From contig NZ_CP102602.1 in the NCBI RefSeq assembly GCF_024707485.1, positions 806,001 to 870,000 of the forward strand: DNA of 64,000 bases, read 5' to 3'. A program made the translations under genes and the position numbers. Under the pieces are notes generated by a model. The model did no database searches. It worked only from the letters and a program-made list of their open reading frames with translations, and was not told the DNA's origin. Positions 1-64,000 of the stretch are shown here, piece by piece. Each line of letters starts with the position of its first letter. Within the stretch, counting starts at the first letter, position 1. The stretch comes from Thermococcus thermotolerans (GTDB lineage: Archaea > Methanobacteriota_B > Thermococci > Thermococcales > Thermococcaceae).

Positions 1-1
1 C

Positions 2-940
2 GGCCTTGAGATTATCCTGGAAACGGCGCGCTTCTGGGCGAGCCGGGTGAGGTACGACGATAAGAAAGGCTACGTGATAGAGAAGGTGATCGGACCGGAC
101 GAGTACCACGAGCACGTTAACAACAGCTTCTTCACCAACCTGATGGCCAAGCACAACCTGCTCCTCGGGGTCTCGTATTTCAGAAAAGGTCTCGGGAAGA
201 GCGGGTGGAAGGAGGTCATCGAAAGAGTCGGGGTGACCGAAAGGGAAGTCCAGAGATGGCTTGAGATAGCCGAGGGGCTTTACCTCCCACCGCAGAGGGA
301 TGACGGGGTTTACGAGGAGTTCGACGGGTATTTTGCACTGATGGACTACACGGTTGACCCCTACGGCCTGGGCGAGGGAAGACTGCCGGAGGAGATAAGG
401 GAAAACCTCGGAAAAACAAAGCTCATCAAGCAGGCGGACGTTATAGCCGCCCAGTACCTCCTGAAGGACTGGTTTGATATGGATACCATCAGGAGGAACT
501 TCGAGTACTACATCGTCAGAACCACCCACGCGTCCTCACTTTCAATGCCCACCTACGCCATAGTCGCATCGTGGCTCGGAAACATGGAGCTCGCGTACGA
601 CTACTTCATGAAATGCGCCTACATAGACCTGAAGAACATCTACGGAAACACCGCGGACGGATTCCATCTGGCAACCGCCGGCGGCCTGTGGCAGATACTC
701 TTCAGGGGCTTTTGCGGTGTTGATTTCAAGGGAGACACCCTGAAGGTCAACCCGAACCTCCCGGAAAAATGGAAGTCGGTGAGGCTGAGGTTCTTCTTCA
801 GAGGCTCGTGGCTTGAGCTGGGGGTAAAGCACGGCGAAGTCCACATAAAGATGCTGGAGGGCACGAAACCGATAGGTGTGGAAGCCTTCGGAAGTGAGGC
901 GGTTCTTCAGCCGGGGGAAGAGGTCGTACTCCGGCCTTAA
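2..940 (+). CDS. Glycoside hydrolase family 65 disaccharide phosphorylase, C-terminal part (5' truncated)
   Basis: The reading frame is open from the window edge, so only about 312 C-terminal residues are seen. It begins GLEIILETARFWASRV and carries GPDEYHEHVNNSFFTN, both typical of the (alpha/alpha)6 barrel of GH65 maltose, trehalose and kojibiose phosphorylases. The last 80 residues form the beta-sandwich end (PNLPEKWKSVRLRFFFRGS). Such enzymes split an alpha-glucobiose with phosphate to glucose 1-phosphate and glucose in the cytoplasm. The substrate cannot be decided from this fragment. An internal GTG at 47 is not the real start because homology continues upstream. Confidence 0.85.
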   Translation, partial: GLEIILETARFWASRVRYDDKKGYVIEKVIGPDEYHEHVNNSFFTNLMAKHNLLLGVSYFRKGLGKSGWKEVIERVGVTEREVQRWLEIAEGLYLPPQRDDGVYEEFDGYFALMDYTVDPYGLGEGRLPEEIRENLGKTKLIKQADVIAAQYLLKDWFDMDTIRRNFEYYIVRTTHASSLSMPTYAIVASWLGNMELAYDYFMKCAYIDLKNIYGNTADGFHLATAGGLWQILFRGFCGVDFKGDTLKVNPNLPEKWKSVRLRFFFRGSWLELGVKHGEVHIKMLEGTKPIGVEAFGSEAVLQPGEEVVLRP

Positions 941-952
941 CCCCCACAAAGG

Positions 953-960
953 TTTTTAAT
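953..960 (+). promoter_or_regulatory. TATA box of the ureohydrolase gene
   Basis: The sequence AAAGGTTTTTAAT lies about 35 bases before the ATG at 992. This is the BRE/TATA arrangement expected for a start site near 980, and it argues against the GTG at 962 as start. Confidence 0.5.
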
Positions 961-991
961 CGTGCCCTCGGAAATCTCCCCGGTGGGAGAG

Positions 992-1852
992 ATGGAGTTC
1001 CTATACACATACGAGACGCTCAAGCTTGAATTTCCGCTTTCCGAGCCTGAAGAAGCAAAGTTCGTAATTCTCGGCGTCCCCTTCGACGGGACGACTAGTT
1101 TTAAGCCCGGGGCGAGGTTCGGGCCAACCCTGATCAGGCACGCCACCCTCAACCTTGAGAGCTACATCCTCGACTATGACGTTGACCTAGCCGAACTCCC
1201 CATAGCGGACATAGGGGACATTGCCGTCGTCGCCGGCGACCCCCGAAAGACCGCGGACAGGGTCAGAGAGACCCTTGAGGAGCTTAAACGCATAAACCCC
1301 AACGCCCTGCCGATACTCCTCGGTGGAGAACACTCACAGACCCTTGGGGCCGTTGAAGCGCTTAGGCCGGCCAGCTACGTCGTCTTTGATGCACACCTCG
1401 ACCTCAGGGACAGCTACGAGGACAACCCATACAACCACGCCTGCGTGGCGAGAAGGATAGGGGAGCTGGGGGTAAGGGAAGCGATGTTCGGAATACGAAG
1501 CGGGACAAGGGAGGAGGTAGTCTACGCAGAAGAGAACGGAATCCCGTGGGTGCACGCTAGGGATTACGACTTTGATGCTTTTGTTGAACTTGTGAAGCCC
1601 CTCCCGGAGCCGGTGTACCTCTCGGTTGACATAGACGTCTTTGATCTTTCGCTCGTCCCCTCAACCGGAACCCCTGAGGCAGGAGGCCTGGGCTTCTGGG
1701 AAGTCGTGGAAGCCATGGAGTGGCTCGTGGAAAACAAGAATGTAGCGGGCTTCGACATAATGGAGGTTGGGGGGAACGAACTCGGGGACATCACCGCCCT
1801 GACCGCCGCAAAGCTTCTCTTCCACTTCATGGGAGCGAAGGGCAGCCTCTGA
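992..1852 (+). CDS. speB: Agmatinase-type ureohydrolase (agmatine / aminopropylagmatine)
   Basis: A 286-residue arginase-family enzyme. The Mn-binding motifs are present: GGEHSQTLGA, DAHLDLRDSYEDNP followed by NHAC, and SVDIDVFDLSLVPSTGTPEAGG split across the third metal loop. These enzymes hydrolyse a guanidino group to release urea in polyamine synthesis. In Thermococcus the characterised homologue acts on N1-aminopropylagmatine to give spermidine, so that substrate is the likely one here (inference from family). The start at 992 is chosen over GTG 962 because GGTGGGAG sits just before it and the TATA box is at 953. Monocistronic, convergent with the antiporter gene. Confidence 0.9.
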   Translation: MEFLYTYETLKLEFPLSEPEEAKFVILGVPFDGTTSFKPGARFGPTLIRHATLNLESYILDYDVDLAELPIADIGDIAVVAGDPRKTADRVRETLEELKRINPNALPILLGGEHSQTLGAVEALRPASYVVFDAHLDLRDSYEDNPYNHACVARRIGELGVREAMFGIRSGTREEVVYAEENGIPWVHARDYDFDAFVELVKPLPEPVYLSVDIDVFDLSLVPSTGTPEAGGLGFWEVVEAMEWLVENKNVAGFDIMEVGGNELGDITALTAAKLLFHFMGAKGSL

Positions 1853-1902
1853 CAATCATTTTATTTCGAGACTTACAACGAATTGAAATTGAAAAAGAGA
1901 AA

Positions 1903-3234
1903 TTAGGAAGCTTTCAGCTCGTGTTTCATCTTCTCGTAGCTCTCCATCCTGTCCTGCACGGTCTCGGTTCTCAGCAACTTTGCCCTGAGGAAGGGGAGCC
2001 ACAGTGTCTCAGTTATAACGGAGGCAAGGACAACTATGACCGTGGTGGCCAGGATCACATCGCCCCAGTAAACGCTGAGCTCTCCACCCGGGTACTTCAT
2101 TGCGAGAGACAGGGGGAGCGCCGCCAGAGCGGAAGGAACTATGCCCCTGGGCCCTTCGAGGGCTATGAAGAGGTATTCCCTTGGGTTCCACCATTTAAGG
2201 AGGGGCAGCGATGCAAGGGGCCTTGCAACCACCATGATAAAGAAGGCCACGAGTACACCCTTCAGGACGTTTCCGGTCAGGAGGTCGAGGTTCAGGCTGG
2301 CCCCGAGGAGCACGAAGATAAACACTGTGGCTATCGCTGCGAGGCTCTCGTTGAACTCGACCTCCTTTTCCACGGCCCTAAGAACTCTGTCCATGATTGC
2401 CGGGTTCTCCCTTTTTCCGATTATCTTGTAGTTTCCGAGCACTATTCCAGTGACCGTTGCAACGAGATATCCTGAAGCCTGAAGGGACTCCCCAAGGAAG
2501 AAACCGGTGAAGGCTAGGAGAAGAGAGAATATCTCTATCTCCGGAAACTCGAATATCGCCGTCTTCTTGATGAACCAGTAGCCGAACATTCCAAGAACGA
2601 AGCCGACCGCGATGGACACCACAACTTCGTAAAGGAAGTACAGAACTGCCCCACCGTAGAGGCCAGCAACGGAGCTCAGTGAGGCAAAGATGCCACCGCT
2701 GGCCTGGGGAACGAACATCGCTATCGCAACGGTTGTCAGGACTATGCCGAGCGGGTCGTTGAATATGGACTCGGTTACTATGGTCGTCTCGATATCCTGC
2801 TTTACCCTGTGCTGACGGAAAAGGGGTATCAGCGTCGCCGGGTCGGTGGCGCTTATTATGGCGCCGAAAAGAAAGCCGACCAGAAAAGGAGCATCAAAGA
2901 CCCACGAGAAGAACCATGCGGAGAGAAGAGCCGTTATGAGAAGTCCAGCCGTGTCGAGAGTCACTATCGTGCTCATGTTCCGTTTTAGCATCCTCCAGCT
3001 TAGGTTGTGTCCCTCCGTAAAGAGTATCATCACCAGGCCAAATACCCTGACGTAGTCAAAGAGCTCATGAGCAACCTCCCTCGGCATCCACACGGTTATC
3101 GGGCCAAGAACCATTCCGAATACTATGAAGAGCGGAACGTAAGATATGTTAAACCGTCTGCTAAGAAGCATTGAAATTATACCCGCACCGAGTACCGCTA
3201 TGAGCACCCTCGCTATAACATCCGTTGGCACCAT
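1903..3234 (-). CDS. CPA1-family Na+(K+)/H+ antiporter (NhaP type)
   Basis: A 443-residue protein with about 12-13 predicted membrane helices. The unwound-helix motif ATDPATLIP is at residues 129-137 and the ion-site motif ESIFNDPLG has the Asn-Asp pair at 159-160. In this superfamily an ND pair marks the electroneutral NhaP/NHE type. It would exchange Na+ or K+ for H+ across the cytoplasmic membrane. The short C-terminus has no TrkA domain. The ATG at 3234 follows GGAGGATGTTCC. It is divergent from a CBS protein and a CPA2 antiporter that carries the other motif type. Ion selectivity cannot be told from sequence. Confidence 0.88.
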   Translation of the reverse strand: MVPTDVIARVLIAVLGAGIISMLLSRRFNISYVPLFIVFGMVLGPITVWMPREVAHELFDYVRVFGLVMILFTEGHNLSWRMLKRNMSTIVTLDTAGLLITALLSAWFFSWVFDAPFLVGFLFGAIISATDPATLIPLFRQHRVKQDIETTIVTESIFNDPLGIVLTTVAIAMFVPQASGGIFASLSSVAGLYGGAVLYFLYEVVVSIAVGFVLGMFGYWFIKKTAIFEFPEIEIFSLLLAFTGFFLGESLQASGYLVATVTGIVLGNYKIIGKRENPAIMDRVLRAVEKEVEFNESLAAIATVFIFVLLGASLNLDLLTGNVLKGVLVAFFIMVVARPLASLPLLKWWNPREYLFIALEGPRGIVPSALAALPLSLAMKYPGGELSVYWGDVILATTVIVVLASVITETLWLPFLRAKLLRTETVQDRMESYEKMKHELKAS

Positions 3235-3273
3235 TGGAACATCCTCCGTCCTTTGGCCGGGGTTCTATGGGAA

Positions 3274-3281
3274 ATATTTAA
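3274..3281 (-). promoter_or_regulatory. TATA box for the NhaP-type antiporter
   Basis: On the minus strand TTTAAATATTTC lies about 40 bases before the ATG at 3234, with a GGAGGA ribosome binding site between. The palindrome AAACGTTT abuts it at 3280-3287 and recurs at 3361-3368. Confidence 0.45.
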
Positions 3282-3438
3282 ACGTTTGGTTTATTTAAAC
3301 CCGACTGCAGAGGTTTTGGCGGGATTCCTCTCCGCTATCCTTCAATTGGTACAATGTTCTAAACGTTTCTCCGATGTCCCGCTAAGCCCACAAAGTCTTA
3401 AATAGAACTTTTTTCATTTTTCAGAAATGGTGGTTGTC

Positions 3439-3933
3439 ATGGAAGTCGAGTCCGCCCTTGAAAGCTTTCATTCACTAAAACTAACCCACATCATGCCCCG
3501 GTTCGAGACGATGCCCGTGGTCACGGCGGATGCCGACCTCCTCAGCGTCCTCAAGATACTGAGGAGCAGGCACCATGTCTGGGTCGTTGAGGGCAGGGAA
3601 AACATGAAGCTCGTGGGCGTCATTAGGTACATCGACGTCATAGACGTCCTTCTTCCCCCCGAGGCGCACAAGTTCAAACTGGGTATGACCAGCAAGATAA
3701 TGCGCTCTATGCTCGGAGGTGCCACCAAGGCTGAAGACGTCGCCGAGCGACACGTGCTCACTATAGACAAAGATGCCACGGTTCTCGATGCCCTGATGAA
3801 GATGCGCAAGTACAGGATACAGGTGCTGGCCGTCGTGGAGGACGGAAAACTGGTGGGTGAGGTGAGTCTTCGCATACTGATAGATGAACTGCTGAGGCTG
3901 CTCCGGGTAGGTGGGGCACAATGGAAACAGTGA
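3439..3933 (+). CDS. Two-CBS-domain protein, probable regulator of the adjacent CPA2 antiporter
   Basis: About 164 residues made almost entirely of a CBS pair (PRFETMPVVTADADLLSVLKIL and the ERHVLTIDKDATVLDAL / VAVVEDGKLVGEV half, each split here). CBS pairs bind adenine nucleotides and gate partner transporters or enzymes. Its last 13 bases overlap the start of the CPA2 antiporter gene, so the two are translationally coupled and probably form a sensor-transporter unit (inference). ATG 3439 is preferred because GGTGGT lies five bases before it. ATG 3427 in frame is an alternative, and the AT-rich TTAAATA near 3398 fits either. Confidence 0.8.
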   Translation: MEVESALESFHSLKLTHIMPRFETMPVVTADADLLSVLKILRSRHHVWVVEGRENMKLVGVIRYIDVIDVLLPPEAHKFKLGMTSKIMRSMLGGATKAEDVAERHVLTIDKDATVLDALMKMRKYRIQVLAVVEDGKLVGEVSLRILIDELLRLLRVGGAQWKQ

Positions 3934-5240
3934 CCTGGCTTTTGTTTGCCATAGGAATATCCCTGATCCTGGCGAAGATAGGGGACAGCATAATAGAGAG
4001 ACTTGAGCTACCGGGAGTCCTTGGAGAACTCCTCATGGGAATGCTCCTCGGAAACCTCGTCTATTTCGGGATAGTCGCCCCCCAGTACCTTCCGATAGTC
4101 AGCGGAGAGGGCTTTACCACGGATTTAACCGTTGTTTCCAACTTTCTGGCCAAGCTGGGTATAATCTTCCTGCTGTTCCTCGGTGCCCTCGACGCTGACA
4201 TAGAGCAGCTGAAGAAAACCGGGCTTACCGCAACGGTCTCCACGCTCCTTGGGGTCTTTGTACCGCTCCTCATAGGCTGGTTTGCCCTCATGGAGATGGG
4301 ATACCCGAGCAGGGAGGCCTTTGCCGGAGGTGTTCTGCTCACAGCAACGAGCATAGGGATAACAGTCCGCGTCATGATGGATTTGGGCGTTCTCAAGAGC
4401 GAGGTCGGGGCGGCTTCGCTCAGCGCAAGCGTTATGGACGATTTTCTCGGAATAGCGCTCGTCATATTCGCCGTCGGCAGCGGCAGTCTTATCGAGCTGA
4501 GTGCAAAAATAGTCGCCTTCTTTGTGATAACCGGCGTCATCTGGTGGTTCCTCGTTGAGTATTATATAAAATTCGCCGAGAGGCTTCACGTGGAAAAGGG
4601 CATACTGGGGACAGTTCTCGGCATGATGTTTCTCTTCGCGGCCCTGGCTGAGGGCTGGTTTGCAGCAGCAATAGAGGGCGCGTTCATGATGGGTCTCGTG
4701 CTCTCAAAGCTCCCAGAAGGGAAGCGCATTATGGAGGACGTAAAGGCAATAGGCTACGGTCTGCTCATACCGTTCTTCTTCGTCCACACGGGGGCGATGT
4801 TGAATCTCACGGTGTTTGAGAACGCGAAGGCACTCGTTCTGGCGGCAGTCCTGACGGTCATAGCGGTTTTTGGAAAGGTCTTTGGAAGAGGAATCGGGGC
4901 ATGGATAACTGCATGGGGCAGGGGAAGGGAGTTCCTGTTCACCAGGGAGAACTTCTGGATGTCCCTCCAGATGGGCATCGGCTCGGTCCCGAGGACTGAA
5001 GTGGCCCTCGTTGACCTCATGGTGGCAATCCACGGCGGCGCGATAAGCCCAGAGCATGCCCCCGAGTTCATAGCGGCAACGCTGATATTCATAACTGTCT
5101 CGGTGCTGATAACACCGCCGCTACTCAAATGGGCGTTCAGGCACGAAATAGAAACAGCCAGAAGCGCAAAGGCCGCCCGGAAAGTCGAGAGGATAGAGAG
5201 CACGAAGAAGAGGATAAAAGAACTGAAGGGGGCTCAGTAA
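3921..5240 (+). CDS. CPA2-family cation/proton antiporter
   Basis: A 439-residue membrane protein with about 12 helices. The N-terminal region (LPGVLGELLMGMLLGN) and the ion-site sequence ASVMDDFLGIAL, with Asp-Asp at 173-174, place it in the CPA2/NapA-KefB group. A DD pair is typical of electrogenic antiporters, in contrast to the ND pair of the divergent NhaP-type gene. The C-terminus ends in a short basic stretch without a TrkA-N domain; the upstream overlapping CBS gene may supply regulation in trans. GGTGGGG precedes the ATG. Substrate could be Na+, K+ or Ca2+. Confidence 0.87.
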   Translation: METVTWLLFAIGISLILAKIGDSIIERLELPGVLGELLMGMLLGNLVYFGIVAPQYLPIVSGEGFTTDLTVVSNFLAKLGIIFLLFLGALDADIEQLKKTGLTATVSTLLGVFVPLLIGWFALMEMGYPSREAFAGGVLLTATSIGITVRVMMDLGVLKSEVGAASLSASVMDDFLGIALVIFAVGSGSLIELSAKIVAFFVITGVIWWFLVEYYIKFAERLHVEKGILGTVLGMMFLFAALAEGWFAAAIEGAFMMGLVLSKLPEGKRIMEDVKAIGYGLLIPFFFVHTGAMLNLTVFENAKALVLAAVLTVIAVFGKVFGRGIGAWITAWGRGREFLFTRENFWMSLQMGIGSVPRTEVALVDLMVAIHGGAISPEHAPEFIAATLIFITVSVLITPPLLKWAFRHEIETARSAKAARKVERIESTKKRIKELKGAQ

Positions 5241-5297
5241 TTCACCTCCCACTTTTCCTTGTACTTTAGCAATATTTTTGGCGTTTATTGGAAAACA

Positions 5298-5303
5298 TTT
5301 ATA
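5298..5303 (+). promoter_or_regulatory. TATA box of the beta-helix surface protein gene
   Basis: GAAAACATTTATACGC is a good BRE plus TATA. The predicted start is near 5327, followed by the GGTGGA ribosome binding site at 5331-5336 and ATG 5343. Confidence 0.6.
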
Positions 5304-5342
5304 CGCTCTTCTGGATATAGTTAAACACAGCGGTGGAGCTTT

Positions 5343-6950
5343 ATGGGAGCAAAGCTCGGGATTGCGATCATGATGGTGGTTCTGGTTTTGCTATCTCCTC
5401 CAAACTTTTTAGGAAAGGGTTCCGCAGATACTGTTACATGGATTCCCGTGAACTCATGCACCATCATAAACCAATCCGGATATTACATCCTCACCGACGA
5501 CATAACCGAGAGCGAGAGTATGGTATGCATTCTGATAACCGCTAGCAACGTTGTTTTTGACGGCATGGGGCACAGAGTTGGTGGGTTGGGGAACTACCAC
5601 ACGATAGGAGTCTATGCTCAAGGTTCAGAAGCCTTGGTCAACGTCACCGTCAGAAACTTAGTGGTCTTTGAATGGTTTTACGGGATATACTACAAAAACG
5701 TCAGGACGGGGGAAATCGGAAACAACACCGTAACATCGACCTACGGCAGTGGGGTATTCCTGTGGGACTCCACCGAAGTGGTGGTGAGAGACAACACCGT
5801 GGACTCAAACTACGGCCCGGGGGTATTTCTCCACAATTCCAGCCATTGCATCGTGGCAAACAACAGTGCCAGCTTCAATTACAAGGGGGTAGCCCTCAGC
5901 GACACGAGCGACTTTAACGTCGTTTCGGGAAACAACGCAAGTTCCAACACCAACAAAGGCATCTCCATAGAGGATTCAGGCAACAACACCTTAACACGCA
6001 ACTATATTAACAAGAATGGATACGTGGGCGTGTTCCTCCAGAGGGCAGGGGGAAATAAAATAGCCGAGAACAAAATAACCTCCAACCGTGATCATGGAAT
6101 CCAGCTTACTTCAAGTAGGAACAACCTAATCACTGGCAACGAAGTGACACTGAACGGCAGGGACGGAATTTACCTCGAATCCTCCCCCCACAATTTAATC
6201 TCGAAGAACAGAGTTGCCGAAAACAGTTTCCGTGGAGTCTCCCTCTGGGGATCCAGCGGGCACAACATGGTGGCCAACAACACGATAATGAGCAACGGGG
6301 ATGTAGGGATATCAATTGACTCATCCAGCGGAAACACCATTGTTCACAACAACGTGAGCTCCCATGAATACGGGATCATCATAATACTCTCCGAAGACAA
6401 CTTGATCTACGACAACTACTTCGACAACACGAAGAACGCACAGGCGGACAGGCAAAACCGGTGGAATATGGAGAAGACTGTGGGCACGAACATAATCGGG
6501 GGGCCCTGCCTCGGGGGCAACTACTGGAGCGACTATTCCGGCAGGGATACCGATGGAGACGGCTTCGGGGACACCATGTTGCCGTATACTTCCGGGGGAA
6601 GCATTCTGAACGGTGGGGACTATCTGCCCCTCGTTCCAGTCTCTGAAAACGCATCCTGCACTCCCGCTACGACCACATCAACGACATCAACGGTTTCTCC
6701 TCCCTCCACAACTTCACCCATCACTACTTCATCCACCACCTCCCCCACAAGCACCGTTAGTTCATCAGGCACAACATCATCAACCTCCACCCCGTCAATA
6801 ACTACTCCAACGACGACTTCAGAAGGAGGTGAGAGCACACCCTCCGGCACCGGTGGGGAGAAAACAACCATATGCGGTCCTGCTTTGCTGTTGGGATTGG
6901 CGCCAACACCATTCATCCTTAAGAGGCTGAAAGGAAGAAATAGAGAATAG
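5343..6950 (+). CDS. Secreted NosD-like parallel beta-helix protein with CGP-type C-terminal sorting signal
   Basis: A 535-residue surface protein. An N-terminal signal peptide (hydrophobic residues 5-28) is followed by about 15 short repeats of the PbH1/NosD type (GNNASSNTNKGISI, NNLITGNEVTLNGRDGIYL are examples), then an NYWSDYSG-DTDGDGFGD segment that closes many archaeal NosD-like domains. Residues about 440-505 are a Thr/Ser/Pro-rich linker of the kind expected to be O-glycosylated. The end reads TTICGPALLLGLAP, a hydrophobic run and basic tail: the Thermococcales CGP-CTERM anchor, thought to be processed and lipid-linked. Beta-helix domains often bind or cleave polysaccharides. No catalytic residues can be assigned. 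Confidence 0.82.
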   Translation: MGAKLGIAIMMVVLVLLSPPNFLGKGSADTVTWIPVNSCTIINQSGYYILTDDITESESMVCILITASNVVFDGMGHRVGGLGNYHTIGVYAQGSEALVNVTVRNLVVFEWFYGIYYKNVRTGEIGNNTVTSTYGSGVFLWDSTEVVVRDNTVDSNYGPGVFLHNSSHCIVANNSASFNYKGVALSDTSDFNVVSGNNASSNTNKGISIEDSGNNTLTRNYINKNGYVGVFLQRAGGNKIAENKITSNRDHGIQLTSSRNNLITGNEVTLNGRDGIYLESSPHNLISKNRVAENSFRGVSLWGSSGHNMVANNTIMSNGDVGISIDSSSGNTIVHNNVSSHEYGIIIILSEDNLIYDNYFDNTKNAQADRQNRWNMEKTVGTNIIGGPCLGGNYWSDYSGRDTDGDGFGDTMLPYTSGGSILNGGDYLPLVPVSENASCTPATTTSTTSTVSPPSTTSPITTSSTTSPTSTVSSSGTTSSTSTPSITTPTTTSEGGESTPSGTGGEKTTICGPALLLGLAPTPFILKRLKGRNRE

Positions 6951-6959
6951 GGCCAAACC

Positions 6960-7430
6960 TCAGCCGAAGAAAGCTCCCATAGCACTCATTTCCTCCTCGC
7001 TCATGCTTTTTATCCTGAACTCCGGCATCTCGGGAACCAGCCCCTCGTACTCCTCCTTCGTTATCTCCTCAGCCCGCCCATTCTCGACGAGGTAGAATAC
7101 CCCGTAGTCCTGGTCGCGGTAGGCAACAAGGAATTTCTCAACCTCGATGTCGCCAAAGTCCACGAAGATAACGTTTCCACCGGTGTAGGGGCGCTTGCAC
7201 TTGAAGGGGAAGCTTGAGGAGTTGAGCATCGCATCTCCAAGGGCCTGGTTGGCCTTCTCCCCGTTTATCTCGGTCCAGAACTTTCTGCCCTCAAAATCGC
7301 CCTCAACGACGATAAGGAACCTCTTACCATCGAGCTCAGCGATGGGGGCACCTTTCTCCGCAAGTATCTTAAACAGCTCGCCGATGGTCTCGGCATTCCT
7401 TAGGGAAGCGACAAATCCTTCAACCTTCAT
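6960..7430 (-). CDS. Conserved hypothetical protein, 156 aa
   Basis: I do not recognise a named family. The protein starts MKVEGFVASLRNAETIGELF and appears soluble, alpha/beta, with no membrane segment or metal motif. The last 20 residues are acidic (EFRIKSMSEEEMSAMGAFFG). A longer in-frame reading to 7496 exists, but GGTGGGACT just before the ATG at 7430 and the TATA box within 7461-7468 fix this start. It is divergent from the ClC gene and shares a symmetric promoter region with it. Its presence opposite a ClC channel may be incidental. Confidence 0.7.
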   Translation of the reverse strand: MKVEGFVASLRNAETIGELFKILAEKGAPIAELDGKRFLIVVEGDFEGRKFWTEINGEKANQALGDAMLNSSSFPFKCKRPYTGGNVIFVDFGDIEVEKFLVAYRDQDYGVFYLVENGRAEEITKEEYEGLVPEMPEFRIKSMSEEEMSAMGAFFG

Positions 7431-7444
7431 AGTCCCACCAGAGA

Positions 7445-7486
7445 CCCTTCCGATTGAAGGGTATAAAAGCTTAAGCTTTTTATTTT
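7445..7486. promoter_or_regulatory. Symmetric divergent promoter between the unknown gene and the ClC gene
   Basis: A perfect 16-bp palindrome AAAAGCTTAAGCTTTT occupies 7465-7480. TATA elements face outward from it: TTTTATAC on the minus strand (7462-7468) and TTTTTATTTT on the plus strand (7477-7486). A second inverted repeat, CCCTTC / GAAGGG with five bases between (7445-7450 and 7456-7461), lies between the minus TATA and its start. Confidence 0.55.
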
Positions 7487-7505
7487 GGACACCCATTTCC
7501 CATTG

Positions 7506-9224
7506 ATGACATCGAAACGCGACTATCTCAAAAAGTGGGGTGTTGTCATCGCTTTTTCCATTCTGGCCGGCCTAGTGGGCGGCTTAGGTGCGATAGTCTT
7601 TAGGGTATTCATAGGGGTGGTTCACAGGTTTTTCTTCGAGTGGCTTCTCCCGATCGTTTCTTACAACGTGGGGGGCTTTAACATCGGCTACGTTCTCCTA
7701 CCAACCCTCGGTGCGTTCATAGTTACGTTCTTCGTGATCAAATGTCCTGAAATCAAGGGGAACGGCATTCCGGAAGTTGTAGAGGCGGTCATATTTAAAG
7801 GCGGTAATATCCCCGGAAAGTTTGCCGTTCTAAAAACGATAGCCACGGCAATAACCATAGGCTCTGGGGGAAGCGTTGGGCGCGAGGGACCAATAGGCTT
7901 CATCGGCGCGGCTTTAACGTCAATACTCGCCCGCTGGTTCAACCTGTCCAAGGAGATGAAAAAGCTCCTCGTCACCTGTGGTCTAGCCGCCGGTATAGCG
8001 GGCACCTTCAACACACCCCTAGCAGGAGCGATGTTCGCCCTCGAAGTCGTCTACATGGGCGCTTTCTCGATCAACCTCGTGCCCATATTCATCGCCGCCG
8101 TCACCGGCAACGCACTTACCCTCGCCGTCCTCAATAGGGCTGTGGAGATAGATGTTCCAAGCGGGATAGGGCACACTCTCTTTGAGCTCCCACTGTTCTT
8201 CCTCCTTGGGCTGTTCCTAGGTATCCTCGCCGCGTTCTATGCCCGGTTCCTTTACCGGATGGTTGACAGGTTTTCAAAGGCCAAAGTGCCAGAAATGATG
8301 AAGCCCGCAATAGGCGGTTTTGGTGTTGGCGTTCTCGGAATGCTGTTTCCGGTTTACGGCATATTCGGAATAGGCTACGAAGGCATGAGAATGGCCTTCT
8401 ACGGGGAGCTGGCGATAGGGCTTCTAATAACTCTCGGGCTGGTCAAAATGCTGGCCACCGCCCTGACCCTTGGCTCGGGACAGAGCGGCGGCGTCTTTGC
8501 CCCGAGCCTCTACATAGGAACGATGTTTGGGGCGGCATTTGGCCAGGTCGTAAAGGCATTCCTGCCGGCCCACGCATCTAACCCCTCCGTTTACGCTTTA
8601 GCCGGAATGGCGGCCTTTTTCAGCGGCATGACGCAGGCACCCCTCACCCAGATACTCATGGTCACCGAGCTGACGAGGAGCTACGCGGTTCTCCCGCCCG
8701 TGATGACTTCCGCAACCATAGGCTTCCTTACGGCGAGGTTCTTCCTCAGGGGAGAGTCCATCTACACCCTCAAGCTCATCAGAAAGGGCTACCACGTAAC
8801 AACGGGAAAACCGGTCATCCTTGAGACCATCTCCGTTGGAGAGATAATGACCCGCGAGCCGGTCTACGTCACCGAAGACCAGACTCTCTTTGATGTGGAG
8901 CACCTGATAGGGGAAACCGGACACGACTGCTTCCCCGTGGTCAACGCGAACATGGAGGTTGTGGGCATAATCGGCATAAAGGACATTCTGAAAAAGTCCC
9001 CCAGCGTTAAGAGGATGCAGGTGAAGCGCTTCCTCCGTCGCCCCTACGGAGTAACGTACCCGACTGAAACTGCGGAGGATGCCTTCGAGAAGCTCATGGC
9101 CTACGACCAGAACCTCCTGCCCGTTCTGGAAAGCCCGAGGAGCAGAAAGCTCGTTGGTGTCGTCACAAAGAGGGATATATACCGTGCCTACTACCGTGGC
9201 CTGGAGGGCATGTATATAGAATGA
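7506..9224 (+). CDS. ClC-family chloride channel/transporter with C-terminal CBS pair
   Basis: A 572-residue protein. ClC signatures are GNGIPE (about 85-90), GSGGSVGREGP with the gating Glu at 127, FNTPLAGAMFALEVV (168-182) and GVFAPSLYIG. Residues from about 445 on are two CBS domains (VGEIMTREPVYVTEDQTLFD), a likely adenine-nucleotide switch. At the position of the intracellular proton glutamate of E. coli ClC (E203) there is Val 181, as in ClC channels, so passive anion conductance is favoured (inference). The ATG at 7506 is about 26 bases from its TATA box with no ribosome binding site, so the mRNA is probably leaderless. An upstream TTG at 7485 lies inside the TATA region. Confidence 0.9.
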   Translation: MTSKRDYLKKWGVVIAFSILAGLVGGLGAIVFRVFIGVVHRFFFEWLLPIVSYNVGGFNIGYVLLPTLGAFIVTFFVIKCPEIKGNGIPEVVEAVIFKGGNIPGKFAVLKTIATAITIGSGGSVGREGPIGFIGAALTSILARWFNLSKEMKKLLVTCGLAAGIAGTFNTPLAGAMFALEVVYMGAFSINLVPIFIAAVTGNALTLAVLNRAVEIDVPSGIGHTLFELPLFFLLGLFLGILAAFYARFLYRMVDRFSKAKVPEMMKPAIGGFGVGVLGMLFPVYGIFGIGYEGMRMAFYGELAIGLLITLGLVKMLATALTLGSGQSGGVFAPSLYIGTMFGAAFGQVVKAFLPAHASNPSVYALAGMAAFFSGMTQAPLTQILMVTELTRSYAVLPPVMTSATIGFLTARFFLRGESIYTLKLIRKGYHVTTGKPVILETISVGEIMTREPVYVTEDQTLFDVEHLIGETGHDCFPVVNANMEVVGIIGIKDILKKSPSVKRMQVKRFLRRPYGVTYPTETAEDAFEKLMAYDQNLLPVLESPRSRKLVGVVTKRDIYRAYYRGLEGMYIE

Positions 9225-9233
9225 GGTGATACC

Positions 9234-10508
9234 ATGCGTGTGGATGCCGATCTTCACATACATTCCCGCTACTCTAAGGCAGTCTCAAAATCCATGACGG
9301 TTCCAAACCTCGCCGAGAACGCCAGATTCAAGGGCCTTGGAATAGTCGGAACGGGAGACATACTTAATCCGAAGTGGGAAGAGGAACTGTTAAGGTACAC
9401 CGAGAAGGTTGATGAGGGAACCTACGAGAGGAACGGAATCCGCTTTCTCCTAACCGCTGAAGTTGAGGACAGGCGGAGGGTGCACCACGTCCTGATTTTT
9501 CCGAGCATCTCAACCGTCCGGGAGATGAGAGAGGAGCTGAGGGAGTATTCAGGGGATATAGAGGCCGAAGGAAGGCCGAGGGTTAACCTTTCCGCGGCAG
9601 AGATAGCCGAGGTAGCGAACGAGCTCGGCGTCCTGATAGGGCCGGCGCATGCATTCACGCCCTGGACGGCCCTTTACAAAGAGTACAACAGCCTCAAGGA
9701 GGCATACCAGGGGGCAAAGGTTCATTTTCTTGAGCTCGGCCTCTCAGCCGACAGCGAGATGGCCGACAGGATAAAGGCCCACCACCCGCTGACTTACCTC
9801 AGCAACAGCGACGCCCACTCACCGATGCCCCACCGCCTCGGGAGGGAGTTCAACCGCTTTGAGGTCAAAGATGCAACCTTTGAGGAGATACGGAAGGCGA
9901 TCCTGAAGAGAGGAGGTAGAAAAATCGTCCTCAACGCCGGCCTTGACCCGAGACTGGGCAAGTACCACCTTACCGCCTGCTCCCGCTGTTACGCAAAGTA
10001 CTCGCCGGAGGAGGCAAGGGCGTTCAGGTGGAAGTGCCCGAAGTGCGGCGGCAGGATAAAGAAGGGCGTTCACGACAGGATCATTGAGCTGGCCGACACT
10101 GAGGAGAGGCCAAGGGATAGGCCCCCATACCTCCGCTTGGCGCCACTCGCTGAGATAATCGCAATGGTTATTGGAAAAGGAGTCGAGACAAAGGCTGTAA
10201 GGGTTATCTGGGAGCGCTTTTTGAGGGAGTTCGGGAGCGAGATAAGGGTTCTCGTCGATGTCCCGCTTGAGGGTCTGGCGGAGGTCCACGAGGAGGTCGC
10301 AAAGGCCATCTGGGCCTACAGGGAGGGCAAACTGATAGTACTTCCAGGAGGCGGAGGAAAATACGGAGAGATAAGACTGCCGGAAGAGATAAGAAATGCC
10401 AGAATAGAAGACCTCGAAGCCCTTGAGGTCGAAGTTCCAACGGAGGAATACCGGCCGAAGCAGACGAGCCTCATGAAGTTCCTCGAAGGAAGTCGGAAGG
10501 TTAAGTGA
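9234..10508 (+). CDS. Endonuclease Q (EndoQ), deaminated-base repair nuclease
   Basis: 424 residues, the length of characterised Pyrococcus/Thermococcus EndoQ. The N-terminal PHP domain carries DADLHIHSRYSKAV, the ELGLSADSEM region and SNSDAHSPMPHRLG metal ligands. A Cys4 zinc module follows (CSRCYAKY ... CPKCGG, about 249-272). The C-terminus has QTSLMKFL, a PCNA-interacting (PIP) box. EndoQ nicks DNA 5' of uracil, hypoxanthine, xanthine and abasic sites. It begins nine bases after the ClC stop with AGGTGAT as ribosome binding site, and its last eight bases overlap the convergent galT. Confidence 0.93.
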   Translation: MRVDADLHIHSRYSKAVSKSMTVPNLAENARFKGLGIVGTGDILNPKWEEELLRYTEKVDEGTYERNGIRFLLTAEVEDRRRVHHVLIFPSISTVREMREELREYSGDIEAEGRPRVNLSAAEIAEVANELGVLIGPAHAFTPWTALYKEYNSLKEAYQGAKVHFLELGLSADSEMADRIKAHHPLTYLSNSDAHSPMPHRLGREFNRFEVKDATFEEIRKAILKRGGRKIVLNAGLDPRLGKYHLTACSRCYAKYSPEEARAFRWKCPKCGGRIKKGVHDRIIELADTEERPRDRPPYLRLAPLAEIIAMVIGKGVETKAVRVIWERFLREFGSEIRVLVDVPLEGLAEVHEEVAKAIWAYREGKLIVLPGGGGKYGEIRLPEEIRNARIEDLEALEVEVPTEEYRPKQTSLMKFLEGSRKVK

Positions 10509-11484
10509 AGCACCTTCCCTTTGCCCCGATTCTTTTCACTGCCTTCTTACAGGCCTCTTTTAGCTTTTCTGCATTCTCCTCAGGAATCCCGTCGTAGGTG
10601 AAGTCCCAGGTTCCCATTTCTATTCCCGCGGCGTACTTGATTCTGCCGTTTCCCCTCAGGATTGGGTAGAACTCGATGTGGAGGTGGTAGAAGTCGTAGG
10701 TTCCCTTGAACGGTGCCTGATAGACCATCATCGTATAAGGCATGTCCCTCGCCAGGACCGTGTTGAGGGTTCCGGTCGCAGTCCTGAGCGCGTCGGCCAA
10801 ATCCGTGAGCTCTTCCTCCGTCAGCTGGGTGAGCCACTGAAGGTGCCTTTTGGGGTAGATGTGGACTTCAAAGGGCCAGTTCGCGAAGAAGGGCAGGAAG
10901 ACTGCAAAGCTTCCGTTCTCGTATATCGCCCTCTCACCTTTTAGCTCCTCTCTCAGAATCCTGCAGAAGAGACACTCACCGGTGTGTTTGAAGTATTCCC
11001 TGGAGTTCTTGATTTTGAGACGAACCTTGAGCGGTATGAACGGTGTCGCGTAGAGCTGGCCGTGGGGGTGGGTCAGGCTAACACCGATTTCCTCACCCTT
11101 GTTCCTGAAGATTGAGAGGTAGGCAACGCTGGGATTTCTCTTCAGTTCTGCGGTTACGTTTTTCCATAATTCAACAACCTTGGTAATGGCATCCAGGGAA
11201 AGCCCGTCTAAGTCTCTAACGTCGTGCTCGGGCGTTTCGACTATCACGCTACACTGGCCGAGAGCCCGGGCTTTCCTGTAGAACCCATCGCGCTCTGGCC
11301 GAGGGGCATCAAAGGACAGCATAGGGAACCTGTTTGGAAGCAGAAGAACCTCCCACCCGTAGCCGGTCTCCTCTCTCCCTGGACAAAAAGGGCAGAAGTC
11401 CCTCGGCCTCCAAGGGCGTTTCTTCCTCACAGCGGAGACCATGACCCACTGACCGGTCAGTGGATTGTACCTAAGCTCCTTCAT
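10501..11484 (-). CDS. galT: Galactose-1-phosphate uridylyltransferase
   Basis: 327 residues. The HIT-type active site HPH is in LTHPHGQLYATPF and the conserved FYHLHIEFYP supplies the HxHxE ligand region. Zinc cysteines are in FCPFCPG and CLFCR. It transfers UMP between UDP-glucose and galactose 1-phosphate in the Leloir pathway; some archaeal relatives instead work on other hexose phosphates. ATG 11484 (MKELRYNPLTG) is taken because GGTGGAT immediately precedes it; an in-frame GTG at 11493 is less likely. Divergent from thiL. Confidence 0.9.
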   Translation of the reverse strand: MKELRYNPLTGQWVMVSAVRKKRPWRPRDFCPFCPGREETGYGWEVLLLPNRFPMLSFDAPRPERDGFYRKARALGQCSVIVETPEHDVRDLDGLSLDAITKVVELWKNVTAELKRNPSVAYLSIFRNKGEEIGVSLTHPHGQLYATPFIPLKVRLKIKNSREYFKHTGECLFCRILREELKGERAIYENGSFAVFLPFFANWPFEVHIYPKRHLQWLTQLTEEELTDLADALRTATGTLNTVLARDMPYTMMVYQAPFKGTYDFYHLHIEFYPILRGNGRIKYAAGIEMGTWDFTYDGIPEENAEKLKEACKKAVKRIGAKGRCFT

Positions 11485-11534
11485 ATCCACCACAAGACTA
11501 CATTGGGGTCAATGGCATAAAAGCTTGGCGAAGG

Positions 11535-11560
11535 CTTTAAATCCCAGGACCTAACTGGGA
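11535..11560 (+). promoter_or_regulatory. thiL promoter with a dyad between TATA and start
   Basis: CTTTAAAT at 11535-11542 is the TATA box. It is followed by TCCCAG (11542-11547), seven bases, and CTGGGA (11555-11560), a 6-bp inverted repeat where a repressor would block RNA polymerase. Confidence 0.4.
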
Positions 11561-11572
11561 GTGGGGATAACG

Positions 11573-12538
11573 GTGGAGAGGGAGATAATCGAGCTCTTTA
11601 TGAAGCACCTCAAAATCCAGGGGGATTTACCTCTGGGTGACGACGCGGGGGCGATTAAGCTTGGAAACGAGTGGCTCGTAGCGACGAACGATATGCTCGT
11701 GAGAAAAACGGACGTGCCGGATATAATGACGCCAGAACAGGTCGGGTTTAAGGCCGTTACCATGAACGTCAGCGATGTCGCCGCCATGGGTGCGAGACCG
11801 GTGGGGTTCCTCTTTTCCCTTGGAGTCCCCGGGGACATCGATATGGACTATCTGGATGGGGTTGCAAGGGGAATTGGAGATGCCCTCGAATTCTACAACC
11901 TTCCCGTCCTGAGCGCCGATACCAACGAGGCAGACGATTTGATAATAGACGGGATAGCCCTCGGGAGAACGGGGAGACTTCTCAGAAGGAGCGGAGCGAG
12001 GCCTGGAGACCTCGTCTGTGTAACCGGTGATATAGGACGGGCTCTTGCGGGGCTCCTCCTCTGGAAGCATGGGGTTGATGTGCCCGGAAGAATAAGGAGG
12101 TCCCTCTATGAGAAGCTCCTCGAACCCAGGGCGCGGGTTGCCGAGGGTACTGAACTGAGCGGCTATGCAAACGCCGCAATAGACATCAGCGATGGACTCT
12201 CCAAAGAACTTCACCTCCTGGCAAGGATGAGCGGTGTAAGGATAGAAGTCGATGCCGAGAGGCTCCCCGTGAGAAAGGAAGCTGTCGAAGCCGCCCGGGC
12301 GCTCGGAATAAGTGCCGTTGAGATGGCTCTCGCCAGCGGTGAGGAGTTCGAACTCGTCTTCACAATACCCGAGGAGGTGGCAGAGAGCCTTCGGGTAGAG
12401 TTCACAGTAATAGGACGCATCGAAAAAGGAAACGGTGTATACATTACCATCGGTGGAAAAAGAAGGGAGATGCCCCTCCTTGGATGGGAGCATCTTAACA
12501 GGAAGGTGTATGGGACATATAGAACTTTGTTCCGATAA
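11573..12538 (+). CDS. thiL: Thiamine-monophosphate kinase
   Basis: 321 residues of the PurM/AIR-synthase superfamily. LPLGDDAGAIKLG, LVATNDMLVRKTD and VTMNVSDVAAMGARP are the nucleotide and Mg-binding motifs of ThiL, and AIDISDGLSKEL and LASGEEFELVF are in the C-terminal half. It phosphorylates thiamine monophosphate to the diphosphate cofactor. GTG 11573 gives the usual MEREII-like N-terminus and lies downstream of the likely start site; GTG 11561 in frame is the alternative. No other thiamine gene is visible nearby. Confidence 0.9.
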   Translation: MEREIIELFMKHLKIQGDLPLGDDAGAIKLGNEWLVATNDMLVRKTDVPDIMTPEQVGFKAVTMNVSDVAAMGARPVGFLFSLGVPGDIDMDYLDGVARGIGDALEFYNLPVLSADTNEADDLIIDGIALGRTGRLLRRSGARPGDLVCVTGDIGRALAGLLLWKHGVDVPGRIRRSLYEKLLEPRARVAEGTELSGYANAAIDISDGLSKELHLLARMSGVRIEVDAERLPVRKEAVEAARALGISAVEMALASGEEFELVFTIPEEVAESLRVEFTVIGRIEKGNGVYITIGGKRREMPLLGWEHLNRKVYGTYRTLFR

Positions 12539-12579
12539 CGTTTTAAAATGTCAAACCGGACTTAAGGCAGGTTGTGACT

Positions 12580-13461
12580 ATGCTTGAGAGTATCGCAACA
12601 TCGGCACGGCAGTATCTCTCAGTCGTAGGAACCGCTTCCATTAAGTATCTGACTCTGGCGTTCCTCACATATTATGTGAGTGTCGTTCTCTACGGCATCC
12701 GCTGGAAGCTCGTTCTGAGGGGTATCGGTAGGGACGCCCCTCTTCACGAACTTGTCAAGGCAATCCTTGCCTCGATTTTCATGAACAACGTTACTCCAAT
12801 GAGCAGGAGCGGCGGAGAACTGCTCCGGATGGCGTGGGTGTCTAAAAAAGCTAACATCCCCGCTGGAATCTCGGCGGTCAGCATAATCTACGAGCGCATA
12901 CTTGAGACGATCCCGGTGTTTGCACTCTTCCTCACTGGAATGGCATACTTCTCATCGGAAGAGCCGGTCACCTTTGTGATTCTTGGGATGGCGGGAATAT
13001 CCTTGATCTGGATTAAATGGGACTCCTTCGTCAGTCTCTCACTCCGCCTGTTCAGAACCCCCGTGACCCCGGAGGAGATGAAAAAGATAACAGCCCTTAA
13101 AAACATGCACAGTCTCAACATTATTGCGGTTCTGCTCAGCTCTACAGTCTGGCTCCTTGATGTAGTCAGGCTAAAGCTCATAACACTCGCCTTTGGCCTG
13201 AACTTGGCCTGGACCCTCATAGCGGTGGTTTCAATAGCCAATCTCCTGTTCGGTCTGATAGCCTTTACTCCCGGCGGTGTTGGAATAATAGAAGGGGGTC
13301 TTGTGGGAACACTCACTTACTTTGGAATTCCTACGGCGCTCGCGGTTTCAATAACCCTCCTAGAGCGCTTTGTATCGTACGTTGCCAGCAGTCTAGTGGG
13401 ACTAGCGGTGCTCCTGACGTCCGGAGGGGTCGAAATATGGAAGGCCTTAAAATCGCAATAG
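12580..13461 (+). CDS. Flippase-like integral membrane protein (lysylphosphatidylglycerol synthase TM / AglD-C type)
   Basis: About 293 residues with 7-8 predicted membrane helices. The family signatures are YGIRWKLVLRGIG, MNNVTPMSRSGGELLRMAW, YERILETIP and the late TPGGVGIIEGGLVG. Members occur fused or adjacent to glycosyltransferases in lipid-linked glycan synthesis and are thought to handle lipid carriers. The last 25 bases overlap the next gene, a GT4 transferase, which in turn overlaps a deacetylase, so the three are probably one pathway. ATG 12580 is chosen over GTG 12574 since GGTTGTGA precedes it. Confidence 0.83.
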   Translation: MLESIATSARQYLSVVGTASIKYLTLAFLTYYVSVVLYGIRWKLVLRGIGRDAPLHELVKAILASIFMNNVTPMSRSGGELLRMAWVSKKANIPAGISAVSIIYERILETIPVFALFLTGMAYFSSEEPVTFVILGMAGISLIWIKWDSFVSLSLRLFRTPVTPEEMKKITALKNMHSLNIIAVLLSSTVWLLDVVRLKLITLAFGLNLAWTLIAVVSIANLLFGLIAFTPGGVGIIEGGLVGTLTYFGIPTALAVSITLLERFVSYVASSLVGLAVLLTSGGVEIWKALKSQ

Positions 13462-14663
13462 CAAGTGACTGGTTCTATCCTAAAATCGGAGGAATAGAGT
13501 CTCACATCGATGAACTCGCCCGCAATCTCATCCGCATGGGGCATGAGCCCTACGTCCTGACCCACGATTACAGATACATGAAACCATATATCGACAGCTT
13601 TCCCTATCCAGTACTCAGGTTTCCTGCAACCCTGTATTTCCGCAGTTATCACTCCAGTGTGGGCTTTACACAGTTCTGGAGGGTAAATGAACTCTACAAG
13701 GAAATAGGCTTTGATATAACCCACGTCCACAGTATATACTCTCCCTTTGCGATTGCCGTGTCCAAGATATCCCGGGGAATACGGAACGTTCCCGTTGTGG
13801 CCACAAACCATTCGTTCTATGGGAACCCACCCCTTGACTTCCTCATTGGGGCCTTTGTTAGGCACCACCTCAAAAGGATAGACACATTCATAGCCGTCAG
13901 CACTCCAGTGGCCGAAGACACGCGGAACCTGCTCGGAGAAAAACTCCAAGGGCGTCCAGTAGTTGTGGTGCCCAACGGGATAGACACCAGAAAATGGCGT
14001 CCTCCAGAACCTGAGGAGAGGGAGAATGCCAGAAAGAGCCTCGGCGTCAGAGACGAAATCGTAGTTCTGTATCTGGGCAGGATGACCGAGAGAAAGCAGG
14101 CACACAGGATACCGCTCATGATAAAGGGGGCCCTAAAGAAGAGCGGTCTCCCCAAGAGAAGTGTAAGGCTCGTCATGATAGGTGACGGGCCTATGCGTCC
14201 TCTCCTTGAGAAAAATCTGCGTGAGACCGGCATCGGCGAAATAACCGAACTCTACAGCTTTATCGAGAGAGGACGGCTTCTGCCCCTTTACTGGGCCGCG
14301 GACATGGTGCTGATGCCCGGAATACTCGAAGCCTTTCCGGTAGTTGGGCTGGAGGCCATGTCAACCGGAAGGCCTGTAATCGGGAGAAACGAAAGCGGTC
14401 TTTCGGACATGATAGTCAACGGGGTTACCGGCCTTTTAGCAGAGAGCGAGGAGGGTATGATGGAGAACCTTGCCACCGCGTTTCTGGACAGGGAGGGGCT
14501 TATAGCGATGGGCAGGGAAGCACGCAAACGTGCAGAGAAGGAGTTTTCATGGGACGTTGTTTTGGGCAAGCTCCTCAGGATATACAAACGCACAATCGAT
14601 ATGAGGGACGAGGTTGACAGGAGGTACGTCCTCTACAAGCTGGTCCGGGGGATCGATTCATGA
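13437..14663 (+). CDS. GT4-family glycosyltransferase (PIG-A/PimA-like)
   Basis: 408 residues with a GT-B fold. The N-terminal nucleotide-fold start IAIASDWFYPKIGGIESHI, VVPNGIDTRKW, YLGRMTERKQ and the donor-site EX7E motif in EAFPVVGLEAM (about 302-312) are all clear. The N-terminus resembles GlcNAc-phosphatidylinositol transferases. No membrane helix is predicted, so it would act at the inner membrane surface. It overlaps the flippase-like gene by 25 bases and the NodB deacetylase by 4. The pairing with a deacetylase suggests transfer of an N-acetylhexosamine to a lipid; this is inference. Confidence 0.85.
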   Translation: MEGLKIAIASDWFYPKIGGIESHIDELARNLIRMGHEPYVLTHDYRYMKPYIDSFPYPVLRFPATLYFRSYHSSVGFTQFWRVNELYKEIGFDITHVHSIYSPFAIAVSKISRGIRNVPVVATNHSFYGNPPLDFLIGAFVRHHLKRIDTFIAVSTPVAEDTRNLLGEKLQGRPVVVVPNGIDTRKWRPPEPEERENARKSLGVRDEIVVLYLGRMTERKQAHRIPLMIKGALKKSGLPKRSVRLVMIGDGPMRPLLEKNLRETGIGEITELYSFIERGRLLPLYWAADMVLMPGILEAFPVVGLEAMSTGRPVIGRNESGLSDMIVNGVTGLLAESEEGMMENLATAFLDREGLIAMGREARKRAEKEFSWDVVLGKLLRIYKRTIDMRDEVDRRYVLYKLVRGIDS

Positions 14664-15382
14664 TAGTCTCAATAACCTTCGATGTGGAGCATGACTGCCC
14701 TCCGTATCTCACGACCACGAGAGGAATGGAGAAAGGACTCCCAAAGCTCCTCGACCTAATGGCGGAGAAAGGGGTAAAAGCCACGTTCTTCTTCACCGCG
14801 GAGATGGCAAGGCGCTTTCCCGGACTGGTCAGGCGTGTCATCGATGAGGGACATGAGCTGGGGAGTCACAACTACAACCACGAGCGGCTGGACAGGCTCA
14901 CAAGGGACGAGGGTGAAAAGGCCATTGAAAAGTCCCTTAAGGTACTGCGTAAGTTCGGGGACGTGGTCTCATTTCGTGCCCCCAACCTTCAGTTTCCTAA
15001 TTACTATTATGATATACTGGCAAAAAACGGCATCCTGGTGGACTCGTCAAAGGCAACTTACAAGGGCTACCGCCAGGGTGTGCGGTTCTTTGGGGAGATC
15101 CTTGAGGTCCCCGCTTCAACCACTTCCTCCGTCATACGGCTCCCCTGGAGGATTCAAAGGATTATTCACCCCCGCCTGAGAGAGCCCCGAGTCTACTTTG
15201 CCCACCCGTGGGAGTTCGTCCCCATGCAGAGGGAAAGGATACGGTGGGACTGCAGGTTCAACACGGGAGATAGGGCACTTGGGCTCCTCGGGAGGCTGAT
15301 AGACTACTACAAGAGAGAGGGGGCAGAGTTCCTGACAATGGGGGAGTACTACGAAAGGTACCAAAAACTTAAACGGAAGTGA
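14660..15382 (+). CDS. Polysaccharide deacetylase-family (NodB domain) protein
   Basis: 240 residues. The catalytic/metal motif 1 is TFDVEHD at the very N-terminus and motif 2 is HELGSHNYNH (about 73-82), giving the Asp-His-His metal triad of CE4 deacetylases; FRAPNLQFPN fits motif 3. The absence of a signal peptide places it in the cytoplasm, so it is likely to deacetylate a lipid-linked or soluble amino sugar rather than an external polymer. It starts in an ATGA overlap with the upstream glycosyltransferase. Confidence 0.86.
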   Translation: MIVSITFDVEHDCPPYLTTTRGMEKGLPKLLDLMAEKGVKATFFFTAEMARRFPGLVRRVIDEGHELGSHNYNHERLDRLTRDEGEKAIEKSLKVLRKFGDVVSFRAPNLQFPNYYYDILAKNGILVDSSKATYKGYRQGVRFFGEILEVPASTTSSVIRLPWRIQRIIHPRLREPRVYFAHPWEFVPMQRERIRWDCRFNTGDRALGLLGRLIDYYKREGAEFLTMGEYYERYQKLKRK

Positions 15383-15406
15383 GCCTACTACCCTCTGGTG
15401 AGACCT

Positions 15407-16453
15407 ATGCGGGAGGCCATGTACTGGGAGCCGCTTGAGGGAGGAAGGGTAAGGTGCAGACTGTGCCCCCTCAACTGCATAATAGATGAAGGTCAGCGCG
15501 GCTCCTGCAGGGTGAGAAAAAACATCAACGGTAAGTTATACACGCTCAACTACGGCAAAGTATCGGCCATAGGAACAGACCCCGTCGAAAAGAAGCCCCT
15601 CTTCCACTTCTGGCCGGGTTCCTGTGCCCTTTCCATAAGCTCCGTAGGGTGCAACATGCACTGCAGGCACTGCCAGAACTGGGAGATAAGCCAGGCGGAT
15701 GAGGACTTCCCGTACCTCCACGAGGCTACACCAGAAGGAATAGTTGCCCTTGCTAAAAAATACGGGTGTGAGAGCATAGCCTACACATACAACGAACCGG
15801 TCATTTGGTACGAGTTCGTCCTTGAGGCGGCCAAGCTGGCCAAAAGGGAGGGGATACACAACCTGCTGATAACAAACGGCTACATAAACGAGGAGCCCTT
15901 TAGGGAGCTCGCTCCATATGTGGACGCCATGAACATCGATATCAAAGCCTTCAGCGATAGGTTTTACATGAAGATAGCAGGCGTCCCGGGCGGTGAACCG
16001 AGCAGGAGAACCGCAGAGATAGCCAAAAAGGAGTTTGGAATCCACGTTGAGCTAACGTACCTGATAATCCCGACGTTGAACGATGGGGAAGATGAGATTA
16101 GGGCATTTGTCCGCTGGGTGATTGAAAACCTCGGCGACGATACCCCCGTTCACTTCTCCAGGTTCTTCCCCCACTACAGGCTGAGTCATTTACCCCCAAC
16201 TCCCGTTGAGACTGTTGAAAGAGCTTATCGCCTCGCTAAAGAGGAGGGGCTCAAGTTTGTCTACGTCGGCAACGTCCCTGGCCATGAGGGCGAGAACACC
16301 TACTGTCCCGGCTGTGGCAAACCTTTAATAGTCCGCTGGGGATTCAAAATCACCGAGTACCATGTGAAAGGGGGAAGGTGCGAATACTGCGGTGAACCCA
16401 TCCCCATAGTGGGTACGTATCAAAAGAAGCGATATAACTGGATGTGGTGGTGA
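15407..16453 (+). CDS. amrS: AmmeMemoRadiSam-system radical SAM enzyme (AmrS), PflA-like
   Basis: 348 residues. The radical SAM cluster motif is GCNMHCRHCQNW (CX3CX2C), and an N-terminal Cys set (CRLCPLNC, GSCRVR) is followed by a C-terminal double CxxC zinc-like region (CPGCGKP, CEYCGEP). This matches the AmrS family, formerly annotated as pyruvate formate-lyase activating enzyme homologue. The partner AmrA and AmrB genes are not in this window. Its reaction is not established. ATG 15407 follows GGTGAGACCT; the GTG at 15398 is part of that site. Confidence 0.88.
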   Translation: MREAMYWEPLEGGRVRCRLCPLNCIIDEGQRGSCRVRKNINGKLYTLNYGKVSAIGTDPVEKKPLFHFWPGSCALSISSVGCNMHCRHCQNWEISQADEDFPYLHEATPEGIVALAKKYGCESIAYTYNEPVIWYEFVLEAAKLAKREGIHNLLITNGYINEEPFRELAPYVDAMNIDIKAFSDRFYMKIAGVPGGEPSRRTAEIAKKEFGIHVELTYLIIPTLNDGEDEIRAFVRWVIENLGDDTPVHFSRFFPHYRLSHLPPTPVETVERAYRLAKEEGLKFVYVGNVPGHEGENTYCPGCGKPLIVRWGFKITEYHVKGGRCEYCGEPIPIVGTYQKKRYNWMWW

Positions 16454-16455
16454 AA

Positions 16456-17280
16456 TTGGCTGAGATTGAGGTTATTTTTTACATCGAAGGCATAGGTAAC
16501 GACAAGAAAGTTTTAGAAAGGGCTCTGGAGGAGACTGCCAAAAACCTCCAGAATGAAAAGGATGTCAGAATTAAGTACGTAAATCTCGAAGAGGTCATGG
16601 AGAGCTCAGAGGAAGAGCTTCTTAAGTATTCTGGAGTCATAGAGGCCCGATTGGAAGGAACGCTCGGAGATATAGTCCGTTTAACCCTACGGTACTCTCC
16701 AGCCGTTGTGGAAGTTCTGAGACCCGGAAAGCTGGAGATCGAGTCAAAAGACCTCATGAAGACCCTCGGGGAGATCTCGCTGTTTATGGGGAAGCTCATG
16801 AAGCAGTTCGGCGGTCTGGCAGTTTATCCCAAGCTCGACGACATTCCTGAGCCGAAGATAGGCTACTCCAGGGAGGAGATTGAAGAGCTGATCGTTGAAG
16901 ACAGGAACATTCTCTACCGCTTCGTTGTTGAGGTCTTCGGGGAGAACGAAGAGGGCATAAAGACAACAATGGCCAAGGCACTGTCGATAGAAGGGTGCAG
17001 GATAAACAAGCTTGTCGTCCAGGGGCAGATTGAGGGGGAGGAGTTCAAAGGTCTTCTCGCGGCCGAGCTTCTTTCACCGTTTGAAACGCTTGTTCAGCTG
17101 ACCGCAAAGTACGCCCCCGTTGCCATCTCAATACTGGAGCCGGAGATTATAGACATCACGGCCAACGAGCTCCAAAACACATTAACTGACCTTGGTGGCT
17201 TCGTTAACGAGCTAGTTACAAGGCCTGTGAAGAGGCAGCTCATGGAGAAGAAGAACACGGAGTTCAAATTGAACCCATGA
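16456..17280 (+). CDS. Uncharacterised protein with two homologous halves
   Basis: 274 residues, no recognised family. The two halves resemble each other: residues about 61-115 (LEGTLGDIVRLTLRYSP, then VLRPGKLEIESKDL) and about 190-255 (SPFETLVQLTAKYAP, then ILEPEIIDITANEL). The N-terminal beta-alpha-beta of each half also aligns loosely. It is soluble and acidic. The TTG start at 16456 is preferred because the run GGTGGTGA, which includes the amrS stop codon, lies two bases before it; GTG codons at 16444-16450 are inside that site. Possibly cotranscribed with amrS. Confidence 0.75.
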   Translation: MAEIEVIFYIEGIGNDKKVLERALEETAKNLQNEKDVRIKYVNLEEVMESSEEELLKYSGVIEARLEGTLGDIVRLTLRYSPAVVEVLRPGKLEIESKDLMKTLGEISLFMGKLMKQFGGLAVYPKLDDIPEPKIGYSREEIEELIVEDRNILYRFVVEVFGENEEGIKTTMAKALSIEGCRINKLVVQGQIEGEEFKGLLAAELLSPFETLVQLTAKYAPVAISILEPEIIDITANELQNTLTDLGGFVNELVTRPVKRQLMEKKNTEFKLNP

Positions 17281-17390
17281 TATTATCGGCAAAAGGCGAA
17301 AAGCCTATAGGCATTTAATTAAGCTCCCTTTCATTTTTACGGCAATGAGCGAGCTTTTTTTAAGCAGAGAAAGGGTCTGAAAGCGAAAAG

Positions 17391-17410
17391 TATATATACC
17401 CTAACCGGGT
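17391..17410 (+). promoter_or_regulatory. S-layer gene promoter with adjacent dyad
   Basis: GCGAAAAG followed by TATATATA (17391-17398) is a near-ideal BRE/TATA. ACCC (17398-17401) and GGGT (17407-17410) form a small inverted repeat just downstream of the TATA box. The predicted start is near 17420, giving a leader of about 60 bases. Confidence 0.65.
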
Positions 17411-17445
17411 AGAAAGTCATTGACAATGCATATTAGACCATCCTA

Positions 17446-17457
17446 GGGCGTAAGCCC
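17446..17457 (+). other. GUAA-tetraloop hairpin in the S-layer mRNA leader
   Basis: GGGC-GTAA-GCCC forms a 4-bp G/C stem capped by a GNRA-class tetraloop. It lies 8 bases before the strong ribosome binding site GGAGGTG (17465-17471). Long leaders are unusual in this group, so this may stabilise a very abundant mRNA or affect its translation. Confidence 0.5.
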
Positions 17458-17479
17458 AAAGTTAAGGAGGTGTTGGGAA

Positions 17480-19303
17480 ATGAAAGTGAAGAAGATCGCG
17501 GCCCTTGCAATTGGTGCCGCAATGGTTGGAGCCACCATGGGCTTTGCCAGCGCTCAGCCGACCGTTCCGAACATACCGAAGGACTTCTTCGTTAACGCCG
17601 ATGGAACCCCGAACGTTAAAATCGTTGTTGGAAGTACCGCTGCTGCTATGGACGTTGCCAGCGCCGCCGACATTGCCGTTGCCCTCGGCAGCCTGCTCTA
17701 CACCACCGAGCAGGCCGAGGTTCAGAACGGCTACGTCAAGGTTAAGGCCGAGTACCCGCCGGCCACCGTTGCCGAGTGGACAATCTACGCCTACAACTAC
17801 GACACCATGACCGTTGACCACGGCCTCACCATCAACGGTAGCGAGAACTGGGCCACCAAGTACGAGGAGCTTCCGGGCGACTACTGGTGGAACGGCGCTG
17901 CCTACGTTGACACCTACGCCCAGTGGAAGGACTGGTTCACCGTCACCACCACCCTTGCCGACAGGGACAAGATCAACGACGAGCAGCTCATCGACTGGCA
18001 CATCACCCTCAGCAAGATAGGCCTCAAGTCCAAGGACCCGAGCACCTGGGACGAGACCAGGCCGCCCAAGGACGCTGACCTCGTCGTTACTCCGGGCAAC
18101 GTCACCGTCTTCGTTGACTACAAGCTCTACAACTACAGTGTGACCACCACCGAGCAGGTCAGGGACGAGTACCCCGAGTGGGGCGTTCCGGCTGACTACC
18201 AGAACGTTACCAACTACTACATTGGCGACGCCGAGAACGTTGCCGCCGACGGTGGAACCATCGTCAGCACCTACAGCGAGGGCGTCGGTGCCGGTGACAC
18301 CTTCACTGTCTTCGGCGAGACCTACTACGTCCTCAGCGTCGACAACGGCCAGTTCACCGCTGGTCTCGACAAGGGTACCGCCTGGTACCAGGTCGGCCAG
18401 CCGCAGGCCATCGAGGGCACCGACTGGATAGTCACCGTCCTCGACATAAGCATCATCGACCAGAGGGCCCTCGTCGTCGTCAAGAACGCCGTCACCGGCC
18501 AGGAGAGCGACCAGCTCATCCTCACCAAGGACTCGGCCGTTGACGTCTTCGGCGACGGAAGCGTTATCCTCACCCTCAGGGACACCTTCGTCGGTATCGA
18601 CGGCCACCTCATCGCCAGCATCGAGGCCCAGGTTGACGTCAAGACCTACCAGAGCGCCGACACCATAACCTACGACGGCAAGACCTGGGAGATGACCATC
18701 AGCACCGCCAACGTTAGCGGCACCTGGTACATCACCAACATCACCCTCACCAACAAGGACACCCTTGAGGGCAACCCGGTCGACATCTTCGGCACCTACG
18801 ACCTCTGGTACCACTTCCAGCTCAAGACCCTCAACGAGAAGGACGTTGGATACGACATCGACGGCAACGGCACCATCGACGACGTTGACCGCGTCGTCGC
18901 CTATGCCCACATCTGGCTCAAGGAGAAGCAGGGCACCGTCGTCGAGAAGGAGCTCGCCGCTGGCGACCAGGTCCTCGACACCGACTACTACGTCGAGGGC
19001 ATCTACGGCGACGTCACCATGATCAAGCCGGTCGCCCAGCCGATAACCATCATGGACTACGAGGTCAACATGGACGACCCGGGAAGCAACCTCATCCTCA
19101 TCGGCGGTCCCGTTGCCAACAGCGTTACAAAGTACCTCGTTGACCAGGGCATAAGCCAGGTCGACTGGTACAACAGCCCAGGTGACATCGAGTACATACA
19201 GGGCGCCCTTGGCGGCTACGACGTCGTTATCGTCGCTGGTGCCACCAGGGACGAGACCAAGGCGGCCGCTGAGGCCCTTATGGAGTACCTCGCTGGCCTC
19301 TGA
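17480..19303 (+). CDS. S-layer protein
   Basis: 607 residues. A signal peptide (MKVKKIAALAIGAAMVGA, cleaved near FASAQP) leads into the Thermococcales S-layer N domain; the C-terminal domain ends with LILIGGPVANSVTKYL and GATRDETKAAAEALMEYL, the recurring S-layer C module also seen in methanogen S-layer proteins. There is no membrane anchor. Codon use is extremely biased to C-ending codons (GAC, AAC, ACC, CTC), as expected of the most highly expressed gene in the cell. A strong TATA box, long leader and perfect ribosome binding site agree. A GGCCTC/GAGGCC repeat straddles the stop codon. Confidence 0.93.
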   Translation: MKVKKIAALAIGAAMVGATMGFASAQPTVPNIPKDFFVNADGTPNVKIVVGSTAAAMDVASAADIAVALGSLLYTTEQAEVQNGYVKVKAEYPPATVAEWTIYAYNYDTMTVDHGLTINGSENWATKYEELPGDYWWNGAAYVDTYAQWKDWFTVTTTLADRDKINDEQLIDWHITLSKIGLKSKDPSTWDETRPPKDADLVVTPGNVTVFVDYKLYNYSVTTTEQVRDEYPEWGVPADYQNVTNYYIGDAENVAADGGTIVSTYSEGVGAGDTFTVFGETYYVLSVDNGQFTAGLDKGTAWYQVGQPQAIEGTDWIVTVLDISIIDQRALVVVKNAVTGQESDQLILTKDSAVDVFGDGSVILTLRDTFVGIDGHLIASIEAQVDVKTYQSADTITYDGKTWEMTISTANVSGTWYITNITLTNKDTLEGNPVDIFGTYDLWYHFQLKTLNEKDVGYDIDGNGTIDDVDRVVAYAHIWLKEKQGTVVEKELAAGDQVLDTDYYVEGIYGDVTMIKPVAQPITIMDYEVNMDDPGSNLILIGGPVANSVTKYLVDQGISQVDWYNSPGDIEYIQGALGGYDVVIVAGATRDETKAAAEALMEYLAGL

Positions 19304-19348
19304 GGCCCTTCCCTTCTATTTTAATTCCCTTTTCTGGGGGTTTTAGCA

Positions 19349-20131
19349 TTGGATCAAAAGAGACTCATAGCGGTTCTTATAGTCCTTATAGTGGTCGTGG
19401 CTCCAATCAGCTACGTGCTTTACTCGTACCACAGCTTCAGCGGAGTGATTAACCCAGGAGTACCGAAAGCCTCAACCCACTACGTAATGATATACACTCC
19501 CTCAGGTCAGTTCTATGCCCTGACTGCGGAGCAGTACCAGAAGCTGATTGAGGAGGGTACAAAACCCCCGGCAGGCTCAAAGCTTTTCAACATCACGGTG
19601 GACAGCTATATCACGGGTAGCCCCGAGGTCGACCTCAACCTGACAGTCAGGAGCTTCTACAAATACTTCACGATCGTGATGGGAGACCCCTCTGTAACCA
19701 ACTGCAAGGACTCCCCCCAGCTGTACGTGGGAGACTGCAGGTATAGAACCCTCGCCGTTTCGGAGATATCCGGAGTGGTCTCCAACATATTTACAACGAA
19801 CTACTACCTCAAAGGACTCCAGCTGGGATACGACAACGCCACTGCCAAACAGTATGCCTTTAACCAGACGTGGCTCAGATACAGAAAAGTCTACCTGAAC
19901 TTCTGGACCAAGGTGGACATCGGTCGCGGTAAAATAGGGAACGAGAACCACCTCGCCGTTATCCTTATCGGCCCTGCAGAAGGTGCCAAGGAAAACAGGA
20001 TATTTGCCCCTCGCAGGGGCGTGCTCGTGATAGAGGGAACCACAGACGAGGCACTGAGGGCAGAGGTCATCCTTATCGAGAACATCATCAGGTTCTCATG
20101 GCCCCAGAACGGCACGACCACTACAGGGTGA
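19349..20131 (+). CDS. Membrane-anchored extracytoplasmic protein downstream of the S-layer gene
   Basis: 260 residues. A single N-terminal membrane helix (LIAVLIVLIVVVAPISYVLY) is followed by an outside domain with several N-glycosylation sequons (NIT, NLT, NAT, NQT) and a cysteine pair (CKDSPQLYVGDC) that could form a disulphide. It starts at TTG 19349 after CTGGGGGT and lies 45 bases behind the S-layer stop, so it could be read from the same promoter. No family is recognised. A role in the cell envelope is likely from topology only. Confidence 0.75.
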   Translation: MDQKRLIAVLIVLIVVVAPISYVLYSYHSFSGVINPGVPKASTHYVMIYTPSGQFYALTAEQYQKLIEEGTKPPAGSKLFNITVDSYITGSPEVDLNLTVRSFYKYFTIVMGDPSVTNCKDSPQLYVGDCRYRTLAVSEISGVVSNIFTTNYYLKGLQLGYDNATAKQYAFNQTWLRYRKVYLNFWTKVDIGRGKIGNENHLAVILIGPAEGAKENRIFAPRRGVLVIEGTTDEALRAEVILIENIIRFSWPQNGTTTTG

Positions 20132-21866
20132 TTATATCCTCCAGCATCTCCCTTTTCTCCTTCCCCACAACATCAAAAAACTCATCTTTGCTCCTAAACG
20201 GCCTCCTGGAGAGTATTCCCACGACGTTTCTCTTCCCAACACCTGGGAGATACTGGAGAACCTTTGAGGATTCAGTATTCACATTCACCGGCACGGGGAT
20301 TCCGGTTATGCTCCTGAATCCATGGTCGACTATTAAAACGTCGTAAAATCTGTCCAGTTCAACCTTCTTGGGAATGCCAACTACCAGGGGATAGCTTCCT
20401 ATCTGCCTCCCGTAGGTGAGCCCATTGTCAAACACTTCGGCACGGACATCCCGAAGCACCGTACCAACGGGGACGACGCGCTTCAGCATTGGGAGGTCTA
20501 TCTCATGCCGTATTTTATACTTGTAGTGCTGGATGAGCTTTTTGTGCTTCTCAGTCTTGAGCTTACCTTTTAGATGCCACAGCGGCGTGCCGGGGAACAC
20601 GACAACCTGCCGGATGTTTATGCGCCTAACCATTAGGCCATCGTCCAGTATGCGCTTCAGGAACTGGAACGTCAGCTCATAGCTCCTCTTGGTCTCCCCC
20701 GGCAGACCAAAGAGGATGTTTATTCCGGGAAGAAGCCACGGCATCCCGTTTGGCCCTCTTCTTCCGCCGACCTCGTTGAGTATCCTGACGGCTTCATAGG
20801 TTTCTTCAGCGGTCGCGTTTAGGTTGTTCAGCCTGGCCACTTTCGGGTCGGCACTTTCGAGACCGAAGGCAACCACGTTACCTGGAGTCCCGTATTTTAT
20901 CAGGGCCTTTGCTATCCTGATGGCATCCTCCGGATAGTTGGCTATAACCGCTGGATTGGCGTTGTCTACATGGAGGGTTTTGACGCCGGGTGCGGCGGAA
21001 CGGATTCCAGCAAAGAGTTTCTCAATCGCCTCGGGATTTGGAATCGGAACGCGGCCGTTCGGCTCCGCCATGTAAGAGAATATACAGCTCTGCCGTCCAA
21101 CACGGAAGTGCTTAACACCCAGCCTGTAAAGGACTTCGACCTCGTCCACTATATCTTCTATGGGTCTGTCCTCGATCGAGCTATACCTCACCGGTTCGGT
21201 GCAGAATGAGCATCCACCAATTCCAGCCGCCTTTGGACACCCGCGCTGGGTCTCAATCTCAACTATAACGAAATCGGGGTAATCCGGAAACTGTCTAACG
21301 ACTTCGGCACCGAGGAGGGCGTAGTCCCGCAGTTCATCATAAGTCCTAAAACGGAAGGGGTCTGCCTCATTTGGATCCTTGATGAAGTCGTGGAGAAACG
21401 CCTCCAAATCCCCGTAGACGACATGGTCAAAAACCGCACTGGCCAGCATCAGCTCACGGGAACCAACCTTTGTGCCGCCGCCGTGCGCGGAGCCCATGAA
21501 AGCGGGCCCACCGAGTATCTTAATACCTGTGAAAGGTTTAAGAAACCTCGCAACCTCCTCCACCTGCGACGGCACCGCGGAGAGATATTTGCCCGGAGTG
21601 TGGAGCCCACCTATGTAAACGAGAACGTCGGCCTTTTCTAGTATTCTCCTCGTCTCAGGGAAGTTTGGAGTTTTATTCTTGGTGGCTACTCCCTCCTCCC
21701 CCCCAAACGTTGCCCTGAGGTCATCTATGGTCAGATAAAACACTTGAGCGTCATGTCTGGCCTTCTTGATGGCGCCGTAAGCATAGCGGGGATATATACC
21801 CAGATACGGGGGAACACCCAGCCCAGCGGGCTCGTCGGTGTAGCCATCGATGATAGCTATTATCAT
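20121..21866 (-). CDS. Radical SAM protein with C-terminal helix-hairpin-helix (COG1031 type)
   Basis: 581 residues. Residues 1-190 form a cobalamin-binding-like Rossmann region without the DxHxxG motif. The iron-sulphur motif is CPKAAGIGGCSFC at 210-222, a CX8CX2C spacing instead of the common CX3CX2C. GLESADP and FGLPGET are later radical SAM strands. Residues about 470-520 look like a TRAM-type beta domain, and the end (LQYLPGVGKRNVVGILSRRP) is an HhH nucleic-acid-binding motif. An RNA or DNA substrate is plausible. The reaction is unknown. It is convergent with and overlaps the previous gene by 11 bases. Confidence 0.85.
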   Translation of the reverse strand: MIIAIIDGYTDEPAGLGVPPYLGIYPRYAYGAIKKARHDAQVFYLTIDDLRATFGGEEGVATKNKTPNFPETRRILEKADVLVYIGGLHTPGKYLSAVPSQVEEVARFLKPFTGIKILGGPAFMGSAHGGGTKVGSRELMLASAVFDHVVYGDLEAFLHDFIKDPNEADPFRFRTYDELRDYALLGAEVVRQFPDYPDFVIVEIETQRGCPKAAGIGGCSFCTEPVRYSSIEDRPIEDIVDEVEVLYRLGVKHFRVGRQSCIFSYMAEPNGRVPIPNPEAIEKLFAGIRSAAPGVKTLHVDNANPAVIANYPEDAIRIAKALIKYGTPGNVVAFGLESADPKVARLNNLNATAEETYEAVRILNEVGGRRGPNGMPWLLPGINILFGLPGETKRSYELTFQFLKRILDDGLMVRRINIRQVVVFPGTPLWHLKGKLKTEKHKKLIQHYKYKIRHEIDLPMLKRVVPVGTVLRDVRAEVFDNGLTYGRQIGSYPLVVGIPKKVELDRFYDVLIVDHGFRSITGIPVPVNVNTESSKVLQYLPGVGKRNVVGILSRRPFRSKDEFFDVVGKEKREMLEDIITL

Positions 21867-21953
21867 GGTCTGGACTTCTCGGATTATCTTAAAAAAGAAT
21901 CGCTGGCGAAAGGTATAAACGTCCTAGTGCCCCAAGTATTTATGGGGAACTGT

Positions 21954-22496
21954 ATGGGGAAAGTTCGATATAGAACTGAAGGGGAAAAGGCCAGGTTTAA
22001 AAAAATACTGGAAGCAATTTCCAAACTCAACCACATGGAACTTCTTTCATATTGGATGGAGCAGGAAGTCAAAGAGGCTGAAATGTATTACAAATTATAC
22101 CAGCTAAGCAAAGAGGTAAACTGGGATGAACGTGTTTCAAAACTTTTTTACCAGCTTTACAAGGAAAGCCTTGGACATGCAGAAACGCTACTCAGGATGT
22201 TCCATGAGATGTTCCCTGGCAAGAAGCCCCCGAAAATTAGCCTCCCTGCCTTGGAAGTGGAGCTCTCTGAGGAACAGCTGAGGGGCATGGTATATCGAGG
22301 AGACGTAAAAGACATCCTAGAATACCTTATGGGAACCGAACGTCTCGCCCACGATGTGTACAGATACCTCTCGGATAAAGCCGTGGACGAAGACTCTAAA
22401 GCAACCCTCGTATGGCTGGCCAATATAGAAAACGGACACTATCAGAAACTACGCCGTTTATACGCCACCCTGTTCGGAGAGGAACCGTCGGGATGA
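21954..22496 (+). CDS. Ferritin/rubrerythrin-like diiron-type helical protein
   Basis: About 180 residues, mostly helical. Two helix pairs carry carboxylate and histidine residues in the rubrerythrin manner: EQEVKEAEMYYKL with KESLGHAE, and GTERLAHDVYRYL with NIENGHYQKL. The protein would bind two iron atoms and act in peroxide or oxygen defence, but the first ligand pair has ExxxH spacing, so metal binding needs proof. The frame is open to 21744, overlapping the divergent radical SAM gene; ATG 21954 is preferred since GGTATAAAC at 21912 is a TATA box and GGGGA precedes it. Confidence 0.72.
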   Translation: MGKVRYRTEGEKARFKKILEAISKLNHMELLSYWMEQEVKEAEMYYKLYQLSKEVNWDERVSKLFYQLYKESLGHAETLLRMFHEMFPGKKPPKISLPALEVELSEEQLRGMVYRGDVKDILEYLMGTERLAHDVYRYLSDKAVDEDSKATLVWLANIENGHYQKLRRLYATLFGEEPSG

Positions 22497-23935
<1,439 letters not shown>

Positions 23936-23967
23936 AGTCTCTCCCCCAGAAATTATACCCCCAAGGA

Positions 23968-23979
23968 GTTTTTATACTT
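23968..23979 (-). promoter_or_regulatory. TATA box for DUF655-rsmA
   Basis: On the minus strand AAAGTATAAAAACTCC lies about 35 bases before ATG 23935, so this pair can be transcribed separately from L21e-rpoF. Confidence 0.55.
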
Positions 23980-24004
23980 TGTCTAGGAAAAGGAAAAGAA
24001 GAGG

Positions 24005-24367
24005 TCACTCCCTGTAGTCGTCGAGGAGCCTTATTATCTCCCCGGCTTCCTCTTTGGTGGGCATGTAGTCCTCCTTGCTGAAGATCACCCGTATGTCAAA
24101 GTAGTCCTCGGGCATCAGGTCAACGAGCTTCGCGGCGAGCCTCTCGTCCATCCACTCGAAGAGCTCCATGAGCCTTTCCTTCAGCTCAACCGCCTGCTCG
24201 GGTTTAAGCTTGGCAAAGCGCTCGGCATGCTCAAGGCTGATCCTGGCCTCGTAAAACATCGGCTCCTCAGGGTTCTCCTCCATACCCTCGGCCTTGCGCC
24301 TTTCGAGGAGCTCCTTGGTTTCGGCTACCGTAAGGTACCGCTCCTCCAGTTTTTTCCTCCCAATCAT
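24005..24367 (-). CDS. rpoF: DNA-directed RNA polymerase subunit F (Rpb4 homologue)
   Basis: About 120 residues. The Rpb4/RpoF HRDC-like region is seen in YLTVAETKELLERR and in the C-terminal LVDLMPEDYFDIRVIFSKEDY. With RpoE it forms the stalk of archaeal RNA polymerase. It follows rpl21e directly. ATG 24367 is favoured because GAAGGG lies eight bases before it; ATG 24373, overlapping the L21e stop, is the alternative. Confidence 0.92.
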   Translation of the reverse strand: MIGRKKLEERYLTVAETKELLERRKAEGMEENPEEPMFYEARISLEHAERFAKLKPEQAVELKERLMELFEWMDERLAAKLVDLMPEDYFDIRVIFSKEDYMPTKEEAGEIIRLLDDYRE

Positions 24368-24369
24368 GC

Positions 24370-24666
24370 TCATCCCTTCTGGGCCCTGAGGTGGACCGGG
24401 TGAATGAAGAATGTCTTAACCTTTCCTCCCTCCTTAATCTGGACGATGTAGGCATCGCCGCGCTTACCAACTACAGTCCCGGTTCTTCCGTGGAACCTCG
24501 GGTCGGGCATTCCCCTGTGGTAGCTCGGCTCGATAACTATGTGAACCTTCTGCCCGGTCTCAAACTCCTGAAGGAATCTGGTGAGAGGCGGAAGCCCCCT
24601 TCTCCTGGGGCTCTTGCTGAGCTTCCCGCGGGTCTTCCTCCTAAAGCTGTGGGCCTTTTTGACCAT
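24370..24666 (-). CDS. rpl21e: Large-subunit ribosomal protein L21e
   Basis: 98 residues, strongly basic: [18 protein letters not shown] start, then [19 protein letters not shown] of the SH3-like barrel. The ATG at 24666 follows GAGGTGGTAGGA. It is cotranscribed with rpoF behind a leader of about 100 bases from the TATA box at 24789-24797. Confidence 0.95.
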
Positions 24667-24686
24667 TCCTACCACCTCACGGATTT

Positions 24687-24776
24687 TTATCCATCGCGCA
24701 ACGGACGCAAAGACGTATCCAGCTTTTCGAACCTTTTCAGCATATCAACTAAGCCTGTTATGGCTTCGCTATCCAA
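24687..24776 (-). CDS. Candidate leader ORF upstream of rpl21e, 29 codons
   Basis: The frame TTG ... TAA encodes a peptide starting [13 protein letters not shown] and ending TSLRPLRDG, which looks like an amphipathic helix. An internal ATG at 24743 would give 18 residues. It stops 20 bases before the L21e start. There is no good ribosome binding site, and TTG 24776 is slightly upstream of the start site predicted from the TATA box, so coding status is doubtful. Confidence 0.25.
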
Positions 24777-24788
24777 TCGGAGAGAACC

Positions 24789-24797
24789 GTTTATAAA
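24789..24797 (-). promoter_or_regulatory. TATA box for rpl21e-rpoF
   Basis: AACTTTATAAACGG on the minus strand directly follows the Pus10 stop codon. The predicted start near 24767 leaves a leader of about 100 bases before L21e. Confidence 0.55.
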
Positions 24798-24801
24798 GTT
24801 T

Positions 24802-25962
24802 TCAGTCGTCAAGAATGTTCAGCACGTCCAGTCTTTCACACCACGCCGACTTTCCGAGGAGGTCACTCACAGAGGGCTTTGTTCTGCCCTTGTCTCCGGA
24901 TATAAGCTCCTTGATGTAGAGACCCCCGTCAGTGACGAGCCGGAGCTCAAAGTGGTTCTCATCCAGCCACCTTGCCTCAGCCTCGTGAACCCTCTTGACC
25001 CTGACCCTGTCCGCTCTAGCCTTTCTCACGCGCCAGGGAGTCCGCTGATGAATTTCAAGGCCTCCAAGCTCCCGGGCAATACGTTCAGCTTCCCCGGGTG
25101 TTACCCCCTCGTCAACACGGACGAGGGCAAGGTATTCCTTGCGGTGATTCCGGGTGAGAACTTCCTCAGCATCTTTCGGTGAAACGAAGCGCAGGTTCAG
25201 AACCTCTACCTTTCCGCTCGCGTTTATTTCCCTCGCTATCGCGTCGAGGTCGAGTCTCCTTCGTTTGGGACGCTTGATTTCAACTATGAATGGCCTCCCG
25301 TTTCCGAGCATCCGAACGTCAACGTCTTCCCTTCCCGCCCCTTTAAAGACACACTTTCCGCCGGATGCCCTTGAAAACGCACGGCAGATTATTGATGCGA
25401 CGCTGTCTTCGAAGTCAGGCAACGGTGTCTGCGGAATGCCGCGCAGGAGCTTCCGGTAGCGGCCGTAAATGTGGAGAGGGTTTATCTGGAGTTCGATTTT
25501 TCCGGAGTAAGGCTCAACTATGAAAACGAGGTCCGGGTTTTTGGCGGTGTCCCTCCCGGCGGCCAAACCAAAGGCCTTCCCAAGCTCGCGGTTGAACTCG
25601 CGGTTTATGGGCTCATAAGTCCCTATCCCAAACTCCTTCCAGATGGCCTCTTCCCTCTCGCGTACTTTCCCCGGAAAGCGGGAACCGACGAGGAAGGTCT
25701 CAAACTCGATATCTTCGGCTACTTTTTTCATGTCTCCAACGAGCTCAGGGATTTTATCAAAAACGTTGCCGCACAGCTCGCACGTTTCAGGCTCTTCAAT
25801 CGGTGGCAGCCCTTTGGCAGAGCGCTCCATGTTGAGAACAAACCTTATCGCTCTTCCGCGCTCCTCGTTCGTCCCCCTGCCAAGCTTTGCGAAGAGCCTT
25901 CCCAGGCAGTGGTCACAGAGCCTGTGAGACTCAAGCACCCTTTCGGCGTTCTCGATTATCAT
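24802..25962 (-). CDS. pus10: tRNA pseudouridine synthase Pus10
   Basis: 386 residues. The N-terminal THUMP-containing part has two CxxC pairs (CDHC at 16-19 and CELC about 61-64). The catalytic Asp is in GREDVDVRMLG and the RPFIVEIKRPKRR strand follows. Archaeal Pus10 makes pseudouridine at positions 54 and 55 of tRNA T-loops. GGTGGGAGT precedes the ATG. It is divergent from the HTH-zinc-ribbon gene. Confidence 0.93.
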   Translation of the reverse strand: MIIENAERVLESHRLCDHCLGRLFAKLGRGTNEERGRAIRFVLNMERSAKGLPPIEEPETCELCGNVFDKIPELVGDMKKVAEDIEFETFLVGSRFPGKVREREEAIWKEFGIGTYEPINREFNRELGKAFGLAAGRDTAKNPDLVFIVEPYSGKIELQINPLHIYGRYRKLLRGIPQTPLPDFEDSVASIICRAFSRASGGKCVFKGAGREDVDVRMLGNGRPFIVEIKRPKRRRLDLDAIAREINASGKVEVLNLRFVSPKDAEEVLTRNHRKEYLALVRVDEGVTPGEAERIARELGGLEIHQRTPWRVRKARADRVRVKRVHEAEARWLDENHFELRLVTDGGLYIKELISGDKGRTKPSVSDLLGKSAWCERLDVLNILDD

Positions 25963-25975
25963 ACTCCCACCCTAA

Positions 25976-25985
25976 GATTTATATC
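25976..25985. promoter_or_regulatory. Near-palindromic TATA between pus10 and the HTH regulator
   Basis: AGATTTATATCTC reads almost the same on both strands. On the plus strand it is 26-27 bases from the ATG at 26008, consistent with a leaderless mRNA. On the minus strand it is rather close to the pus10 ATG (about 17 bases), so pus10 may use another start site. Confidence 0.4.
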
Positions 25986-26007
25986 TCGCCAGTCAAAGCT
26001 TCTCGCG

Positions 26008-26301
26008 ATGATGACTCGTAGACAGCGCATAATAAAGCTTTTGGAGGAGAGGGACTACTCGCCGGGGGAGCTTGCATTGGCCCTCGAACTGAAAGGCAGG
26101 GGGGCAAAGAAGGTCATCATCGAGGATTTGAAGGCCATTCAGAGAACTCTAAAGCGTGAGGGAAAGGTGCTTCTCATAAAGCCCGCCGAGTGCAGGAAGT
26201 GCGGCTTCGTTTTCAGGCCCGAAATCCACGTTCCCTCCCGCTGTCCGAGGTGCAAGTCGGAGTGGATAGAGGAGCCAAGGTTTAAGATCGAGGCTAGATA
26301 G
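26008..26301 (+). CDS. Predicted transcription regulator: HTH domain fused to a zinc ribbon (COG3357 type)
   Basis: 97 residues. Residues 3-60 are a winged helix (RRQRIIKLLEERDYSPGEL) and the rest a rubredoxin-like zinc ribbon, CRKCGFVF ... CPRCKSEW. It is probably a DNA-binding regulator; some relatives may instead act in RNA processing. It seems leaderless: the TATA box ends about 24 bases before ATG 26008, and no ribosome binding site is present. The longer open frame to 25471 is antisense to pus10 and is not used. Confidence 0.85.
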   Translation: MMTRRQRIIKLLEERDYSPGELALALELKGRGAKKVIIEDLKAIQRTLKREGKVLLIKPAECRKCGFVFRPEIHVPSRCPRCKSEWIEEPRFKIEAR

Positions 26302-26364
26302 TTGTCATTCCGGCGAGATCCACGGAAAAATCCTGCCGGGTTTTGTCACTTGTCCAGCCCGAAG

Positions 26365-26372
26365 GTTTATAT
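26365..26372 (+). promoter_or_regulatory. TATA box for gatDE
   Basis: GAAGGTTTATATTGG lies about 40 bases before ATG 26407, followed by the ribosome binding site GGAGGGAG at 26395-26402. Confidence 0.6.
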
Positions 26373-26406
26373 TGGATTGAACGCACTATTCCCCGGAGGG
26401 AGAGCT

Positions 26407-27726
26407 ATGCGCAAAGTTGAGAGGTTTATGAAGGATAAGAATCTAGAGGTCGGAGATTACGTCCGGATAATCGAAAAGGAGAACGGAAACACGAGCGTCT
26501 ATGAGGGCATCGTCATGAACCCCTACGAGCTCTCCAGCGGCGAGACCCTCACGCTAAAGCTCGACAACGGATACAACATCGGAATACTGGTTGACCAGAT
26601 AGTTTCAGTTGAAATCATAGAAAAGGCCGCTCCCCGGGAAGAGCTGAAGTTCGAGGAGGTCTTCCCCAAGAAACCGGGACTTCCAAGCGTCGCGATAATA
26701 GGAACCGGCGGAACCATAGCGAGCAGGATTGACTACAAAACGGGTGCCGTTCATGCGGCCTTCACCGCTGAGGAGCTCGCCAAGGCCGTTCCCGAGATAT
26801 TTGAAATAGCCAACATAACGCCGAAGCTCCTCTTCAACATAATGAGCGAGGACATGCGCCCGGAATACTGGATCAAAATAGCCCACGAAGTAGCGGAAAT
26901 GCTGAACAACGGTGAGGACGGCGTAGTCATCGCCCACGGAACGGACACGATGGCCTACACCGCCTCGGCGCTCAGCTTCATGCTCCGCGACCTGGGCAAG
27001 CCGGTTATTCTCGTCGGCTCCCAGAGGAGCTCAGACAGGCCGAGCAGCGATGCGGCGATGAACCTCATCTGTTCCGTCAGGATGGCGACTGCCGACTTCG
27101 GAGAGGTTGCCATCGTCATGCATGGCGAGACCGGCGATACCTACTGCCTGGCCCACCGCGGAACCAAGGCAAGGAAGATGCACACTAGCAGGCGCGATGC
27201 ATTCAGGAGTATAAACGACATCCCTCTCGCGAGGATATGGCCTGAAGGTAAAATCGAGTTCCTCAGGAGCGACTACAGGAAGAGAACCGAGAGCGAGGTC
27301 TGGGTGGACGACGAGATGGAGGAGCGCGTAGCCCTCGTTAAAGCGTTCCCGGGAATCCAGCCGGAGGTCATAGACTTCTTTGTTGATAAGGGATACAGGG
27401 GAATCGTCATCGAGGGTACAGGACTGGGCCACGTTCCGACCTATCTCATAGACTCCATAAAACGCGCCACTGATGAAGGCCTCACAGTCTGCATGACCAG
27501 CCAGTGCCTCTACGGCAGGGTGAACCTCAACGTTTACTCCACCGGCAGGAGGCTTCTCAAGGCGGGCGTCATACCATGCGAGGACATGCTCCCTGAGACT
27601 GCCTATGTTAAACTCATGTGGGTTCTCGGCCACACTGACGACCCGAAGGAAGTCCGCGAAATGATGCTGACCAACTATGCCGGCGAGATAACGCCCTACA
27701 CCAGATTTGACACTTTCCTGAGGTGA
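26407..27726 (+). CDS. gatD: Glutamyl-tRNA(Gln) amidotransferase subunit D
   Basis: 439 residues. Residues 1-85 are the GatD-specific beta-barrel, then an asparaginase-type domain with [12 protein letters not shown] (first catalytic Thr), [11 protein letters not shown] (second Thr-Asp pair) and [12 protein letters not shown] with the Lys/Asp region. It releases ammonia from glutamine or asparagine and channels it to GatE, converting Glu-tRNA(Gln) to Gln-tRNA(Gln). This route is archaea-only. It is followed at once by gatE. Confidence 0.95.
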
Positions 27727-27731
27727 TGATG

Positions 27732-29615
27732 ATGGCGTACGATTACGAAAAGCTCGGTCTCAAGGTTGGCCTTGAAATCCACAGGCAACTGGATACCAAA
27801 AAGCTGTTCTCACCCGTCCCAAGTGAGTTCAGCGACGAGGTTGACTTCACATTCCAGCGCAGGCTCAGACCAACTATAAGCGAACTCGGGGAGGTAGACC
27901 CGGCCGCGCTTGAGGAATTCAAGAAGGGCAGGACATATGTTTATGAAGGAAACTACGGACTTACCGACCTCGTTTACATGGACGAAGAACCTCCCCACAT
28001 GCCGGACGAGGAGGCACTTAAGGTTTCCCTCCAGATAAGCTATCTCCTCAACGCCACCCCGGTTGACGAGGTCCACTTCATGCGCAAGATAGTCATAGAC
28101 GGCTCAAACGTTTCCGGCTTCCAGAGAACCGCGATAATAGCCATGAACGGAAGGGTTGATACGCCATGGGGAAGCGTCGGCATTCCGACGATCTGCCTGG
28201 AGGAGGACGCATGCAGAATCGTCGAGAGACGGGATAAGGAGGTAATATACCGCCTCGACCGCCTCGGAATCCCTCTCGTTGAGATAGCAACAACCCCGGA
28301 CATACACCACCCCGAGCAGGCGAAGGTGGTGGCCAAGTACATAGGCGACGCGCTGAGGGCAACGAGAAAGGTCAAGCGCGGTCTCGGAACCATCAGGCAG
28401 GATCTGAACGTCTCCATCAAGGGCGGCGCAAGGGTCGAAATCAAAGGTGTGCAGGAGCTGGACATGATACCGGTCATCATTGAGCGCGAGATTGAGAGGC
28501 AGCTCAACCTGCTCGCGATAAGGGACGAGCTGAAGAAGCGCGGGGTCAAGCCCGAGGACATAGGGGAGGAGTTCCACGACGTCACTGATATATTTGAAAA
28601 CACCGGCTCGAAGATAATAGCGAGGACGATAAAGAGGGGCGGAAAGGTTCTGGCAATAAAACTCCCCAAGTTCCGCGGGCTTATAGGTAGGGAGATACAG
28701 CCCGGAAGGAGACTTGGCACCGAGATGGCCGACAGGGCCAAGAAGTACGTGAAGGGCATATTCCACATCGATGAATTACCGAATTATGGAATTAGGGAAG
28801 AAGAGGTCAAGGCTGTCGTTGAGAGGCTTGGCCTTGGTGAGCTTGACGCCTTCGTTCTCGTTGCCGCGGAGGAGGAAACCGCAAAGAGTGCCCTCCGCGA
28901 GGTTCTCCAGCGCGCGAGAGAGGCCATAGAAGGTGTGCCAGAGGAGACGAGAAGGGCTCTGCCGGACGGAAACACCCAGTACATGCGCCCCCTGCCGGGG
29001 AAAGCCAGAATGTATCCTGAAACAGATATACCCCCGATACTGATAACGGACGAGATGAAAAGTGAGATACTTGCAAATCTGCCCGAGCTCCCGCAGGAGA
29101 GGGTTGAACGCTACGTGAGGGAGTACGGGATAGACAAAAGCCTTGCTGAGACCCTCGTGAACGACGAGCGCGATGAGCTCTTTGAGGAGCTCATACAGAA
29201 AGGCGTCAAGCCGTCTTTAGCCGCTTCAATACTCGTGGTGGTTCTCAAGGGGCTCAAGAAGGAGGTACCTATAGAGAACATCAGGGACGAGCACATCAGG
29301 GAGGCCTTTGACCTCTATCTGAGCGGAAAGATAGCCAAGGAGGCCTTCGAGGACATATTCAAGGAGCTGGCGAAGAGCCCCGAGAAGACCGCAAAGCAGG
29401 TCGCTGAAGAGAAGAGCCTGACGCTCCTCAGCGAAGAAGAGGTCGAGAGGATAATCGACGAGGTCATTCAGGCGAACATTGAGGTCATCAAGGCCAAGGG
29501 GATGGGTGCGATGGGCATGATCATGGGCAGGGCGATGGCGAAGCTCCGCGGAAGGGCGGACGGAAAGCTCGTCAGCTCGCTCGTGAGGAAAAAGATTCAG
29601 GAGGCCGCTCCCTGA
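27732..29615 (+). CDS. gatE: Glutamyl-tRNA(Gln) amidotransferase subunit E
   Basis: 627 residues. The N-terminal GatB/E kinase-like core is clear ([45 protein letters not shown]). An AspRS-like insert specific to GatE lies in the middle, and the C-terminal helical and YqeY-like tail ([20 protein letters not shown]) contacts tRNA. It phosphorylates and amidates Glu-tRNA(Gln). Four starts cluster at 27723-27732; ATG 27732 has AGGTGATG at the right distance. Confidence 0.94.
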
Positions 29616-29623
29616 GGCCTCTC

Positions 29624-29629
29624 TTTTTT
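29624..29629 (+). terminator. T-tract terminator after gatE
   Basis: A run of six T (CTCTTTTTTC) starts nine bases after the gatE stop, the usual Thermococcales terminator type. It lies between convergent genes. Confidence 0.45.
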
Positions 29630-29631
29630 CA

Positions 29632-30315
29632 TTAAACCCCCAGGAACTTGCGGACTTTGAATTTCAGATAGCCAAAAAACGCACTGTTGAGGTATGAGTC
29701 CGTCGAATGGGTGTAGAGCGTTCTTGCTATCCTGTGGTCTTTAAAGTGGAGAAAGGCCAGCTCCCTGAAATCTTTCTTATCAAACAGCAGGATCGTGTTG
29801 GCGAGCACCCGGGCACCAAAAGCGTCCAGCGGGTCATAACGTACCCTGGCGAGCTTTCGGGGAGTTCCTATTTTAATCCGCCGGTAGTTTCTGGCTATTA
29901 TCTCATCGATGAGCGTGAAGGTGCCTTTTCTGAAGCCTGCGGGATGGTCTTTGATCTCGATCTTTGTGGGCTGCACCACCTTATCGAGCACGTAGTACTC
30001 CGGGAACAGCTTTTCGCGAATTTTTATCAGATCAAGAAGGTTGAAGAGGGCGGTGAGATACGTCTCAATAACGGTTTCAGGTGTTATGTCCATGTAGTAG
30101 AGCTCGTCCAGGAGGGCCCCTTTTCCCTTCGGGCACTCCATTCGCAGAAGCTTTGTCCCATGGGAATCAACGATATAAAGGCCACTATCGACGAGAAAGC
30201 TCTTGTACGCAGGGGACTGAATAACCACGTCCTCAAACAGCAGCTCGAACAGCTTGGAAGTTGATGTCACGAACATCGATTTGCAGGCGTGCCCATCTAT
30301 TTCAACCTGGATCAT
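29632..30315 (-). CDS. Uncharacterised protein, 227 aa
   Basis: I recognise no family. It begins MIQVEIDGHACKSMFVTSTS and ends YLKFKVRKFLGV, with a mix of alpha and beta, a basic C-terminal third (RNYRRIKIGTPRKLARVRYD) and no membrane helix. Codon use resembles its neighbours. The ATG at 30315 lacks a ribosome binding site; AT-rich TATA-like sequence lies 30-45 bases upstream. It lies alone between gatE (convergent) and an unusual intergenic foldback region. Confidence 0.7.
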   Translation of the reverse strand: MIQVEIDGHACKSMFVTSTSKLFELLFEDVVIQSPAYKSFLVDSGLYIVDSHGTKLLRMECPKGKGALLDELYYMDITPETVIETYLTALFNLLDLIKIREKLFPEYYVLDKVVQPTKIEIKDHPAGFRKGTFTLIDEIIARNYRRIKIGTPRKLARVRYDPLDAFGARVLANTILLFDKKDFRELAFLHFKDHRIARTLYTHSTDSYLNSAFFGYLKFKVRKFLGV

Positions 30316-30449
30316 TGGAAACTACCATATACGTATCCGGCAACTTCCTAAATTAACTTTTCTTTGATTCTCTTATATTGCCGAATGCACAGCGGGGAAT
30401 GGATTCAGATAGCCTCGATGCCATAAAAATATTTCAAAATACTTCAACA

Positions 30450-30536
30450 GGGGTTATCATCTGCAACTGCTACGCCATAATTAGTTTGGGAAGATGATAA
30501 TATCTTCCATTATGTGCAATATACAATGATAACCCC
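30450..30536. repeat. Nested 87-bp imperfect foldback sequence
   Basis: GGGGTTATCAT (30450-30460) and ATGATAACCCC (30526-30536) are exact reverse complements. Inside them CATAAT (30476-30481) pairs with ATTATG (30509-30514), and GGAAGAT (30489-30495) pairs with ATCTTCC (30502-30508) around a 6-base loop. The three stems nest in order. It could be an RNA hairpin, an operator or a miniature mobile element; no target-site duplication is seen. Confidence 0.6.
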
Positions 30537-30557
30537 CAAATCATCAGTCAGGATGAA

Positions 30558-30566
30558 ATTTTTAAA
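30558..30566 (+). promoter_or_regulatory. TATA box of the 217-aa membrane protein gene
   Basis: ATTTTTAAAC is centred about 27 bases before ATG 30590, so the mRNA is probably leaderless. It starts 22 bases after the foldback sequence ends. Confidence 0.5.
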
Positions 30567-30589
30567 CTCTAAAAATGGTATTCATTACG

Positions 30590-31243
30590 ATGGACATAGT
30601 AGAGAGGTTCAGGAGAGTTCTTCACATATGGAAAAGCTCAAAGAAACCCGTTAAGTATGCACGGGTCAGATGTGATCTCCTATCAGAATGCATAAAGAGG
30701 ACAGAGAGACTTCTCAACTCCAAGGGAATACGCTACAACAGGCTTGTCGACCCTGACCCATACCTGCTGACGGCAGTGGCGGAGCCCTTTTACGAAAAGG
30801 GCGAATTTTTAGGAGTATTGGAGCTGAAAGACGGGCTTAGTCGTGCGTTCTACCTGCTCGAGTCGAACGTTCCGATAAACCTCAAAGATGTTCCAGGGCT
30901 TGAGTTCGACATAGCCTTCATGATTCGGAAAAAAGAGGGATTGGCCGCACTTCTGCGGGTTATACACGAGGGAAAGGTCGGCGGAGCGAGGCACAAACAC
31001 CGCTCCACGCTGAACTTCCTCACCAGCTTCTTCGGGAGCCTCTTCCTGTCCTCAGTAATGGACTTTGAGAGCTACTGGGTTCAGTTCATCATCATGCTCA
31101 TTCTGACGGTCGTCCTATTCATGATACTCGATTATCCGTTTTCGTTGCTCTATTTTAAGGGGGTGGAGGTTGTATCAACCGCGGAACAGCCAACAAAGAT
31201 CTTTGTTATCAAGGTTAGAATGGAAGAGGAGAAAAGGAGCTAA
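30590..31243 (+). CDS. Uncharacterised protein with two C-terminal membrane helices
   Basis: 217 residues. The first 135 form a cytoplasmic alpha/beta domain (DIVERFRRVLHIWKSSKKP), followed by a basic stretch RHKHRS and two membrane helices (about FLTSFFGSLFLSSVM and FIIMLILTVVLFMILDYPF), then a short tail. No family recognised. ATG 30590 is chosen by the TATA distance; ATG 30575 would lie upstream of the start site. It ends overlapping the convergent hmgA stop by 4 bases. Confidence 0.72.
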   Translation: MDIVERFRRVLHIWKSSKKPVKYARVRCDLLSECIKRTERLLNSKGIRYNRLVDPDPYLLTAVAEPFYEKGEFLGVLELKDGLSRAFYLLESNVPINLKDVPGLEFDIAFMIRKKEGLAALLRVIHEGKVGGARHKHRSTLNFLTSFFGSLFLSSVMDFESYWVQFIIMLILTVVLFMILDYPFSLLYFKGVEVVSTAEQPTKIFVIKVRMEEEKRS

Positions 31244-32466
31244 CGCCCCAGCTCGGCGTGGGCCTTTGCCAGGTGCTTCGCCGCTATTGCCGCCAGGAGG
31301 GAGAGTTCCCCAGCGAGGACGGCACCGGCTATTATCTCCGCGAACTTCCTGGCGTTCGTTCCCGGCGGGTCGCCGCCGCCTGCAACGCCCATTATACTCA
31401 GAGCCTCCCTCTGCGTGGGAACCCTCGTTCCGCCGCCTACAGTACCTATCTCAAGGCTCGGCATGGTGACGCTAATGTAGAGGTCTCCCTCGGGGGTGAC
31501 CTCGGCGAGGGTTATGCCGTGCGAGCCCTCGGTGATCTGGGCCTCGTCCTGACCTGTGGCAAGGAAAATAGCACCGACTATGTTGGCAAAGTGGGCGTTG
31601 AAGCCGTAGGAACCAGCTTGGGCTGAACCAACGAGGTTTTTCCTGTAGTTGACCTCGGCTATGAGCTCCGGCGTCGTCTTAAGCTTCTTCTCGACTATCT
31701 CGCGCGGAATTATGGCCTCGGCAATAACGGTCTTTCCGCGGCCGTTGATGAAGTTCATGGCGTTGGGCTTCTTATCGACGCAGAGGTTGCCTGAGAGGGC
31801 GAGGTACCTCACATCGGGGAAGTGCTCCTCGATGACCTTCATTATCTCCTCGCTCGATATCGTCACCATGTTCATGCCCATGGCATCGCCGGTCTCGAAC
31901 TCGAAGCGGAGGTAGAGGTTGTTGCCGACGATGTAGGGCTTAACGTCCCTTAGCTTTCCGTGTCTGGTGACCTTGCTGACAGCCGTTTCCTGGAGGTAGT
32001 CGATGTTGGCCTTGACCCACTCGGCAACTTCCCTCGCCCTCCTCGCGTCGGGACACTTGAGGAGGGGCGCGCGGGTCATCTTGTCGTCAATTATGGTCGT
32101 CTTGACACCCCCTGCGGCAGTTAAAGCTGAACAGCCCCTGTTTACTGAAGCAACGAGAGCGCCCTCGGTGGTCGCGAGCGGGATGTAGAACTCGCCCTTT
32201 GCGTACTCGCCGTTAATCCTGAGCGGCCCAGCGACGCCCATCGGTATCTGGACAACGCCTATCATGTTCTCGATGTTCTTGCCTATCAACCTGTTGGGGT
32301 CGATGGAGTAGTGGCCGATGTTCTCAAGGCTGACGCCAAGCTTCTTTTCAAGTGCCTTTCTCCTTATTTCAGTGGCGAGTCTCTTATCGCCATCCGTGTA
32401 TTTTTCGATCTGGTGGAGCTTTATCTCTCCGCTGGCTACCTTATCCACAAGCTCTTCCACGTTCAT
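31240..32466 (-). CDS. hmgA: 3-hydroxy-3-methylglutaryl-CoA reductase
   Basis: 408 residues, class I. The catalytic Glu is in IENMIGVVQIPMGVAGPL, the NADPH-binding GDAMGMNMV and the catalytic Lys/Asn region DKKPNAMNFINGRGKTV are present, and HGITLAEV and GTVGGGT follow. It reduces HMG-CoA to mevalonate, the committed step to archaeal isoprenoid lipids. GGGGGTG precedes ATG 32466. It follows the MinD-like gene by 17 bases and is likely cotranscribed from the promoter at 33262. Confidence 0.95.
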   Translation of the reverse strand: MNVEELVDKVASGEIKLHQIEKYTDGDKRLATEIRRKALEKKLGVSLENIGHYSIDPNRLIGKNIENMIGVVQIPMGVAGPLRINGEYAKGEFYIPLATTEGALVASVNRGCSALTAAGGVKTTIIDDKMTRAPLLKCPDARRAREVAEWVKANIDYLQETAVSKVTRHGKLRDVKPYIVGNNLYLRFEFETGDAMGMNMVTISSEEIMKVIEEHFPDVRYLALSGNLCVDKKPNAMNFINGRGKTVIAEAIIPREIVEKKLKTTPELIAEVNYRKNLVGSAQAGSYGFNAHFANIVGAIFLATGQDEAQITEGSHGITLAEVTPEGDLYISVTMPSLEIGTVGGGTRVPTQREALSIMGVAGGGDPPGTNARKFAEIIAGAVLAGELSLLAAIAAKHLAKAHAELGR

Positions 32467-32483
32467 ACCAACACCCCCAGAAA

Positions 32484-33227
32484 TCAGCTGAATATCCATT
32501 CCTCAAGTATCTCCCCCGTTTCGCGAAGGGCTATCGCCGCATCGCTTTCAGGGAGGTATCTGACTATGGGAACCCCCCTGTTTATGGACTCAGGAACGTT
32601 ATAATCGAATGGAACCCATCCAATGACTGGAACGTCCAGGTCGCTCTCCACTGCGTTCACTATTTTCTCAACGACATCGGCAGATTCCCTCACCTTGTTC
32701 AGTATAACGCCAATATTTAGGTTGTACCTCTCGCCCAGAACTTTCAGCTTCTCAATCTCGTTTTTCACCATGGTCTCGAAAGAATATATCGGCGAACGCT
32801 CGATTTCAACAACAATCAGCTGGTAGTTAGCGACCTCAAACGTCGGGAGGGTGTCAAATGGTATACCCGTGGGGGAGTCCACAAAGACGACGCCAAACTT
32901 GTATTTGACCCTCTCCAGTATGTCGACGAGCCTCTTGGGCGAGATCCCGAGGACATCCTGGAGCTGGGTGCTTCCGGGCATGACATGAACTCCGGTCTGG
33001 GGGTGCTTGTATATCGCCCACTCCGGGTCGATATCCGGGTTTCTCAGGAGAGAGTGGAGGGTGTACTTTACGGTGTCAAGAGCAAAGTGAAAGCCAAGAT
33101 TCGGGAGGTAAAGGTCACCATCAACCGCCAGAACACGGTACTCCCTCATCGCGAGATACGTACTGAGGTTTGCGGTCATTGTGGTCTTTCCTGCACCGCC
33201 CCTTCCCGTCACCACTATCAGCGCCAT
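32484..33227 (-). CDS. MinD/ParA-family P-loop ATPase with altered signature residue
   Basis: 247 residues. The deviant Walker A is [11 protein letters not shown] (residues 6-16): the family normally has Lys at the second position of KGGxGKT, but here it is Arg 9, while the P-loop Lys 14 is kept. Switch I ([12 protein letters not shown]) and Walker B (VVFVDSPTG) are present. No C-terminal amphipathic membrane-targeting helix like that of MinD is obvious. The role is unknown; it precedes hmgA in what seems a two-gene operon, so a link to lipid or membrane supply is possible. AGGGGGT precedes the ATG. Confidence 0.87.
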
Positions 33228-33266
33228 CGTTAAACCCCCTTATCACGTGGAAATACTCAAAAGAGG

Positions 33267-33272
33267 ATATAA
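33267..33272 (-). promoter_or_regulatory. TATA box for the MinD-like / hmgA operon
   Basis: On the minus strand CCTTATATCCTC is about 40 bases before ATG 33227. It directly abuts a 22-bp palindrome on its upstream side. Confidence 0.5.
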
Positions 33273-33273
33273 G

Positions 33274-33295
33274 GTTTCCGATGGGCATTGGAAAC
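33274..33295. promoter_or_regulatory. 22-bp near-perfect palindrome, probable operator
   Basis: Arms GTTTCCGATG and CATTGGAAAC flank a GG centre; nine of ten positions pair as Watson-Crick and one as G-T. It covers the BRE position of the MinD-hmgA promoter and lies about 30 bases upstream of the tdh TATA box, so a dimeric factor could act on either gene. Confidence 0.55.
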
Positions 33296-33325
33296 ATCCC
33301 CTACAGTATCTATGGCCGCAAAAGG

Positions 33326-33331
33326 TTTATA
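33326..33331 (+). promoter_or_regulatory. TATA box for tdh
   Basis: CAAAAGGTTTATATCG is a strong BRE/TATA. The predicted start is near 33354, before the ribosome binding site AAGGAGATG and ATG 33379. Confidence 0.6.
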
Positions 33332-33378
33332 TCGTCCCCCATTCAGATTTTCATTGTAAGGTTAAGGAGATGATTGCC

Positions 33379-34431
33379 ATGGCCGAGAAGATGCCTGCCA
33401 TTGTAAAAACCAAGCCCGCTTACGGTGCTGAGCTCGTTGAAGTCGATGTCCCAAAGCCCGGACCGGGAGAGGTTCTCATCAAGGTTCTCGCGACGAGCAT
33501 CTGCGGGACTGACCTCCATATCTACGAGTGGAACGAGTGGGCCCAGAGCAGGATCAAGACCCCCCAGATCATGGGTCACGAGGTTGCCGGCGAGGTAGTT
33601 GAGGTCGGCCCGGGTGTTGACACCCTTGAGGTCGGAGATTACATAAGCGTTGAGACCCACATCGTCTGCGGTAAGTGCTACGCCTGCAGGCATAACCGCT
33701 ATCACGTCTGCCAGAACACCAAGATATTCGGCGTCGACATGGACGGTGTTTTTGCCGAGTACGCGATAGTTCCCGCCCAGAACGCCTGGAAAAACCCCAA
33801 GGGCATGCCGCCAGAGTATGCCACCCTTCAGGAGCCCCTTGGCAACGCAGTTGATACTGTTCTTGCAGGCCCGATAGCGGGAATGAGCACCCTCATAACC
33901 GGTGCCGGGCCACTTGGATTGCTCGGCATAGCGGTTGCCAAAGCGGCGGGTGCTTACCCGGTTATCGTAAGCGAACCGAGCGAGTTCAGGAGGAAGCTGG
34001 CCAAGAAAGTTGGAGCCGACTACATAGTCAACCCCTTCGAGGAAGACCCAGTTAAATTCGTGATGGACGTGACCGATGGGGCCGGTGTGGAGGTTTTCCT
34101 TGAGTTCAGCGGGGCGCCAAAGGCCCTTGAGCAGGGTCTGGCCGCAACAACCCCCGGGGGAAGGGTTTCTCTGCTTGGACTCTTCCCGCGTGACGTCACC
34201 TTTGACATGAACAACCTCGTAATATTCAAGGCCCTTGAGGTTCACGGCATAACAGGCAGGCACCTCTGGGAGACCTGGTACACCGTCTCAAGCCTAATCC
34301 AGAGCGGCAAGCTCAACCTTGACCCGATAATCACCCACAAGTACAGAGGCTTTGACAAATTCGAGGAAGCCTTCGAGCTGATGAGGGCAGGTAAGACAGG
34401 AAAGGTCGTCTTCTTCCCCCACAGGGGCTGA
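33379..34431 (+). CDS. tdh: L-threonine 3-dehydrogenase
   Basis: 350 residues, the known length for Thermococcales Tdh. Catalytic zinc ligands are in [10 protein letters not shown] and GHEVAGEV, the structural zinc loop is [15 protein letters not shown], and the NAD-binding [10 protein letters not shown] follows. It oxidises threonine to 2-amino-3-ketobutyrate. The real N-terminus is [13 protein letters not shown] at ATG 33379 with GGAGATGA before it; ATG 33370 and longer readings are not supported. Confidence 0.96.
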
Positions 34432-34457
34432 TTGATTTCTTCTTCTCTTCCACCGCA

Positions 34458-34466
34458 ATTTTTAAG
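34458..34466 (+). promoter_or_regulatory. TATA box for pheST
   Basis: GCAATTTTTAAGTAAC lies about 40 bases before ATG 34503, whose ribosome binding site GGAGGTGG starts at 34491. Confidence 0.5.
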
Positions 34467-34502
34467 TAACTCTTCTCAAACTCAACCCAAGGAGGTGGCC
34501 CT

Positions 34503-36002
34503 ATGGAGCTAAGCTATCAGGAAAAACTTACTCTCATAAAGCTCAACGAGGTTAAAAAGGTCAAATTTGAAGATCTCGTCGAGAGAACCGGCCTCGATCA
34601 GGTAGCCGTTATGCGTTCCCTCCTTGGGCTTCAGAGCAGGGGTCTGGCCAGGCTTCAGGAAAAGAGCGAGAGAATAGCAAAGCTGACCGAAACCGGGAGA
34701 AAGTATGCCCGGATTGGTCTTCCCGAGTGGCGGGCACTCGCGGTTCTGAAAGAGAGGGGGAAGATAACCCTGGACGACCTCAGGAGCGTCCTCAGTGAAG
34801 ACGAGCTGAAGCCCATAGTCGGGATTCTAAGAAAGGAAGGCTGGGCCTCTGTGAGGAAAGAGGACGGAAAGCTCGTTCTTGAAATCACCGAAAAGGGAAT
34901 GAACGCGAAGGAAAGGCCGATTGACCTGGCCCTCAAGCTCCTCGCCGAAAGGAAAGTTGTCCCTCTGGGCGAGATTGAAAAACTTGTCCCGGTCAAGGAG
35001 CTCAAGAGAAGAAAGATAGCCGAGGAAGACACGGTAACAGAAAGGTTCGTTGAGATAACGCCCGCGGGAGAGGAACTAACCCCAAACATCGAGCTGAAGA
35101 AGGAGGTCTCTACCTTAACCCCGGAGCTGATAAAGTCCGGCAAGTGGAGGGAAGTCGAGTTCAAGCGCTTCAACATCCATGCCCCTGTCAGGAAACTGCA
35201 CCCCGGCAAGAAGCAACCGTACAGGGCATTCCTCGATAAGCTGAGGAGAAGGTTAATCGAGATGGGCTTCATAGAGATGACCGTTGACAGCCTTATCGAG
35301 ACCCAGTTCTGGAACTTCGATGCACTCTTCCAGCCCCAGAACCACCCGGCAAGGGACTGGACGGACACGTATCAGCTCAAATACCCAAAGAGCGGCCACC
35401 TGCCGGCGGAGGAGCTCGTCGCCAGGGTTAAGGCCGCCCACGAGCACGGTCTGGCGGGTTCACGGGGATGGGGCTATGTCTGGTCCCCTGAGAGGGCGAT
35501 GCTCCTCATGCCCAGGGCGCACGGAACCGCACTAGATGCAAGACAGCTCGCCAAAGGAGTGGAGATTCCCGGAAAATACTTCACGATACAGCGCGTTTTC
35601 CGTCCAGATGTCCTCGACAGGACGCACCTCATCGAGTTCAACCAGATTGACGGCTTTGTCGTCGGAGAAGACCTGACCTTCAGGCACCTGCTCGGAATAC
35701 TAAAGCGTTTCGCTGTGGAGATAGCCGGAGCCAAGAATGTGAAGTTCCTGCCAGACTACTACCCGTTCACTGAACCCAGTGTCCAGATGAGCGCCTATCA
35801 TCCGGAGCTTGGATGGGTGGAGTTCGGCGGTGCCGGAATCTTCCGCGAGGAGATGACAAAGGCCCTTGGAGTTGACGTTCCGGTGATAGCGTGGGGGATA
35901 GGAATAGACAGACTTGCCATGTTCAAGCTCGGGATAGACGACATCCGCTACCTGTTCAGCTACGACCTGCGCTGGCTGAGGGAGGCAAGGCTCGTCTGGT
36001 GA
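34503..36002 (+). CDS. pheS: Phenylalanyl-tRNA synthetase alpha subunit
   Basis: 499 residues, archaeal/eukaryotic type. Winged-helix domains occupy residues 1-200, and the class II core holds motif 1 around [17 protein letters not shown], motif 2 ([23 protein letters not shown], split here) and motif 3 ([16 protein letters not shown] with A for G). It charges tRNA(Phe) as an alpha2beta2 enzyme with PheT, encoded nine bases downstream. Confidence 0.95.
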
Positions 36003-36011
36003 GGTGATAAT

Positions 36012-37718
36012 ATGCCGAAGTTCGACGTTTCCAAGGCTGACCTTGAAAGGCTGGTTGGAAAGACCTTCACCGTTAAGGAGTGGGAGGACCTCTTCCTCTA
36101 CGCCAAATGCGAGCTGGACGACGTCTGGGAGGAGAACGGTGAGATATACTTCAAGGCCGACTCAAAGGACACCAACAGGCCCGACCTTTGGAGCGCAGAG
36201 GGCATAGCGAGGCAGATCCGGTTTGCCCTCGGCCTGGAGAAAGGCCTGCCGAAATATGAAGTTGAAAAGAGCGACGTTACGGTTTACGTCGACGAGAAGC
36301 TGAAGGAAATCCGCCCCTACGGTGTATACGCCATCGTTGAAGGACTGAGCCTCAACGAAGAGGCACTCAAGCAGATGATCAACCTCCAGGAGAAGGTCGC
36401 CCTGACCTTTGGAAGGAGGAGAAGAGAGGTAGCGATAGGCATCTTCGACTTCGACAGGGTGAAGCCGCCGATATACTATCGCGCCGCAGAGAAGACTGAA
36501 AAGTTCGTCCCGCTGGGCTTCGATGAGGAGCTGACGCTGGAAGAAATTCTTGAGAGGCACGAGAAGGGCAGGGAGTACGGCCACCTCATAAGGGACAAGC
36601 CCCACTACCCGCTCCTCGTTGACAGTGAGGGCAAAGTCCTCTCAATGCCCCCTGTTATAAACTCCGAGATAACCGGCAGGGTAACCACCGAGACTAAGAA
36701 CGTCTTCGTTGACGTCACCGGATGGGATTTGAAGAAGATAACCCTTGCCCTGAACGTGGTGGTTACCGCCTTGGCGGAGCGCGGAGGAAAGATCAAGAGC
36801 GTTAAGGTCGTCTATCCAGACTTCGAGATCGAGACCCCTGACCTCACCCCGAAGGAATTCGAGGTCGAGCTGGACTACATCAAAAGGCTGACCGGACTGG
36901 AGCTGGGTGACGAGGACATCAAGAACCTCCTGGAGCGCATGATGTACCGGGTCGAACTGACCGATGGTAAAGCAAGGCTCCTCTATCCAGCCTTCCGCGA
37001 CGACATAATGCATGCGAGGGATGTCCTTGAGGACGTCCTAATTGCTTACGGCTACAACGAGATAGAACCGGAGGAGCCTGAGCTGGCAGTGCAGGGCAGG
37101 GGTGACAAGTTCGTCGAATTCGAGGACGCGGTCAGGGAGCTGATGGTCGGCTTTGGCCTTCAGGAGGTCATGACCTTCAATCTCACCAACAGGGAGGCTC
37201 AGTACGGGAAGATGCTTGCTGAGGCCGGCCGGGACTACTTCACCCACCCGCCGGCGGATCTCGTTGAGATAGAGAACCCGATAAGCCCCAAGTGGTCGGC
37301 CCTCAGGGTGTGGCTCACCCCCAGTCTGCTGGATTTCCTGAGCCAGAACACCCACGAGGAGTACCCGCAGAGAATCTTTGAGGTTGGAAAGGTCACCCTG
37401 ATCGACGAGAGCAGGGAAACAAAGACCGTGAGCGAGAGCAAGCTGGCGGTTGCCTTAGCTCACCCGCGCGTAACATTTACAGAGGCCAAGGAGATACTCG
37501 AAAGCGTTATGCGCCACCTCGGCTTCGAATACGCGCTGGAAGAAATTGAACACCCGAGCTTCATAGAGGGCAGGGTTGGAAGAATAGTGGTGGACGGAAA
37601 GGTGATAGGGATAATCGGAGAAATCCACCCGGCAGTCCTAGAGAACTGGGGAATAGAAATGCCCGTGGCGGCCTTCGAACTGTTTTTGAGGCCGCTCTAC
37701 AGGGAGCCCTATCTCTAG
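36012..37718 (+). CDS. pheT: Phenylalanyl-tRNA synthetase beta subunit
   Basis: 568 residues, the short archaeal form. The N-terminus MPKFDVSKADLERLVGK is typical, the B3/B4 domain that edits Tyr-tRNA lies at about 80-270, B5 (LDYIKRLTGLELG) follows, and the catalytic-like module ends with GIIGEIHPAVLENWGIEMPVA. GAGGTGATAAT precedes the ATG, placing it in an operon with pheS. Confidence 0.95.
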   Translation: MPKFDVSKADLERLVGKTFTVKEWEDLFLYAKCELDDVWEENGEIYFKADSKDTNRPDLWSAEGIARQIRFALGLEKGLPKYEVEKSDVTVYVDEKLKEIRPYGVYAIVEGLSLNEEALKQMINLQEKVALTFGRRRREVAIGIFDFDRVKPPIYYRAAEKTEKFVPLGFDEELTLEEILERHEKGREYGHLIRDKPHYPLLVDSEGKVLSMPPVINSEITGRVTTETKNVFVDVTGWDLKKITLALNVVVTALAERGGKIKSVKVVYPDFEIETPDLTPKEFEVELDYIKRLTGLELGDEDIKNLLERMMYRVELTDGKARLLYPAFRDDIMHARDVLEDVLIAYGYNEIEPEEPELAVQGRGDKFVEFEDAVRELMVGFGLQEVMTFNLTNREAQYGKMLAEAGRDYFTHPPADLVEIENPISPKWSALRVWLTPSLLDFLSQNTHEEYPQRIFEVGKVTLIDESRETKTVSESKLAVALAHPRVTFTEAKEILESVMRHLGFEYALEEIEHPSFIEGRVGRIVVDGKVIGIIGEIHPAVLENWGIEMPVAAFELFLRPLYREPYL

Positions 37719-37810
37719 TCCCTCTTTTTCATACTATTTTGAATCAGGATGCACATTATTTCAAAGTTCGTTAGGTTTGTCAATATCTCCGCGTCCCAGA
37801 TCATTTCCAT
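37715..37810 (-). CDS. Candidate small protein, 31 aa, antisense-convergent to pheT
   Basis: The frame ATG 37810 to TAG 37715 encodes a peptide that starts MEMIWDAEILTNL and ends LIQNSMKKRD: a short acidic start, a hydrophobic middle and a basic tail. GGGGGTGA lies six bases before the ATG and a TATA box (GATAAATAG, 37844-37851) about 38 bases before it. Promoter, ribosome binding site and frame therefore agree, but nothing about function can be said. Its stop overlaps the pheT stop codon. Confidence 0.45.
   Translation of the reverse strand: MEMIWDAEILTNLTNFEIMCILIQNSMKKRD
37722..37729 (+). terminator. T-rich terminator after pheT
   Basis: CCTCTTTTTCAT follows the pheT stop by a few bases. 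It also lies inside the candidate 31-aa gene on the other strand. Confidence 0.35.
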
Positions 37811-37843
37811 GCCTCTTCACCCCCAGATTTAGTTAATTCTCGC

Positions 37844-37851
37844 TATTTATC
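37844..37851 (-). promoter_or_regulatory. TATA box for the candidate 31-aa gene
   Basis: TTGATAAATAGCG on the minus strand, with a predicted start near 37822 adjoining the GGGGGTGA ribosome binding site. Confidence 0.35.
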
Positions 37852-37945
37852 AATCTTTCCCCACAACGATTGGACTGGTTCCAAAATTATAATTTATGTT
37901 TGTAAAGTATTTTGTCGATGTATCAATTCCGATAATGGGAAAGGC

Positions 37946-37952
37946 ATTTATA
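37946..37952 (+). promoter_or_regulatory. TATA box for truA (leaderless)
   Basis: AAAGGCATTTATACCC is centred 26 bases before ATG 37975, with no ribosome binding site between, so the mRNA should start at or next to the ATG. Confidence 0.55.
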
Positions 37953-37974
37953 CCCTCCCCCGGATTCAACAACC

Positions 37975-38778
37975 ATGCGGATGGCCCTGAGGATAGCGTA
38001 CGACGGTACTGCATTTTACGGCTTCCAGAGACAGCCAAACCTCAGGACAGTTGAAGGGGAGCTCATAAGAGTCCTCTCAAAGCTCGGGATAATGCGGGAC
38101 GCCGAGAGCTCGAACTTCAAGGGCGCATCCAGAACGGACAGGGGCGTCTCCGCGTTCTTTAACGTTGTGGCCTTCGACATTGATAGCAGACCGGACCTCG
38201 TTCGGGGTGAGGTTCTCAACCACCACCTAAAGGACGCATGGGTTCTTGGCGTTGCTGAGGTGTCCGAGGATTTCCACCCACGCTTTTGGGCAAGGTCAAA
38301 GACCTACAGGTACTACCTCGTTGATGAGGGCTTTGAGGAGAACCCCATGAAGGAATGCGCCTCAATCTTCGTGGGAAGGCACGACTTTTCGGCCTTTTCA
38401 AGGCTGGAACCGGGAAAAGACCCCGTGAGGGAGCTAACGAGGGTCGAGGTGAGAAAGAGGCATGGTTACTACGTCATAGAGCTTGAGGGCAAAAGCTTCC
38501 TCTGGGAGATGGCGAGAAGGGTAGTTAACGCCATCAGATTCTGCGGTCTCGGCCTCATGGAACCGGAAGAGGTTGAGGGGATGCTCTCCGGAAACTATGA
38601 GAAAAAGGTGCCCCCAGCGGCTCCAGAAGGCCTAATCCTCTGGCACATAGAATATGAGGGGATAAACTTCCGCATGGACGAAAGGGGGCTTAAAAAAGCG
38701 AAACGTGACATCTTTAAACGCTACTCACGAGCGCTTACGAGGGCGGCCCTTTTTGGGGACGTTCTCCTCAAGCTTTGA
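37975..38778 (+). CDS. truA: tRNA pseudouridine(38-40) synthase TruA
   Basis: 267 residues. RIAYDGTAFYGFQRQP is the TruA opening and the catalytic Asp is in GASRTDRGVSAFFNVV; FLWEMARRVV follows. It modifies positions 38-40 of tRNA anticodon stems. The start fits a leaderless mRNA; ATG 37981 is an alternative. The last 54 bases overlap the convergent helicase gene. Confidence 0.94.
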   Translation: MRMALRIAYDGTAFYGFQRQPNLRTVEGELIRVLSKLGIMRDAESSNFKGASRTDRGVSAFFNVVAFDIDSRPDLVRGEVLNHHLKDAWVLGVAEVSEDFHPRFWARSKTYRYYLVDEGFEENPMKECASIFVGRHDFSAFSRLEPGKDPVRELTRVEVRKRHGYYVIELEGKSFLWEMARRVVNAIRFCGLGLMEPEEVEGMLSGNYEKKVPPAAPEGLILWHIEYEGINFRMDERGLKKAKRDIFKRYSRALTRAALFGDVLLKL

Positions 38779-40125
38779 AGCCATTTCCCTGTCGTAGTAC
38801 CTGCCATAATACTGCTTGAGGGCCTTCTGCCTCTCGATGAAGTGGGTAAAGAGCAGGGGATCATCGTCCTGGATGTCAACAATGACGGCCTTCATTCCCC
38901 TCTTTGGCCTCAGGGCGCGACCTATGGTCTGGATTGTCATTATGTCGCTCTTTCCACCCCCGGCGAGGATTATCGCGGATATCTCGGGTATATCAACGCC
39001 CTCTTTGAGGAGCGTGGAGACGAGCACCGGTATGCTACCCTCCTTAAAGCCTTCAAGGATGCCCCACCTGTCGGGACTCTGAGAGCTGAGGAACTCGGCC
39101 TTTATCCCCTCTTTTTCGAGCATCTCCTTCAGGATTTTGCCGTGCTCTATGCGTTTGACGTCTATGAGAACGCGGTGGCCTTTTCTGGCCAGTTCGGCGG
39201 CTTTTTGCACTATTGCCCTGTTCCTCTCCTCGTTGTTCATTATCATATCCTCGTAAAGCTCCTTGTAGCGCTCGCTGAACGAGGGCATCTTTGACTCGTA
39301 GGTTATTATCTCGAAACGGGGCCTTGCGAGAAACTTCTCCTTTATCAGGTCTTCAGCTTTGACCTCGAATATGGTCGGACCGACGACGGCTTCAATCTTT
39401 ATCTCCTCACCGCGAACGCGCCGCCATGGTGTCGCCGATAGTCCAAAGCGGTAAACCTGGGGGAGGCTGAGACCCAGCCTGTAGAACTTCTCAGCGGCGG
39501 AAGTCCTGTGGCATTCGTCGAACATCACTATCGCGTACTCGTTCTGGAGCTTATCCGCTCCCCTGGAGAGAAGGGTCTGTATCATAGCAACCGTTACGGC
39601 CCTCTCCTCCCACCTGTTGTCCCCAACTATTCCCGGCTCAATGCCCAGAACTTCCGTAACCTTGTCCGCCCACTGGTAGAGGAGCTCTTTGGTGTGAACT
39701 ACTATCAGCGCGGAAAGGTCAAGCTCGTGAATTATGCGCAGACCCACCACGGTCTTTCCACTTCCCACCGGAAGGGAAAGAACACCCATCTTTTCTTTCA
39801 GAGCCTTTTTTATCGCCCTCTCCTGATATCTGCGCATGAGGTAGTTCTCGTTCCACGTGGAGTTGAGCTTTACACCCCGAACCTGTCGCTCGTCCCTGAC
39901 CCTCACCCGATAGCCCTTAGAATTGAGGAACTTCTTAACCCTTGGAAGGACACCCACTGGAAACGTCCGCTCATAGGGATCGTAGAGGCTTTCGGGCTTC
40001 TCCCACTTCCCAAAGTCCTTCTTGTAGCTCAGCAGCTCGTATATCTTGAAGTAAACCTGAGGATCAGCCTTCTCAACTTTCACCAGTGCCGAACCATCCG
40101 GAATTCGAAGGACTACCATAGGCAT
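38725..40125 (-). CDS. XPB/Rad25-like superfamily 2 helicase
   Basis: 466 residues. Motif I LPVGSGKTVVG, motif II DECHRTSA (DECH), motif III GLSATPWR and motif VI QTIGRALRPKRG are all present. The first 100 residues form a small domain before the Q-like LMRRYQERAI. The tail KKGRPRKRS is an AT-hook-like basic patch. Archaeal XPB homologues act with Bax1 in repair; the partner is not seen here. ATG 40125 follows CGGTGATT; TTG 40131 is upstream. It overlaps truA by 54 bases. Confidence 0.9.
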   Translation of the reverse strand: MPMVVLRIPDGSALVKVEKADPQVYFKIYELLSYKKDFGKWEKPESLYDPYERTFPVGVLPRVKKFLNSKGYRVRVRDERQVRGVKLNSTWNENYLMRRYQERAIKKALKEKMGVLSLPVGSGKTVVGLRIIHELDLSALIVVHTKELLYQWADKVTEVLGIEPGIVGDNRWEERAVTVAMIQTLLSRGADKLQNEYAIVMFDECHRTSAAEKFYRLGLSLPQVYRFGLSATPWRRVRGEEIKIEAVVGPTIFEVKAEDLIKEKFLARPRFEIITYESKMPSFSERYKELYEDMIMNNEERNRAIVQKAAELARKGHRVLIDVKRIEHGKILKEMLEKEGIKAEFLSSQSPDRWGILEGFKEGSIPVLVSTLLKEGVDIPEISAIILAGGGKSDIMTIQTIGRALRPKRGMKAVIVDIQDDDPLLFTHFIERQKALKQYYGRYYDREMASKLEENVPKKGRPRKRS

Positions 40126-40147
40126 GGCCAATCACCGGGAGTTTGGA

Positions 40148-40168
40148 AAAAGGCTTTATAGACCTTTT
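40148..40168. promoter_or_regulatory. Shared bidirectional promoter, helicase / UbiD gene
   Basis: AAAAGG, nine bases CTTTATAGA, CCTTTT form an inverted repeat around one TATA box. A purine-rich BRE precedes the TATA on each strand. The plus start is near 40183 and the minus start near 40132. Confidence 0.5.
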
Positions 40169-40192
40169 GGAACACCCATCTAAGGTGGTGAA

Positions 40193-41458
40193 ATGCTGAG
40201 GGAAATCATCGAGCGTTTTGAGGATACCGTCATCGTGGAAGAGCCCGTGAGCAAGGAGCTTGAGGTAACCAAGTATCTCGTAAAGTACCGCGACAGGCCG
40301 GTTCTCTTCAGAAACGTGGACGGCTGGAGTTTGGCAGGAAACATCTGGAGCACCAGAGAGAGGATAGCGGGTTACCTCGGAACTGAAAAGGAGAAACTTC
40401 TGCACTTTATAGCTAGTTCCATGGAAAATCCGGAACCCTGCAGGACGGTTGAGAGTGCACCGTTCATGGCAAACTCTACTGAGGACTTTTCTCTCCGTGA
40501 GCTCCCTGTTCCAAAGTACTATCCCCGGGATGGGGGCCAATACTTTACCTCCGCCATGGTCATAGCCAAGGACGAGGAAGGCTTTGTCAACATGTCTTTC
40601 CACAGGATGATGGTCATTGACGACAAAAGAGCCGCCATAAGGCTCGTTCCGAGGCACCTGTACGCTATATGGAAGGAAAAGGCCGAAGCCGGGGAGGAAC
40701 TGGACGTCAGGATAGTTGTGGGGAATCCGATACACATCCTAATCGCCGGTGCGACGAGCGTCGCCTACGGAACGAGCGAGCTTGAAATCGCATCCGCGAT
40801 GAGCAGGATGGCCTTTGGAAAGCCCCTCGATGTTTTCGACCTCGATGGAATCCCCGTCCCAGTCGAGACGGAGTTCGTCTTCGAGGCGAAGATACTCCCC
40901 GAGCTGACCGACGAGGGACCTTTCGTTGACATAACCGGAACCTACGACCACGTGAGGAAGCAGCCGCTCGTCGTCTTCGAGAAGATGTACCATGTGGACG
41001 AGCCCGTTTTTCACGCTCTCCTTCCGGGGGGCTACGAGCACTACATGCTGATGGGACTCCCCAAGGAGCCGCAGATTTACGCGAGCGTTAAGAGGGTCGT
41101 GCCCAGAGTTCACGGTGTGAGGCTGACCGAGGGCGGTGCGATGTGGCTCCATGCCGTTGTCAGCATAACCAAACAGCACGATGGAGACGGAAAGAACGCA
41201 ATACTGGCTGCTTTCGCCGGCCATCCAAGTCTGAAGCACGTCGTTGTCGTTGATGAGGATATCAACATTTACGACGACCGTGAAGTGGAGTGGGCGATAG
41301 CGACGCGCTTCCAGGCGGACCGGGACCTTGTGATTATTCCCAACGCCAGGGGCAGCTCCCTGGATCCGTCCGCGGAGAAGAGCCTAACCGCCAAGTGGGG
41401 GATTGACGCAACCAAGCCGCTGGGGAGGGAAGAAGAATTCGACAGGGCGGAGGTTTAA
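40193..41458 (+). CDS. UbiD-family decarboxylase, probable anhydromevalonate phosphate decarboxylase
   Basis: 421 residues. The UbiD fold is shown by [45 protein letters not shown] and the late [11 protein letters not shown]. These enzymes use prenylated FMN. In archaea with the modified mevalonate route, a UbiD homologue decarboxylates trans-anhydromevalonate 5-phosphate to isopentenyl phosphate, and that is the most likely role here; aromatic acid decarboxylation is the alternative. GGTGGTGAA precedes the ATG. No UbiX gene is in the window. Confidence 0.85.
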
Positions 41459-41461
41459 TTT

Positions 41462-42049
41462 TTATCCCTTCGCTCCCACAGCTTCTCCCAGCCTGACTTC
41501 CAGCCTGTCTAAGAGCCTGGCCTTCTCTATCAGATACCAGAGGGTCAGAAAGCCAACCCCCGTGGAGAGGAAGGGGTTTAGGAGATAGAGTGGCGTTAGC
41601 AGGGCAAAGACGATATAACCCATGAAAAACGCGGAGAGTGTGTATGCGACCTTCCCGGTTCCCAGCCGGTACGCTGCATAGATGCCCGCAATGGCTATGG
41701 GTATCTCCCACGGGACGAGGATGAACTTTCCCCAGAGGTGCCAGCCAAGCCTTGGAAAACCGTACCAGACACCGTCAGGAAAGAATGGGATACCCCCAGT
41801 AAACGTATCTGCCAGCAGATGAAGCCCGTTTCCAATGACACCCAATGGACCAAACGGGAGGACGTAGAGGAACGAAACCCACCCATGGTTGAAGAAAGTC
41901 CTTGTGAAGTCCCCCGTGGCGAGCAGCATCTGGATGAAGCTGTAGTCGGGGGCTGAGTTCGCCACGACAAATACCGCGAGGAGCTTTTTGTTCCAGCCCC
42001 TCCAAGCGCCTATCATGTAAGCAACGAAAATGTGCATGGGAAGGAGCAT
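41462..42049 (-). CDS. DUF457/YdjM-like membrane-bound metal-dependent hydrolase
   Basis: About 195 residues with 4-5 membrane helices. MHIFVAYMIG, NSAPDYSF, FFNHGWVSF and GLHLLADTFTGG provide His and Asp at the positions that define this family of putative zinc hydrolases; the second motif is looser than usual, so the assignment is moderate. ATG 42049 has AAGGTGAGTCTC before it; GTG 42058 lies within that site. Its stop is three bases from the convergent UbiD stop. Confidence 0.65.
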   Translation of the reverse strand: MLLPMHIFVAYMIGAWRGWNKKLLAVFVVANSAPDYSFIQMLLATGDFTRTFFNHGWVSFLYVLPFGPLGVIGNGLHLLADTFTGGIPFFPDGVWYGFPRLGWHLWGKFILVPWEIPIAIAGIYAAYRLGTGKVAYTLSAFFMGYIVFALLTPLYLLNPFLSTGVGFLTLWYLIEKARLLDRLEVRLGEAVGAKG

Positions 42050-42144
42050 GAGACTCACCTTTAGGTAATCCGAAATTCAATCGAACGCCCTAAAAAGATT
42101 TTGGTTCGAATTCTGAATAATGCGTGGAAAAACAAGAAAGGAAG

Positions 42145-43062
42145 TCACTCCACCATCTTGAGGAAGATTTCCTCAAGGCTCGGAGCCTTTATCTGCATTG
42201 TGAGCACCTTGGCCCCCTGAGCAGCGACGAAGTCATGAATCTGTTCCCTGATGTCCTCCGGCGCCACTATGCGGTACTTCTTCTCACCGAGGGGTGTGAC
42301 CTTCCACTCGACACCGGTGAAGTTGATGGGGATGTTGGTTTCGAGAACTATGGTGTACCCAGCCTTCCTGAGGAACTCCCTCTTGATGCTGTCAAGGTTA
42401 TCCTCCACACGGAGCTTGCCCTTAACTATGACCCCGACGGTGTCGCATATCTCCTCAACGTGGGCCAGTATGTGGCTTGAGAAGAAAACTGTCTTTCCAG
42501 CCTTCCTCTGCTCTCTAATAATCTCCTTGAACTCGGCTATTCCCGTTGGGTCAAGGCCCGTCATCGGCTCGTCCAGAATTAGAAGCTCCGGGTCGTTGAT
42601 GAGCGCCTGGGCAAGGAGGAGCCTCTGGCGCATCCCCTTTGAGAACTTACCGACCTTCCTGTCCCTGTCCTCCCACAGATTGACCAGCTCAAGGAGCTCC
42701 CTGATGCGCTTTTCCCTCTCTGACTTTGGAATCCCAAAGGAGTCAGCGATTATCTCAAGGGTCTGAACGGGTGTAAGAAACTCCCAGAGGGTAGCGTGCT
42801 CCGGCATGTAGCCTATGCGCCTCTTGGCCTCAACGAGGTTTCCCTCATTGAACTTGCCGTTGGCGAAGACCTCAAGGTCAAAAAGCTGAATCCTCCCCTC
42901 CTGAGGGAATATAAGCCCCAGCGTGCTGAGTATAGTTGTGCTCTTGCCAGCACCGTTCGGTCCGAGGAAGCCGTACACCTGGCCGGGTCTAACCTCAAGG
43001 TTCAGGCCATCGAGGGCACGAACGTCCTTGTAAACTTTAACGAGATTTTCAATCCTTATCAT
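42145..43062 (-). CDS. ABC-2 type transporter ATP-binding protein
   Basis: 305 residues. Walker A GPNGAGKSTT, the Q-loop region with GYMPEHATL, signature FSKGMRQRL, Walker B LLILDEPMTGLDP and the switch His in SSHILAHVEE are intact. The C-terminal 90 residues are the extra domain typical of drug or lipid exporter ATPases (NatA/CcmA-like). It follows its permease by an overlap of start and stop codons. ATG 43062 follows GAGGTGATGACG. The substrate is unknown. Confidence 0.92.
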   Translation of the reverse strand: MIRIENLVKVYKDVRALDGLNLEVRPGQVYGFLGPNGAGKSTTILSTLGLIFPQEGRIQLFDLEVFANGKFNEGNLVEAKRRIGYMPEHATLWEFLTPVQTLEIIADSFGIPKSEREKRIRELLELVNLWEDRDRKVGKFSKGMRQRLLLAQALINDPELLILDEPMTGLDPTGIAEFKEIIREQRKAGKTVFFSSHILAHVEEICDTVGVIVKGKLRVEDNLDSIKREFLRKAGYTIVLETNIPINFTGVEWKVTPLGEKKYRIVAPEDIREQIHDFVAAQGAKVLTMQIKAPSLEEIFLKMVE

Positions 43063-43067
43063 CGTCA

Positions 43068-43937
43068 TCACCTCAGATCCATGCGGAGGAAGCGGTAGAA
43101 GCCGATCCCAAGGTACACAAGCGTGAGTCCAACGAGTATCCCGAAGTTAGTGAGGTTGTTTCTGATGGCATACGCCATACCGCGATACTCAGCGGTGACG
43201 TTGGAAAAGCCCCCGGGGGTTCCCGTCAGTGTCCCTACATCCCTCGTTATAATGCCCACCTGGGACGTCGGAACGTAGAACAGATACTTTGTGGTGTACT
43301 CCTTCTGGAGCTGCATCATATCCTGGTTGGGATTGTTTATGGTGTCCCTGATGACCAGATAACCCACGATGTTGGGCATTATGAGGAACATCACGAAGGC
43401 GAGCACCAGGGCTGCTCCAAGGGCGGAGCTGGAAGACCTAATGAGTGTGGAAATGATGTAGCCCAGAGCAACGAGCTGAATCATCGCTAGAAGGAGCAAC
43501 ATGTTGAGCAGCAGAACGTCAACGACGAGCTGACCGCTCAGGGGTGCTCCGAGATAGACCACTCCGAGCACGCCGACGAGGGTCGATATCAGGAGCGCCA
43601 TGAGCAGAACGGCCGAGTGTGCGAGGAACTTGCCGCCGATATAACCGAGGCGCTTTATCGGCTTGCTCATGGCAACCCGCAGCGTTCCCTTCTCTATCTC
43701 GCTGTTTATTGCCGTGGCACCTATCAAAAGGGCAAGAATCCCTATGAAGAAGCCGGCCATTCCGGTAACGAACTGTATCAGGAAAGTCATTGCCCCTTCA
43801 ACTGTGAGATCCTCAATCCCAGAGCGCTTCATGATGTAGAAGACCGGAATGTAGAGGAGTATCATGATCCCCAGTATCAGCCAGAGCTTTTTCGTCCGAA
43901 GGCTCTGCTTAAACTCAAGCTGAAATCCCCAAAGCAT
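43068..43937 (-). CDS. ABC-2 type transporter permease
   Basis: 289 residues, six membrane helices. The first helix follows EFKQSLRTKKLWLI, and NSEIEKGTLRVAMSKPIKR is the characteristic intracellular ABC-2 motif. A large outside loop lies between the fifth and sixth helices (NPNQDMMQLQKEYTTKYLF). ATG 43937 has GGGGGT six bases before it. It is first gene of the two-gene operon, with TATA at 44004-44009. Confidence 0.88.
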   Translation of the reverse strand: MLWGFQLEFKQSLRTKKLWLILGIMILLYIPVFYIMKRSGIEDLTVEGAMTFLIQFVTGMAGFFIGILALLIGATAINSEIEKGTLRVAMSKPIKRLGYIGGKFLAHSAVLLMALLISTLVGVLGVVYLGAPLSGQLVVDVLLLNMLLLLAMIQLVALGYIISTLIRSSSSALGAALVLAFVMFLIMPNIVGYLVIRDTINNPNQDMMQLQKEYTTKYLFYVPTSQVGIITRDVGTLTGTPGGFSNVTAEYRGMAYAIRNNLTNFGILVGLTLVYLGIGFYRFLRMDLR

Positions 43938-44003
43938 AGGCATACCCCCTTATTGCGATATTGGAGTGAACACCATCACTCGAACTACAACTAACATAAG
44001 GAG

Positions 44004-44009
44004 TATAAA
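44004..44009 (-). promoter_or_regulatory. TATA box of the ABC transporter operon
   Basis: CAAAATTTTTATACTCC on the minus strand predicts a start near 43980 and a leader of about 43 bases. The 157 bases from 44011 to 44167 hold a second TATA-like element (44144-44152, minus) and a short ORF of doubtful status. Confidence 0.5.
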
Positions 44010-44167
44010 AATTTTGTCCATTGAGTTGGAGCGATGAGGCCCCCACTCCGTTGCCAAGCAAAGCCCTATGGGCAGTTATAATGAACCCCATACCTTTCAC
44101 CCCGATGCATCGAACTTCGAGGTATTGTTGACGTCAGGATATTTAAGCCTTTGGGTTCAGAACAGGC

Positions 44168-44959
44168 TCAAAGCGAGGCCAGCTTCAAAACATCCTCCCA
44201 TTCCGGACAGTGCTTCTTTAACCGCCTGAGAACTTCCCCGCTCCCTCCCAGAACCGGCCAGAGTATTGAGTCTATGTGGAGCGGCGGGATTCCTGTTTGC
44301 TCTGCAATTCTGCCCCAGAAGCTCACCGGCGGCTCGTTCGTAAAGCGTTTAGTGTAGGCGTTTATCCTGACGTCGTCGGGTATCTCGATGGCCATCGGGT
44401 ATGGGACAAACTCACCGAAGACTATCCTCCCCGCGTAGCCGAACATCTTGACGGCAAAGACTATGGTCTTGGCGCTTCTCTTTGAGTTCAGAGCCCTGGC
44501 CAGGTCGTCCCTGAGCCCGGCCATTCTCCGGAAGTAATACTCTTTGAGGGCTGGGAGGTCGAGGGATTCGAGGAAGGGCTCCAGCTTCTCCAGCCTCCTC
44601 ACCTTTCCTTCGACGAGGCGCCTGTTGGTTCTTGAACCGGGGAGGAACTCGGCGTAGGCATCGGCGATGCTCCCTTTCGGCGGATTCTCAGAGAAATAAC
44701 GTGAGAACTCCCACCACCACTGCTCTCCCCTGGCTGAGAGCTGGTAGCTCACTATGGAGTTCGCAATGACGAGCTTGATGAAGAGCTCGTCGTCTTCGAG
44801 GCTGTTGTGGAGGTTCCTGAGGGCGTCGAACTGGAGGTCAACCTTTTCCTCAATGGTCTTTGCGCAGTCGAGCCCAAGGTCGCTGAGGATATCCACAAGC
44901 TCCCGGGTTTTCCCATCGTCGGATTTGTACTTCACCTTGATGAAGCGGTCAAGGGTCAT
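44168..44959 (-). CDS. Archaeal 8-oxoguanine DNA glycosylase/AP lyase (AGOG)
   Basis: 263 residues of the AGOG family. LVIANSIVSYQLSARGEQWWWEF, FLPGSRTNRRL, the Lys-bearing helix SAKTIVFAVKMFGYAGRI and PPLHIDSILWPVLGG with the conserved Asp 230 match Pyrococcus and Pyrobaculum AGOG. It removes 8-oxoguanine and cuts the backbone. The ATG overlaps the HEPN gene stop in ATGA, so it is translationally coupled to a HEPN/MNT pair, which is unusual for a housekeeping repair enzyme. The N-terminal 20 residues are longer than in some relatives. Confidence 0.9.
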   Translation of the reverse strand: MTLDRFIKVKYKSDDGKTRELVDILSDLGLDCAKTIEEKVDLQFDALRNLHNSLEDDELFIKLVIANSIVSYQLSARGEQWWWEFSRYFSENPPKGSIADAYAEFLPGSRTNRRLVEGKVRRLEKLEPFLESLDLPALKEYYFRRMAGLRDDLARALNSKRSAKTIVFAVKMFGYAGRIVFGEFVPYPMAIEIPDDVRINAYTKRFTNEPPVSFWGRIAEQTGIPPLHIDSILWPVLGGSGEVLRRLKKHCPEWEDVLKLASL

Positions 44960-45333
44960 AACTTGCTCCCCACCATGTTGTATATCCTTCTGGCGGCTTC
45001 GTACCACCTGGAAACGTCCTCAATGTGGTAGTCAGTGAGCGGATTAAATCCAGGAGTGTAATACCTGCTCCTCGTGTACTCCCTTTCGATCTCGGCGAGA
45101 CTTAGCAACAGCTCATCGTCAAGCTCAATGCCCGCAAGGGAAATGAGGCCACTCAGCTTATGGGTGCGAACGTCCATGTTTCTTGAGAGAAGAAGAGCTT
45201 TCAGACTCTTTTCAATCGCCTGCTGGATGTGGAAGACGGCAAAGTTCAATCTACCCGAGTTAATCTCGTCGAGGGCAGCGTTCAGGTGCTCCTCTGCAAG
45301 GCGGAGGGTTAGACCAGCTGGGCTATCTGCCAT
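44956..45333 (-). CDS. HEPN-domain protein
   Basis: 125 residues, helical. The HEPN pattern is clear: AEEHLNAALDEINSGRLNFAVFHIQQAIEKSLKALL, broken here by the usual variable turns, and the conserved RSRYYTPG near residue 90. HEPN proteins paired with MNT nucleotidyltransferases are often RNase toxins whose partner modifies and silences them. A full RX4-6H catalytic motif is not obvious, so activity is uncertain. It overlaps the MNT gene by 25 bases and AGOG by 4. Confidence 0.85.
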   Translation of the reverse strand: MADSPAGLTLRLAEEHLNAALDEINSGRLNFAVFHIQQAIEKSLKALLLSRNMDVRTHKLSGLISLAGIELDDELLLSLAEIEREYTRSRYYTPGFNPLTDYHIEDVSRWYEAARRIYNMVGSKL

Positions 45334-45713
45334 TGTTTGTCCCCCTCAATGAGGCGGGGTTTTCTCTTTCTAATGTCCCTCTTAAGCGCCTCCAACATAC
45401 CCTTCCAGTGCTCTTCACCATGCAGAACCCTGTATCCTGTAAGTATTCCCCACAGCAGGGGGTTATCAGCTGAAAGCTCCCCCTCACGGAGAATTATCAC
45501 ATCGAAAGAAACGCCCAGCTTGAGTTCCAGTCTAAACAACTCCTTCCAGAATTCCCTCTTGTCGGATTTATCCTCCCCCACAATCACAAGGATGTCATAG
45601 TCAGAGCCCAAGCCCGCCAGACCCCTCGCCCTGGAGCCAAATAGGAGGACAACTTTTACACTCCCATCAAAGTGTCTGTCTAAGAGTTTTAAAAGTTCCT
45701 CCAGTGGCTCCAT
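45309..45713 (-). CDS. MNT-type nucleotidyltransferase
   Basis: 134 residues. The active site reads VLLFGSRARGLAGLGSDYDILVIV (GSX10DXD, broken in relatives by short gaps), with a third carboxylate in SFDVIIL. MntA-type antitoxins transfer AMP to their HEPN toxin. ATG 45713 follows GGTGGGTGTG; the 45725 reading is within the site. First gene of the MNT-HEPN-AGOG set. Confidence 0.87.
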   Translation of the reverse strand: MEPLEELLKLLDRHFDGSVKVVLLFGSRARGLAGLGSDYDILVIVGEDKSDKREFWKELFRLELKLGVSFDVIILREGELSADNPLLWGILTGYRVLHGEEHWKGMLEALKRDIRKRKPRLIEGDKQWQIAQLV

Positions 45714-45728
45714 CACACCCACCATCGT

Positions 45729-46700
45729 TTACCCTTCTCCAACAGACCTTATCAACCTTTCGAGAAATGCGCTCTCTCCTATTACCTCCACCCCGGTGTT
45801 GTTCGGAAGACCGAGCTCGACCTTCGCCTTTATCCCGTGCTCCCTGAGGTAGTCGTGAGCTTCCTCGCTGAGCCTCTGGAATTCACTCCTGAGTATCAAC
45901 CCGTAAACCGTCGGCCCCCAGGAGCTCTGGCCGTGGCCGTAGGTTTTCTCCGTCAGAAAGTCGAGTATAAGCTTGACGTCCTCCCTGAACTCCCCGCCCT
46001 GGTAGGCCTCGAAGTGTTTTCCAACGAGCCTCTGTATCGCCGAGAGATGTTTGCCGAAGGTTCTCACGTCCTTCTCCCTGAGGGCCGGCAGGAGACCGAG
46101 CAGTATTCTGTGGCTTATCTCCATGGCAACGTCGGTTCTCCCCACAACCCTGGCCATCACGGGCTTTTCCTCCTCTTCATCCAGTCCGGGCTTGAGCTCA
46201 GGAATAACCAGGAGAAAAGCCCAATCCTCCGGGAATTCCTCGCGGAATATCAGGGGCGGAATGCCGTTCCTAACGCCGCCGTCTATGACGAACCCGCCGT
46301 AGGCAAAAGAATAGACCCCGGCGCCTCCGTTCCTCCCCCTACCGAGAACCCTTGCCAGCTCCTCAGTGGAGACGCTTAAATTGTTAAGTCTCGCTATGGC
46401 AGTACCGACCGCCAGGCTGAGCTGGGTGGTGGAGCCGAGACCTACGTGCCGGGGGATGGCCCTCCTGACCTCGACGATGTAGTTGACCCCGGTTTCGTAG
46501 GCGGAGTTCATCCTCTTTATGGTGAACTCGATGGTTTTTCTATCCTCACCCTTGGCGACTATCTCCATGGTCTCGCCTTCAACTATTTTGACCTCATAGC
46601 CACCTTTCAGGGCAACACCGAGGCTTCCAAAGCGCCTTCCAAAGGTGGCAGATGGATCAATGAGACCCAGGTGAAGCCTCCTTGGAGTGCGGATTATCAT
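45729..46700 (-). CDS. Beta-ribofuranosylaminobenzene 5'-phosphate (RFAP) synthase
   Basis: 323 residues of the GHMP-like superfamily. TPRRLHLGLIDPSATFGRRFGS and PRHVGLGSTTQLSLAVG are diagnostic of RFAP synthase; GNGGAGVYSFAYGGFVIDGG follows in a slightly different form. It joins p-aminobenzoate-type acid and PRPP with loss of CO2, the first committed step to methanopterin-type C1 carriers. GGTGGTGTTC precedes ATG 46700. Divergent from the dihydropteroate-synthase-like gene, which would use its product. Confidence 0.92.
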   Translation of the reverse strand: MIIRTPRRLHLGLIDPSATFGRRFGSLGVALKGGYEVKIVEGETMEIVAKGEDRKTIEFTIKRMNSAYETGVNYIVEVRRAIPRHVGLGSTTQLSLAVGTAIARLNNLSVSTEELARVLGRGRNGGAGVYSFAYGGFVIDGGVRNGIPPLIFREEFPEDWAFLLVIPELKPGLDEEEEKPVMARVVGRTDVAMEISHRILLGLLPALREKDVRTFGKHLSAIQRLVGKHFEAYQGGEFREDVKLILDFLTEKTYGHGQSSWGPTVYGLILRSEFQRLSEEAHDYLREHGIKAKVELGLPNNTGVEVIGESAFLERLIRSVGEG

Positions 46701-46731
46701 GAACACCACCAGAACTGGAAGGGCAAAAGTC

Positions 46732-46740
46732 CTTTTATAC
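46732..46740. promoter_or_regulatory. Shared TATA between RFAP synthase and DHPS-like genes
   Basis: CCTTTTATACCC on the plus strand reads GGGTATAAAAGG on the minus strand, a usable TATA box in both directions, 30-37 bases from either ATG. No second TATA box is present between the genes. Confidence 0.5.
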
Positions 46741-46769
46741 CCAGCGGCTATTTTTAGGCGGTGAAGGCC

Positions 46770-47588
46770 ATGAAGTTCGCCGGAGTTGACCTGAGCGAGC
46801 CGAGGATAATGGGCGTCATCAATGTCTCCCCCGAGAGCTTCTACAAGGGGAGCGTCAGGGACGATGAAGATAGGCTGATTGAGACCGCAGTAAAGATGGT
46901 TGAGGAGGGTGCGTCCTTCATCGACATCGGCGCCAAATCGACGGCCCCTTATCTTGAGACCCAGATTCCCCTGGAGGAGGAAATCAGGAGGGCGGTCTGG
47001 GCGGTTAAGACCATCCGCGACCACGTCGATGTGCCGATAAGCATAGACACTACCAGCGCAAAAGTCGCCGAAGAGGCGCTCAAAGCGGGGGCGGACATTA
47101 TAAACGACGTTACCGGGCTGAAGGGAGACCCGAGGATGGCCGAAGTGGCCGGCGAGTACAGCGCTCCAACGATAGTCTGCGCCCACGGTGAGGTTAGGAA
47201 CCTCAGCGACCCTGTTCACACCGTCATCGACTTCCTTCAGGAGAGCCTTGTAATAGCCGAAAAGCACGGGGTTGAAGAGATAGCCATAGACCCGGCGATA
47301 GGCTTCCTCCGCCCGGAGTGGCCGCCCTGGTACGAGTGGGACTCAAAGGTCATAGCCAACCTCGATATTCTCAAAATCTTCGGAAGGCCGATCCTTGTCG
47401 GGATATCTAGAAAATCGTTCATCGGGGCAATAACCGGAAGAAAAGACCCGGCGGAGAGATTGCCTGGAAGCTTGGCGGCGACAGCAATAGCGGTCTTCAA
47501 CGGGGCGAACATAATCAGGACTCACGACGTTAAGGAGACCCTAGACGCGGTCAAGGTTGCCCACTTCATTCGGCGCTTTTCACCTTGA
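46770..47588 (+). CDS. Dihydropteroate synthase-like enzyme (methanopterin pathway)
   Basis: 272 residues, TIM barrel. GVINVSPESFYKGSV is the first DHPS signature (with Glu for the usual Asp), DIGAKSTAP the second, PISIDTTSAKVAEEAL and IINDVTG the later loops, and GISRKSFIG the phosphate site. In methanogens a homologue condenses hydroxymethyl-dihydropterin diphosphate with RFAP; the divergent RFAP synthase supports the same role here. ATG 46770 follows GGTGAAGGCC. Confidence 0.9.
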   Translation: MKFAGVDLSEPRIMGVINVSPESFYKGSVRDDEDRLIETAVKMVEEGASFIDIGAKSTAPYLETQIPLEEEIRRAVWAVKTIRDHVDVPISIDTTSAKVAEEALKAGADIINDVTGLKGDPRMAEVAGEYSAPTIVCAHGEVRNLSDPVHTVIDFLQESLVIAEKHGVEEIAIDPAIGFLRPEWPPWYEWDSKVIANLDILKIFGRPILVGISRKSFIGAITGRKDPAERLPGSLAATAIAVFNGANIIRTHDVKETLDAVKVAHFIRRFSP

Positions 47589-48561
47589 CCTCCTTCCATT
47601 CTTCCACCAGCGTTGCCAGTAGCGAAAGCGCCACGGGGCCGATTATGATGCCCACGAATCCAAAGGCAAGATAACCGCCGAAGATTCCAACGAGTGATAT
47701 GAGGGCGTTGACACCCTTCTCCCTTGTCCCCAGCCTGGGCCTCAGGAGTACATCCGGAAGGGGCGAAATGAAGACGATTCCATAGAGGGCAAAGACAACG
47801 GCGCCGGCAACGTTGCCGCTGTTGAGCATGTAAACCGCTCCGGCAAGCCAGACAACCCAGCCGCCGAAGACGGGAAGGAGCTCAAAGATTACGGTGAAGA
47901 TTCCGGCGGCTATAGCTCCGCCGGGTTTGGCCAGCCCGAAGAGTACGAAACCCCCGGCGGTAAATACACCCTTGAGGATGCTGATAGCCAGCCAGCCGCG
48001 GAGAAGGCCGTGAAGTGTCTCGCCAGCCTTTTCAAGGAGTTTTATCGCCAGCTCTCTGTTCTCCGGGGGGAGAAGCGAATAAACTTCCCGTCTGATGGCC
48101 CTGGCGTTTATGAGCATGCCGTAGAAGGCGAAGACCATCACTATCGCCTGAAGGGAGAGCTTGGGCAGGGAATATGTGTAGCCGAGAACGTATTCCTCAA
48201 AGCGCTTCGGAATGTCTTCAGCGAGTTTCTGAAGGAGTTCATAGGCGGCATCGGGGAGGTTCCATGTGAGGAGCCACTCAAAGAAAGCGTTGATGTAGTA
48301 CGCGAGCGAGCTTTTAACGTCGTTTATCCACAGGGCAAAGCCGATTATGAAGAGAAACGTGATAACGGTAAGGATTGCAGTAATGGTAAACGCTGAGACC
48401 CTGTTGCCCGTCCTCTCCGCCAGCCTCTCGTGGAGGGGATAAAGGATGTAGGCGAGAGTCACCGCAAGGATGATGGGAGAAAGGATGGGACTAACCGTCT
48501 CCCATACGAGGTAGAGAACTATGAGCGAAACCGCTATCCATATCCCCGCCTCAAGCTCCAT
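47566..48561 (-). CDS. AI-2E family transporter-like membrane protein
   Basis: 331 residues with about 8 membrane helices. SPIILAVTLAYILYPLHERLAER and the C-terminal GPVALSLLATLVEEWKE belong to the AI-2E/PerM family; FGGYLAFGFVGIIIGP is conserved. Bacterial members export small molecules or move Na+/H+. Substrate unknown. It overlaps the 3' end of the DHPS-like gene by 23 bases and is the last of a set beginning with sppA. Confidence 0.88.
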   Translation of the reverse strand: MELEAGIWIAVSLIVLYLVWETVSPILSPIILAVTLAYILYPLHERLAERTGNRVSAFTITAILTVITFLFIIGFALWINDVKSSLAYYINAFFEWLLTWNLPDAAYELLQKLAEDIPKRFEEYVLGYTYSLPKLSLQAIVMVFAFYGMLINARAIRREVYSLLPPENRELAIKLLEKAGETLHGLLRGWLAISILKGVFTAGGFVLFGLAKPGGAIAAGIFTVIFELLPVFGGWVVWLAGAVYMLNSGNVAGAVVFALYGIVFISPLPDVLLRPRLGTREKGVNALISLVGIFGGYLAFGFVGIIIGPVALSLLATLVEEWKEVKVKSAE

Positions 48562-49033
48562 CGAGCATCCCCAGATACTTCAGTATCAGATCCCGCGCGC
48601 TCGGCTTGTTGAAGACTATGAGGGTCTTGGTGCCCTCGTCAAGGATGAAGTTCTTTCCTAGCGCTAATAAACCTTTCTTGAGCCTGTGAATCTCCGCCTT
48701 CTTAAAGTCTATACCCTCCCTGACTTCCTCAGGAGCATCAGTCTCCTCTAGGGCCTTCTCAAGCCTGTTGAGGACGCTCTGGTTGAGGAACTTTATGGGG
48801 TTCGGCCTGAACTCCTCGGCAACCGCCTCACTCCCGTCCATGTAGATTCCCCAGAACTCCTTGGCGCACTCGAATGGGTAGACGTAGTCCTCCCCATAGT
48901 CGGGGAGGTACAGCTCCCGGATCACTGCAAGGAGAAGCCTCCTGGCGTCGTTTCCGTAGAACTCGATCCGGAGGTTAAACTTCCCATCCTCAAAACCGTT
49001 TTCAAACACCTCAAGCTTCTCCTCGCAGAGCAT
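48551..49033 (-). CDS. Uncharacterised acidic protein, 160 aa
   Basis: No recognised family. It starts MLCEEKLEVFENGFEDGKFN, is rich in Glu and Lys, has a central YPFECAKEFWGIYMDG and no membrane helix. It sits between sppA and the AI-2E gene with short overlaps on both sides, so the three are probably one transcript. ATG 49033 has GGGGTGATGGCT before it. Confidence 0.75.
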   Translation of the reverse strand: MLCEEKLEVFENGFEDGKFNLRIEFYGNDARRLLLAVIRELYLPDYGEDYVYPFECAKEFWGIYMDGSEAVAEEFRPNPIKFLNQSVLNRLEKALEETDAPEEVREGIDFKKAEIHRLKKGLLALGKNFILDEGTKTLIVFNKPSARDLILKYLGMLDGA

Positions 49034-49038
49034 AGCCA

Positions 49039-50046
49039 TCACCCCGTTTTTATGTAGGCGTTAACGTATCTCGGGTCAAGGAGAAGGGCGGTGCTCCCGA
49101 ATATGCCGAAGTCCGAGGGGGTGGAACCTTTGTAGATGACTATCCTCGGGTTGGTGACGTTGAGCATCTTCTCAAGAGTACTAACCGCGTAGTCCAGGTC
49201 GCCTGTCTCGTCAACCAAACTCCCGGTAACGTTCATGGCGAACCAAGTTCTTCCGGTTGCGTATTTCTTCGTCTCGTTGATACTCATGCCCCTGCCGTTG
49301 CTGACGGCCTGGAGAAAGCCCTGGAAGTAGGTATCAACCATCTCGGTTATCATGGCCCTCTCCTCGTCGGTGAGGCCGCGCCATTCCGCACCCATGTCCT
49401 TGTAGGGGCCGGTCTTGAAGACCTCGACCTTTATTCCGTTTGACTCGTAGTTCTGCTGGAGGTTGTAGTGGACGTAGATGACGCCTATGCTCCCGACTTC
49501 AGCGAGGGGGTCAGCTATTATCTTCTCCGCCCCCGCGGCTATGTAGTAACCGCCGGAAGCGGCTATGCCCCCAGTGTATGCAACAACGGGCTTCACGAGG
49601 TTAAGCTTCCGGACAGTGGAATATATCTCTCTCACGGGCCCAACGTAGCCGCCGGGGCTCTCTATCCACAGAACAACGCCTGCGATGGAATCGTTTTTGG
49701 CGATTTCCCTAAGAGTGGGAATGACGCTGAGGGCCGTGTAGTCGTCGATGAGGCCGAAGATGGGGACTATGGCTATCGTGGCGTTACCCTCGGGCATGTT
49801 CTTCTGTCTGAGCTGGGCCTTCAGAAAATCAATCTGTCTCTGGAGCTCGTCTATCTGGAGCTGGTAAGCCGTTGAATTACAGCTCACATTTGAGGATCCT
49901 TGGACTATTACCGTGGTCGTCACGTTTTCGGGCTTATAACTCCTCAGCTCGGAATTCTGCATGTAGAGCAGGACGACCGCTACGCTCGACGCCGCGAGAA
50001 GGAGTATGAGAACGGCAGCAATGTACTTCCAGATGTTTTCTCTCAT
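49039..50046 (-). CDS. sppA: Signal peptide peptidase SppA (S49)
   Basis: 335 residues. An N-terminal membrane anchor (residues 7-29) is followed by a coiled region (IDELQRQIDFLKAQLR) and the S49 domain. The Ser-Lys dyad is Ser 164 in GGIAASGGYYIAAG and Lys 216 in GPYKDMG, close to the numbering known for the T. kodakarensis enzyme. It degrades released signal peptides, active side outside. GGTGAGTGA precedes the ATG. Confidence 0.94.
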   Translation of the reverse strand: MRENIWKYIAAVLILLLAASSVAVVLLYMQNSELRSYKPENVTTTVIVQGSSNVSCNSTAYQLQIDELQRQIDFLKAQLRQKNMPEGNATIAIVPIFGLIDDYTALSVIPTLREIAKNDSIAGVVLWIESPGGYVGPVREIYSTVRKLNLVKPVVAYTGGIAASGGYYIAAGAEKIIADPLAEVGSIGVIYVHYNLQQNYESNGIKVEVFKTGPYKDMGAEWRGLTDEERAMITEMVDTYFQGFLQAVSNGRGMSINETKKYATGRTWFAMNVTGSLVDETGDLDYAVSTLEKMLNVTNPRIVIYKGSTPSDFGIFGSTALLLDPRYVNAYIKTG

Positions 50047-50102
50047 TCACTCACCCACCTATATCTCCCACCGAAACTTTTAAACCCTGCCCCTCGGTAA
50101 GC

Positions 50103-50110
50103 TTTTATAT
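50103..50110 (+). promoter_or_regulatory. TATA box of the TIM-barrel isomerase-like gene
   Basis: GTAAGCTTTTATATCC lies 35 bases before ATG 50141, with the ribosome binding site AGGTGGTA between. Confidence 0.55.
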
Positions 50111-50140
50111 CCAGCGCTTAACTCTTTTGTAGGTGGTAGC

Positions 50141-50947
50141 ATGGAGATAGGCGTAACGATTTATCCGCACTTCGTCACCAAGGACAAAACCTTGGCATCG
50201 GTCTTGGCAGACGTCAAAATAAAGAACTATGATTTCGTCTCAATATTCCCGCACACACTCGGGCTTATTATGAACGGCGTTGTTATGGAGAAGAAGCTTA
50301 AGACCATCGAGACGACGCTCCGTGGCGTCGGCATTGACTACATCATCAGGATGCCAACATCAGTAAACCTCCGCGACCACATCTATTACACCAGGCACTT
50401 CCGCGTTGCAAGGGCAATAGCGGACGTTGCCATAAAGCTCGGTGCAAAGGTCATTGTAATGCAGAGCGGGAGGACAGGGAGGCTCGACCTTGAGATAGAG
50501 GCCATCCAGCAGCTCGCCGATATGGTGGCGCCGTTCAATATAAAGATAGCCCTCGAAAACACCTTCAGCGTCAAGGACACGCTCTACGTGGTTGACAACG
50601 TCGAGAGGGAGAACGTCGGCTTCGCCCTCGACGTGGCTCACGCGTTCCTCAGCGCTCAGGGCGATGGGGACAAGCTTCTCGAAGATGTGAAGCTTGGAAC
50701 GGACAAGACGGTAATACTCATGATACACGACAACTTCGGGAAGCTCTTCCCGCAGGTCGAGCCGGAAGATGCCCTCGCCTACGGTGTCGGCGACCTTCAC
50801 CTCCTGCCCGGAGAGGGAGGCATACCTTTCGGAAAGGTTCTCAAGCTCTTCGGAGACGTTCCTCTCCTCCTCAAGGTCAAGGACCCCGAGAAGTTCGCGA
50901 AGGTTCCAACGAAGCAGGGGTTAATAGAGCTGCTGACGAGTTTGTGA
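50141..50947 (+). CDS. Sugar phosphate isomerase/epimerase-like TIM barrel protein
   Basis: 268 residues of the xylose isomerase-like/AP endonuclease 2 superfamily. IALENTF, GFALDVAHAFL, LMIHDNFG and LPGEGGIPFGKVL supply the Glu, Asp, His and Glu expected as metal ligands. Sugar isomerase, epimerase or endonuclease IV-like activity are all possible; I favour a sugar enzyme because the DNA-binding loops of Nfo are lacking. Confidence 0.82.
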   Translation: MEIGVTIYPHFVTKDKTLASVLADVKIKNYDFVSIFPHTLGLIMNGVVMEKKLKTIETTLRGVGIDYIIRMPTSVNLRDHIYYTRHFRVARAIADVAIKLGAKVIVMQSGRTGRLDLEIEAIQQLADMVAPFNIKIALENTFSVKDTLYVVDNVERENVGFALDVAHAFLSAQGDGDKLLEDVKLGTDKTVILMIHDNFGKLFPQVEPEDALAYGVGDLHLLPGEGGIPFGKVLKLFGDVPLLLKVKDPEKFAKVPTKQGLIELLTSL

Positions 50948-50979
50948 TTTTCCGTTTTTTTGCTTAATTTTAATAAAAT

Positions 50980-51402
50980 TTGACTCCAAAAGAGCCGGAT
51001 GAAAAGTTGAAACACCGAAAAACAGTCCTCATACGAAAACTAAAAAGTAGGGGATGTCCAGTGAAATGGTATTCCACCGCGTTTATAATCTCCTTCGTTT
51101 GGCTTTTCTTCTTGCTGTACTACGTTACTGAGTCCATTCTCTGGGGCTTTCTCTTAGCGTTTGTGCCGACATGGCCCCTGTTGACGCTCTGGGTTCTCTG
51201 CGATGTAAAAAAGATCGAGAGATGTAGAAAGTTCCCACGGGAACCATATATCATCGGGGACTCAACCGAGATCGAATACCTGACTCCGGAAGAGTTGGAG
51301 AAGAGACTGAAGTACAGAAAAGAGCGGGGAAATCCTGAGAAAGAACGGGTTAATGGATCTAAGAGCCAGGAAACAGTCAAACAAGACGCAGTTAGACGTT
51401 AA
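50980..51402 (+). CDS. Small membrane protein, up to 140 aa, unknown
   Basis: Two membrane helices (about STAFIISFVWLFFLLYYV and SILWGFLLAFVPTWPLLTLW) are flanked by a basic N-terminus and a charged tail (TPEELEKRLKYRKERG). No family recognised. The start is unresolved: TTG 50980 lies close to or upstream of the predicted transcript start, TTG 51007 has GGATGAAAAG before it, and GTG 51061 has AGGGGATG. It precedes a second membrane protein gene by ten bases. Confidence 0.6.
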   Translation: MTPKEPDEKLKHRKTVLIRKLKSRGCPVKWYSTAFIISFVWLFFLLYYVTESILWGFLLAFVPTWPLLTLWVLCDVKKIERCRKFPREPYIIGDSTEIEYLTPEELEKRLKYRKERGNPEKERVNGSKSQETVKQDAVRR

Positions 51403-51412
51403 GGTGGTTTAG

Positions 51413-51910
51413 ATGGCCGTTAGTCTTGAGGATTTCTCTTCCTTTCTTTTAATCGTGGTCTCCCCAGTCCTCTTGCTTTCGCTGGCGGTGTTGGTCGGCA
51501 ACAGGGACGTTATTCACAGAACCAATTTCCGGGAGGGAGCCTCAAAAATATACACTTGGGCGATTATATTGCCAGCGTACTACCTGGCGTTTATATTTGC
51601 CTTCCACATGATGGTCAGGTACTACCTGGTGGGTGCGATTATCTTCGTCATTATCACCGTAGGAGTGCTGTACCTAACCGGCAGCCTCAAAAGTGACCCA
51701 TGCAAGGTGAGGGGAATTTCCAAGCATGACTACGTGCTGTGGAGCATACTCGCGACAATCTACATTCCTCTTCCAGCATACATTATACTCTCTGAGACAG
51801 GACTTTCCATTAGTGCAGTCATTTACCTCACAATAACCATCCTCTACTTTGGATACTCTCTCAGCCTCCTCCGGGAGATACGCAAGAACACAGAACCAAA
51901 AACCGTGTAA
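51413..51910 (+). CDS. Small multi-span membrane protein, unknown
   Basis: 165 residues with five predicted helices (for example FLLIVVSPVLLLSLAVLVG and YNDY-less AIIFVIITVGVLYLTG). No family recognised. AAGGTGGTTTAG precedes ATG 51413. Probably cotranscribed with the preceding small membrane protein; the pair looks like accessory genes. Confidence 0.7.
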   Translation: MAVSLEDFSSFLLIVVSPVLLLSLAVLVGNRDVIHRTNFREGASKIYTWAIILPAYYLAFIFAFHMMVRYYLVGAIIFVIITVGVLYLTGSLKSDPCKVRGISKHDYVLWSILATIYIPLPAYIILSETGLSISAVIYLTITILYFGYSLSLLREIRKNTEPKTV

Positions 51911-51960
51911 TGAAGAGAGGCGAGCCCAATTCATATTGAGAACTCTCTGGGGAAGCATTC

Positions 51961-52359
51961 CTACAGCCCCAACCTCTCCCCTATTACTTTGAAAACCTCG
52001 GCAAAGGCCTTCCCTATTGCCTCCTTTCTCCTTGAGAAGTGCGTAACGTCTTCGGTGAAGTTCTTCCTCAAAATTCCGGCAGCTTCTTCCACCGTTATCT
52101 TCCCTTCGAGCCACGCGTAGGCGAATATTGCCTCTGCTATGTCGCCCTTTCCGTGCTTGTCGGTTCTCCGCGGGATAACGTGCCTCAGTCCGGCCAGCTC
52201 AAGGGCTATGCTCAGCGATGCGTTCGGAACCCTTTCACCGGTGGGCCTGTCCAGATACTCGCTTAATGCGAGAGAGAAGACGAAGTTGACCAGCGAATCT
52301 CCAAACTTTGCGAGCCCCTTGTCGGTGAAGTCTCTCCCATACCTCAAGTTCTCACCCAC
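51961..52359 (-). CDS. Ribonuclease III-like protein
   Basis: 132 residues with the RNase III helical core only: [20 protein letters not shown] resembles the first motif (GD) and [18 protein letters not shown] the second acidic motif (DxxEA). No double-strand RNA-binding domain is present. Similar stand-alone domains occur across archaea. It starts within the end of the upstream glycosyltransferase gene (16-base overlap); GTG 52359 or TTG 52347 may be the start. Confidence 0.78.
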
Positions 52360-53717
52360 TCCCTCTCCGAGAGCCAGGCTTTAAGGTTTTTGAGGTAGGG
52401 CAGTGTGGCTGACAGTATCACCGCGTAGAGGAGAAGCGTCAGGCCAACGCTGTAGGCAACGTAAGGTTCATCCGAGAATATCCTGAACGTAAGCGAGTCA
52501 ACGAAGTGGACGAGCGTCCAGTTGGGGTTCTCCACGTGCACGTGGAACCAGAAAGCCGAGGGCTGCATTATCGGCCAGACCCCGGCGTACACAGCGGTAA
52601 ACAGTGAGAGAATCGTCACGATGCCCCCATCAAAAGCGGCAAGGAGTATCAGGAACGCCACCAGGGGGACGAGGTACTGTGGATTGACGCGCCAGTAGGT
52701 GGCGGTGAAGACGGTGTACGCAAGGGCCGTGGAGGCGGCCAGATTTCTGCTAAATACGTGCCTGATAAACACCAGTGGGAGGAGAACGAGAGCCGGGATG
52801 TACCAGTACTGGAGAAGAAAAAGGGTGTCCTTTCCCTCCGCCATGTGGAGGTAAGTTGCGAGGCTCGAAATCCCGTTCATGCTGTATGAGACCGGAAGGG
52901 TGTAGGAAACTTCCATCCCTCTGAGCAAGTCTGGCAACTCCCTCAGGCTCGATGGACATAGGATTATCATGGGAAGGAACGGAAGAAGGCCGCCGAGCAG
53001 GAGAGAGACAATGCGCGGAATGGCCCTCTTGCTCCTCAGAAAGGCGTCCCAGATGGAGAGAAGCGCAGGGAATACCAGCGTGTGCTTGACCGCCAGAGAA
53101 AATCCGTAGAGGGCATAGGAGAGGCGCTCCCTCCGTGTCAGGTAAAGGCCAAGGAGGAAAAAGGCAAGCGCAAGTTCATCGAACATCCCGTAAACGGCCG
53201 AGACGTGTATCGTTATCGGATTGAGGTAATAGAGGGTAGCGCCAAGGAGGGCAAGCTTTTCGCTTTTCTCGCGGATTAGAAGATACAGGAAAATGGCCAC
53301 GGCCGTGTCGGCGAGGATGAAAACCAGCTTGACAGAAAAGGCCCACGCCGGGTCGATGTAAACGTAGTAGTTCCCGTCGCGCCAGAAGGCGTTGATTGAG
53401 CCGCCGACAAGGTACCTGACCAAGGCGAGCAGGTAAGCCATGACCGGACCGTAGACGTAGGGCCATGGGTAGGGCCAGCCCTTATTCCAGAAGTCGACTG
53501 CGTCAGCGTAAGCGTAGAAGCACGCGCGGTGTTCCAGCATAGTCCCGGCAAAGCCGTAGAACTGGGCCAGATCGCTGCCAGCCGAGTAGGGGGCCAGGAC
53601 GAGCCTTATTGACAGGCCCAGCAGGATGATGACAATCATCAGATGACCCGAACGTTCCAACCATTCCACCCCTAAGGGGGCCGTTAATTTCAACTTGAGG
53701 TTAGAAGAGTTCAACAT
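52344..53717 (-). CDS. Polytopic membrane glycosyltransferase (GT-C type)
   Basis: 457 residues with 11-12 membrane helices. An early loop has the Asp-rich [16 protein letters not shown], which resembles the GT-C acidic motif, and [15 protein letters not shown] and [15 protein letters not shown] are like DUF2029/PIG-M-type mannosyltransferases that use polyprenyl-phosphate sugars. It would act on the outer face in glycan assembly. ATG 53717 gives the longest reading; GTG 53669 and ATG 53639 are possible starts, since the likely TATA box overlaps 53720. Confidence 0.78.
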
Positions 53718-53761
53718 TTAAGGATTTAGGTAGGTGGTGGGGAACAGAAAATGGAAAAGGC

Positions 53762-54049
53762 TCACTCGCTTATGGCGGCCTTCCAAGCCTCAAGAACGGC
53801 CCTGGCCCTGTCGAATATCTTTTGAGCGGCCTCCTCAAGGGCCTTCTCCGGCGTTACCTTGCCGTCGGTGACGATCCTGAACTTCGGCTTCCTGGCCATG
53901 AGGACCGGGTGCTCTATGGTGTAGCCCGCGAAGGTCACGTGCTTGTTCTCGTGGAGCACCTCGTTGAGCAGGTTGGCGAAGGTGTGGTCTTCGCCCTCAA
54001 GGTAGAACTCAAGGACGTTTTCCTCACGCTTGATGACCTCAATCTTCAT
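53762..54049 (-). CDS. rpoL: DNA-directed RNA polymerase subunit L
   Basis: 95 residues. [30 protein letters not shown] is the Rpb11/AC19/RpoL dimerisation motif, broken only by this summary. It pairs with RpoD at the base of archaeal RNA polymerase. ATG 54049 follows GAGGGTGAGG; it overlaps the end of the DUF2067 gene by 11 bases. Third gene of the csl4 set. Confidence 0.95.
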
Positions 54050-54671
54050 TTTCCTCACCCTCTAAGTGCTTAAGGAGCTCTTTCATCGCCTGCTCCTTGT
54101 TCTTCACCAGTTCGTATTTAAACTTATCCTCCTTCCACTCGGCCAGACCGAGCTCAACGAGCAGGTCGATGACCTCCATGGGGTCGAGATCCTTGAGAAC
54201 CGCCACGGGGAGGATGACCTCCCTTATCTGCCTGGTGGTCTGAAGGGAGATGTCCGAGAGGTACTCGCCGAGAGTGCCCGTCAGGGAGACCAGCTCTTCC
54301 CACGGCATGGACGTTATCAGCTCGCTCCCCCTCAGTTCAACGGTTTCACCTAGGAGTTCTAAGGTTTTCACAAGTATCGGGGTCGAGACGCTCGCCCCCG
54401 CTTCCCGGAGAATGTCGTCTATCGTGTAGCGGTAGAGGCCGCGCCTGTCGGGATACAGCTTAGCCCTGACGCGGCCGTGTATCTCCCGTATCTTGCGGAT
54501 GGCCTCCCTGATGTCGTCCTTCGTTCCCTGGACGTTTATCTTGAGGTCGTTGAGCTTGGCGTGGACGTAAATGAACGCCGGGAGGCGGATCCTCTGAATC
54601 TCTTTCAGGAACTCCTCCTTCTCCCTGTCGTCGCGGACGTGAATCGTTATTACCTTCTTTGCCCTCGCCAT
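54039..54671 (-). CDS. DUF2067 protein between Csl4 and RpoL
   Basis: 210 residues. It begins [20 protein letters not shown] and combines an alpha/beta N-terminal half ([19 protein letters not shown]) with a helical C-terminal half ([15 protein letters not shown]). The family is archaeal and unstudied; its steady place beside the exosome subunit Csl4 suggests an RNA role. AAGGTGTGAAC precedes ATG 54671; the gene begins three bases after csl4 ends. Confidence 0.85.
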
Positions 54672-54673
54672 GT

Positions 54674-55261
54674 TCACACCTTCAGTTTTCTATAATAGGC
54701 GGACAGCTTTCTGGTCTCAACGTGACCGCAACGGGGACAGATGAGCCTGTCACCGCGCCGGACTAGGGGTGTCCTGCACCGAGAACAGAGGGCGTAAATG
54801 ACACCCAAGTCATGCCCCCTCGTGGAGAGCTGTATTGGACTCTTCTCGTTCGCTATAACCCTGGCCCTTACGATATCACCGATCTTGAATTCGTTGGACA
54901 TGCCATCCACGTAGCCCTCCCTCACCTGGGAGATGTGGATTCCTGCGAGCTTCGATGTGGCTATCTCCCTGTCGTTTCTTCCCTCTATTTTAACGAGCTG
55001 GACTATCGCCGCCTGGGGCTTGACTTCTATAACCTTGGCTATGACTATGTCGCCAATCTGCGGAAGGGGCGGCGTATCGGTTACGGGTTCAACGCTGATT
55101 TCCATCCTGTCCGGGTCTATCCTTACTCTACCGGCTCTGATGGCGTAAAGCTCTCCATTATCCTCCTTAACGCCCTCGCCGGGAAAGTACTCCTCGATTA
55201 CACCGAGATAGTCTCCTGGGAGAACCAGGTCACCGTTTTTTACGCCTTTCTTTTCATCCAT
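54674..55261 (-). CDS. csl4: Exosome subunit Csl4
   Basis: 195 residues. An N-terminal beta domain (VLPGDYLGVIEEYFPGEG) is followed by an S1 RNA-binding domain (IGDIVIAKVIEVKPQAAIVQ) and a C-terminal zinc ribbon (CSRCRTPL, CPRCGHVE). Csl4 is a cap protein of the archaeal exosome that feeds RNA to the Rrp41-Rrp42 ring. GGAGGTGGAAGA precedes the ATG. Confidence 0.94.
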   Translation of the reverse strand: MDEKKGVKNGDLVLPGDYLGVIEEYFPGEGVKEDNGELYAIRAGRVRIDPDRMEISVEPVTDTPPLPQIGDIVIAKVIEVKPQAAIVQLVKIEGRNDREIATSKLAGIHISQVREGYVDGMSNEFKIGDIVRARVIANEKSPIQLSTRGHDLGVIYALCSRCRTPLVRRGDRLICPRCGHVETRKLSAYYRKLKV

Positions 55262-55321
55262 TCTTCCACCTCCATGGAAGTTCCCGCCAGGATTTTTTAA
55301 GCCTTTGCCATCTGGGGAGAA

Positions 55322-55328
55322 TTTATAA
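55322..55328 (+). promoter_or_regulatory. TATA box for thrS
   Basis: GAATTTATAAAGAC lies about 55 bases before ATG 55383. The oppositely directed csl4 has its own AT-rich box (GGCTTAAAAAATCC, minus, near 55290-55300). Confidence 0.5.
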
Positions 55329-55382
55329 AGACTGGGGGAAAAGTTTTAGTAATTCCAATTGAGCCTATGGTGGTGGTTAAGG

Positions 55383-57260
55383 ATGAGAATGCTTCTGATA
55401 CACAGCGACTATTTGGAATACGAGGTAAAAGACAAGGCCCTTAAGAATCCCGAGCCGATAAGCGAGGAGCAGAGGAAGGGCAGACTCGACGAGGTTCTGG
55501 CTGTATTCATAAGCGTTGAAAGGGTCGATGAGACCAACCCGGAAGAAGTCGTTGAGAAGGCTCTCACCGAGATTAAGGACGTTGCCGGCCAGGTTAAGGC
55601 CAGCAGGGTCTTTGTGTATCCCTTTGCGCACCTCAGCAGCGAGCTTGCAAAGCCGGATGTGGCCCTTGACGTCCTCAGAAAGCTTGAGGAGCGCCTCAGG
55701 GAGGAGGGCTTCGAGGTCAAGCGCGCCCCCTTCGGGTATTACAAGGCATTCAAGCTGAGCTGCAAGGGACACCCGCTGGCGGAGCTCAGCAGGACGATAG
55801 TTCCAACGGGAGAGGTAAAAGCCGAAGAGGTTCCTGAGGCCCTGAAGAAAGAGGAGGAGCTCGTAAGCTACTGGTACATACTCACCCCAGAGGGCGAGCT
55901 GATTGAGGTTGACAAGTTCGACTTCACCGGTCACGAGAACCTCAGGAAGTTCGCCAACTACGAAATAAGCAAGAGCCGGATAGCCGACAGGGAGCCGCCC
56001 CACGTCAGGATAATGCTCGACCACGAGCTGGTTGACTACGAGCCCGGAAGCGACCCCGGAAACCTCCGCTATTACCCAAAGGGCAGGCTCATCAAGGGAT
56101 TGCTTGAGCAGTACGTCACCGAGAAGGTCGTTGAGTACGGAGCCATGGAGGTCGAGACGCCGATTATGTACGACTTCGAACACCCGGCGCTTGAGAAATA
56201 CCTCAACCGCTTCCCTGCAAGGCAGTACGTCGTCAAGAGCGGAGACAAGAAGTTCTTCCTCCGCTTCGCGGCATGCTTCGGCCAGTTCCTCATCAAGAAG
56301 GATGCCACGATAAGCTACAGGCACTTACCGCTCAGGATGTACGAGCTTACGAGATACTCCTTCAGGCGCGAGAAGAGCGGTGAGCTTTCAGGTCTGAGAA
56401 GGCTTAGGGCATTCACGATGCCCGATATGCACACTGTCGCCAAAGACCTCAAGCAGGCAATGGCCGAGTTCAAGAAGCAGTACAAGCTCAGCATGGAGGT
56501 TCTTAAGGGTGTTGGTTTAACGCCCGAAGATTACGAAGTGGCAATACGCTTCACCAGAGACTTCTGGGAGGCCAACAAGGACTTCGTCGTTGAGCTGGCG
56601 AGAATAATCGGCAAACCGGTTCTCATAGAAATGTGGGATCAGAGGTTCTTCTACTTTATCCTCAAGTTTGAGTTCAACTTCGTGGACAACCTCGACAAGG
56701 CAGCGGCTTTAAGCACAGTCCAGATAGACGTCGAGAACGCCCAGCGCTTTGGAATAACCTACTACGACGAGGAGGGCAAGGAGAAGCACCCGCTCATACT
56801 CCACTGCTCCCCGAGCGGAGCAATCGAGAGGGTCATGTATGCAATCCTTGAGAAGCAGGCAAAACTGCAGGCCAAGGGCGTAAAGCCAATGCTTCCCCTC
56901 TGGCTCAGCCCGATACAGGTACGCGTAATCCCAGTCAGCGACGAGGTTCTTGACTATGCCCTCTACGTGGCGGGGAAGCTTGAAGGGGCGAAGATAAGGG
57001 TTGACGTCGACGACACCGGCGACAGGCTCAACAAGAAGATAAGGAAGGCCGAGAAGGAGTGGATACCCTACGTCATCGTCGTCGGCAGGAACGAGAAGGA
57101 GCAGAACACGATAACCGTCAGGAGAAGGAGCGACGGAAAGCAGGTAGAAATGCAGCTCGAAGACCTGATAAAGGAGATAAGGAGCCAGACCGAGGGCTTT
57201 CCGTATAAGCCGAGGCCCCTGCCGCTCCTCCTATCAAAGAGGCCCAAGTTTAGGGGCTGA
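55383..57260 (+). CDS. thrS: Threonyl-tRNA synthetase, archaeal type
   Basis: 625 residues. The N-terminal 140 residues ([20 protein letters not shown]) are the archaeal D-aminoacyl-deacylase-like editing domain that clears Ser-tRNA(Thr). The class II core follows with [32 protein letters not shown] (motif 2) and [11 protein letters not shown] (motif 3 region), and the C-terminal anticodon-binding domain holds [18 protein letters not shown] 55383 has GGTGGTTAAGG before it; the reading from 55359 is not needed. Confidence 0.95.
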
Positions 57261-57984
57261 TTTTTCTTACCCTCAGCTTTTCCATCCCCTTTCTCTTTGT
57301 AACGCGGAACGAGTACATCTCCGGTTCAAAGTCCTCGTAAGGTGCGGATAGCAGATACAGTGATTCTTTAAGCCCCGTTTCTTCAAGCCAGGACTTGGCA
57401 AGGATCACATAATCGCTTATCCCCGAAACCCACGCCACAAACCTGGTCGAGACAACGTCTCTGTTGAGGGCCAGCACCAGTATGGAGTCTGGAAGCTGGT
57501 GGGTTCTGGATGCGAGGGTCTGGTTGAGAAGCTTCAGAGTATTGTCCTCCCCTAGGAGCAGAGAGACTCCATCGAGGGTGTAAACCAGACGGAAAACCGG
57601 TCGGTCTTGAATGAGGTCCTTCAGGTGGGTGTTGTATATGCGGTCTATCTTTGGATTGAGGGTCTCCGGCTCGACTTTGTCCAGATAAAAAACGTTTGGA
57701 ATGGACTCCCTTGAGCCGTATCTTGTTCCAAAGAGATCTATAACAGCCACATCGCCATTTCGAAGTGCCCTTTCCATATCAAAGCCAACCGTGCTCGCTT
57801 TCCTTATGAACGACCTGATGGGGCCCAAGTAGTTGGATATTATACTGACGCGGCCGTTCTCAACCGCGTGCCTGAGGAGAAGGAGGGGTATCCTCCAAGC
57901 GGAAGAATAGGCGTCGTAGACAATGCTGACGGTGGAACCCGGGAGGTATTCCTCCCGAAAGAGGTCGATGACGTTCATTTCCAT
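57250..57984 (-). CDS. Uncharacterised RecA/KaiC-like protein without a P-loop
   Basis: 244 residues. [20 protein letters not shown] stands where a Walker A would be but lacks [16 protein letters not shown] and [13 protein letters not shown] look like the following strand and Walker B. Such decayed RecA-fold proteins (possibly DUF257) are expanded in Thermococcales. The role is unknown. GGGGGAAGGCGA precedes ATG 57984. It is convergent with thrS, overlapping by 11 bases. Confidence 0.7.
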
Positions 57985-58030
57985 TCGCCTTCCCCCCATA
58001 AAGTTGAGGGGAAGAACATTGTAAAGTACA

Positions 58031-58705
58031 TCATGTCCCCGTCATACCCGCCATTATCTCGTCGAGGAAGTCCTTTGCCTCCTCGCTGAACTCCTTGAGG
58101 GGAACCTCCTTACCGTACTTGTCGTAGATTTTGCCGTCTCTGAAGTTTATTTCAAAGACCTCATAGCGCTCTTCACTCTGCTCGTGGTGTTTTATCCCGT
58201 GCCCCTTGAGGTGCCTCTCAAGGCTCTCGACGTCAACGTACTTTCCGCATTCCCTGCACTTGTAGAACTGCCAGAATACGTAGTCCTGGCCGGCGAGCAT
58301 GTTGTTCTTGATGTGGTTGATGAGAGCCCCGCCGAGGTACTCGTAGAAGTCCTCCTGGATTAAACCCCCATCGTTCTCGACTACCTTGAACCCGCTCCAG
58401 ACTATGTGGTCGTTTATATCCGCCAGGGTTGCCTTAAGATAGCGGTATGTGAGTATGAAGACCCCGTTGTGGACGAAAAAGACGCTCTTGTCTGGTATGG
58501 CTATTATCCTTATCCCCTTGGCCCCGTTTTCGGCCATCTTCTCAGCATGCTCCCTGTTGTCGGCGACCTCTATTGTGACCCTGACGTTGCTCTTCTTGTG
58601 GACCCCGATGATGCTCTCACCGTTTATCTCCCAGTGATAGTCATCCAGGTATCTCACCTGGGCATAGACCTTCTTGATCCTCGGACTCAGCTCACCGTAG
58701 GCCAT
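58031..58705 (-). CDS. Uncharacterised protein with a C2H2-like zinc finger
   Basis: 224 residues. Residues 150-169 read [20 protein letters not shown]: Cys 150, Cys 153, His 165, His 169, a C-X2-C-X11-H-X3-H pattern close to eukaryotic C2H2 fingers. The N-terminal 140 residues are a beta-rich domain ([20 protein letters not shown]). GGTGGTGATTA precedes the ATG. Single fingers of this sort in archaea may bind nucleic acid or protein; nothing more can be said. Confidence 0.75.
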
Positions 58706-58805
58706 TAATCACCACCGTGAGGAAATCGTGCCCAACGTTAATAAGCTTTAGCGGAAAATTTTAAAAAGGGTCGTTCTGGGTGGGGAAGCGAGCGATGGAG
58801 AAACG

Positions 58806-59600
58806 CTACCTTCCGAAGCGCCTCTGCCTCTTCTGGTACTCGCGGATGATTCTGAGGAAGTCTATCTTCCTGAACTCGGGGAAGTAAACGTCAACAAAGA
58901 AGAGCTCGCTGTAGGCGATTTGATACAGGAGGAAGTTGCTTATCCTCTCCTCCCCGCCGGTCCTTATGACTATGTCTGGGTCGGGCATGTTGGGATAGTA
59001 CAGGTACTCCTTTATGAGCTCCTCATCAACGTCCTCCGGCTTTATCCTTCCGGCCAGAGCATCCCTTACGATGTCCCGCACGGCATCGGCTATTTCGCTC
59101 CTTCCCCCGTAGGCAAGGGCGATGTTGAGGGTATAGTTGCCGTACTTCCGCGTGGCCTTCTCCGCCTCCTCCGCGGCTCTCCTGACGTTCTCAGGCAAGA
59201 GTTCCTTCCTCCCAAGGACGTTCACCCGGATTCCGTACTTGTGAACCCTCTCATCCTCCACGAGCTCCTTGAACTTCTCCTCGAAGAGGTTCATGAGGGC
59301 GTTTACCTCCTCGGGAGTTCTCTTGAAGTTCTCGGTGGAGAAGGCGTAAACGGTAAGCGTCCTTATGTCGAGCTCGCGGCACCACTCAAGTATCTCCTCA
59401 AGCTTCCGGGAGCCGAAAAGGTGGCCGTACCACGGGGGCTTCTCCAGCTTCCGCGCCCATCTCCTGTTTCCGTCCATTATTATGGCCACGTGCTTCGGGA
59501 TTCTCCCGGACTTAACCCTGTCCAGAAGGTAGCTTTCGTAGAGGTCATAGACGGGCTTGAATAAAATGTGGGGAACGTGGGAGAGGAGGCGGGAAATCAT
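58806..59600 (-). CDS. uppS: Cis-polyprenyl diphosphate synthase (UppS-like)
   Basis: 264 residues. AIIMDGNRRWARK is the signature with catalytic Asp, TVYAFSTENFKR and PDIVIRTGGEERISNFLLYQ the substrate motifs. In archaea it makes the C50-60 polyprenyl (dolichol-type) carrier used for protein glycosylation. The N-terminal 35 residues are an added hydrophobic/basic extension that may attach it to the membrane. ATG 59600 follows AGTGATGGTC. It lies just downstream of the carbonic anhydrase gene. Confidence 0.93.
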   Translation of the reverse strand: MISRLLSHVPHILFKPVYDLYESYLLDRVKSGRIPKHVAIIMDGNRRWARKLEKPPWYGHLFGSRKLEEILEWCRELDIRTLTVYAFSTENFKRTPEEVNALMNLFEEKFKELVEDERVHKYGIRVNVLGRKELLPENVRRAAEEAEKATRKYGNYTLNIALAYGGRSEIADAVRDIVRDALAGRIKPEDVDEELIKEYLYYPNMPDPDIVIRTGGEERISNFLLYQIAYSELFFVDVYFPEFRKIDFLRIIREYQKRQRRFGR

Positions 59601-59605
59601 GACCA

Positions 59606-60130
59606 TCACTCAATTTTTTTCCTGCCTGAGAGATGCATCTCGGCAAGCTCGATGTAAATCTCGGCGTTCTTCTTCGTCCACTCGATTTCCTCCTCGCTGA
59701 GCTGCCTGACGACTTTGCCGGGAACGCCGACGACCAGGCTGTAGTCCGGTATCTCCTTGCCGGGCGGCACGAGAGCGCCGGCGCCGATGACGACGTGCTT
59801 GCCTATCTTCGCTCCGTCAAGTATGACGGCACCCATACCTATGATGGTGTAGTCGCCTATTTCAGCGCCGTGAACCACTGCATTGTGACCGATGGTGACG
59901 TACTTGCCTATTATGGTGGGCTGTCCATGGGAGGTGTGTATGCTGACGTTGTCCTGGATGTTAGAGCCTTCGCCGACATGGATTCTCTCTATGTCACCCC
60001 TCAGAACAGCCGACGGCCAGACGCTTGTCTTTGCCTCAAGAACGACATCGCCTATGACCGAAGCGGTCTCATCGATGAAAGCGGTCTCGTGAATTTTAGG
60101 CTTCTTTCCGGCCAACTCATAAATCGCCAT
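59606..60130 (-). CDS. Gamma-class carbonic anhydrase-like protein
   Basis: 174 residues. Left-handed beta-helix hexapeptides (ASVIGDVVLEAKTSVWPSAV, GSNIQDNVSIH) run through it, and the zinc histidines lie in SIHTSHGQ and GHNAVVHGAEIG. The length matches Thermococcales Cam homologues. ATG 60130 follows CCGGTGATTGAC; the frame is open further to 60202 but this start has the better site. It catalyses CO2/bicarbonate conversion in active members. Confidence 0.9.
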   Translation of the reverse strand: MAIYELAGKKPKIHETAFIDETASVIGDVVLEAKTSVWPSAVLRGDIERIHVGEGSNIQDNVSIHTSHGQPTIIGKYVTIGHNAVVHGAEIGDYTIIGMGAVILDGAKIGKHVVIGAGALVPPGKEIPDYSLVVGVPGKVVRQLSEEEIEWTKKNAEIYIELAEMHLSGRKKIE

Positions 60131-60201
60131 GTCAATCACCGGCCTTAACTCCTCGACATAGCTTATAAACCTAACCGGGCAATATAGGATGAGGGAGTGC
60201 A

Positions 60202-60603
60202 ATGAAGTACAGAAGGGGTGCGGGCGCGGAAAGGGAGCTTATAAAGATGCTCGAAAAGGCCGGTTTCGCGGTGGTGCGCTCCGCCGGGAGCAAGAAGGTC
60301 GATATCGTGGCCGGCAACGGAAAGGTTCACCTCTGCATAGAGGTGAAGAGTACCAGAGAGGAAAGGCTCTACTTCAGCAGAGAGGATTATGAAAAGCTCG
60401 TCTCCTTTGCAGGAAAGTTCGGCGCAAAGCCGGTTATAGCGGTCAAGTTCATAAACAACGGCTGGCGTTTCTTCCTGCCGGAGAGCCTCGAAAAAAGCGG
60501 CAAAAACTATAAGGTCAGCCTGCAAACAAAGAACTATCTTACCTTTGACGAAGTTATCGGAAGGCAGAGGTCCCTCGAAGGGGTGGTAAGGGGTGAAGTC
60601 TAA
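60202..60603 (+). CDS. hjc: Holliday junction resolvase Hjc
   Basis: 133 residues. RRGAGAERELIKMLEKAGF with catalytic Glu, VVRSAGSKKVDIVAGNG with the Asp, and LCIEVKSTRE with E-x-K make the archaeal Hjc nuclease site. It cuts four-way DNA junctions symmetrically as a dimer. The last 11 bases overlap the surface protein gene. Confidence 0.95.
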   Translation: MKYRRGAGAERELIKMLEKAGFAVVRSAGSKKVDIVAGNGKVHLCIEVKSTREERLYFSREDYEKLVSFAGKFGAKPVIAVKFINNGWRFFLPESLEKSGKNYKVSLQTKNYLTFDEVIGRQRSLEGVVRGEV

Positions 60604-62119
60604 GGCCATACTGCTGATAATCCTGCTGATCCCGATTTTTCTCCCGAGGGTGAGCGCCCAGTCGCCTCTTGTAATCGTCCCGCTCAACGACAACTTTACC
60701 GGTGTCCCGGGAGATACCATAATAATTCCCTTCCAGCTCAGGAATCTGGGAAACCAGACCGTATCAAACGTTACAGTGTACGTTACCGGCCCCGCGGAGG
60801 GTTTTCTATACGGAAGCAAGGTCATCAGGGAGCCCATTGAACCGAATGGCACAGTTCAGGATACAATATCCGTCAAACTCCTCAACCTCGACCCGGGAAG
60901 GTACAACCTGACCATCGTGGCCAGAGCGGGTTCAAGCTACTCGGAGGCCAGGATAACGATCAGCGTGAAGACTCTGGTGGACTACGCCCTGAGGATAGAC
61001 GTCAACGATGAGTACACCTACGGCAGCAACGTTACGGCACTGCTTAAGATAACGTCCCAGGCAAACGGGGTCATCATAGGCAGACTCGGGTACACCCTCT
61101 CACGCGATGGAACCGTTCTGGAGACGTTTACCACGACCATATACCTCAGACCCGGAGAGAGCTGGGTTAAGGAGCTGAAGTTAACGACTCCCAGAGTCGG
61201 GGACTACTCGGTGTACTTCTGGGCCAACTTCAGCGGAAGGTTCAAGAGCAAGAGGGCAACGTTCCGCGTTTATCAGAGAAATCTGAGGTACGATGCGTAC
61301 TTCAAGGACGGAGCAATATACGTCCACGTTTACGACGAAAACAGGCAGGGAGTGCCGGACATCTCCGTTAAGATAAACGGAATCCCCTTCAAAACAGACG
61401 ACGGTGGAACGGTCTCATACCTTGTGGAGAAGCCGGGAACATACGAAGTCGTTCTGAATCTCGATGGAAAGATAGTGACGACCTTCGTCGAGGTCAGAAA
61501 GCTCTTTTTGAGCGCCACCCAGGAAAACGAGACCCTCCTGGTGAGGGTGGTGGACTCGACCGGAAAGCCGGTTCCTAACATAACCGTCACCGCTTCAGGG
61601 CCCCTCGGAAAGGACTACTCGGCAACGAACTCATCCGGTATCGCCGAGATAGACCTGGAAAAAACGGGTTACGGAACTATAATGCTCCGCGCGGAGAGCA
61701 GCAGGTACATGGGAGGGGAAACCAGTGTGAAAGTTGCCCCGCCGGCTAAGCCAACGCAGACCCCAACGACTACCACCACTCCACCGGCCGTCACAACGAC
61801 GACTCCGGCGAAGCCCCCAAAGAACTACGGGCCGCTGGCGGCGATACTGCTGATAGCGGGTGTTCTGCTGGCTGGAACATCTTACTTAGCCTTCTTCAGG
61901 CCGATAATCCAGGAGGAGATGCTGGACAGGTATTACTTCGTCAAGGTTAGAGCGCCAAAGCTCAGGGTCATGGAGGGATTCAGGTTCGAGAAGGGTGTCA
62001 ACGCAATAGAGGTCAAGGCCACCAAGGGAAGGGCGGAGATCAAGGACGGGCTCATTGTGTGGGAGATAGAGCACCTTGAGCCCGAGGAGGAGGCCTACCT
62101 GCAGGTCATCCTGGGCTGA
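60593..62119 (+). CDS. Single-pass surface protein with Ig-like domains and a cytoplasmic domain
   Basis: 508 residues. Signal peptide (LLIILLIPIFLPRVSAQ) then three or four beta-sandwich domains of CARDB/NEW3-type (PLNDNFTGVPGDTIIIPFQL; DENRQGVPDISVKING) with many N-glycosylation sequons, a Thr/Pro-rich linker (about 386-412), one membrane helix (LAAILLIAGVLLAGTSYLAF) and about 70 residues inside (ATKGRAEIKDGLIVWEIEHL). The GTG start overlaps hjc and follows GGTGGTAAGG. Function unknown; it may be envelope assembly or sensing. Confidence 0.8.
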   Translation: MKSKAILLIILLIPIFLPRVSAQSPLVIVPLNDNFTGVPGDTIIIPFQLRNLGNQTVSNVTVYVTGPAEGFLYGSKVIREPIEPNGTVQDTISVKLLNLDPGRYNLTIVARAGSSYSEARITISVKTLVDYALRIDVNDEYTYGSNVTALLKITSQANGVIIGRLGYTLSRDGTVLETFTTTIYLRPGESWVKELKLTTPRVGDYSVYFWANFSGRFKSKRATFRVYQRNLRYDAYFKDGAIYVHVYDENRQGVPDISVKINGIPFKTDDGGTVSYLVEKPGTYEVVLNLDGKIVTTFVEVRKLFLSATQENETLLVRVVDSTGKPVPNITVTASGPLGKDYSATNSSGIAEIDLEKTGYGTIMLRAESSRYMGGETSVKVAPPAKPTQTPTTTTTPPAVTTTTPAKPPKNYGPLAAILLIAGVLLAGTSYLAFFRPIIQEEMLDRYYFVKVRAPKLRVMEGFRFEKGVNAIEVKATKGRAEIKDGLIVWEIEHLEPEEEAYLQVILG

Positions 62120-62126
62120 GTCCCCC

Positions 62127-62140
62127 TATCTTTTTCTTTC
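62127..62140 (+). terminator. T-rich terminator
   Basis: TATCTTTTTCTTTCG follows the surface protein stop by about ten bases and precedes the next promoter. Confidence 0.4.
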
Positions 62141-62146
62141 GCAAAC

Positions 62147-62154
62147 CTTATTAA
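62147..62154 (+). promoter_or_regulatory. TATA box of the M42 aminopeptidase gene
   Basis: CAAACCTTATTAACAC lies about 50 bases before ATG 62200, with the ribosome binding site AAAGGAGG at 62184-62191. Confidence 0.5.
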
Positions 62155-62199
62155 CACGGGCAAACACATTCAGATGGTAATCTAAAGGAGGCGAAAGCC

Positions 62200-63237
62200 A
62201 TGGTGGACATGGAACTGCTTAAGAAGGTCGTCGAAGCCCCCGGAGTTTCTGGGTATGAGTTCCTTGGAATAAGGGACGTCGTCATCGAGGCCCTGAAGGA
62301 TTACGTCGACGAGATTTACGTCGACAGGCTCGGCAACGTCATCGCCCACAAAAAGGGAAACGGTCCGAAAGTTATGGTAGCGGCGCACATGGACAAGATA
62401 GGCGTTATGGTGAACCACATCGATAAGGAGGGCTACCTCCACATTGTCCGCGTCGGCGGTGTTGACCCGAGAACCCTGGTTGCCCAGAGGATAAGGTTCT
62501 TCACCGAGAAGGGCGAGCGTTATGGGGTGGTAGGCCACATACCGCCGCACCTCCAGAAGCCGGAGGACAGGAAGAAGGCCGCTGACTGGGACACCATCGT
62601 TGTGGACGTTGGAGCCGACAGCAAAGAGGAAGCCGAGGAGATGGGATTCAGGGTTGGAACCATCGGCGAGTTTGCGCCTGCATTCGTTCGGCTCAATGAG
62701 AACAGGATTGCTACGCCGTATCTCGACGACCGTGTCTGCCTTTACGCTATGATAGAGACGGCCAGGGCCGTCGAGAACCATGAGGCCGACATATACTTCG
62801 TCGCTTCCGTCCAGGAGGAAGTTGGACTGAGAGGGGCGCGCGTTGCCAGCTATGCGATCAACCCGGAAATAGGCATAGCAATGGACGTCACCTTCGCCAA
62901 GCAGGTTGGGGACAAGGGCAAAATAGTTCCGAAGCTTGGCGGCGGGCCGGTGATGGACGTTGGCCCGAACATAAACCCGAAGGTTCGTGCCTTTGCCGAC
63001 GAGGTCGCCAAGAAGTACGAGATTCCACTCCAGGTTGAGGCCTCCCCGAGGCCGACGGGGACCGACGCCAACATCATGCAGATCAACCGCGAGGGTGTCG
63101 CCACCGCAGTTCTCAGCATTCCCATACGCTACATGCACAGCCAGGTCGAGACGGCCGACCTCAGGGACATCGACATGACGATTAGGCTTGCCAAGCACTT
63201 CCTTGAGGAGCTCCGGGAGATGGATCTCACCCCGTGA
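62200..63237 (+). CDS. M42-family aminopeptidase (TET3-like)
   Basis: 345 residues. Metal and catalytic residues are in [41 protein letters not shown] and YMHSQVE. The last third ([19 protein letters not shown]) closely matches, from memory, Pyrococcus TET3, which prefers basic residues, rather than TET1 or TET2. TET enzymes form dodecameric tetrahedra that finish degrading peptides in the cytoplasm. Substrate preference is inferred. Confidence 0.92.
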
Positions 63238-63283
63238 GCGACCTCACCCCGTAAGATTTTTCCTTCTCTTTCTTCCCGGGAAA

Positions 63284-63291
63284 GGTTTATC
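63284..63291 (+). promoter_or_regulatory. TATA box of the archaemetzincin gene (leaderless)
   Basis: GGAAAGGTTTATCTCC is centred about 28 bases before ATG 63316, which has no ribosome binding site. Confidence 0.5.
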
Positions 63292-63315
63292 TCCTCTGCC
63301 ACGAATTAGATACTG

Positions 63316-63921
63316 ATGTGGGGCGTGAACACCGGACTGAAAGGAGACTTCCCACCACATACTCGGACGATACTTCTGGTGCCCGTAGGGGCCGTTGAGG
63401 AATACATTCTGCGGGCAGTCACCAGGTTTGTTGATTCATACTACTCAAGGTTCGGTTTTTCCATCGAGAGGGCAGACGTCCTTCCTGAAGAAGAATTTCT
63501 GGGAGCGTATAACCCCCTGAGACGCCAGTACATTGGAAGGGCTTTCCTTCCGGTGCTCCATGATATCGGTAAAAAGGAAGGGGCGCGTGCCGTGCTGGGG
63601 ATAACCCGGCTTGACCTGTATGAAGAGGGCCTGAACTTCATCTTCGGCCTTGCCCACACAGGACTCAGGACTGCCATCGTCTCGACGTTCAGACTGAGGC
63701 CGGAGTTCTATGGGGAGGAACCCAACGAGGAACTCTACATAGAGCGGGCTGTCAAGGAATCGATGCACGAGCTGGGTCACGTCTTTGGCCTACCCCACTG
63801 CCCGAACAAGAGGTGCGTAATGCACTTCTCAAACTCCATCATTGACACCGACATTAAAGACGCCCTTTACTGCCCCACCTGTCTGAAACGGATTGAAAAA
63901 AGTCTGGGGGCGAAACCATGA
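63316..63921 (+). CDS. amzA: Archaemetzincin (M54 zinc metalloprotease)
   Basis: 201 residues. The zinc site is HELGHVFGLPHCPNKRC followed by VMHFSNSI, i.e. HExxHxxGxxHCx4C then Met turn, and a further CPTC near the end binds the second zinc. ILLVPVGAVEEYIL is the usual N-terminal strand. Peptidase substrates are unknown. The stop overlaps the following CYTH gene in ATGA. Confidence 0.93.
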   Translation: MWGVNTGLKGDFPPHTRTILLVPVGAVEEYILRAVTRFVDSYYSRFGFSIERADVLPEEEFLGAYNPLRRQYIGRAFLPVLHDIGKKEGARAVLGITRLDLYEEGLNFIFGLAHTGLRTAIVSTFRLRPEFYGEEPNEELYIERAVKESMHELGHVFGLPHCPNKRCVMHFSNSIIDTDIKDALYCPTCLKRIEKSLGAKP

Positions 63922-64000
63922 TAGAGATCGAGGTTAAGGGATACGCAGACGACGGGGTCTTTGAAAGGGTTCGGGAAAGATTTAAGCTGATAAGAACCGA
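63918..64000 (+). CDS. CYTH-domain protein, class IV adenylate cyclase/thiamine triphosphatase-like (3' truncated)
   Basis: Only 27 residues are in the window: MIEIEVKGYADDGVFERVRE. The ExExK strand is the opening of CYTH/CyaB domains, which bind triphosphates. It is coupled to the archaemetzincin gene by a 4-base overlap. The rest lies outside. Confidence 0.7.
   Translation, partial: MIEIEVKGYADDGVFERVRERFKLIRT

Follow-up and report, generated by a model that had tools for sequence, protein, structure and literature searches.

A probable 31-residue protein gene convergent with pheT is conserved in the Thermococcaceae

We analysed a 64,000-nucleotide stretch of the Thermococcus thermotolerans genome (contig NZ_CP102602.1, positions 806,001 to 870,000), referred to here as the window and numbered from its first letter. 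On the plus strand pheT, which encodes the phenylalanyl-tRNA synthetase beta chain (Pfam tRNA_synthFbeta, B5, B3_4 and others), occupies 36012–37718, and truA, which encodes a tRNA pseudouridine synthase (Pfam PF01416), occupies 37975–38778. A preliminary description, made from the letters and their open reading frames, had placed an unannotated gene of 31 aa in the gap between them. We found this ORF on the minus strand at 37715–37810, stop included, where it begins with ATG, encodes MEMIWDAEILTNLTNFEIMCILIQNSMKKRD and ends with TAG. It is convergent with pheT and divergent from truA. The stop of the small gene (CTA on the plus strand, 37715–37717) overlaps the pheT stop TAG (37716–37718), as had been noted, and the two genes have 4 nt in common.

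Upstream of the ORF, on the same strand, lie a Shine-Dalgarno element, GGGGGTGA (37817–37824), and a TATA-box-like sequence, ATTGATAAATAG (37843–37854), which contains GATAAATAG. Both were assigned from the sequence together with their enrichment across 86 homologues. The TATA and ribosome binding site sequences of the preliminary description are thus present and also conserved. The same description had held that such a set of signals is unlikely to arise by chance. In 41 of 3000 shuffles of the 350-nt context that kept its dinucleotides, an ORF of 28 aa or longer turned up together with a TATA-like box and a Shine-Dalgarno match of 5 nt or more, these criteria having been set after the ORF had been seen. 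This suggests that the signals are uncommon but by themselves only moderately unusual (about 1.4%). As judged from sequence, the decisive evidence for the small gene is conservation and not the signals.

Our comparison covered 94 genomes of Thermococcaceae and 21 genomes of the same phylum outside the family; the high-quality set consisted of the 74 family genomes with completeness of 90% or more and contamination of 5% or less. The peptide gave matches in 62 of the 94 family genomes at E ≤1, the DNA of the pheT-truA gap in 32, and truA and pheT in 91 each. One of the peptide matches, in G093 (E 0.23), contained an internal TAA and marks a spurious place; the true copy lies at C1:42514–42603. 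The stretch following pheT was then extracted from 88 genomes and, with two loci in G062, at 89 loci. Left out were G036, G049 and G088, where pheT was unmatched, and G010, G052 and G091, where the match to pheT breaks off at a contig edge or close to one. Of these 89 loci, 86 have a homologous open frame on the opposite strand, running towards pheT. The loci without it are those of G012, G035 and G085, and in G085 the stretch after pheT lacks a normal pheT tail and the copy adjoins truA on a separate contig without pheT.

A profile built from 41 sequences (A1) matched 87 of the 94 family genomes at E ≤2.6e-6, the match in G052 being partial and at a contig edge. Within the high-quality set 72 of 74 genomes matched, the exceptions being G012 and G035, and the remaining five family genomes without a match are 69–82% complete. 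Stops or frameshifts in relatives had been named earlier as the result that would speak against the gene; every profile match listed is free of internal stops. Among the 21 genomes outside the family the profile search gave no convincing match (best E 0.007), and those in G097, G099, G100 and G102 were judged to be chance (E at least 0.007, three of them inside frames of 442–617 aa). A tblastn search of plasmids and phages gave no match to the small protein. In a search for second copies the source genome held one copy of the gene. A second match in G024 (E 7.7e-4, 11 profile positions, in a 63-aa frame) was judged to be chance on reading the DNA, G066 has a second weak match (E 0.036) in a 62-aa frame, and G062, a mixed MAG, carries two good copies on two contigs.

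The best match in the 87 genomes lies at the pheT 3′ end, or one gene behind that end, or beside truA (in the fragmented G085). Genome comparison shows both this linkage to pheT and the single copy in the source genome. Measured from the pheT stop, the small-gene stop has an offset of −1 in 30 of the 86 loci. Beyond the small gene truA was found in 67 of 86 loci, or 68 with G064, where truA starts just before the fetched stretch ends. At 18 loci the small gene is at pheT but the next 1.5 kb or so, as far as the sequence was fetched, shows no truA and holds other genes, whose translations appear by eye to be threonine-dehydrogenase-like, ThyX-like and others (ThyX was confirmed by Pfam in G056 alone). 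At 11 loci pheT and the small gene are separated by a gene for a hydrophobic protein, and the small protein is still kept.

G035 and G012 are complete genomes without an intact copy of the small gene. The pheT-truA gap of G035 measures only 95 nt, and an antisense frame there (L212:1122–1325, minus strand) is open from an ATG. It retains the string SNVANFE but has other residues in place of the invariant Glu and of the Met of NFEIM. A profile search with E up to 10 gave no match to this frame, which is apparently a decayed, diverged copy of the small gene. The small gene is missing from G012, where 4 nt separate pheT from the end of a dehydrogenase-like ORF.

The preliminary description had proposed that relatives be examined for synonymous-biased change, and this is what we observed. 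Among 188 close pairs the differences at codon positions 1, 2 and 3 numbered 418, 320 and 1185, piling up at third positions, and the median pairwise dN/dS was 0.125 (166 of the 188 pairs, those with dS >0). A codon model fitted with IQ-TREE to 83 distinct sequences gave an omega of 0.134 (lnL −2545.3). With omega fixed at 1 the likelihood was worse by at least 172 log units (lnL −2743.4 at kappa 2 and −2718.0 at kappa 3.2 or 5), kappa in these null runs being set to the values given and not fitted. For comparison, a stretch of 21 codons close to the C-terminus of pheT gave an omega of 0.057 over 50 distinct sequences, a set from which 7 identical sequences and 29 without the ENWG anchor had been dropped. 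Over the 63-nt core of the small gene, stops interrupt the other two same-strand frames in 85 and 80 of the 86 sequences and the three opposite-strand frames in 43, 17 and 66. The comparison shows that the frame is coding, and the codon pattern indicates that purifying selection acts on the amino acids of the small protein.

Across the core (21 codons, 86 sequences) two residues never vary, Glu(−7) and Asn(0), corresponding to E8 and N15 in the window protein, and Phe(+1) and Met(+4), its F16 and M19, are found in 84 and 85 of 86. The ORF picking at the 86 loci demanded an N-[FY]-... pattern, so the invariance of the Asn was imposed in that set; an HMM search free of any pattern also returned 86 loci, all with N-[FY]-[ED]-[IL]-[ML]. 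In several genomes, among them some that we take to be Pyrococcus-like, the frame extends 69–189 nt into antisense pheT. Since these extended tails are poorly conserved, constraint appears to act mainly on the first 28 or so residues.

The start region is likewise shown by comparison to be conserved. The start codon is ATG in 74 and GTG in 12 of the 86 homologues; for G000 and G071 we took the first ATG, which aligns with the starts of relatives, in place of the second, which ORF picking had chosen. A Shine-Dalgarno match of at least 5 nt precedes 68 of 86 starts where shuffles predict 18.9, a count that is somewhat favoured because the starts were chosen partly by Shine-Dalgarno score. For GATAA[ACG] at 18–60 nt upstream the count is 53 of 86 against 6.2 predicted by shuffling, and for any TATA-like sequence it is 84 against 33.9, with 75 of 107 TATA-like occurrences sitting 37–43 nt before the start codon. 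A sigma-70 style promoter scan of the locus was also run, a model that is not applicable to archaea. By archaeal promoter geometry, the TATA spacing here would place the transcription start about 10–15 nt before the ATG. Such a start is in keeping with the median 5′-UTR of 16 nt given for T. kodakarensis in its transcriptome paper (PMC4247193).

We weighed these data against other accounts of the ORF. It could be a chance ORF or an annotation artefact, as the equally good-looking ORFs in 41 shuffled contexts might suggest, but conservation throughout the family and selection at the level of codons make this extremely improbable. It could also be incidental to, or merely helpful for, a regulatory RNA or antisense transcript acting on the pheT 3′ end. 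The convergent arrangement, with stops overlapping at offset −1 in those 30 loci, would suit such a transcript, and a scan of 37600–38100 for bacterial-type terminators, which does not extend to the T-rich terminators of archaea, returned none, so that antisense read-through into pheT is possible. However, the concentration of change at third codon positions and the low omega argue for a protein. The RNA folds no better than its shuffles (z 0.21), and Rfam gave two matches across 37400–38300, both outside the ORF and, at 16–17 bits, far short of their gathering scores (90 and 52). The protein is also kept at the 11 loci where another gene stands between pheT and the ORF. Given the codon pattern, the folding and the Rfam scores below gathering, we set the RNA explanation aside as very unlikely.

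Less likely again is a leader peptide or upstream element that controls truA or another neighbour. Although truA lies beyond the small gene at most of the loci counted above, the small gene points away from it, the 18 loci without truA in sight keep the small gene at pheT beside other genes, and what comes next on the strand of the small gene in the window is antisense pheT. Orientation and synteny led us to set this explanation aside as well. We regard it as unlikely, if less so than the RNA, that the small protein acts specifically on phenylalanyl-tRNA synthetase (PheRS). The near-constant linkage to the pheT 3′ end in the 87 genomes with a match (the truA contig of G085 included) would agree with such a role, but the overlap of the 3′ ends would by itself be enough to hold the two genes together, since a break at that point would harm pheT. 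Moreover, the linkage is interrupted by a gene at the 11 loci, and G012 and G035 retain pheT without an intact small gene. The reading that the preliminary description had put forward, a gene of 31 aa served by a promoter and ribosome binding site of its own, is supported by the open frame, the low dN/dS and the conserved start region, Shine-Dalgarno element and TATA-like box. We consider the ORF almost certainly a genuine protein gene.

To describe the protein we searched 41 members of A1 against Pfam, NCBIfam and PHROGs and found no meaningful match; scattered matches of one or two members had best E values of 0.044, 0.036 and 0.028. A sequence search of PDB chains with E up to 10 returned a single match, to a sulfotransferase (E 0.31), judged to be chance; this search reaches deposited chains, ribosomal proteins included, while unassigned density in ribosome maps is invisible to it. 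AlphaFold2, given 55 sequences, modelled a single helix over residues 7–30 (mean pLDDT 87.9, pTM 0.49). AlphaFold2 tends to predict helices when peptides are short. By permutation, neither conservation (p 0.43) nor hydrophobicity (p 0.48) showed significant periodicity in the helical range, and the strongest peaks, at 170 and 160 degrees, are more like those of an extended strand. The helix therefore stands as an AlphaFold2 prediction.

The small gene is presumably expressed, that is, transcribed and translated. It would form its own transcription unit, in which the TATA promoter and the Shine-Dalgarno element, the latter close to the presumed transcript start, would lead to synthesis of a peptide some 30 residues long. 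This peptide might fold as the modelled helix with a basic tail. The conserved surface, D-x-E ... N-F-E-[IL]-M, could then dock on a larger house-keeping protein or complex, of which the peptide would be a small subunit or modulator. We think it probable that this is a family-wide small-protein gene with its own transcription unit and a product predicted to dock on a partner; the docking mechanism as such we favour slightly less firmly. A bolder idea, which we hold to be doubtful, is that the peptide, about 30 residues long, specific to Thermococcaceae and overlooked even in model species like T. kodakarensis, is either a core subunit of a central machine, be it for translation, transcription or tRNA charging, or an obligate modulator of one. 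The core (about 37747–37789 in the window, minus strand) also contains D-x-E-x-L and, at a distance of nine residues, the similar N-F-E-I-M; these [DN]-x-E-x-[LM]-like stretches are possibly an internal repeat.

In our literature search we recognised no paper that names the small protein, and three motif strings were not found in the paper texts searched. Conserved, unannotated small proteins have been described in Methanosarcina mazei by Ribo-seq (PMC11456600). Likened by description, the small gene resembles these microproteins in being short and easily missed by gene callers, and it also has a ribosome binding site and is conserved, but it was found only in Thermococcaceae and is known from sequence. 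The zinc-finger micro-proteins of the Haloferax HVO_0758 type, described as having two C(P)XCG motifs (PMC10716476), are likewise archaeal and of the size class below 70 residues; unlike them, none of the 86 small-gene peptides shows the two motifs by eye. According to Jager et al. 2014, none of the 55 previously unrecognised small transcripts of T. kodakarensis has an ORF of more than 10 codons (PMC4247193). These orphan RNAs are small transcription units of the same lineage, but in this they differ from the small gene with its 31-aa ORF; the word pheT is absent from the main text of that paper. Our data extend the set of functional proteins that are too small for gene callers by one whose gene is present in almost all of the genomes compared from the Thermococcaceae, a major archaeal family. 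Some members of the family that carry it have good genetics, and E8, N15, F16 and M19, together with the two natural losses, make the role of the small protein directly testable.

Two neighbours of the small gene in other genomes were observed along the way. The intervening gene of G087 (L215:1929–2363, plus strand) encodes a 144-aa hydrophobic protein without a Pfam match, and its end is overlapped by the end of the small gene by 11 nt. Relatives of this protein (39–88% identity) occupy the same place in G002, G003, G047, G053, G064, G086, G089, G090, G092 and G093. In G056 the ThyX frame beside the small gene (L140:3–1421, plus strand, 5′ end cut) has a long in-frame insertion with LAGLIDADG_3; no N-terminal Cys of an intein is visible at the junction, and Pfam finds Thy1 and LAGLIDADG_3 together in the one frame.
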